IMG/VR virus record: IMGVR_UViG_3300042346_000536
Location: 1 to 26,518 of that record
Strand: one strand, 5' to 3'
From: a virus
Length of the DNA stretch: 26,518 bases
The stretch's first letter is position 1; each line of letters begins with the position of its first letter. A program made the position numbers and the translations under genes. This document shows positions 1 through 26,518 of this stretch, piece after piece. Below the pieces are notes generated by a model. It worked only from the letters and a program-made list of their open reading frames with translations, searched no databases and was not told the DNA's origin.

Positions 1-135
1 CAGCATCTTCGCGGCAACCTCAGCTTCGGTGGGTTTGGTCGAATCATCCAACCACTCAAGGCCGTCATAGGTGAATCCGCGAAGCGTCCAGCGTGCGCCG
101 GGGCGCAGCGTTGCAAGGGCTGATTCGATCGTCAT
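1..135 (-). CDS. Tail-fibre assembly/chaperone-like protein, partial
   Basis: The reading frame starts with ATG at 135 and runs off the left edge, leaving 45 codons visible. The start overlaps the stop of the tail-fibre gene as ATGA, so the two are translationally coupled. The visible N-terminus has the pattern LRPGARW, then YDGLEWLD, then KPTEAEV. This is typical of short phage proteins encoded just downstream of tail fibres and annotated as XkdW-like or tail-fibre assembly proteins. Such proteins are thought to help fold or attach the fibre. The family call rests on pattern and position only, and the C-terminal part is not visible. Confidence 0.6.
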   Translation of the reverse strand, partial: MTIESALATLRPGARWTLRGFTYDGLEWLDDSTKPTEAEVAAKML

Positions 136-1253
136 ACGGTGTATTCCTCCACGAGAATCATGGCCGGGTCGGTGGTGCTGAAATACGTCGCGGCTGATGA
201 ATTGAGAAATTGGAGTGTGACTGTGTTTCTGTCGGTCCCCATTCGGAAGCGAAGGGTTTCGGTGCCTGAAAATGAGTCAATCCAGAAGACAAGATCAAAC
301 GGAGAAACCACAGCATTCGACGCAAGCAACACCCTGGATGCTGACGCGCTAGCTGCCGATCCAACGAATAGAGCGCAGCCAACAAAAGAAGCCCCGGAAA
401 CCCGGTAGAATCCGGAAACGGTAACCTTCAACTTGTTGGACGCGCTGGACGGGGTCACGGAAACCGTCATGAACTCCGCGCCCTCGGAGCTTTGTGGGAC
501 CGTGTCGTCAATCGGGAGGATGTTGGTCGTGCTCCCGGTCGTGGTCGTGGTCGCAACCCAGTAGTTGACAACCTTTCCCGCGGATGCCGTGGCCGGAACC
601 CACTCCGCCCCGTTCCATTGCGCTACCTGTCCAGTCGTGGCGCCTGACTGAGTAAGCTTATTTAGCGCAAGTGAAGTTATCCAAGCAGGATCGGCCGCAG
701 GAGCAATGGTTGTAGAATTACTTCCGGCAGATGCAGTGACATCACCGGTAAGTGCAGCGCGTCGCACGCTACCGCCGTGAAATTCTAAGCCTCCACCAAG
801 ACCAATCTCCTGAACGTCGCCAGCAGAACCTGAATGATTACCTAGGAACTTATTAGCTCCTACCTCAAACAACTTAGCAGCGGTAACTGCACGAGCTTCG
901 ATAGTCCAGACAGAACCACCAGAACTGACAACAATATCTCCCTTGTCACCGTCCGGAATGCCTCCGCCAACGATAGCAATACGAGAAGCAGAAGCGATGT
1001 TGTTAGTCCAGCCAGACGTAGAAAGGTACTGTCCAACCAAAGGCATCGTGCCTGTACCGCCAACCCAATCTTTGACTTGAATGTAGTAGTATGTTCCATC
1101 GTCAGCAAGGCCAAGCACAGGAGACCATCCTGCGGCCATGTAGACTTGGAACGTACCAGAGGTAGTCGAGATAGCAGAAGAGAGAAGCGATGGCAAGTTA
1201 GCCAAAGCTTCTCTTATCTGGAGCAGTTCGTAGTTTGTGTCGTTCGCACTCAT
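132..1253 (-). CDS. Tail fibre / receptor-binding structural protein
   Basis: This is a 373-aa protein. The start at 1253 (MSANDTNYELLQ) is chosen because it overlaps the upstream stop as ATGA; an in-frame ATG at 1343 would lie deep inside the upstream gene. The middle is low-complexity, Gly/Ala/Ser/Thr-rich and fibre-like, with GDKGDI and LTGDVTASAGSNSTT segments common in phage fibres. The C-terminal ~140 residues, with LPIDDTVPQSSEGAEFMTVS followed by many beta-strand-like stretches, look like the beta-sandwich tip found in many phage fibres and spikes. Likely role: host recognition at the virion surface. It sits between the small membrane proteins and the fibre-assembly gene. Role is inferred from composition and position; the receptor is unknown. 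Confidence 0.7.
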   Translation of the reverse strand: MSANDTNYELLQIREALANLPSLLSSAISTTSGTFQVYMAAGWSPVLGLADDGTYYYIQVKDWVGGTGTMPLVGQYLSTSGWTNNIASASRIAIVGGGIPDGDKGDIVVSSGGSVWTIEARAVTAAKLFEVGANKFLGNHSGSAGDVQEIGLGGGLEFHGGSVRRAALTGDVTASAGSNSTTIAPAADPAWITSLALNKLTQSGATTGQVAQWNGAEWVPATASAGKVVNYWVATTTTTGSTTNILPIDDTVPQSSEGAEFMTVSVTPSSASNKLKVTVSGFYRVSGASFVGCALFVGSAASASASRVLLASNAVVSPFDLVFWIDSFSGTETLRFRMGTDRNTVTLQFLNSSAATYFSTTDPAMILVEEYTV

Positions 1254-1456
1254 TTCTTGGTACCGAAGTACAAGCCAAGAGCCATAAGTATTGCGGAATA
1301 CAGAGGCTCTTCTACCTTGATTTCGAACAAAGACATTGCACAAACCGTACCCACTATGAGGAGTGCGATGATTGCACGAATGCTTATGTCAAAACGGTTA
1401 AAGAGACGGAAACCGGAAGATTTCGTCTCGTCTTTATTTTCGTCTCCTATGCTCAT
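1250..1456 (-). CDS. Small two-helix membrane protein, holin candidate
   Basis: This is a 68-aa protein with a charged, hydrophilic N-terminus (residues 1-22) and two predicted membrane helices, about 25-43 (IRAIIALLIVGTVCAMSLF) and 51-65 (PLYSAILMALGLYFG). It ends in a basic tail. Both ends overlap neighbours by ATGA, placing it in a tight cassette with another small membrane protein and the tail fibre. Small size, two helices and location next to tail genes fit a holin, which would permeabilise the inner membrane at lysis. No endolysin is visible in this window, so the lysis role is unproven. It could instead be a small virion or exclusion protein. Confidence 0.45.
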   Translation of the reverse strand: MSIGDENKDETKSSGFRLFNRFDISIRAIIALLIVGTVCAMSLFEIKVEEPLYSAILMALGLYFGTKK

Positions 1457-1755
1457 GAAGTAAACTTTTCCAACGTTTCTTGATTGCGTTTAAGCTGGTA
1501 ACGTGTAGATACCAATACCTCTTTGTTCTCTTGTAGAGCAGCGGTATTATGATCTACACATTTGATAAGCTGCGCGAGAGACTCTTCACGCGCACGGGAC
1601 TGTTCTTTCAGGTCCGCACGCAAACCTGAGGATTCTTCACGGAACGACTTGACAGCCCAGATTGCAGCAGCGATACCCAGAAGAATTAGAAACCAGACTT
1701 GAATGCTGGCTTCTGACGAACCGAGTTGCTGGGCAGCGGAAATCGGATCGTTCAT
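1453..1755 (-). CDS. One-pass membrane protein with coiled coil (lysis-type)
   Basis: This is a 100-aa protein. One membrane helix lies at about residues 18-35 (SIQVWFLILLGIAAAIWAV). A long charged heptad-like segment follows (about 37-97, rich in E, K, Q, R and L), predicted to be a coiled coil. This topology occurs in BhlA/UviB-type holins and in inner-membrane spanins (Rz-like). The gene is linked by ATGA to the two-helix membrane protein downstream. The pair could form a holin plus accessory or spanin set, but neither catalytic residues nor a lipobox partner was seen. Family assignment is therefore left open. Confidence 0.45.
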   Translation of the reverse strand: MNDPISAAQQLGSSEASIQVWFLILLGIAAAIWAVKSFREESSGLRADLKEQSRAREESLAQLIKCVDHNTAALQENKEVLVSTRYQLKRNQETLEKFTS

Positions 1756-1758
1756 TGG

Positions 1759-2088
1759 TTATTTGATTACGTGGACATACCAGTCGCCAGCCATGGTTAC
1801 GCCATTCGTAGCATGTGCGTTATAGATCCATACGCGTACAGTATTCGCGGAAGGGACAGCACCAGAAGCGATAAGAGGTTCTGCGGCGCTGGTATAGTAT
1901 GATATAGCAACAGCGTCTCCGGGGACAACGCCGGGAACAGTAACAGTTTCAAGTGCATAAGCACCGGCCGCAATAGTGTCGGACGGATTAAACAACACTT
2001 TAATCTTCCCGGCAGGCACACGAGCCTCAACGTTCGTTAGGCGAGCAGCCAACTTGCGAATCTGTTCAACAAAGTACTTAGGTGTCAT
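1759..2088 (-). CDS. Small structural protein, unknown
   Basis: This is a 109-aa protein, not assigned to a named family. Residues 1-25 (YFVEQIRKLAARLTNVEARV) look like a short helix. The rest is beta-rich, ending in a segment of the form NTVRVWIYNAHATN...GDWYVHVIK, a pattern I associate with small phage tail or decoration domains. The start at 2088 lies about 27 bases downstream of the end of an intrinsic terminator, so expression needs read-through or a promoter I cannot identify. It is probably a virion component, given its position between capsid and tail-fibre genes. Confidence 0.5.
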   Translation of the reverse strand: MTPKYFVEQIRKLAARLTNVEARVPAGKIKVLFNPSDTIAAGAYALETVTVPGVVPGDAVAISYYTSAAEPLIASGAVPSANTVRVWIYNAHATNGVTMAGDWYVHVIK

Positions 2089-2114
2089 ATCTGATTAATT
2101 GAAGTTAGGAAACT

Positions 2115-2142
2115 AAAAAGAGGGCATACGATGTATGCCCTC
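2115..2142 (-). terminator. Intrinsic terminator after the capsid operon
   Basis: Read on the minus strand, a perfect 10-bp stem (GAGGGCATAC / GTATGCCCTC) with a 3-base loop is followed by TTTTT. It starts 14 bases past the stop of the signal-peptide gene. It would end the transcript that begins at the sigma-54-like site near 4133 and carries the major capsid gene. Confidence 0.9.
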
Positions 2143-2155
2143 ATGTTTAGTCGCC

Positions 2156-2647
2156 TTACTGCATCGGCAGATAGGTCGTGTTATACGATCCAGTGCCGAG
2201 GGCCTTAATCGTATAACCGAACGTATAGCCTACAGGATCGACCGGCTCGAATACAACCGTAGAGTTCGCAGGAACGGTAACGGTATAGACTCGCTTCATC
2301 TCGTTCGTGGACGCGGCAACGAGTGCAAGAACAGAAGCACGCACAACATTTGTCACAGACTCAGAGCGTCCGAGAGGATTGGTGTACGTGACAACTTCGT
2401 TCGTCGTATAGAAGGTGCGCTTGTAGAACGCAGGCTTAACTCGATTCGTCGTAGTCGCCGTATCGGAATCATAGACGATGAACGTGTTAGCAGATCCGGA
2501 CGTGTCAGTCAGTTGGAGATAGACCAACTGGCCGGGATCGGTGGAGATGACGTTGTTAGTGGCAGTCAGATTACCACTAACAATGTTCTGCGCAAAGGCA
2601 GTGACTGACAGGAACAGTGCAACAAGCAGTACAAGAAACTTCTTCAT
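2156..2647 (-). CDS. Secreted protein with Sec signal peptide in capsid operon
   Basis: This is a 163-aa protein of unknown function. Residues 1-19 form a textbook signal peptide: a KK n-region, a hydrophobic core (FLVLLVALFLSV) and a signal-peptidase I site, AFA before Q20. The mature protein is Thr/Asn/Val-rich and predicted mostly beta (QLVYLQLTDTSGSANT, RVYTVTVPANSTVVFEP), with no cysteines. It lies 29 bases after the major capsid gene and just before a strong terminator, so it is probably made with capsid protein at high level late in infection. Export would place it in the periplasm or at the cell surface. Possible roles are a virion component, blocking superinfection, or envelope modification. 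None is shown by the sequence. Confidence 0.75.
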   Translation of the reverse strand: MKKFLVLLVALFLSVTAFAQNIVSGNLTATNNVISTDPGQLVYLQLTDTSGSANTFIVYDSDTATTTNRVKPAFYKRTFYTTNEVVTYTNPLGRSESVTNVVRASVLALVAASTNEMKRVYTVTVPANSTVVFEPVDPVGYTFGYTIKALGTGSYNTTYLPMQ

Positions 2648-2676
2648 GGAATTATTGGTTAAGTTAGAGTATCAGA

Positions 2677-3969
2677 TTACCAAGCCAGAGCCTCAGACGT
2701 ACCACGCTTATAGAAGATCGGCAAGATATTAAACGGATTCACAGGCATAACGCCGTGAACAGTGGAGGCGATGAGCTTAATGTGCTCATCCCAAGTGTTG
2801 GCTTCGAGGTTACCGTCGGAGTCCTTCACGAGGAAGTTACGCGTAGCCTGAACCTGACCGTTCCAGTTAAGGGCATTGTACTTGTTCAAGGACATTCCCT
2901 TACCAGTGAACTCAGAAGGCGGAGGTCCAACGTCGATGGTCTCGATAGGATTATAGCCGATCAAGAACGCAACGCCAACCGGAGCCTTACGGTAGTCCGG
3001 ATGGAAGCGGGTGATGTAGCCCTTGTCACCGGAGTAGTTCGCATCGTTGTACTCCTGCTCGATCTGGATGTCAGGCAACGTACCGTCTTCCTTGAAGCGC
3101 AACGGGAGCGGATCATGACGGAAGATGATGTTGTCAGAGATCGTGCCCTTGAAGCGCGAGTTGATGATGTCCATGGCCAACGGCTTGACGTTGTTGACCG
3201 TGGTATCGTAGGTAAGGCGAGTCCAGAGTTCGGAAGCACCGATCAGGACATACTTACCCTTAGCAACTTCGTTGTCGCGAGGATTGCCCTTCTTCCAGCC
3301 TTCCATGGGCGCCATGCCGATATCGTTGCAGGCGAGGTCACGGATAGCGCAGATGGTGCGGAAGTCAAGAGTCGTAGGTCCGAGTTCCTGAATACGAGCA
3401 GCGACCCAGCTAGCATCCTTCACATTCGCGGACGGATCGGTAGGATCACCGAACGGCACAGACTCGTCGTAGGCAGTATCGGTAGACGAGCCACGGCCAA
3501 CATGATACGCATGACGCGCGAGGTGCAGACCCTGATCACGAATGAAGAAGTCATTCGACACAGAAATTTGATGAGCGATGTCAGTCATCTGGAACATCAC
3601 ATTCTTCCGGAAGTCACGGAAGTCAGGAATCCAGTTGATCTGCTGCGACATGTACTTGTGCCGCTTGACACGAGCTTGGTTCTGCAGTTCGCGATTGCGG
3701 TACGTGTTGATCTTCGCTTGCTCGGTGATGTTATTCGGCCGATGAGTCTGCGAAGTGATAGGCGAACGCTGAGGCATGATGCCAACGACAATGTCGCCAT
3801 TGTTCTGCTTCCAGCGCATGCTTCCGAATTGATTACCCCAAACAGAGGAGTATTCGTAAGCGTTGAGTTCCTGAGCGGCCATCTGCACGGGCATACGCGT
3901 AAAAGCGTTTGCATCCTGCACAGAATAGGTAACGTTCGTGGGCGGAGTGATTCCAATAACTGAAGGCAT
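2677..3969 (-). CDS. Major capsid protein
   Basis: This is a 430-aa protein. It lies directly after portal and scaffold genes, the usual place for the major capsid protein, and has the usual length. Features include a hydrophilic N-terminal arm rich in N, Q and R, a central part with KYVLIGASELWTRLTYD followed by FKGTISDNIIFRHDPLPLRF, and a C-terminal region with VGVAFLIGYNP. These recall capsid proteins of the HK97 fold, perhaps the N4 gp56-like branch. The fold assignment is inference. The ATG at 3969 has no Shine-Dalgarno; it is preceded by an A-rich stretch (GCAAAACAAAACTTAT). A structured leader and a sigma-54-like promoter precede it, suggesting its own strong late transcript within the structural arm. 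Confidence 0.85.
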   Translation of the reverse strand: MPSVIGITPPTNVTYSVQDANAFTRMPVQMAAQELNAYEYSSVWGNQFGSMRWKQNNGDIVVGIMPQRSPITSQTHRPNNITEQAKINTYRNRELQNQARVKRHKYMSQQINWIPDFRDFRKNVMFQMTDIAHQISVSNDFFIRDQGLHLARHAYHVGRGSSTDTAYDESVPFGDPTDPSANVKDASWVAARIQELGPTTLDFRTICAIRDLACNDIGMAPMEGWKKGNPRDNEVAKGKYVLIGASELWTRLTYDTTVNNVKPLAMDIINSRFKGTISDNIIFRHDPLPLRFKEDGTLPDIQIEQEYNDANYSGDKGYITRFHPDYRKAPVGVAFLIGYNPIETIDVGPPPSEFTGKGMSLNKYNALNWNGQVQATRNFLVKDSDGNLEANTWDEHIKLIASTVHGVMPVNPFNILPIFYKRGTSEALAW

Positions 3970-3979
3970 ATAAGTTTTG

Positions 3980-4096
3980 TTTTGCTCCGCCGGTGCAAAA
4001 GAAAAGCCACCGACGGAAAGGCTACGGTTGAACTGCGAGGTTCACCGCAACGCTCACCATAGGTGGCTATTGCAGACTTACGAGAGACTCGTAAGT
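3980..4096 (-). promoter_or_regulatory. Structured leader RNA of the capsid gene
   Basis: This gene-free stretch between scaffold and capsid genes folds on the minus strand into ordered elements. First is a perfect 9-bp hairpin, ACTTACGAG / CTCGTAAGT (4096-4076). Next is a long-range stem GCCACC / GGTGGC (4067-4062 with 4011-4006) extended by ATGG/CCGT. That stem encloses a hairpin CGGTGAAC / GTTCAACCG with one bulge (4047-4025), and TTTTCTTTT follows it. Last is a TTTTGC / GCAAAA hairpin (4000-3980). The stem plus T-tract could act as a terminator or attenuator, or make a small RNA of about 100 nt. The fold was done by eye. Confidence 0.55.
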
Positions 4097-4117
4097 TACT
4101 TACTCTGAGATGTTTAT

Positions 4118-4133
4118 TGCAGAGAGCGTGCCA
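4118..4133 (-). promoter_or_regulatory. Sigma-54-like (-24/-12) promoter for capsid operon
   Basis: On the minus strand TTGGCACG is followed by CTCT and CTGCAA. The core TGGCAC-N5-CTGCA matches the sigma-54 consensus TGGCAC-N5-TTGCW except for one base, with the exact GG-to-GC spacing. It starts just after the scaffold stop codon. The expected start of transcription is near 4107, about 140 bases before the capsid ATG. Confidence 0.65.
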
Positions 4134-4135
4134 AG

Positions 4136-5443
4136 TTAATCGTCGATGGAGAATGGAACGGTATCTTCAACGGACCCTTGACCGGCAGGAATAGGCTTCG
4201 GGACAGATGGGGTTTTAGCTGTGTGGGCAGCGAGTTGCTTCTCAAGTTCAGCGATCTTGGCAGCAGTGCTCGCATGCAGTTGCGAATAAGACACGTAAGC
4301 CTGTGCAAGAAGCTTGGTCTGCGGAGAGCCACGCAAGGGTTCAGGAGTGATCTGGTAGGCATACTCGTAGACGGACTTCTCTTCCGGAGAGAGTTTCTCG
4401 ACAGCAAAACCGGGGAACAGTTTATCGTCAATCTGTTTCAGTTGTTGTGCGACAGTAGCAACTTGTTGCTTGTAGCGTGATTGGTACTGCTGTGTGGCGA
4501 GTTTAGACTGTTGTTGCAGTTGAACGTACTTGTTAAGCTCAACTTGCAAGTGTGCCATTACTTGTCCGTTGACTCGTCCGTTCAGCTTAAGCTCTTGCAG
4601 TTGACCTTGCTGATTGATGATCTGTACATCTTCACCTTCGGACGCACGTGCTAGTTGTGTCTGGAAGAAGTTAACCAGTTGTGTTGAGTTATCTTCCTGT
4701 GTGAGGAGATTTGTGAACTCCGGTTGAAGCATAAACGCTTCTGGATGTTCGTACAGGTAGACAGGCTCTTTGGGTTTAGAAGAGACTTCTTTACGGAGAG
4801 TTTCGAGTTCTTCCTTGTCCTTCTTAGCCGCGACGAACGTATCACGGAAACGGTTGAATGCAGCATTAGGAAGCTTCTTAAGAGCGTCTACGTCCGCGGG
4901 ATCGAAGACTGAATAGTCTCGCTGCGTTTGTGTGAACGCGAGAGGTTCGGCAGGTTCGGCAGGAGTTTCGACCTTAGGTTCGGCAGGAGCTTCGGTCTTT
5001 GCCTCAACCTTAGCTTCCGTAGAAACTTCTTCCTCCGTGAAGTCTACATCGTCAGGATCAGGCGCACGCTTGCTGTCGTCAGCCGGACGTTCGCCTACGG
5101 GAACAACTTGTCCCTTTTCATTGATAGTGAACTTTCCATTTGCAGCGGTGTTCGGATCATTGTGGCTGAGTTGCGAGTCTTGTCGCCCTTGCGGGGGCCG
5201 CTGCGCGGCGCCGGGAGGACGAAAGTCTTCCTTGGGCGCAGGCCCGTCCGTGCGCATGGGGCGTTGGGAGGGCGCCACCGCTGGCGCGGTGACGCCAGAG
5301 GGAACTTGTTCACCGGTCGAAGGTGCCGCAGGAGCTTTTGCCTGTGCAGTTCCGCGGGCCGAAGAGAGCATTGCAGCGAGGCCACTGCCTGTGGTTTCTG
5401 CGGGCATAGGAATCCGAACTGTCGTAGGAGTGCTTACTGGCAT
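4136..5443 (-). CDS. Capsid scaffolding protein
   Basis: This is a 435-aa protein located between portal and major capsid genes. The N-terminal ~170 residues are Pro/Ala/Glu-rich and disordered (AQAKAPAAPSTGEQ; repeated EAPAEPKVETPAEPAEP). The C-terminal half is helical and Gln/Lys/Glu-rich (about 210-410), including KKDKEELETLRKEV and KIAELEKQLAAHTAK coiled-coil stretches. The composition and position are typical of scaffolding proteins, which guide prohead assembly and then leave or are cleaved. The first ~95 codons contain a G+C-rich patch (about 5190-5290) unlike the rest of the gene. The start overlaps the end of the upstream small gene by 10 bases. No protease motif was seen. Confidence 0.7.
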   Translation of the reverse strand: MPVSTPTTVRIPMPAETTGSGLAAMLSSARGTAQAKAPAAPSTGEQVPSGVTAPAVAPSQRPMRTDGPAPKEDFRPPGAAQRPPQGRQDSQLSHNDPNTAANGKFTINEKGQVVPVGERPADDSKRAPDPDDVDFTEEEVSTEAKVEAKTEAPAEPKVETPAEPAEPLAFTQTQRDYSVFDPADVDALKKLPNAAFNRFRDTFVAAKKDKEELETLRKEVSSKPKEPVYLYEHPEAFMLQPEFTNLLTQEDNSTQLVNFFQTQLARASEGEDVQIINQQGQLQELKLNGRVNGQVMAHLQVELNKYVQLQQQSKLATQQYQSRYKQQVATVAQQLKQIDDKLFPGFAVEKLSPEEKSVYEYAYQITPEPLRGSPQTKLLAQAYVSYSQLHASTAAKIAELEKQLAAHTAKTPSVPKPIPAGQGSVEDTVPFSIDD

Positions 5444-5706
5444 ATTTCTATCCTTTCAATCGTTTGTCGAAGTGTTGCTTGTCTAATAAGTAGTATGCGA
5501 AGCTGACTGTCAGCAGAAGTCGGGCTAAGCGATAGAGCCTCTGCGGAACGTGTCACGTTGTCTAGGTCATCCTTGAGGAGTCGCAGGAGGTGTTGGGTTT
5601 CCTCCCTGCGCAGCCATCCCGCCCATGCGGCCTTGGACCTGTACTGCGAGTTGTTGGAGCTGTTGGGCGTGGGGTTGCCACTCTGGTCGAAGGTTTCCGG
5701 TGTCAT
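5434..5706 (-). CDS. Small protein overlapping the portal gene
   Basis: This is a 90-aa protein of unknown function. Its frame is shifted by one base relative to the portal gene and begins inside the last ~140 bases of that gene; it also overlaps the scaffold start. Residues 1-20 are low-complexity. Residues 25-90 have amphipathic helical character (WLRREETQHLLRLLKDDL and LRQTIERIEIC), which looks like selected protein rather than chance. Small helical proteins in this position are common in phages. No other methionine exists, so the ATG at 5706 is used, but a downstream non-ATG start cannot be excluded. A shift into this frame from the portal gene would be +1. Confidence 0.55.
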   Translation of the reverse strand: MTPETFDQSGNPTPNSSNNSQYRSKAAWAGWLRREETQHLLRLLKDDLDNVTRSAEALSLSPTSADSQLRILLIRQATLRQTIERIEICQ

Positions 5707-7327
5707 CGGTGACTGCTTGGTTAAGGAGTGTTGAAAGTGCGTTGATAAGATTTCCGTCGTTAGGCTGTGCCATTGCTTGGATGTAGCGTTCGGCGGTCGC
5801 AGGATAGCGTTCGCGCAGATAGTCGGACATAAACGCTTGTGCGGCGCCGGTGTTCATGACAAGAGGCATATCCTGTTGCATGGACATAATGCGCTCTTGT
5901 TTCTGTACATAGTCAATGTCACCTGCGGACTTGATTACGTATTCAATGGCAAAGATTGCCGGATCAAGTCCAAGATTAAGTGCACCTTTCAAGCACTGTG
6001 ACTTAATGATCTCGTAGGCGCGCGAACCAATAAGGCGCACAGGAATAGACAAGAACAGTACCTGTACGGAATTGATCTGTGAAGAAGCCAGGTTCGCAGA
6101 CTGTACTTCCGTAGCAGTCTTGCGCGAGTCTTGTCTATTATTGACTGCCCAAGCGATCTGGTTGTTCGCGGAAGCATTGCCTGTGTCAAGATGGTCTAGT
6201 GCCTTGAACAGCGTGGCGTCTGGGTACGGAGCGGCCCACGGAACCATAGGACGATCCCAGATCTTTCCGGGAGCGATCTCTGTGTCTAGCTGTTTTGCGG
6301 CTCCGGAAGCAGCATAGTTCTTGTCCTCTCGCGGAGACCATTGAATGATAGACGCAGCATAGCATCCGTTCACACCAGCGGTCGTAAGGACAGACTGTGC
6401 GTTCTGTAGAGCTTCTGCCTTCTGTGCGTGGCCAAGCTGTTGAGCGATCTTCTTCTCTTCTGTAATGGAAGGAGAGAATGGGATGTAATGGTATTCTGAT
6501 TCTGGGATGTCAGTGTAGGTGACCTGTTCGGTCATCTGCATTGTGCCAGGGATAACAATCTGTTGAACTTGTTGGACGCACCGACCGTTCATGAACACCT
6601 TAGGCCCAGACAGTGTCTCTGTAACGTCACAGGAATACCAGACTGTATAGACAATGCCTCCTAGCTTGTAGAAACACTCGTAGACCTGAACGAGACTGCC
6701 GAGCGACGTAGAGGATTGTTGACTCTCTACGTGTTGCTTAAGCTTATCTACTGCGGTAGGATTGTTGAACTTACCGGACTTAACGTAGGCGTCTAGGTCT
6801 ACGGAAGAGATCGAGTAGGCGCGCGCAACAATGGGTGACTGTTGAATAGACTCACAGTCTCTCATGTAGAGCAGCGAGTCGGAGCCTACGTGGTTAACAG
6901 CAACATGTCCAGGCTTTGTCTTATCGTGGACAACTTCCACGTAATCACAGCCGTGGAGCAGTCCGCCGTCGATCCAGCGAATGTAGTCTACTTCCCAGCC
7001 AGGATATTGTAGGACATTAGTGACAGCGATCTCTAGTTGATTTGCAGAATGGCCCGGCGCGGAGACTGGTTCGAAGATACAGAAGCGCCGGGAACCTTTC
7101 AGGTACTGTAGATAGGTAGGCACTTCACGTGACACATTAGTGTCAATAGTGCGAATGGCTACGTAGGTTGCGCCTTTAGGGACTTCTCCCTTGGCTTTCA
7201 TACCGTCTACGTCTGCGAGATTACGCCGCAGTTTACGGTTATCCTCGACGCGCTGGAGATAGGTAGCGTGTGAGTTCTTCAGACGGTCGAACTCGCTACG
7301 GAATATTTGTGGATCTTGTAGGTTCAT
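5567..7327 (-). CDS. Portal protein
   Basis: This is a 586-aa protein directly downstream of the large terminase, the standard place for the portal, and of typical length. The N-terminus is charged and helical (EFDRLKNSHATYLQRVEDNR). The middle is mixed alpha/beta, with a DYVEVVHDKTKPGH segment. Later helical parts lead to a Gln/Gly/Pro-rich tail (QLQQLAVQVQGRMGGMAAQG). The portal forms the dodecameric ring at one capsid vertex, through which terminase pumps DNA. The call rests on order, length and general character; no single diagnostic motif was used. The start ATG is one base after the stop of the preceding small gene. Confidence 0.75.
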   Translation of the reverse strand: MNLQDPQIFRSEFDRLKNSHATYLQRVEDNRKLRRNLADVDGMKAKGEVPKGATYVAIRTIDTNVSREVPTYLQYLKGSRRFCIFEPVSAPGHSANQLEIAVTNVLQYPGWEVDYIRWIDGGLLHGCDYVEVVHDKTKPGHVAVNHVGSDSLLYMRDCESIQQSPIVARAYSISSVDLDAYVKSGKFNNPTAVDKLKQHVESQQSSTSLGSLVQVYECFYKLGGIVYTVWYSCDVTETLSGPKVFMNGRCVQQVQQIVIPGTMQMTEQVTYTDIPESEYHYIPFSPSITEEKKIAQQLGHAQKAEALQNAQSVLTTAGVNGCYAASIIQWSPREDKNYAASGAAKQLDTEIAPGKIWDRPMVPWAAPYPDATLFKALDHLDTGNASANNQIAWAVNNRQDSRKTATEVQSANLASSQINSVQVLFLSIPVRLIGSRAYEIIKSQCLKGALNLGLDPAIFAIEYVIKSAGDIDYVQKQERIMSMQQDMPLVMNTGAAQAFMSDYLRERYPATAERYIQAMAQPNDGNLINALSTLLNQAVTDDTGNLRPEWQPHAQQLQQLAVQVQGRMGGMAAQGGNPTPPATPQG

Positions 7328-7328
7328 G

Positions 7329-7517
7329 TTAGAAAGGTCGGTCGTCGGACTCGAACGGGACTTCGTCGTTAGCGAAATCTTGCTGTTCCTTCATCTCGTC
7401 AGGTTGTCCGTCATCTTCCTCTTCAGCGATCGAGATAAGATCTCCCACGACAGTCTGTACTTCTTTAAGCTCGTCAGTCGTTAGACCTTCAAGCATTGCT
7501 TTTAGTTCGTCACTCAT
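7329..7517 (-). CDS. Small acidic protein between terminase and portal
   Basis: This is a 62-aa, strongly acidic protein (SIAEEEDDGQPDEM and FESDDRPF). The N-terminal ~33 residues are predicted helical (ELKAMLEGLTTDELKEVQTV). Its ATG overlaps the terminase stop by 4 bases, and its stop lies one base before the portal start, so it belongs to the packaging operon. Function is unknown. Charge and place would suit an assembly or packaging accessory, but that is a guess. Confidence 0.65.
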   Translation of the reverse strand: MSDELKAMLEGLTTDELKEVQTVVGDLISIAEEEDDGQPDEMKEQQDFANDEVPFESDDRPF

Positions 7518-9334
7518 TTGTAGATTACGTTAAAAAGGCCATTGGATACGGACATCGAGCGATGTTTAGCGAAAGGATCGAAAGGCTCTACCGCTTGGAA
7601 AGCCTTCTCTTCGTACTCTTGCACAAAGCGAGCCACCTTGGCTTCTCGTGAGATTTCTTCACCCTGTTCTCCGTTCATGAAAGACTCGATATCGTAGCCT
7701 GAGTAGGCAAGCACGTAGGCGTCTGCGCAGTCCGGTGAATACCCTAGACGTCCTTTGGCTTTCTTCTTATCTTCTAGCTGTAGCTTTTGCTTGTCGTTCG
7801 TAAAGTATCTACGAGTCGTGAGTTGCTTTAGCCATTTAGGATAACAGCCGAACTGTTTGGGCGGCACAAGAAGGCCGAGCACTACCAGTGTCTTGATACG
7901 GAAGTACATCTCTGCGCCTATGTTTGCATAGGAGTTCGTGTCGTACGCTGGTGATTGATTATTGATTAGTCGTAGCTCGTAGCCTGCCTCGCAGACACGT
8001 TTGAGGATAGGTGCACCAATACCACCAGCATCACCGGAAGCATTTTCAGGCAACAAGCCATGACGCGCTTTGCCAAGATTTAGTTGTTCGATAATCCATG
8101 CATGCAATATGTTCGGCGATCCTGTGTGTGTTTCTGCGTGATAGATGCACGCATTGCCTTGGACTATCCAGAACTCAGAAGGATCGCCGCCTAGACCAAT
8201 GTCTACGCCCGCACGGACAGGTAAGTGATAAGAGGAGGATTTAGGTATTTCGTAGGAGAACAGATCGGATGGAATCACAACCTCTTCAGAAGATTCCCAG
8301 AACTCTGCTAAGATACTGGTTTTGTATACGTAAGAGTTTTCGGTAAATTTGAGGCGTGTCTGTTCAATCTGCACCCTTGTAATGTTCGGACACTCGAATG
8401 CGGTGACACGACGGGTAAAGTTCTTACCCAACGTCATGTGGTCGAACGTAGACAGTTCTACTGATTTGTAGAACTGTCCAGATCTACCGCCGGGTGACGA
8501 TACTTGAATCCAATGAGAATAACCGCTGAAGCGCTGGAAGGCTTCGTAGAGAGTGTCTTTGATTGACTTGGCTTCGTTGATGATGATAAACATCTTGTTG
8601 TCCTTCGACTCAGGAAAAGGATGTCTACCTTCTACCTTTCCTGGTTCGTCAGAACAAAAGCCAATGATCTCTGAACCTGTATATGTGCAACGTAGGTTCA
8701 GTTCACGTATCTCGAAGATCTCCTCTCCGTGGGCAGCATTGATTGCCTCAGCTAGAGATAGGATTGACGATCGGAATGTCTGCTCTTTAAGCTGTGTGTG
8801 CGAGTCAGACGTAATGACAATCTTACAGCGGATGTAACGCATCGCGGCCCAGACAGCGATAGGCGCAATAATGTACGTATCCTTTCCAGAACCGTTTGCG
8901 GCTACAAGATTGTAAATGTAAGGATCCTCTTGCGTCGGATCTTGCCACTCTTCGCGCGGAAGGTCTTCTAGGTTAATGTCTCCACCGATACGGTAGAGTT
9001 CTTCCTGTTGCCACGGATGTGGTTTTCGGGATGGCGCGTAGGTGGCAAGCAAGGCGAGTGGCGTGGAGAAGTTAAAAGCCTTAGGATTTGAAGGCCATGA
9101 AAATTTGGCTTTGGGCCCCGGGGGCGCGGGGGCGGGCGCGGTGGGGGCGCGGGGGCCAGGGACGGCAGGTTCAGGGTTACAGTCTTGCTGGAATAGGTTT
9201 GCCGGTACAGTGTTAACGTACTGTGACAGGTCTACTTCTGCAAAGGCAGGATCTTCTGCGGCATTGTTAAGAAGTGATTGTTGCGCCGCACGTTGACGCA
9301 ATGCGAGTACTTGTTCTTTAGATAGTTTAGGCAT
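7514..9334 (-). CDS. terL: Terminase large subunit
   Basis: This is a 606-aa protein: an ATPase that drives DNA packaging plus a nuclease that cuts concatemers. The N-terminal ATPase has Walker A AANGSGKD (145-152) and a hydrophobic Walker B FIIINEAK (249-256) with the catalytic Glu at 254. The residue before it is Asn instead of the usual Asp. The C-terminal RNase H-like nuclease has GVDIG (Asp378), SGDAGG (Asp435) and YSPDCADAY (Asp535/Asp538). Residues ~53-76 form a Pro/Ala-rich linker encoded by an unusual G/C run (about 9110-9160). The start overlaps the small terminase stop by 8 bases. Identity is well supported. Confidence 0.93.
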   Translation of the reverse strand: MPKLSKEQVLALRQRAAQQSLLNNAAEDPAFAEVDLSQYVNTVPANLFQQDCNPEPAVPGPRAPTAPAPAPPGPKAKFSWPSNPKAFNFSTPLALLATYAPSRKPHPWQQEELYRIGGDINLEDLPREEWQDPTQEDPYIYNLVAANGSGKDTYIIAPIAVWAAMRYIRCKIVITSDSHTQLKEQTFRSSILSLAEAINAAHGEEIFEIRELNLRCTYTGSEIIGFCSDEPGKVEGRHPFPESKDNKMFIIINEAKSIKDTLYEAFQRFSGYSHWIQVSSPGGRSGQFYKSVELSTFDHMTLGKNFTRRVTAFECPNITRVQIEQTRLKFTENSYVYKTSILAEFWESSEEVVIPSDLFSYEIPKSSSYHLPVRAGVDIGLGGDPSEFWIVQGNACIYHAETHTGSPNILHAWIIEQLNLGKARHGLLPENASGDAGGIGAPILKRVCEAGYELRLINNQSPAYDTNSYANIGAEMYFRIKTLVVLGLLVPPKQFGCYPKWLKQLTTRRYFTNDKQKLQLEDKKKAKGRLGYSPDCADAYVLAYSGYDIESFMNGEQGEEISREAKVARFVQEYEEKAFQAVEPFDPFAKHRSMSVSNGLFNVIYK

Positions 9335-9716
9335 CGATGATAGGGGAGATTGTTTTCATTTCGCGGCGGAGTTTTAGGCTGTCCGGTACAGCGTTCTGTG
9401 CACATTCTAGAGTGGCAAGCATTCGAGTAGTGAGTTCTGAGTTTGCGTCTAGGTTTCGGTGTTTAGAGTCATTGCGTCCTTTTAGTTCGTCTACTAGCCA
9501 TTCGATGGCACCCTGACGAGTTCTTGCTGGTGCGCCGGGGTCGAAAGCTATTTGTTTCGAAACTGTCATTAGTGCCGGAATGTCTTCGAGCGAGGGCGCC
9601 GACAAGGCCATCCGTACTTCCTGCACAGGGATTCCTAGCGCGGACGCTATGTCGTCGTGGGACAATGAGGGATCGGACGTGGCGATTCTTGAGATTTGAG
9701 TAAAGAGGTGTGACAT
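9327..9716 (-). CDS. terS: Terminase small subunit (HTH DNA-binding)
   Basis: This is a 129-aa protein immediately upstream of the large terminase. Residues ~17-39 (PSLSHDDIASALGIPVQEV) form a helix-turn-helix, as expected for small terminases that recognise the packaging site. The rest is helical (GAIEWLVDELKG; TRMLATLECAQNAV) and would form the oligomer core. An in-frame ATG exists at 9848, but the extra 44 residues look non-protein-like, so the ATG at 9716 is preferred. No clear Shine-Dalgarno precedes either. It is the first gene of the leftward arm. Confidence 0.75.
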   Translation of the reverse strand: MSHLFTQISRIATSDPSLSHDDIASALGIPVQEVRMALSAPSLEDIPALMTVSKQIAFDPGAPARTRQGAIEWLVDELKGRNDSKHRNLDANSELTTRMLATLECAQNAVPDSLKLRREMKTISPIIDA

Positions 9717-10130
9717 AGGAGGAGCTTTGCTAGTTGTGTGCCTACGACATTTTACCCGATACCAAAAATTGAAAAAATTTGTGAGGATGTCTGGTTCCAA
9801 ATAGCCCGCCTTTTCTGGGGCTCCCGGCAGGGTCAGGATTTCTGTCATGACAGAAAGGACAGAAACTGACTTGCCTAGGCCGACGGTTGCAAAGAGTTTG
9901 CAATTAGGTTTGACGCCTAGAAACCTTGAATGTCTACTTGTCTAGTAGAGAAGTAGAGAAGTAGACTAATAGAGATTAGATATAAGTCTAAGTAATTGTC
10001 TTCTATACTATATAGATATAATTATATTTATTTTATACTTATATTTTACTTATATATAATACTTTCTATATTACCCTATCTGTCCTAAATCTTATATAGG
10101 AATTTACCTATACCCACCTTGAAACCTATA
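9717..10130. other. AT-rich divergent intergenic region
   Basis: This gene-free stretch lies between the two divergent arms. From 9960 to 10080 it is extremely AT-rich, with many TATA-type runs including TATAAT at 10055-10060 and an 11-bp-spaced direct repeat ACTTATAT (10037 and 10048). Upstream is an 8-bp dyad, GTCTACTT / AAGTAGAC (9932-9939 with 9959-9966), around two tandem GTAGAGAA copies. The region could hold divergent promoters or a replication origin; I cannot assign -35/-10 pairs with confidence. No coding potential was seen. Confidence 0.5.
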
Positions 10131-10148
10131 CCGAAAAGGGAATTTCGG
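10131..10148 (+). other. Hairpin before the triple-hairpin array
   Basis: A perfect 6-bp stem CCGAAA / TTTCGG with loop AGGGAA overlaps the first base pairs of the tandem hairpin array that follows, so the two are mutually exclusive folds. Confidence 0.4.
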
Positions 10149-10209
10149 ATCACAGACGTAATCCTTTCGGATCACAGATGTAATCTCTGACGGACCACAA
10201 GCGTAGTCC
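10147..10209 (+). repeat. Three tandem 18-nt hairpins with compensatory changes
   Basis: Three 18-base units lie at 10147-10164, 10169-10186 and 10192-10209. Each has the form GGAY-CACARRYGTA-RTCY. The stems are GGAT/ATCC, GGAT/ATCT (one G-U pair) and GGAC/GTCC; the last has a compensatory pair change relative to the first. The loops share CACA at the start and GTA at the end. This is what conserved RNA hairpins or repeated protein-binding sites look like. The third unit is enclosed by TGACGG / CCGTCA. Confidence 0.55.
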
Positions 10210-10827
10210 ACTCCCACGGCTCCCCGTCAGCTCACTTTCGTTACCGATAAAGAGAAACCAACTTTTCGTTTTCTACCCAAGTCACAAAAGCTTAAGCTGC
10301 AAGGGTTTACAGAGGAAAAACGGGGTGGTTTTGATAGGGTTTTGGGAGCCTTTCCCACAAAGGAGGAAAAGAATCGAAAAAAGGGGTTGCTCCTTTGGGT
10401 GGACTCTGCTTAACTGGTGGCCAGTCCGGTTTCCAAACCCGGACGACGGGCCTGATGAAATGTCCGGCCGGAGCTTCCCACGGCTCCCGTAGTCTGCCCG
10501 ATGGCAGTCTTCCGAAAACGCTATTTGACATGACAAGGTAACAGACGACGGGGCAGATGCCCTAGCCAGTAACTCTTTGCCCGAGTAGGGCATGCGAAAC
10601 AGACGACGCCTAGACAGCCGGGACGTAGGAAAGGCCAGACTAAAAGCCTGAATCCTCCCAGCTATCAAAGCCGCTAACAGAGAGTGAACGCTAGCAAGCC
10701 AATGCCGCGCAATGGTCAGGATCCGAAAGGCTCCCCAGAATTGCACCGTCGGAAACTACAAAATCCTAGTTTGCTCCCGTCTGCCCTTGGAATGGTTCCA
10801 AGGGGCAGGAATGAAAGATCCAAGATT
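10210..10827 (+). other. Structured leader/ncRNA region before the first rightward gene
   Basis: No convincing gene is seen in these ~600 bases. Hairpins found by eye are: CAAAGGAG / CTCCTTTG (10358 and 10390); GTCCGG / CCGGAC (10424 and 10439); GGAGC / GCTCC (10470 and 10483); CTGCC / GGCAG (10494 and 10503); ATGCCCTA / TAGGGCAT (10557 and 10586); and a 12-bp stem with one bulge, CTGCCCTTGGAA / TTCCAAGGGGCAG (10781-10808). The last ends 19 bases before the first rightward ATG. The 10-mer ACAGACGACG occurs twice (10541, 10599). It may be a long structured leader or a separate RNA; strand is assumed from the downstream gene. Confidence 0.4.
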
Positions 10828-11334
10828 ATGGCTAGCAAACTGTTCAATTCCACCAAGGCCCTTGCAATCGCTAACGGCATGGTGCCTTCCCAAGCTCACT
10901 ATCTTGCCCGCATGGCTTCGGGTCATGCGAACGAAGTAGGCCTTGGCGAAGTCTCCATTGACGACATCGGCGCAAAGTCCACTAGCAAGGGTTTCACGAC
11001 TTCCGTAAAGTCTAGCGTGAAGCGAGACTTGAAGAAAGGCGAACTCCTTACGGTTGGTGAAGTTGCCTTCCTCTTCGCATGCTGGATTCGTGACTCTGGC
11101 AAGGCATGGCCCTCCGTCCTTAGAACGGTTTCGCTCCCAACTGGATTGACTGCCGCTTATGTGGAGTCAATACGGAAAGAAGCAGAGGCCGCCACGAAAG
11201 ACGCCAAGGCCAAGGATCCCAAGGCTTCAGAAATCGGATTCGACGCAATCGAAGCCGGTTATTTGAAGGCTTGGGAAGCGGAAGTCGAAGCCACAAACAA
11301 GGCCAAGGAAAAGGCCAAGGTGGAAACGAAGTAA
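10828..11334 (+). CDS. Conserved-looking 168-aa early protein, unknown
   Basis: The first gene of the rightward arm, not recognised. The ATG at 10828 (MASKLFNSTKALAIANG) is preferred over an in-frame GTG at 10684, because the extra residues are low-complexity and the intervening DNA folds into hairpins. The protein is helical, with a hydrophobic segment about 77-88 (VGEVAFLFACWI) and a Lys/Ala/Glu-rich C-terminal part after about residue 118 (KEAEAATKDAKAKDPKA; KAKEKAKVETK) resembling a basic nucleic-acid-binding tail. Codons are of the G/C-ending, high-expression type (AAG, GCC, TCC). The isolated, long-leader context suggests an abundant early protein, possibly DNA- or RNA-binding. Function is not assigned. 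Confidence 0.65.
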   Translation: MASKLFNSTKALAIANGMVPSQAHYLARMASGHANEVGLGEVSIDDIGAKSTSKGFTTSVKSSVKRDLKKGELLTVGEVAFLFACWIRDSGKAWPSVLRTVSLPTGLTAAYVESIRKEAEAATKDAKAKDPKASEIGFDAIEAGYLKAWEAEVEATNKAKEKAKVETK

Positions 11335-11774
11335 CTCCCTGCCCTTAGTCGCAAGACTAAGGGCAGACGAAAGCAAACTAGGGCAAACGAAGGAAGCACC
11401 AAAGACACTACAAGCTAACTTGTAAACCGTCCTAGACTCCCCTTCCTAACCGTTTGCACGATACAGGCAAAGCGTCTGACTTTCGCAGAAGCGCAGAGCA
11501 AAGCCTGTCAATTCTTCTATCCCGCACTTTCTAGGGAAATCCCGTTAGATATTACTGACACACAAAGGGGTGAAGTACACACAAGCGCGCAAGTGGTTTG
11601 CGCATAGCCTTGTGTCGAAATCAGAGAAGCGCGCTTAGCTTATGCAAGCGCGCTAGACTACGCCATCAATGATGAATTGACGCAGAAATGCGAGTGTGCT
11701 CCTTAATATCCTAACGGCGCGTGCCTTTCAGCCTGCGCAATACTCAAGTGCGCAGACATAGAAAGGCACACAAA
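11335..11774 (+). other. Long structured untranslated region (possible ncRNA/leader)
   Basis: These 440 bases hold no gene I can support but are dense in perfect hairpins. They include a 12-bp stem with GCAA tetraloop (11339-11366); ACAGGC / GCCTGT enclosing an inner stem (11463-11508); TCTAGGG / CCC..TAGA (11530-11549); a nested pair ACACAAG / CTTGTGT around GCGCAA / TTGCGC (11579-11615); and AGCGCGCTT / AAGCGCGCT (11628-11654). Last is a nested pair GTGCCTTTC / GAAAGGCAC around CTGCGCA / TGCGCAG (11721-11769), ending 5 bases before the next ATG. The first hairpin has no T-run and may be a processing or stability element rather than a terminator. Confidence 0.5.
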
Positions 11775-11930
11775 ATGACTACTGACAAAAGTCCGTGGGA
11801 AATGGGCTACGATGCTGGCATTTCCGGCAAAGAGCCTTCAACGTGTCCGTTTGAGTCCGCAGATGAACGGACAGAATGGGCGCATGGTTTTGACGCGGGT
11901 GAAAAAATCTACCTAGCTAATCTCGAATGA
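11775..11930 (+). CDS. Rmf/CrpP-fold small protein
   Basis: This is a 51-aa protein. The ATG at 11775 is used; an in-frame GTG at 11721 lies within the preceding hairpin. The sequence has the pattern WEMGYDAGISGKEPSTCPF, then ERTEWAHGFDAGE. This is two half-repeats of aromatic-x-x-G-x-x-A/D-G flanking a CPF motif, the hallmark of the ribosome modulation factor / CrpP-like family. Rmf binds ribosomes and causes dimer formation in slow growth. Phages often carry short members of unknown role, and action on the host ribosome is plausible but not shown. It is first in a chain of three ATGA-coupled tiny genes. Confidence 0.65.
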   Translation: MTTDKSPWEMGYDAGISGKEPSTCPFESADERTEWAHGFDAGEKIYLANLE

Positions 11931-12136
11931 CAAGCGCACAAATCGCGCTTTCACAATTACGTGAGAGCGCGTCAATCTCACGTCACGCTACTTTCAAGCA
12001 TGATGTTCCCGTGCCTGTACGTGCTCACGTACAGGTTACCAAACCCATCAGCAAGCGCTCTGCTAAGTCTATGGGACGCAAGACAATAACGCTAAAAGTA
12101 AAAAACTGGCAAATCAATGCCGGACACTTCTCATGA
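11927..12136 (+). CDS. Small basic protein, unknown
   Basis: This is a 69-aa protein, basic (net positive from many K, R and H), with no acidic stretch. Its ATG overlaps the stop of the Rmf/CrpP-like gene, and its stop overlaps the next gene, both as ATGA. That argues it is really translated. No motif was recognised. The tail (KSMGRKTITLKVKNWQI) could form a small beta unit. It may bind nucleic acid because of its charge, but this is a guess. Confidence 0.5.
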   Translation: MTSAQIALSQLRESASISRHATFKHDVPVPVRAHVQVTKPISKRSAKSMGRKTITLKVKNWQINAGHFS

Positions 12137-12291
12137 TCGAACCAACAGATTACGAAGACTATTCTTCGTGGGACGAGTACAATGCACTTATGCGCGCTCA
12201 TGACGCATACGAGAATGCACAATGGCGCGTTTGCGGACTAGCTTGGGGAATGCCCTTTGGTCCTTATGTTATCGCAGCACTTAGTCACTAA
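12133..12291 (+). CDS. Small 52-aa protein, unknown
   Basis: The frame starts with ATG at 12133, overlapping the preceding stop by ATGA, and ends just before an intrinsic terminator, so it closes the three-gene cluster. The N-terminal part is acidic and aromatic (YEDYSSWDEYNALMRAHDAY). The C-terminal part (RVCGLAWGMPFGPYVIAAL) is hydrophobic and could sit in or on a membrane. No family was recognised. Confidence 0.5.
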   Translation: MIEPTDYEDYSSWDEYNALMRAHDAYENAQWRVCGLAWGMPFGPYVIAALSH

Positions 12292-12297
12292 CCCTCA

Positions 12298-12322
12298 GCC
12301 CTAGCCACAAGCTAGGGCTTTT
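12298..12322 (+). terminator. Intrinsic terminator T1
   Basis: An 8-bp stem GCCCTAGC / GCTAGGGC with loop CACAA is followed by TTTT. It lies 6 bases after the stop of the 52-aa gene. It shares its stem sequence with the terminator at 12393. Confidence 0.8.
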
Positions 12323-12351
12323 CGCGTTGGCAGATGGTAAACTGTCACAGA

Positions 12352-12378
12352 AAGGAGGCTAATATGAATCGTTACTAA
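12352..12378 (+). promoter_or_regulatory. Strong Shine-Dalgarno followed by a 4-codon mini-ORF
   Basis: AAGGAGG (12352-12358) is the clearest ribosome-binding site noticed in the window. It lies 5 bases before ATG AAT CGT TAC TAA. The mini-ORF encodes only MNRY. It lies between two terminators with related stems, the layout of a leader-peptide attenuator or ribosome-loading site. It may also be a relic of a deleted gene. Confidence 0.4.
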
Positions 12379-12392
12379 TCGTTAACTAACAA

Positions 12393-12423
12393 GCCCTAGC
12401 ACTCAAAAGGTGCTAGGGCTTTT
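12393..12423 (+). terminator. Intrinsic terminator T2
   Basis: A 10-bp stem GCCCTAGCAC / GTGCTAGGGC with loop TCAAAAG is followed by TTTT. The first 8 bases of each arm match T1, so arms of T1 and T2 could pair with each other. Confidence 0.85.
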
Positions 12424-12428
12424 CGTAT

Positions 12429-12441
12429 CGTAAATAAGCGC
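12429..12441 (+). repeat. Direct repeat CGTAAATAAGCGC, copy 1
   Basis: This 13-base sequence leads directly into the hairpin at 12441. An identical copy at 12728-12740 leads into the hairpin at 12739. The repeated unit is therefore repeat, hairpin, T-run, then start codon. Confidence 0.6.
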
Positions 12442-12474
12442 GTACACTCGGCATTCAGTCGAGTGTACGTTTTT
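12441..12474 (+). terminator. Terminator-like hairpin directly before a start codon
   Basis: A 10-bp stem CGTACACTCG / CGAGTGTACG with a 9-base loop is followed by TTTTT. The next gene's ATG is at 12479, only 4 bases after the T-run. There is no room for a ribosome-binding site, so it may act as a 5' hairpin or a read-through attenuator. Confidence 0.75.
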
Positions 12475-12478
12475 ATTT

Positions 12479-12697
12479 ATGGAACAATTGATTCAAGGTT
12501 TCTGCTTTATGAAGTCCTTCGGTGCGTTGCAAGTTAGCCTGCATGACTGCTTGATGCATGTCACCTTCAAGTCGTCAAACGACGCTTTTCATTTCCGCAA
12601 CACAACTTGTGGTGCTGAAATGGACAGTGAGTTTACAGTGCGTGTTGAGCTTAACACGTTCTTGGGCTCGCTTGATAAGGCTACTAAGGCTGTTTAA
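12479..12697 (+). CDS. Small protein, unknown
   Basis: This is a 72-aa protein with no family recognised. It contains four cysteines or near-cysteine aromatic positions (GFCFMKSF, HDCLMH, TTCGAE), but these do not form a clear zinc site. Beta-type segments are predicted (MHVTFKSSN; EFTVRVELNTF). The ATG at 12479 immediately follows a hairpin and T-run and has no Shine-Dalgarno. A separate terminator follows the stop, so the gene is a single-gene unit. Confidence 0.5.
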   Translation: MEQLIQGFCFMKSFGALQVSLHDCLMHVTFKSSNDAFHFRNTTCGAEMDSEFTVRVELNTFLGSLDKATKAV

Positions 12698-12702
12698 CCA
12701 CA

Positions 12703-12725
12703 AGCCTCTCAGGAGGCTCTTCTAT
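12703..12725 (+). terminator. Short intrinsic terminator
   Basis: A 6-bp stem AGCCTC / GAGGCT with loop TCAG is followed by CTTCTATTT, a weak T-rich tail. It lies 5 bases after the 72-aa gene. Confidence 0.6.
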
Positions 12726-12727
12726 TT

Positions 12728-12740
12728 CGTAAATAAGCGC
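12728..12740 (+). repeat. Direct repeat CGTAAATAAGCGC, copy 2
   Basis: It is identical to the copy at 12429-12441 and also abuts a terminator-like hairpin that ends just before a start codon. Confidence 0.6.
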
Positions 12741-12771
12741 CCGTGCATGGATTAACCGTGCACGGGCTTTT
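12739..12771 (+). terminator. Terminator-like hairpin directly before a start codon
   Basis: A 12-bp stem with one G-U pair, GCCCGTGCATGG / CCGTGCACGGGC, has loop ATTAA and is followed by TTTTGTTT. The next ATG is at 12776. The arrangement is the same as at 12441-12479. Confidence 0.75.
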
Positions 12772-12775
12772 GTTT

Positions 12776-13111
12776 ATGCCTGACACTAAAGAACCACTCC
12801 GTTACCAAGGACAGATTCCTACCATCAGACTCCTCCGTGAACTTCACGCAGCGCTTGGTAAGAACTGTCCACTCATCGACGCAAAGTATGCTTCTGAGTA
12901 TCCCAATGAAGCCGCTGAGTACTTCAGCGCAAACAAGACACTTGAAGGCTTTTACGACGAGAAGGATCTCATTCATCGTGTGAAATCTCGTGTAGGCGTC
13001 GGTGATCTTCATACACTCATGATGCTGACAGTGCATCGTGGTGATAACGATGGCATGACCCTTGTCGCTAAAGCAATCCGTAAATTTGGAGAGGCTTATC
13101 ACATTTCGTAA
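12776..13111 (+). CDS. 111-aa protein, unknown
   Basis: The ATG at 12776 (MPDTKEPLRYQGQIP) follows the hairpin and T-run. An in-frame ATG at 12743 lies inside the hairpin and is not preferred. The protein looks globular and mostly helical (TIRLLRELHAALG; EYPNEAAEYFSA; KDLIHRVKSRVG; MTLVAKAIRKFGEAY). No family was recognised. A G+C-rich non-coding stretch follows. Confidence 0.55.
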   Translation: MPDTKEPLRYQGQIPTIRLLRELHAALGKNCPLIDAKYASEYPNEAAEYFSANKTLEGFYDEKDLIHRVKSRVGVGDLHTLMMLTVHRGDNDGMTLVAKAIRKFGEAYHIS

Positions 13112-13439
13112 ACTGCAATCCTTGTAGTGGGCGCTCCGCGCGACCCCAAGGACAACAGTTCCTCCTGAGCGCCGGACGAGGGCGCACGCAGCCGCTTCGC
13201 GACTCCGTGCGCTCCCGTGCGAGTCACGCGCCACAACTCCGTGGGCGCGGCGGTTGCTCCTCCACTTTACTGTCAGCGAGCGAAGCGAGCGACAAGGTCA
13301 ATGGGTCTATTGATTCATTGGTCTACTTATCTACTTGTTAACCTTCGCAGCGAGCGCAGCGAGCTACACGTATAGCAGGTCTATTGAAATAGCGCAGCGA
13401 GCTACAAGGTCTACAGTTTAACCTTCAACTCATCACTTT
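13112..13439 (+). other. GC-rich intergenic region with GCGAGC repeats
   Basis: No gene was seen. From 13120 to 13260 it is markedly G+C-rich with overlapping inverted repeats (GGCGCACG / CGTGCGC; CGCGCC / GGCGCG). From 13275 it carries short repeats of the type GCGAGCGAAGCGAGC, CGCAGCGAGCGCAGCGAGC and GCGCAGCGAGCTAC, and repeated GTCTACTT/GTCTATTG words. These resemble spreading small palindromic repeats and may mark a recombination scar or a regulatory site. No T-run terminator was seen. Confidence 0.5.
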
Positions 13440-13670
13440 ATGCAAGAACTAGATCTAATCATATTTCTTCGTCTACTTGTTGGACGCAAAGTACGACTAG
13501 CAGACGGCCTAGGCGACAACTCATGCGATGGCGAGCTTGTAGAGCTTATGGTCAATGCTGAGGCGCGCTTTGGTGTACGTGTCAATGATACACTTACAGC
13601 ATTGTTTCGCATTGGTAAAAATACTAGTCTCGTCATAGATGCTAGTGGTTTTGTGCAGATTAACCTTTAG
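13440..13670 (+). CDS. Small protein, unknown
   Basis: This is a 76-aa protein. The sequence (LLVGRKVRLADGLG, CDGELVELMVNAE, DTLTALFRIGKNTSLVIDASGFVQI) alternates short hydrophobic strands and turns, suggesting a small beta-barrel. No family was recognised. There is no Shine-Dalgarno; the ATG follows CATCACTTT. Function is unknown. Confidence 0.5.
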   Translation: MQELDLIIFLRLLVGRKVRLADGLGDNSCDGELVELMVNAEARFGVRVNDTLTALFRIGKNTSLVIDASGFVQINL

Positions 13671-13686
13671 CCTTTAACCTCAGCCA

Positions 13687-13767
13687 GTCCATCCTCCCGA
13701 TGGACCTTGTGCCCTCACACCAAAGCCTCCACGTTGGCGAGGGTGGACACAGACAATGTCGTCTGTG
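13687..13767 (+). other. Intergenic hairpins
   Basis: Three stems lie between two small genes: GTCCATC / GATGGAC (13687-13705), CCTC / GAGG (about 13727-13743) and CACAGAC / GTCTGTG (13748-13767). None has a T-run. The last stem has the same arms as the hairpin at 14575. Confidence 0.5.
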
Positions 13768-13780
13768 ACTAATTTGGTAA

Positions 13781-14005
13781 ATGAATATGCAAGATCCAGA
13801 GTTCACATACGACGAACGTACAGCGCTCCGTGCCGCAGCAGGAGCCGCCATTAAGCAGAACGAACTTAGCCGTCGAAAGCACAACAACGCTCGCTTCTAT
13901 CTGTTACACCACAACGTAAGCTTCAATGAAACACAGATGGGTGAGATTGCTGAGCGCATCACCAACACCATCAATGATCTGAAGTCTGCCATCGTAAAAC
14001 TCTAA
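13781..14005 (+). CDS. Small helical protein, unknown
   Basis: This is a 74-aa protein, or 72 aa if the ATG at 13787 is used. It is mainly helical: DERTALRAAAGAAIKQNELSR is followed by a basic turn and MGEIAERITNTINDLKSAIVKL. This could be a small dimeric protein, but no family was recognised. It leads a group of three closely spaced helical genes (13781-14561). Confidence 0.55.
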   Translation: MNMQDPEFTYDERTALRAAAGAAIKQNELSRRKHNNARFYLLHHNVSFNETQMGEIAERITNTINDLKSAIVKL

Positions 14006-14016
14006 TCAATCTCCTT

Positions 14017-14316
14017 ATGTCCAAACTATCTAAAGAAGCCATCAAGTTTGTAGTCGACCAAGCAATCCTCCAAATCGCAGAGAACATCCGCGAATGTTTC
14101 AAGAAGTTCCCGATTCCACAACAACTTACTAAGGAAGAGGCAGCAGAGACTTTCGTGCGCGAAATGGCCCTTCGTTCCGCGGACGTTCCTGAAGTATGCA
14201 CCACTGAAAAGGCCCTCCGGATGGTGTCCGCTTCCGCGTTTCTCGCAGAGCACTGCGACGAGATTGTCGCAAAGGTTCTTGAACTGGAAAGTAAAACACC
14301 AACTATTGTCGAATGA
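14017..14316 (+). CDS. 99-aa helical protein, unknown
   Basis: The protein is charged and helical throughout (EAIKFVVDQAILQIAENIRE; TKEEAAETFVREMALR; ALRMVSASAFLAEHCDEIV). It starts 11 bases after the previous stop and overlaps the next start by ATGA. No enzymatic motif was seen and the family is not recognised. Confidence 0.55.
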   Translation: MSKLSKEAIKFVVDQAILQIAENIRECFKKFPIPQQLTKEEAAETFVREMALRSADVPEVCTTEKALRMVSASAFLAEHCDEIVAKVLELESKTPTIVE

Positions 14317-14561
14317 GCACTGAAACAAATCCCGTTAAGCTCGAAATTATCGAGCGCATCCGTGCTGCGGACTTCGGCAAGGATCACCTCACCGAACCAA
14401 TCCATGAGATGCTTCTCTCTAACATGGACGCACTCGTTGGCACCAACGTACTCACCACGTACGAAGCATGGTATGGTCGTGTGTGGGCAATTCATGGCCA
14501 CAACGGTAAGTACATCATCAAGCGACTCAATGGAGCTAATGCTGGCACTTTAGTTCCATAA
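14313..14561 (+). CDS. 82-aa protein, unknown
   Basis: It is coupled by ATGA to the preceding gene. The N-terminal part is helical (LEIIERIRAADFGKDH). The C-terminal part is strand-like (YGRVWAIHGHNGKYIIKRL). No family was recognised. It is probably expressed with the previous gene as a pair. Confidence 0.55.
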   Translation: MSTETNPVKLEIIERIRAADFGKDHLTEPIHEMLLSNMDALVGTNVLTTYEAWYGRVWAIHGHNGKYIIKRLNGANAGTLVP

Positions 14562-14574
14562 CCCTTTCACAGCT

Positions 14575-14593
14575 CACAGACCTGTTGTCTGTG
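14575..14593 (+). other. Hairpin CACAGAC/GTCTGTG
   Basis: A perfect 7-bp stem with loop CTGTT lies between two small genes. The arms are identical to those of the hairpin at 13748-13767, while the loops differ. There is no T-run. Confidence 0.5.
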
Positions 14594-14639
14594 CATAGCA
14601 ATCTGCACTAATGATAGTGTAGATATACTATGAATTAAT

Positions 14640-14849
14640 ATGCCTGCCTTATCACCTTCCGATCTTCTCCGCCAGCGTCGTGCCAGAGGATGGCTCGACG
14701 ATAACACTTCCGACTGGGGTCCAACTGCCGATGAAACTCCAACATTCTACGCCTACGTGCACGGACACGACCAGCCTGTCTATGCACCCTCCATCATCCA
14801 GCTCTGCATCGAAGGCTCTGAACTTTTAGGAGATAAGTTTGTACTATGA
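14640..14849 (+). CDS. Small protein, unknown
   Basis: This is a 69-aa protein (MPALSPSDLLRQRRARGW at the start; YAYVHGHDQPVYAPSIIQLC later). It is coupled by ATGA to the zinc-finger gene downstream. The start is preceded by TATGAATTAAT, with no Shine-Dalgarno. No family was recognised. Confidence 0.5.
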   Translation: MPALSPSDLLRQRRARGWLDDNTSDWGPTADETPTFYAYVHGHDQPVYAPSIIQLCIEGSELLGDKFVL

Positions 14850-15088
14850 ATTGCACCCGCTGTGGCAAACGCATCCCACCCGAACGCCTCGCGCTCGTTG
14901 ACACCACTCATTGCGTGGCCTGTTCCGACACGCCAGCATATAAGGGTATGCTCTCGTTCTCGCATAAGACCGGCGGCTCGGTACAGCCTATGCGTCCAGA
15001 GACTTACAATAACATGAAGCGCTATACTTCACGTAAGGGCAAGCGCTCTAACCTCGGTAGCTTCTTTGGTAACCATTCACGATCATGA
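14846..15088 (+). CDS. DksA/TraR-type C4 zinc-finger protein
   Basis: This is an 80-aa protein. Residues 3-26 carry CTRCGKRIPPERLALV followed by CVAC. The spacing is C-x2-C, 16 residues, C-x2-C (Cys3, 6, 23, 26), with the conserved G-x-x-I-P-x-x-R-L core of the DksA/TraR zinc finger. The family binds the secondary channel of host RNA polymerase through a coiled coil N-terminal to the finger; that coiled coil is absent here. The protein may therefore have lost that role or act differently. The C-terminal half is basic (YTSRKGKRSNLG). It sits in an ATGA-linked string of tiny genes. Action on host transcription is plausible but unproven. Confidence 0.65.
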   Translation: MNCTRCGKRIPPERLALVDTTHCVACSDTPAYKGMLSFSHKTGGSVQPMRPETYNNMKRYTSRKGKRSNLGSFFGNHSRS

Positions 15089-15294
15089 GAACCGAACGCA
15101 CACGTGCCGTATTACCAACACACCTTCACGCAGGCACTGAACCTAATATCCCTAAGGATATCTACAGTAAAGCACGGCAAGGTTTCACTCAATGGAAACA
15201 GAACCGTGCTGATGCAGGTAAGCCATTGACTACAGAACTACCTAACCCTTGGCGCAAAGGAAGAAAGTTTAACAACGAACCACGCAACCCATGA
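15085..15294 (+). CDS. Small basic protein, unknown
   Basis: This is a 69-aa, Arg/Lys/Pro-rich protein, likely poorly ordered (RTERTRAVLPTHLH; NPWRKGRKFNNEPRNP). It is coupled by ATGA to both the zinc-finger gene and the next membrane-protein gene. No family was recognised. Confidence 0.5.
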   Translation: MRTERTRAVLPTHLHAGTEPNIPKDIYSKARQGFTQWKQNRADAGKPLTTELPNPWRKGRKFNNEPRNP

Positions 15295-15470
15295 AAGCAA
15301 GACAAAACTCAGACGATTCCACCAGAGCCTACGAACGTGATGCTAAGATGACACCTGCATCCAAAGGTAAAGGCTTATGGTACTATGCACAAATCTTAGG
15401 AGAACTTATCTTAGTCCTCCTGTTCCTCGTGTCCACACTCCTCATCTGTTTAACCATCATGCAAGGTTAA
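15291..15470 (+). CDS. 59-aa single-pass membrane protein
   Basis: The frame starts with ATG at 15291, overlapping the previous stop by ATGA. The first ~29 residues are hydrophilic and basic (TPASKGKG). Residues ~30-57 form one strong membrane helix (WYYAQILGELILVLLFLVST). By the positive-inside rule the N-terminus should be in the cytoplasm. Small phage membrane proteins of this type include exclusion and lysis-control proteins. No specific role can be assigned. Confidence 0.55.
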   Translation: MKARQNSDDSTRAYERDAKMTPASKGKGLWYYAQILGELILVLLFLVSTLLICLTIMQG

Positions 15471-15477
15471 CACTCCC

Positions 15478-15717
15478 ATGACAACCATCTACGTCCCTCC
15501 TGAACTCTCACCCCGTAACTCTCCTCGTGTTACTCAAGTATGTGCCGCAGTAGTTGACTCTCTTTACCGTGCGCTTACCGTAACCTGTGAGACAGGTCGC
15601 ACTACAGGTGCAGAGTTTGACAAGGTAGTTAACCTAATCAATCACCGTGACGCACTTATCCTTGACGAATCCACCTTAACAACCGAATGTGTTGGACAAT
15701 TACTAGGAGGTAATTAA
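15478..15717 (+). CDS. Small helical protein, unknown
   Basis: This is a 79-aa protein. The first ~15 residues are Pro-rich (YVPPELSPRNSPR); the rest is helical (QVCAAVVDSLYRALTV; EFDKVVNLINHRDALI). It starts 7 bases after the membrane protein gene and is the last gene before the sigma-54-like site at 15749. No family was recognised. Confidence 0.5.
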   Translation: MTTIYVPPELSPRNSPRVTQVCAAVVDSLYRALTVTCETGRTTGAEFDKVVNLINHRDALILDESTLTTECVGQLLGGN

Positions 15718-15740
15718 TTTACTGATCCGCCCGACACAGA

Positions 15741-15780
15741 CTTGAGCTTGGCACGCTCCCAGCTTTACTCCAAGCTCAAG
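15741..15780 (+). other. 11-bp dyad surrounding a promoter-like site
   Basis: CTTGAGCTTGG (15741-15751) and CCAAGCTCAAG (15770-15780) form a perfect inverted repeat around an 18-base centre. The centre contains the -12 element of the sigma-54-like promoter. It may be the terminator hairpin of the upstream cluster or an operator over the promoter; only TTT follows it. Confidence 0.6.
15749..15764 (+). promoter_or_regulatory. Sigma-54-like (-24/-12) promoter
   Basis: TTGGCACG, CTCC, CAGCTTT: the core TGGCAC-N5-CAGCT keeps the GG and GC pairs at the exact sigma-54 spacing. The expected start is near 15775. The leader to the ATG at 15830 has a 5' hairpin GGACT/AGTCC (15788-15801) and then an A/C-rich unstructured stretch. 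Confidence 0.6.
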
Positions 15781-15829
15781 TTTGAACGGACTGATTAGTC
15801 CTCAACGAAACACAAAACGATACACAGAT

Positions 15830-16576
15830 ATGTCTAACGAAGTTATCACGCCAGCCACTGTCGAGAACAAGAAGCCCACCGTTCGTCCGCTCCTCGGTGA
15901 GAACGATGCGCAGTTGTTCCTCGTGGTCGGCGACGCTAAGCTCCCCATGTTGGAGCGCACCACGCCTGCTCACACCCGCAAGAAGAACGGTGTCAGCGAG
16001 CAGGTCGCAGAGAAGACCGACTACGTGGCTGACTACTCCGACGGAATGCAGTATGTCCGTGCCGCTACTGTGGCACTGACGCAGGCACCTGTCGAAGATC
16101 GTGCCGCGCTTGCCGAACGGATCTTCAGTAACTGGGTCGACGACTCCATCGAGAAGGGTGTCGTGCCCAACCCGTCTGTCGCCGGTGAGACCATGTGGGA
16201 CGAGACCGTTGCCTCGAAGAACCTTCTCCTTGCTCGCACCAAGCGCGCTGCCGGTCAGTCTATCGAAGACCTGCGCAAGGAGATTGGCGACCTCAACGCC
16301 GCACTCGTGCCGATCATGGAGCAGATCATGGCCGGTCGAGAAGACGAGTCCACCATCGACTGGTCTGTCGTGCACAAGTTTGCTGGCGACAAGGTGGTCG
16401 AATTCGAAGCACTCATCGAGTGGAAGATCGCTGCTTCCGAGCGCGTGAAGAACATCACGGCTGCCCTGCGAGCGAAGACCGAGGCCATCGAGCAGGCCAA
16501 GGCCAAGCGCGCCGAGAAGAAGAAGGCCAAGAAGGGCGAGTCTCCTGTCGGCGCCGCGGCGAGTGCTGCGGTGTAA
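15830..16576 (+). CDS. 248-aa abundant-type protein, unknown
   Basis: Not recognised. The ATG at 15830 (MSNEVITPATVENKK) is preferred over an in-frame ATG at 15782, which would fall in the leader hairpins. The middle contains EKTDYVADYSDGMQYVRAAT and a helical region with SIEDLRKEIGDLNAAL. The C-terminus is a Lys/Ala/Glu-rich helix (AIEQAKAKRAEKKKAKKGES), then an Ala tail. Codons are strongly biased to G/C-ending forms (GTC, GCC, AAG, CTC), more than in neighbouring genes, suggesting high expression. It has its own promoter-like site and a strong terminator, so it is a single-gene unit. A nucleic-acid-associated role is possible because of the basic tail. Confidence 0.65.
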   Translation: MSNEVITPATVENKKPTVRPLLGENDAQLFLVVGDAKLPMLERTTPAHTRKKNGVSEQVAEKTDYVADYSDGMQYVRAATVALTQAPVEDRAALAERIFSNWVDDSIEKGVVPNPSVAGETMWDETVASKNLLLARTKRAAGQSIEDLRKEIGDLNAALVPIMEQIMAGREDESTIDWSVVHKFAGDKVVEFEALIEWKIAASERVKNITAALRAKTEAIEQAKAKRAEKKKAKKGESPVGAAASAAV

Positions 16577-16668
16577 GTGGCGGTTGGTACACGCGAAGCG
16601 TGGGTTGCGCGCGTAGCGCGGGCGTAGCCCACAACATAACACGCCTGAACCAGTAGCCAAACAACAAG

Positions 16669-16699
16669 CCCTGTGCTGAGTAATCGGCACAGGGTTTTT
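16669..16699 (+). terminator. Intrinsic terminator
   Basis: An 8-bp stem CCCTGTGC / GCACAGGG with a 10-base loop is followed by TTTTT. It ends the single-gene unit of the 248-aa protein. Between the stop and the terminator lie overlapping palindromes built on GCGCGCGTAGCGCG. Confidence 0.88.
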
Positions 16700-16743
16700 A
16701 TTTGCCTATTGTCTACGTGTGAAAAAGTATAATAATAAATCGT

Positions 16744-16759
16744 TGGCACAACACTTGTT
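16744..16759 (+). promoter_or_regulatory. Sigma-54-like promoter for the replication operon
   Basis: TTGGCAC, AACAC, TTGTTT: it matches TGGCAC-N5-TTGCW at all but one position (GT in place of GC). The predicted start near 16769 would leave only 2-3 bases before the ATG at 16772, so the message may be nearly leaderless. A TATAAT at 16728-16733 without a good -35 is an alternative sigma-70-type signal. Confidence 0.5.
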
Positions 16760-16771
16760 TACCTACAGTAT

Positions 16772-17392
16772 ATGAATGTCCAACTGCACCTCACCGAGTT
16801 AGCAGAACTCCTATTCCCTTCCCTCGAACTAGGTCTCGAAGAGGAACGAGCATGGGCCGCGCGCAATATCATTGACTACCATTGCGCAGAGTGTCGGGTT
16901 ATTAACTCCTCTCTTGCAGTAGCAATCAAAGAGTCAGACCCAGAAGCTAAGGTCTTTCACGTACAGATTGCTGGACCTGACAATCGAGTCTTCATCCTTT
17001 GGCGCACACAGAACTGGCGCGAGTCTAAACATAGGCGCTTAGCACTTAAGACTTCTCTCGCCCTTGAGAAACACCAACAAGACATACTCAAGGCAGACAC
17101 CGCAGAAGAACTAGCGCACCGTAAGCTGTGCGTAGAGTGGCTCGCTCGTGTAGCCTCTAAGTTCTGTGACATCTGTATCGGTTACAAGGTATCGTTCCTA
17201 CGTGACGCTTTTTATAAGTTAGCCTCACGTGCGAACTATGACATGGAAGTTTTGTACTCTGCTTTGATTGAGATAGTCGATGAAGATTCTCTCAAGCAAG
17301 TATGGGTAGGCGCACCTCAACGAAAGAATAAAGATGAACAAAGAAAACCAGAAGAAGTTCAAGAAGTATCAGCAGATCGCAGTGCGAATTAA
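16772..17392 (+). CDS. 206-aa protein, unknown, first gene of replication operon
   Basis: Not recognised. The N-terminal part (LTELAELLFPSLELGLEEER; ARNIIDYHCAECRVINSSL) is helical. The middle has a strand-like KVFHVQIAGPDNRVFILWR. Residues ~100-180 are helical with several cysteines (KLCVEWLARVASKFCDICIG). The C-terminal ~25 residues are charged and overlap the next gene by 59 bases. It begins the rightward operon leading to the helicase, so a replication-related role is plausible but not shown. Confidence 0.6.
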   Translation: MNVQLHLTELAELLFPSLELGLEEERAWAARNIIDYHCAECRVINSSLAVAIKESDPEAKVFHVQIAGPDNRVFILWRTQNWRESKHRRLALKTSLALEKHQQDILKADTAEELAHRKLCVEWLARVASKFCDICIGYKVSFLRDAFYKLASRANYDMEVLYSALIEIVDEDSLKQVWVGAPQRKNKDEQRKPEEVQEVSADRSAN

Positions 17393-17639
17393 GAAGTCGC
17401 AAGCAAAGGTTGATAAGTTGTACGAGGCTTACGAGAAGGTAACCAATGACCAAGCTGCTGCTATATCACAGGTAGAGAAGAAGTTTGCACCTAAACTTAA
17501 GAAGGCATACGAAAGTATGGCTAACCTGCGTGACGACACAGAACTCTGGCGTTCTGCACTCAGTGCTATCCGTAAATCCCTCGTCTCCTCCGACAACCCC
17601 GACCGCAAAGAACTAATCGACATCCTCATCAAGGACTAA
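17334..17639 (+). CDS. 101-aa coiled-coil protein, unknown
   Basis: A very charged helical protein (KENQKKFKKYQQIAVRIKKS; KVDKLYEAYEKVTNDQAAAI; KKFAPKLKKAYESMANLRDD), predicted to be largely coiled coil. It overlaps the preceding gene by 59 bases; no later methionine gives a sensible start. The stop is one base before the next ATG. No enzymatic motif was seen. It could be a small structural or adaptor protein of the replication operon. Confidence 0.55.
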   Translation: MNKENQKKFKKYQQIAVRIKKSQAKVDKLYEAYEKVTNDQAAAISQVEKKFAPKLKKAYESMANLRDDTELWRSALSAIRKSLVSSDNPDRKELIDILIKD

Positions 17640-17640
17640 C

Positions 17641-17958
17641 ATGCCAAACGTAAAAGTAAGAATTGGTTGGTGGCAATGCACTGGCATGGATGAAGTAAAG
17701 ATCCATGGCTATGAATTTAACCACGCAAATCCGACGCACCCATGGTTAAGCATGTTGCCTACTGGTGTGCGTGTACACTGGAACAATAAAGGTGAGTCAT
17801 TATGCGGCAAATACAAGTTGGTTACGTTCATCTCACCTACAAGAGATAAGAATCCACGTGACCTAAGCTTCACTGAACTTAGGTTAAAGCACGCTAAAGC
17901 AAACGTCCGTTCATTGGAACAACACATAACTGATCTTAAAACCTGGCTCAAGGACTAA
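17641..17958 (+). CDS. 105-aa protein, unknown
   Basis: Not recognised. The N-terminal half is rich in Trp, His and Gly and strand-like (VKVRIGWWQCTGMDEVKIHG; PWLSMLPTGVRVHWNNKG). The last ~30 residues are helical (ELRLKHAKANVRSLEQHITD). The junctions before and after it are the same, CAAGGACTAACATGCC, suggesting a duplicated junction or a preferred start context with a weak AAGGA ribosome-binding site. Confidence 0.55.
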   Translation: MPNVKVRIGWWQCTGMDEVKIHGYEFNHANPTHPWLSMLPTGVRVHWNNKGESLCGKYKLVTFISPTRDKNPRDLSFTELRLKHAKANVRSLEQHITDLKTWLKD

Positions 17959-17959
17959 C

Positions 17960-20092
17960 ATGCCCATCACTATCCTCTCCAAGAAGCGAGATCCCGAAGA
18001 GGATCTACGTAAACGTCAAGAGGCACAAGTCTTAGCTGCCGCACAAGCTGCTAAGTCTCGTGTCATGCAGCGCTTCACCCTCGGACGCTGTGTCAACTGG
18101 CAACAGGTCTCCTCGATCCTAGACTTCGAGGTCTCCGAGCTATACTCTAAAGAAGCGTTCATCCGTGACAACGTAATCCAATACCTTGATTGGTACGTTG
18201 CCACTGCTGTTGCCCGTGAGCTTACTAAGTTCGACGAACAACAAGCTGCTGCTAAGGCTGCACTTGAACTGGTACAGAAGAACAACATTGCCTTCTCTAA
18301 AGTTAAGCTCCGTCCGCAGCAGAAGAAGGCACTCGACCAGATGATCGAAGCCTACAAGCAAGGATGTAAAGCTGTGATGGTGGCCATGGGCACTGGCCGC
18401 GGTAAGACCATCGTGTTCGGCGCATTCCTCCAATGGCTTAAGGATCAAGGTAAGCTGTCCCCGAACATCATCTACCCACAGGGTCTTGTCTGTACTAAGA
18501 AGCCTGTAGTCCTTGCTACTCGTGAGAAGATCGAGAAGTTCTTCGACATCCTCACTACAGGTGACTCGATGCCGAACTACGATGCCGAAGCAGGAGTATA
18601 CCATTACTCTACCTTCGGCACCAAGAAGCACACTGCAATGTGGAAGAAGGATCGTCACACTGGCGAACCTCTCTATGATTCAGTAGAAGTCTACGGTTCG
18701 AAGGTCCTCTACCCACAGTGTGGCCTTGCCGAACCTATCAACGTCGCAGTCCTTGACGAGTGTCACGAACTTAAGAAGATGACCTCGCGCAGGACACGTA
18801 ACATGCGAGGCATCCTGTCTTCGAAGGCTGCGCGCCAGTGTTTCTGGATCTTCGCTTCGGCCACACCTGCTGTGTGCCTTAATGACACACGTCTGTTCAA
18901 CCTTGCCGCAGGTTTCGCTACCGAGGAAACAATGGCTGCCTTCCTTGGGCGCTTCGGCACTGACGCTTCAAAGCCTGACAACAAGGCAATGAAGAAGTAC
19001 AATGACTTCCTAGGCATCCATCTTATACGTCCGCCCGAGGATAAGCTATCGTATAAGATCCGCAACCGCATCGACATCGTAGAGTTTCCTTCCCTCGAAG
19101 CAGAGCACGACTACCGAGAAGCAGAGAAGAAGTATGTCGATGCAGTAGAAGCATCGGGCGGTACAGTCGGTGACCTACAGATGGCACAGTTCGTTATCTT
19201 CCGACGCGCCGATGAACTATGTAAAGCACCAGTCTACGCAGACTACATGTGCAACGAACGTGCAGCCGGACGCGCACCTGTCCTTGCCGTCTGCTTTATC
19301 GAGACAGTACTTGAAGTCTGTTCTATCCTTGCCTCACGTGGCTGGACACGTGACGAACTATCGCTTATCTGGGGCGGACAGAAACTTATCGAAGCATCCG
19401 ACTGCTTTACTTCGCACGAGATGTCCAGTATCCTTACGCGTGCTAAGCAAGAGCAAGCGAAGTACATGGCGGAGTTTGACTCCGAACCGGAGGATGAATA
19501 CTTCTTCCTCTCCCGTAAGGAGAAGGCTAAGTTCAAGCGCACCCGTGAGTTTAACAAGTCACGTCTGCGCCGAGGCCAAACCAAGGCCGAACAAAATACC
19601 CGTGTCGCTTGGCTCAAGCAGTTCGAACTCGACAAGCAGACAGACATCGAACGTCACAAGGAAGTCAAGCGCTTCCTCGCAGACGAGACACTCGGCTGTA
19701 TCTTCACGTTCTCTGCCGGTGGCACAGGCATTGACCTTGACAACCAGATCGAAGGCGGACGTCCGCGCACCTTGATCGCCACGATCTGTTACTGGGCTGA
19801 AGAGTTTCTTCAGGCCTTCGGACGTTGCGCCCGAATCATGACTAAGTCTGACGTTGAGCACGTCATTCCTATGTTCAACAATACTATCACAGTGGCGCAC
19901 GTACTGCCGCGCCTTGAACCTAAGCTTCGATCTATCAAGACCTTGACCGGTATCGACGGTGACCTCGAAGACATCCTTGCCGCAGAGATTGTCAAGCGCA
20001 AGGGTAAGTCTGCTATCGCACAGTCTGTGTCTGCTGAGACTGATGAGCTTCCTCCGGCGGAGGAAGAAGAGGATGACGAAGATGACGAGTAA
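17960..20092 (+). CDS. SF2 DNA helicase/ATPase (SNF2/strawberry-notch-like)
   Basis: This is a 710-aa protein. Motifs in order: LRPQQ (117-121, Q-motif-like), Walker A MGTGRGKT (143-150), DECH box VAVLDECHELK (262-272), SAT motif (300-302), motif V SAGGTGIDL (585-593) and motif VI QAFGRCAR (618-625). A long insertion (about 480-560) separates the C-terminal helicase motifs and holds charged helices. The C-terminal tail (699-710) is all acidic. Residues 1-110 are a helical N-terminal domain of unknown role. It is probably the main helicase of phage DNA replication or recombination. The DECH/GRxxR combination resembles strawberry-notch-type or Snf2-like proteins; the exact subfamily is not settled. 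Confidence 0.8.
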   Translation: MPITILSKKRDPEEDLRKRQEAQVLAAAQAAKSRVMQRFTLGRCVNWQQVSSILDFEVSELYSKEAFIRDNVIQYLDWYVATAVARELTKFDEQQAAAKAALELVQKNNIAFSKVKLRPQQKKALDQMIEAYKQGCKAVMVAMGTGRGKTIVFGAFLQWLKDQGKLSPNIIYPQGLVCTKKPVVLATREKIEKFFDILTTGDSMPNYDAEAGVYHYSTFGTKKHTAMWKKDRHTGEPLYDSVEVYGSKVLYPQCGLAEPINVAVLDECHELKKMTSRRTRNMRGILSSKAARQCFWIFASATPAVCLNDTRLFNLAAGFATEETMAAFLGRFGTDASKPDNKAMKKYNDFLGIHLIRPPEDKLSYKIRNRIDIVEFPSLEAEHDYREAEKKYVDAVEASGGTVGDLQMAQFVIFRRADELCKAPVYADYMCNERAAGRAPVLAVCFIETVLEVCSILASRGWTRDELSLIWGGQKLIEASDCFTSHEMSSILTRAKQEQAKYMAEFDSEPEDEYFFLSRKEKAKFKRTREFNKSRLRRGQTKAEQNTRVAWLKQFELDKQTDIERHKEVKRFLADETLGCIFTFSAGGTGIDLDNQIEGGRPRTLIATICYWAEEFLQAFGRCARIMTKSDVEHVIPMFNNTITVAHVLPRLEPKLRSIKTLTGIDGDLEDILAAEIVKRKGKSAIAQSVSAETDELPPAEEEEDDEDDE

Positions 20093-20104
20093 CACCACCC
20101 ACTT

Positions 20105-20971
20105 ATGCCAATCCCCCTAAGAAAAGGCGTCGGCCCTAAAGTTCCGCACGCTGTATCTGTCGCTGCCCTCCGTGCAGAGATAGCGCACATCAAGCTTACC
20201 TCCCAAGGTAAGCTAGTCACTTCACAGTACGTGACAGAAGATCCTTTCATGAAGGATCAAGTCTCGCTTGCCGAGCAAGTCCGTGACATGTCTATGCCTG
20301 TCCTTATTGTAGGCGAGTCAGGCACAGGCAAGGATGTCCTTGCGCAGATGATGGGCGAGCGCTACACAATCGACCCAACCACAGGTCTACAGTCTAAGCA
20401 ACCCTTCGTAGCCGTGAACTGTGCAGGCATTACCGATACTCTCTTCGAGTCAGAGATGTTCGGTCATGTACGTGGTGCGTTTACCGGTTCAGTAGGCGCA
20501 CGGAAAGGTTTCTTCGAAGCAGCGAACGGAGGCACCCTGTTCCTCGATGAGATAGGTGACCTACCATTAAGTCAACAAGCTAAGATCCTACGTGCTATCC
20601 AGAATAAGGAAGTTATTCCTGTAGGCAGCACCGAGCCTATCCATATCAACGGTCGTCTGATCTGTGCCACGAATAAAGATCTTAGGAAGTCTATCCTCGA
20701 CGGACAATTCCGTGAGGACTTGTACTACCGTATTGCTAAGGTAATCGTACGCACTACACCTTTGCGTGATCGTGTCATAGATGTACTGCCTATTGCATCT
20801 GCTATCATTCAGCGCAATGGCTGGACACCTCTTGGTGAACTAGGCGAGGGTGATCATATCATTCCAAGCTGGGCCTACGATCGTGGTAATGTCCGACGAC
20901 TCGAAGCCTGTCTACAACTGCGTGAATTAGGTATGGAATGGAAAGACATTGAAGAACAGTGGAACTGGTAA
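20105..20971 (+). CDS. Sigma-54 activator-type AAA+ ATPase (no HTH)
   Basis: This is a 288-aa protein. It is essentially a lone sigma-54-interaction AAA+ domain: Walker A GESGTGKD (70-77), the GAFTG loop (124-128) that contacts sigma-54, Walker B GGTLFLDEIGDLP (142-154), sensor I ATN (188-190), FREDLYYRI with arginine-finger region (202-210), PLRDR (219-223) and sensor II GNVRRLE (261-267). It lacks the regulatory N-terminal domain of response regulators and the C-terminal Fis-type HTH, so it would act constitutively, perhaps from solution as known for HTH-less activators. Normal role: ATP-driven remodelling of the sigma-54-RNA polymerase closed complex. A repurposed role in DNA replication is the alternative. 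It lies 12 bases after the helicase in the same operon. Confidence 0.85.
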   Translation: MPIPLRKGVGPKVPHAVSVAALRAEIAHIKLTSQGKLVTSQYVTEDPFMKDQVSLAEQVRDMSMPVLIVGESGTGKDVLAQMMGERYTIDPTTGLQSKQPFVAVNCAGITDTLFESEMFGHVRGAFTGSVGARKGFFEAANGGTLFLDEIGDLPLSQQAKILRAIQNKEVIPVGSTEPIHINGRLICATNKDLRKSILDGQFREDLYYRIAKVIVRTTPLRDRVIDVLPIASAIIQRNGWTPLGELGEGDHIIPSWAYDRGNVRRLEACLQLRELGMEWKDIEEQWNW

Positions 20972-20983
20972 CCTCTTACACTT

Positions 20984-21580
20984 ATGCCCGTCCCAATCAA
21001 ACGTCCCGCGAACTATTCTGAATCCGGCCGGTCACACACAAACATGACCGGCTACAATATGGAAGACGCACTTGCCCTTGTGCGCCTGCTCCTGCGTTGG
21101 CGACACGGTAAGTTCCAACCACTTATCATTTCACAAACCCATCTTCTTGTTCGCCCTGCTACTCTACGAATCTACATCTACAACTCCAAGACATACATCA
21201 ATGAAAACCCTTCAACCTTCACGCAAGAGATACGTGATCTTGCGGCCCAGATGGCCGTTCGCCTACAGCCCAATGGTGTATATATTGTACGCCCTCCGCG
21301 CATTCTTCTACGGCACGCCCATGAAGAAGCTGCGAGCGTCGCGGCGCTGAAAGGACAAGACTACAAAGGCCGTCAACTATTCCTTCATTGGATCTCTTCG
21401 CCGCACGAGCAAGGAGAATATGTAGATATTCCCGGCAGCTTTACTGGACCGGACTTAGGTTTCTTTGAAGGTATGCAGAAAGAATACGCTAACATCGTTA
21501 GCGTAGAGTTCTCACCTGAGAATGTACGAGTGATATGGATTGGTAAGAGTACGAAAGAAAGTGATGAGTCACCGTGGTAA
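20984..21580 (+). CDS. 198-aa protein, unknown
   Basis: Not recognised. It starts 12 bases after the AAA+ gene in the same operon. The start context, ACTTATGCC, is the same as that of the AAA+ gene. Sequence features are mixed alpha/beta (EDALALVRLLLRWRHGKF; TLRIYIYNSKTYINENP; RDLAAQMAVRLQPNGVYIV), ending with a strand-rich part (YANIVSVEFSPENVRVIWIG). Its position between the activator and the nuclease genes suggests a role in DNA metabolism or its regulation. Confidence 0.6.
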   Translation: MPVPIKRPANYSESGRSHTNMTGYNMEDALALVRLLLRWRHGKFQPLIISQTHLLVRPATLRIYIYNSKTYINENPSTFTQEIRDLAAQMAVRLQPNGVYIVRPPRILLRHAHEEAASVAALKGQDYKGRQLFLHWISSPHEQGEYVDIPGSFTGPDLGFFEGMQKEYANIVSVEFSPENVRVIWIGKSTKESDESPW

Positions 21581-21584
21581 ATTT

Positions 21585-21833
21585 ATGAACGCACAGAATA
21601 AACTCCCTACCACAATCGACGAACTCCTCGACTACCCAACCGCAGCCGAGGACATGACAGACCAACAACTTACAGAACTCCTTCGTCCATTCTTCCCAGC
21701 CACACGCCCCGGCAAGCTACTAGCTGCCAGTGCAGATGCTGTAGGTCGCATGTCTGCGGCTATGTCGGACGAAGATCTTCTGGCATTGGCAAGGAAACGT
21801 AAGGCTGAAAGAGAACAGAATAAAACAACATGA
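21585..21833 (+). CDS. 82-aa protein, unknown
   Basis: The ATG at 21585 (MNAQNKLPTTIDELL) comes 4 bases after the preceding stop and is preferred over upstream in-frame starts at 21540 and 21564 that overlap that gene. It is helical, with a Leu-rich part (TDQQLTELLRPFF) and a Lys/Arg-rich tail (LLALARKRKAEREQN) that could bind nucleic acid. The stop overlaps the next ATG (ATGA). Function is unknown. Confidence 0.55.
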   Translation: MNAQNKLPTTIDELLDYPTAAEDMTDQQLTELLRPFFPATRPGKLLAASADAVGRMSAAMSDEDLLALARKRKAEREQNKTT

Positions 21834-22129
21834 AACTATTAACCTTAGAATGGATACCACGTAAAGTAACACAAGGTCTGACGACCTGCTACCAAGGTGA
21901 CGCCTGTCAAGTTGGCCCATACAAAGCCTACATAAACAACAGTGACAAGCCACATAGGTACCAACTACCTTATGTCTTGTATCTATCTTGCCGGACAGAC
22001 CAAGACAAAACCACCTATCACACCACCATCGAAGAAGCCAAGCAAGTAGCCACTCAAGAACTCTCAGAGAACGTACATAAACTCTGTACTGAATTAGGAT
22101 ATATTTTATCATGCACTTCGAATACATAG
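21830..22129 (+). CDS. 99-aa protein, unknown
   Basis: It is coupled by ATGA to the previous gene. The N-terminal part is strand-like with several aromatic and cysteine residues (LLTLEWIPRKVTQGLTTCY; ACQVGPYKAYI); the C-terminal part is helical (TTIEEAKQVATQELSENV). It overlaps the nuclease gene by 19 bases. No family was recognised. Confidence 0.55.
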   Translation: MKLLTLEWIPRKVTQGLTTCYQGDACQVGPYKAYINNSDKPHRYQLPYVLYLSCRTDQDKTTYHTTIEEAKQVATQELSENVHKLCTELGYILSCTSNT

Positions 22130-23016
22130 AAGAACAACTCCCAGACGTCCCAATCCTCTACCTTAACGCCTCATCCCTTAAGGTTACCGCTTGCCGCAGA
22201 CACTACGGCATGATGGTCAACGGATACCAAGGCGTTGACGGAGACACAACACAACGTGACATCGGTTCGGCAATGCATAAGTTTGCCGAACTGTTCACCC
22301 GCACCGGCGACCATGCTGAGTCCGTACTTAAAGCCTCTCAAGCATGGCCTCAAGTAGCGCGACAAGTTATCATTGCCGCTGCCGCGCGCCGACAAGACGT
22401 AGTCCTTCCGCCGCCCATCATCCTTGAAGGCGAACCGCTCGTAGAGATTAAGTTCTCTATCCCTTGGTTCCTAGTCACCGAAGCAGGACAACCTGTCTGT
22501 CAGATTATCCTGTGCGGCACAATGGACCACCTAGGCCATGACGGCGCTGTCCGCCTTATCGACTACAAGTCTACAGCCTATGCTGTAGTCAAGTACGCAC
22601 TCGATAAGTACAAGCATGAGACACAGTTCATGTTCTACATGTCAGTGCTCCGTAAGTTCGGCCACCGCATGTTACCGTTACACTTACACAACCTGATCGT
22701 TGAAGGTAAGTTCTCTTCTCAAGTCTGTATCATTCAGACTTCAGCCAAGGAACCACGCTGGTCTCTCGGACCTAAGTCGTACATGACAGAGGATCAGTAC
22801 AACTTGTACTTCCAGATGTTGGAAGACCTTCTTCCTACTTTGGTGCGCTCGTTCCGTGACTCCTCTTATGCGGCGCCCGACGGCATGCTCCGAAACGCCT
22901 GCCAATACTGTGGCTACAAGTCCTACTGTTACGCTAAGGACTCACACGAAGCTGGCCTTGCGCTTGCTTCATTCAAGATTGAACCTTATAATCCTATCAA
23001 AGATAGATCACAATGA
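22111..23016 (+). CDS. PD-(D/E)XK nuclease, Cas4/RecB-like
   Basis: This is a 301-aa protein. It carries the core of the RecB/Cas4 nuclease fold: His56 in IGSAMHKFAE, Asp139 in GTMDHLG, the DYK active-site motif (151-153) in VRLIDYKST, and a downstream Gln172. A lone cysteine (Cys28 in TACRRHY) and a C-terminal trio (Cys264, 267, 273 in CQYCGYKSYC) match the four-cysteine iron-sulfur cluster of Cas4/AddB-type nucleases. No CRISPR array or cas gene is nearby, so it is most likely an exonuclease for recombination. It is paired by ATGA overlap with a Sak4-like ATPase. Confidence 0.8.
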   Translation: MHFEYIEEQLPDVPILYLNASSLKVTACRRHYGMMVNGYQGVDGDTTQRDIGSAMHKFAELFTRTGDHAESVLKASQAWPQVARQVIIAAAARRQDVVLPPPIILEGEPLVEIKFSIPWFLVTEAGQPVCQIILCGTMDHLGHDGAVRLIDYKSTAYAVVKYALDKYKHETQFMFYMSVLRKFGHRMLPLHLHNLIVEGKFSSQVCIIQTSAKEPRWSLGPKSYMTEDQYNLYFQMLEDLLPTLVRSFRDSSYAAPDGMLRNACQYCGYKSYCYAKDSHEAGLALASFKIEPYNPIKDRSQ

Positions 23017-23870
23017 GCCTTGTACTTGGTAAACCTGTAGTGAAACCTCCCCTCGTCTCCCCAACGGCTGGCGCGCCCGTCGCGCCGGCCGCTTCCGGAA
23101 GCCCCGCGGCTGGATCTTTCCCTCCTCCCGGCTCGCCCCTCGGGCCCGTCAAGACTAGCCAGTCATTGCCTCCACTTCCTGCGAACATGGATCGCCGTAA
23201 GCCTGTGGCAAACATCCTTATCGTTGGTGAATCTGGCACAGGTAAGACTAGATCCCTTAAGGATCTTGATTGGGCCAGCGGCACCATCGCCTACATTGAC
23301 GTTGAACGCAAGGGCTTTGACTGGCAAGAGCGTATCCCTGAGGATTGCTTCTTCCCTGTTAAGAACTATACCGAATGCATTCAGGTAATGGATCACGTCG
23401 AAGCCAATCCTAAGTTTACGATTGGCGTCGTTGATTCGTTCTCCTTCGTCAACGCTTCGGCTCACGAAGTATTCAAGGTATCGCATACTGGTTACGATAT
23501 CTACTCCGCTCTCACTTCTTCTGTCAAGAAGTTCCTTGAGAAGTGTAAGTCTAAGCGTGTGCGCTGGATTGTTACCGCTATTCCTGAGTTCCTTACTACT
23601 GACTCTGGGGGCAATACATTCGGCGTACTTATCAAACGTGCTGCTGTCATCGGTAAGGAATGCGAAGGCACTGTCGAACAGCAGTTCTCCTACGCAGTCT
23701 ATACCAAGGTTGTACCTAAGGCTAACAGTAAGCCTGACTACTTCTTCTCTCTGTACTCTGACGGCAAGTCACAGGCTAAGATTCCTGAGGGCGTGACTGA
23801 TCTGTTGCAGATGAATAATTCTGTGGCTGAGTTGTTGAGGTTGATTGAGAAGGCTGAGTCTGGTAAGTGA
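23013..23870 (+). CDS. Sak4-like RecA-fold ATPase (recombinase)
   Basis: This is a 285-aa protein. Walker A is GESGTGKT (72-79), and a hydrophobic strand IGVVD (137-141) ends in the Walker B Asp. The order, size and single-ATPase-domain layout match phage Sak4-type recombinases and AAA_24 proteins that anneal or exchange strands with phage SSB. The first ~58 residues are a Pro/Ala/Gly-rich disordered extension encoded by a G+C-rich run, similar in style to those in the scaffold and large terminase. The start overlaps the nuclease stop (ATGA). A hairpin follows the stop. Confidence 0.75.
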   Translation: MSLVLGKPVVKPPLVSPTAGAPVAPAASGSPAAGSFPPPGSPLGPVKTSQSLPPLPANMDRRKPVANILIVGESGTGKTRSLKDLDWASGTIAYIDVERKGFDWQERIPEDCFFPVKNYTECIQVMDHVEANPKFTIGVVDSFSFVNASAHEVFKVSHTGYDIYSALTSSVKKFLEKCKSKRVRWIVTAIPEFLTTDSGGNTFGVLIKRAAVIGKECEGTVEQQFSYAVYTKVVPKANSKPDYFFSLYSDGKSQAKIPEGVTDLLQMNNSVAELLRLIEKAESGK

Positions 23871-23878
23871 CTAACACA

Positions 23879-23902
23879 ACAGCCTACCTGCGGGTAGGTT
23901 GT
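23879..23902 (+). terminator. Hairpin at the end of the replication operon
   Basis: A 10-bp stem with one G-U pair, ACAGCCTACC / GGTAGGTTGT, has loop TGCG and lies 9 bases after the recombinase stop. It has no real T-run, so termination is uncertain. Confidence 0.55.
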
Positions 23903-23927
23903 AGCTAGTTACTAATCAAATAAAGTT

Positions 23928-24128
23928 ATGAAACCACACGAACAACGAGTAGTAGATGAACGTAACGAATTGAAGGTTAAGCTTACTAAGCTTAATGACT
24001 TTCGTAAAACTGACACATATAACCAATTGCCCGGTATGGATCAAGCCTTGCTCGACGATCAGTCAGCAATCATGGGTGAATACATTGACATCCTTGATGC
24101 ACGCATCGCGCGCTTTCCTAAAGATTAA
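23928..24128 (+). CDS. crAss001_48-related small protein
   Basis: This is a 66-aa helical protein with the pattern EQRVVDERNELKVKLTKLNDF, then a stretch ending in LLDDQSAIMGEYIDILDARI. It matches the family named crAss001_48-related, which is common in many phages and prophages. Its function is unknown. The ATG at 23928 follows ATCAAATAAAGTT, with no Shine-Dalgarno. It lies between the recombination genes and a HIRAN-domain gene. Confidence 0.7.
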   Translation: MKPHEQRVVDERNELKVKLTKLNDFRKTDTYNQLPGMDQALLDDQSAIMGEYIDILDARIARFPKD

Positions 24129-24139
24129 CAAATACCATT

Positions 24140-24496
24140 ATGAAAAAACAAACCACTAAGTCCAAGCCTGTCAACGTCTACCTCGATCACGTAGCTGGAG
24201 TTCAATACTCCGACTATCAACTCATCTCCATCAAAGCTGGTGACGAGATTGAACTACGTCGCGAGACCTCTAATCCTGTAGATTCCTCGGCAGTCGCAGT
24301 CTATATCAAAGACACTCGAGTCGGCTACATAAAGCGTCCACACAACCAACGACTCATTGGACTCAAGCGTGATGGCGCTAAGTTCGCTGGACGAGTAGTC
24401 TCTTACAACAAGAACAATCCTTCGTGGCAGGCTATCGTTATCTCTGTGGATGTGACGTTGCCTGAGGCGAATGAGAAGGATGGAGAGGTCCTATGA
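24140..24496 (+). CDS. HIRAN-domain protein
   Basis: This is a 118-aa protein that is almost only a HIRAN domain. The pattern is LDHVAGVQYSDY, then IKAGDEIELRRETSNPVDSS, AVAVYIKDTRVGYIKRPHNQ, and a final strand region. The G-D-x-x-x-L-x-R-E-x-x-N-x-x-D-x-x-A-V core is typical. HIRAN domains bind DNA ends or stalled-fork structures in helicases such as HLTF and occur as stand-alone proteins in phages. Here it could recognise damaged or single-stranded DNA during replication or repair. It is followed by an ATGA-linked small gene. Confidence 0.7.
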   Translation: MKKQTTKSKPVNVYLDHVAGVQYSDYQLISIKAGDEIELRRETSNPVDSSAVAVYIKDTRVGYIKRPHNQRLIGLKRDGAKFAGRVVSYNKNNPSWQAIVISVDVTLPEANEKDGEVL

Positions 24497-24693
24497 AATT
24501 AGATGAGATCCTCATCATTAAGAATCAACCAGCATTTGAATTGGTGCCTGACAGATTAACTATCGCTTCACGCTTGCTAGCAGCGATGCTTGCTTCAGGA
24601 AAGTATGAGCGCCACTTTATTGACGCTGCCGTACCTGATGCTGTAGATCTTACAGATAAACTAATCTCTTGTATCAAAGAAACACAAAAATGA
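24493..24693 (+). CDS. Small protein, unknown
   Basis: This is a 66-aa, mostly helical protein (LTIASRLLAAMLASGKY; AVDLTDKLISCIKETQ). It overlaps both neighbours (HIRAN gene and thyX) as ATGA, which argues for real translation. No family was recognised. Confidence 0.55.
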   Translation: MKLDEILIIKNQPAFELVPDRLTIASRLLAAMLASGKYERHFIDAAVPDAVDLTDKLISCIKETQK

Positions 24694-25427
24694 AAACCCG
24701 TATCATCTCCACAACGCTACCTCACATCTGGGTAGACCCTAACAATAACGAATGCACGGCAGATGTGTTCGGCGCCCGACTACTTACAGCCGAAGAACTT
24801 ACCATCTACATCGCTCGTGTCTCTAACCCTTCCAACCAAACCAATACCGATACAGCACCAAAGCTCTTAGCTTACTGTATCCGTAACGGACATTGGTCTG
24901 TGTTCGAACATGTGCATATGACGATTGAGATTGAGACATCTCTTGCTATTGCTACACAGATCTTGCGCCACAGGAGCTTTACGTTCCAGCAGTTCTCGCA
25001 GAGGTATGCGGATATTGCAAAATTGAATAGCACTACATTGACAGATGAAGATCTTGAGATGCGCTGGAAAGCCAATGGCGGCAACAGGCAAGGCTCAGGA
25101 AATGTTGTAACAGATCAGGCTCTATTGCATAAAGCCAATGAAGCTCTCGACAGCGCCTGTTACGTGTACCGCGATCTCATGTCCGCTGGTGTCGCACCCG
25201 AATCCGCACGCTTCGTCCTCCCTCAATGTACAAAGACCCGTCTCTACATGACAGGTAATCTCCGCTCATGGATCCACTACCTTACCCAACGTCTTGACCC
25301 ACACACACAAAAGGAGCACCGTGAAGTTGCTGAGTCTATCCTCGGACATTTCAAAGGACAGTTCCCAATGACATATGAAGCCTGCTGTAACATTGAGATT
25401 CCTGCGCGTAAGTTGTTTCCATCTTAA
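24690..25427 (+). CDS. thyX: FAD-dependent thymidylate synthase
   Basis: This is a 245-aa protein. It makes dTMP from dUMP using methylene-tetrahydrofolate and FAD. The diagnostic ThyX motif is RHRSFTFQQFSQRY (93-106; consensus RHR-x7-S-x-R), and HWSVFEHVHMT (68-78) precedes it. The ATG at 24690 overlaps the preceding stop by ATGA; an in-frame TTG at 24669 is not preferred. Phages carry thyX to supply dTTP for their own replication. The stop is followed within 3 bases by a sigma-54-like promoter and then a long non-coding region. Confidence 0.93.
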   Translation: MKTRIISTTLPHIWVDPNNNECTADVFGARLLTAEELTIYIARVSNPSNQTNTDTAPKLLAYCIRNGHWSVFEHVHMTIEIETSLAIATQILRHRSFTFQQFSQRYADIAKLNSTTLTDEDLEMRWKANGGNRQGSGNVVTDQALLHKANEALDSACYVYRDLMSAGVAPESARFVLPQCTKTRLYMTGNLRSWIHYLTQRLDPHTQKEHREVAESILGHFKGQFPMTYEACCNIEIPARKLFPS

Positions 25428-25429
25428 CT

Positions 25430-25445
25430 TGGCACGCCCATAGCT
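25430..25445 (+). promoter_or_regulatory. Sigma-54-like promoter before the structured RNA
   Basis: CTTGGCACG, CCCA, TAGCTTAC: the core TGGCAC-N5-TAGCT keeps GG and GC at exact sigma-54 spacing. It begins 3 bases after the thyX stop and shares CTTGGCACGC with the sites at 4133 (minus) and 15749. The expected start is near 25456. Confidence 0.6.
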
Positions 25446-25455
25446 TACATAGAAT

Positions 25456-26106
25456 TACCTGCGTTGGGGCGCAGTCTGTCACGTGTGTGACAGATAACAG
25501 CAACTGATAGTCTTGGTCAGAGTCGATTAGTTGCTGCCAATTTCGACCGAGTGGTGAATGGGAATCACGTTAGGTTGCTTAGCCGCTCGCTAACATATGC
25601 AGGTTCGAATCCTGCCTCGGTCATCAGTTTAGTCAGTCGAATGCCCGCATGAGTACATTTGTTAAATAGACCTCATGCAACTTTTGTCGACTGGCGACTT
25701 TGACCACACGATAAGTGGGTACGCTGTTCGTACCTTTGTTGTTCTGCTCCTGGGTCGCTTATCGTGTGGTCTTTATCTTCGCCTTGAAAAACAGGCTGCC
25801 TAGTAGTGTAGGTGAATGAGTACAAGGTGCGACCGAGCGCCAGAGAAAACACTACATCGGTCATTTTGACAACCTGCCATGCTGCACAGGGAGAACCTGT
25901 GAGGGAGTAGCGTTGAGGAGCGCTGTGTGGAGTTGGACCTCTCATGAAACAGCAGGTTGTCTTTAGATTTAGCTAGGTGATAAGTACGCTGTGAACGTAG
26001 CAGCAGAAAGGCATCAAGCTCCGGTGTAAATCCGGCGAGCACCGTGCGATATGCGGACGATTTCCTAACGGAAAACAAGAAACAAAACAAGTAACCAAAA
26101 GATAAC
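25456..26106 (+). ncRNA. Large structured RNA region (GOLLD/ROOL-like style), candidate
   Basis: About 650 bases hold no credible gene but a dense set of helices. They are CAGCAAC / GTTGCTG (25498, 25530); a tRNA-like cloverleaf (25545-25623); CAGTCGA / TCGACTG (25634, 25687) around GCATGAG / CTCATGC (25647, 25672); a perfect 14-bp stem GACCACACGATAAG / CTTATCGTGTGGTC (25702, 25758) around GGTACG / CGTACC; GTAGTGT / ACACTAC (25803, 25849) around GGTGC / GCGCC; a 10-bp stem GACAACCTGC / GCAGGTTGTC (25868, 25952) enclosing three hairpins; and terminal hairpins CCGG/CCGG (26021) and TTTCC / GGAAA (26061). It may be one RNA or several; 5' and 3' ends are inferred. Some or all of it could also be the leader of the next gene. 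Confidence 0.6.
25545..25623 (+). tRNA. tRNA-like element with enlarged anticodon loop
   Basis: It has a 7-bp acceptor GACCGAG / CTCGGTC with discriminator A, T8, D-stem GTGA/TCAC with A14, GG in the loop and A21, and a T-arm GCAGG-TTCGAAT-CCTGC. These are the conserved core positions of a real tRNA. The anticodon stem is GTTAG / CTAAC, but its loop is 16 bases (14 under the alternative 4-bp pairing) instead of 7. No normal anticodon can be assigned. CCA is not encoded. It is either a tRNA mimic within a larger RNA, a tRNA with an insertion, or a decayed tRNA gene. Confidence 0.6.
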
Positions 26107-26518
26107 ATGGCAATCGTACGCAAGTCTAGTCTCCCTGACAACTCTGGCCCTATCCCGCAGACTGTCTACACCTTGGCGATTAAGTCTGCCGAGCACAAGA
26201 AGTCTGCGAATAACTCAGACATGCTGGTGATTACCCAGCAGATTGTCTCGCCTGCCAATGTGCCGCAGGAAGGTAAGAACGTTAAGACTGCCGGGCGCAC
26301 CGCGGTTCACCGTATCGTGGCGACCGACAAGTCTAACCTGTGGGTTAAGGAAATCGAACAGTTGCTCGGCACTGAGCTTCCGGAAGACCTCGACACCGAG
26401 GAAGTCTGTAAGTCTGCGGCTCTGGCGCTTAACCCGTCCGACGAGAATCCGATCCAGTACCTGATTAACGTGGAGCTTAAGCCCGTCGAGCGTTACAAGT
26501 TCGATCCGGCTACGAAGA
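26107..26518 (+). CDS. Putative phage ssDNA-binding protein (DUF669-like), partial
   Basis: The ATG at 26107 gives at least 137 residues before the window ends. The N-terminal pattern YTLAIKSAEHKKSANNSDML and the following strand-like segment with TQQIVSP recall small phage ssDNA-binding proteins of the DUF669/gp2.5-like sort. This is consistent with the nearby Sak4-like recombinase and nuclease, but the match is weak. Codons are G/C-ending and biased, as in the 248-aa gene at 15830, suggesting high expression. There is no Shine-Dalgarno; an A/C-rich unstructured leader of about 30 bases follows the last hairpin of the RNA region. Confidence 0.45.
   Translation, partial: MAIVRKSSLPDNSGPIPQTVYTLAIKSAEHKKSANNSDMLVITQQIVSPANVPQEGKNVKTAGRTAVHRIVATDKSNLWVKEIEQLLGTELPEDLDTEEVCKSAALALNPSDENPIQYLINVELKPVERYKFDPATK

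Follow-up and report, generated by a model that had tools for sequence, protein, structure and literature searches.

What does a phage encode in several hundred bases that hold no gene? The window analyzed here is a 26.5-kb linear virus record (26,518 nucleotides in all), and its right end contains such a stretch between thyX and a gene for an ssDNA-binding-like protein, P0001. A first-pass annotation of the sequence proposed that this stretch specifies one large, ornate RNA with an embedded tRNA-like fold behind a sigma-54-like promoter, either a divergent GOLLD or ROOL RNA or a new class. We compared the stretch with its relatives, with known RNA families, and with the regulatory sequences and proteins encoded elsewhere in the window.

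The locus and its relatives

The gene order at the right end is a PD-(D/E)XK exonuclease, a Sak4-like protein, small ORFs (one with a HIRAN domain), thyX, the gene-free bases, and P0001. The relative of P0001 in L002 gave a weak match to a phage ssDNA-binding family (E = 5e-4), and the predicted fold of P0001 was set aside owing to its low confidence (pLDDT 56). As the first-pass annotation had stated, the stretch after thyX is gene-free: no conserved ORF lies between thyX and P0001, and the minus-strand ORFs found there are broken in relatives by 1- and 4-nt indels and disrupted by missing modules.

Scans of viral_contigs yielded just two contigs that carry the array, L003 and L004 (L002 is the same contig as L003, shifted by 35 bases). 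Whether the query was P0001, the exonuclease, or a DNA pattern taken from the promoter or from C, E, or H (Table 1), the matches converged on these two. The order thyX-RNA-P0001 is common to all three genomes; L004 differs in having a single additional small ORF after thyX, ahead of the promoter. ThyX identity to the window is 98% for the L003 contig and 69% for L004; otherwise, the ThyX scan of viral_contigs added distant phages only (∼50 to 55%), in which neither the array (BLAST) nor unit H (covariance model) was matched. Degenerate patterns for unit H retrieved L003 and L004 alone in viral_contigs and nothing in genome_contigs, and among 82 sources the unit H covariance model R1 matched only the window, L003, and L004. 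Likewise, relatives of the promoter, hairpin E, P0001, and the exonuclease lay in the same two viral_contigs contigs, with none in genome_contigs. DNA similarity to the array in catalogued phages was confined to the tRNA T arm and chance matches, and plasmids gave none. The comparison set consists of three related sequences from one narrow lineage, all of them metagenomic fragments.

As for the host, the best catalogued relatives of the terminase large subunit (7514-9334, minus strand) belong to Akkermansia phages (25 to 29% identity), a weak hint of a verrucomicrobial host. Shine-Dalgarno sequences are absent at most gene starts in the window, and their scarcity is perhaps another clue to the host.

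Table 1. Coordinates of the features discussed, in window positions
Feature	Position	Strand	Remarks
Third sigma-54-like promoter	4119-4134	-	TTGGCACGCTCTCTGCA; upstream of ORF 2677-3969
Leader RNA behind third promoter	3990-4115	-	Strongly folded; z = -6.17; 0/200 shuffles as stable
Second sigma-54-like promoter	15748-15763	+	Upstream of ORF with ATG at 15831
Sigma-54 activator (bEBP AAA+ core)	20105-20971	+	PF00158, E = 1.2e-59, 201 bits
thyX	24690-25427
Gene-free stretch thyX/P0001	25428-26106		679 bases
Sigma-54-like promoter of the array	25429-25445	+	TTGGCACGCCCATAGCT (GG-N10-GC); conserved before the same array in L003 (3117) and L004 (3389)
Leader hairpin h1	25459-25474	+	Longer hairpin in L004, with two double compensatory changes
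Leader hairpin h2	25475-25494	+	UCUGUCAC-GUGU-GUGACAGA; in L004, 4/8 pairs changed on both sides, same loop
Leader hairpin h3	25498-25536	+	Two compensatory pairs in L004
tRNA-like unit C	25545-25623	+	In all three phages
Hairpin E	25634-25693	+	Two 7-bp helices; 3/7 pairs of the inner helix compensatory vs L002; weak YrlA resemblance
Hairpin F	25702-25771	+	14-bp perfect stem 25702-25715/25758-25771
Unit G	25782-25862	+	Possible pseudoknot, loop GACCGA (25831-25836) with UCGGUC (25857-25862)
Multibranch unit H	25868-25961	+	10-bp helix 25868-25877/25952-25961; in all three phages
Tail unit I	25966-26056	+	Fold uncertain; 99% identity to L002; missing in L004
Small hairpin J	26061-26074	+	UUUCC-N4-GGAAA; in all three genomes, loop variable; precedes A-rich P0001 leader
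P0001 (ssDNA-binding-like gene)	from 26107

Structured units and covariation

From 5′ to 3′, the stretch comprises the promoter, hairpins h1 to h3, units C, E, F, G, H, I, and J, and the A-rich leader of P0001. The 14-bp, 10-bp, and two 7-bp helices listed by the first-pass annotation are present (in F, H, and E, respectively), as are its tRNA-like unit (C) and its multibranch element (H). The predicted fold of the whole stretch has an energy of -235 kcal/mol, compared with -206 ± 7 kcal/mol for 20 shuffles (z = -4.42). Individually, the leader (z = -3.6), C (-2.5), E (-3.1), F (-5.58), and H (-3.0) also fold more stably than their shuffles. By energy, G (-1.7), I (0.1), and J (-0.6) do not stand out clearly from their shuffles, and these three units show no covariation support, which counts against the reading that we favor below. 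The candidate pseudoknot strands of unit G repeat the acceptor-stem sequence of unit C (a repeat of CUCGGUCA); their complementarity is found in both genomes carrying G, where the sequence is invariant.

The L003 contig has three further units between the leader and hairpin E: a tRNA-like unit capped by a GAUA tetraloop, a closed unit of two hairpins, and a second tRNA-like unit of Rfam grade. The array of L004 consists of the leader, C, H, and J only, four units being missing. Because whole units are gained and lost between relatives, we read the region as a string of self-closed units, not as one fixed architecture.

A lack of covariation in the stems was one of the refuting outcomes named by the first-pass annotation, and the comparison gave the opposite result. 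In the stems compared across relatives, 21 pairs are changed on both sides and none is broken, counts that come from only three sequences and, except for unit H, from arms picked by their folds. Between the window or L002 and L004, all 18 differing pairs in h1, h2, h3, the arms of C, and H are double-sided changes that still pair; hairpin E adds three between the window and L002. In unit H, 6 of 27 pairs are changed on both sides, and 81/81 cells are paired. Shuffled partners reached the observed pairing or covariation in 1 of 500 trials, and slid partners abolished the signal (0 to 1 double changes, compared to 6). At the sequence level, units E to J are 97% identical between the window and L002 (with zero substitutions in hairpin F), whereas the flanking genes differ at 21 to 31% of their four-fold codon sites. 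Because all 21 double-sided changes preserve pairing, the RNA structure of the array is, on this comparative evidence, real and under selection. The covariation lends good support to the claim of a large structured noncoding RNA region with a tRNA-like unit.

In searches against the Rfam tRNA model RF00005 (cut-off, 29 bits), unit C scored 46.7 bits in the window, 47.4 in L003, and 39.9 in L004, and the second L003 unit scored 41.1. The window copy has the cloverleaf elements of a tRNA, with a 7-bp acceptor, a D arm, and a T arm containing GUUCGANUC. The anticodon-arm loop of C measures 16 nt in the window and L003 and 14 nt in L004; that of the second L003 unit measures 6 nt, and the third L003 unit, which Rfam did not match, has only the 4-nt GAUA tetraloop. 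None of the four distinct tRNA-like units has an anticodon loop of 7 nt in which an anticodon can be read. ARAGORN called the window copy of C and the second L003 unit "tRNA-???" and made no call in L004, and the 37 kb of the three records contain no canonical tRNA. Because none of the units has a 7-nt anticodon loop, standard decoding is unlikely, and they are probably not decoders. An intron in unit C was considered and rejected, as the loop leaves just 9 nt beyond 7 and differs in L004. In comparison with its relatives, the acceptor stem of unit C is unchanged in all three sequences, while three of five anticodon-arm pairs and one T-arm pair are compensatory; the invariant acceptor stem and varying anticodon arm suggest that the acceptor end is recognized by sequence and the anticodon arm by shape only. 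Separately, a role for unit H as a CsrA sponge, for which its five GGA motifs were considered, was discarded: GGA is depleted across the array (8 compared with 12 expected), and the H unit of L004 has fewer.

Sigma-54-like promoters and the phage activator

The array promoter, TTGGCACGCCCATAGC, has the exact GG-N10-GC spacing of sigma-54 sites, in the form TTGGCACG-N6-GC at 25429-25444. It reads TAGC where sigma-54 sites usually read TTGC, a point against our preferred reading. The window contains three copies of the pattern TTGGCACGN6GC, compared to 0.03 expected, and a sigma-70 scan of the plus strand of the array region found no site. The sigma-54-like promoter of the first-pass annotation is thus upheld by its conservation in three genomes, by these additional copies, and by the activator gene described below. 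The feature itself is better started at the promoter (∼25429) than at 25456, the start given originally, which falls close to the expected +1.

Several observations concern the other sites. The second promoter lies within an inverted repeat of 11 bp, CTTGAGCTTGG/CCAAGCTCAAG (15738-15785, plus strand), a possible regulator site. The leader RNA behind the third promoter has no Rfam match; its main hairpin terminates in GGUGGCUUUUCUUUU, and it precedes an ORF of unknown function. Just ahead of the ORF at 16772, TTGGCACAACACTTGTT (16743-16759, plus strand) could represent one more site of the sigma-54 type, the fourth and a weaker one. In addition, ORF 21830-22129 contains a copy of the array promoter with three mismatches, TTGGCCCATACAAAGCCTACATA (21912-21934, plus strand), which is unexpected by chance.

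The window also encodes a protein with the AAA+ core of bacterial enhancer-binding proteins (bEBPs), which matched the NtrC1 structure 4ly6 (E = 1.3e-51). As in NtrC1 and PspF, Walker A and Walker B are intact (GESGTGKD and DEIGDLP) and a GAFTG loop is present. Unlike those bacterial proteins, it is phage encoded, its loop reads GAFTGS (one residue off GAFTGA, another point against the preferred reading), and its short C terminus lacks a recognizable helix-turn-helix. No receiver, Fis-type helix-turn-helix, other DNA-binding domain, or CARF domain was recognizable in the protein. The lack of a recognizable DNA-binding domain also weighs against the preferred reading; activators without such a domain exist, such as Helicobacter FlgR. 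The protein matches phrog_7998, annotated as "unknown function," and that PHROG could be renamed. Kinship with RtcR, its best NCBIfam model, was not accepted, as BLAST places it nearer ZraR, NtrC, and AtoC. Other phage bEBPs offered little for comparison: most matches in the "phages" collection seem to be stretches of bacterial DNA within phage records, and MT121960, apparently a genuine phage with a bEBP-like gene, has no sigma-54 motif. In the open-access literature, the coverage of which is incomplete, we found no phage that captures host sigma-54 polymerase through its own activator.

Competing readings of the array

We favor, with a probability of roughly 0.58, an operon under sigma-54 whose transcript, made up of tRNA-like units and other small RNAs, is cut into units by tRNA-type processing. 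Activated by the phage bEBP ATPase, host RNA polymerase carrying sigma-54 would start at ∼25456, and the transcript would cover the array and run on into the ssDNA-binding-like gene. Host RNase P and RNase Z would recognize the tRNA-like units, and their cuts would free the hairpin and multibranch RNAs on either side as individual stable small RNAs. We infer a role for the tRNA-like units in processing and stabilization and not in decoding, because of their anticodon loops; they could also act as decoys, drawing off factors that recognize the body or the acceptor end of a tRNA. Parts of this picture have precedents in the Salmonella YrlA operon and in GOLLD and ROOL, discussed below, neither of which matches the array. 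Phage T4 offers a parallel in RNAs C and D, extra stable RNAs within its tRNA cluster. The array resembles T4-type clusters in having tRNA-type units among other small structured RNAs, probably in one precursor, and differs from them in having no canonical tRNA, no 7-nt anticodon loop, and a sigma-54-type promoter.

The chief rival, which we regard as unlikely yet worth weighing, is a giant cis-acting 5′ leader that controls the translation, mRNA stability, or autoregulation of P0001, with the tRNA-like parts as binding sites. In all three genomes, the array immediately precedes P0001 without a convincing terminator between them, H and J are the units retained nearest the start codon, and the third sigma-54-like site, too, is followed by a folded leader ahead of a gene. 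Because the array continues directly into an mRNA, some units may indeed act in cis, which counts against the favored reading. However, ∼650 to 900 nt containing between one and three tRNA-like folds greatly exceeds the usual size of a leader, and the gain and loss of whole units, together with a varying distance from H to the ATG (145 compared with 48 nt), argue against a cis-acting element.

An ordinary phage tRNA cluster in decay, with degenerated anticodon arms and filler hairpins, is improbable. Phage tRNA clusters are common, and the tRNA body, the T loop, and in part (L003 and L004) an encoded CCA persist here. Yet these bodies are under selection, with compensatory changes and 98.7% identity between unit C and its L002 counterpart; the abnormal loop is identical in the window and L002, and the abnormal arm in L004 pairs by compensation. 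The lack of canonical tRNAs in the three records and the equal conservation of non-tRNA units also speak against decay.

A single large RNA that folds as one particle, GOLLD/ROOL-like but of a new class, is very unlikely. GOLLD and ROOL are large structured phage RNAs found near tRNA islands (PMC12286853), and the array is likewise large, phage borne, and structured and contains tRNA-like units, with a comparable length and complexity of fold. A cmscan of positions 25400 to 26140 (741 nt) against all of Rfam 15, with E values up to 5, gave only tRNA and weak YrlA matches and none to GOLLD (RF01998) or ROOL; across the whole window, L003, and L004, no Rfam family besides tRNA was found. This result leaves a new class open, but each module is self-contained, with its own closing stem, and modules come and go between relatives, L004 being reduced to four components. 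The array also departs from GOLLD and ROOL in being modular and separable, in its tRNA-like units without a normal anticodon loop, and in the sigma-54-like promoter ahead of it. The proposal of a divergent GOLLD or ROOL RNA is consequently not supported, and that of a new class survives for an array of separate small RNAs with odd-loop tRNA-like units, not for one ornate molecule.

In Salmonella, the rsr-yrlBA-rtcBA RNA repair operon, under a sigma-54 activator, yields YrlA, an RNA with a tRNA-like domain that may, as its authors suggest, inhibit an anticodon nuclease (PMC7790460). The array shares with this operon the apparent control by a sigma-54 activator, an RNA with a tRNA-like domain, and a weakly YrlA-like stem, hairpin E, which has a similar AAUGC / ACUU..UGUCG bulge; the top NCBIfam model of the phage activator is, moreover, RtcR. 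A parallel Y RNA-type system, with E as the Ro60/Rsr-binding stem and the tRNA-like units as the effector part, is nevertheless highly improbable, given that E scores 20.7 bits against YrlA (RF02553; cut-off, 69) and lacks the tRNA-like insert, that the YrlA model does not match the L003 copy, that TROVE/Ro60 (PF05731) is absent from the three records (fragments, so that a host copy is possible), and that the activator is closer by BLAST to other families. The locus also differs from the Salmonella operon in that neither RtcB nor RtcA is among the scanned proteins and no CARF domain is recognizable in the activator. Because the L003 copy differs and no Ro60 gene was found, the score of E is a lead only.

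Returning to the sigma-54-driven operon, a further reading of its purpose is tentative and, in our judgment, rather doubtful: a private phage sigma-54 program in which tRNA mimics without anticodon loops, together with new small RNAs, would disturb tRNA-centered processes of the host, such as tRNA-cleaving defense or RNA repair. If true, it would define a new phage RNA family, with tRNA bodies that lack anticodons under sigma-54 control. If the favored reading holds, the array is a new set of phage small RNAs, some of them tRNA-shaped and probably non-decoding, which would show what purposes tRNA bodies serve for phages beyond translation. The phage itself would then be one whose own activator apparently lets it capture the sigma-54 RNA polymerase of its host. 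Being compact and modular, the array may also offer an easier route into the function of large phage-borne structured RNAs.
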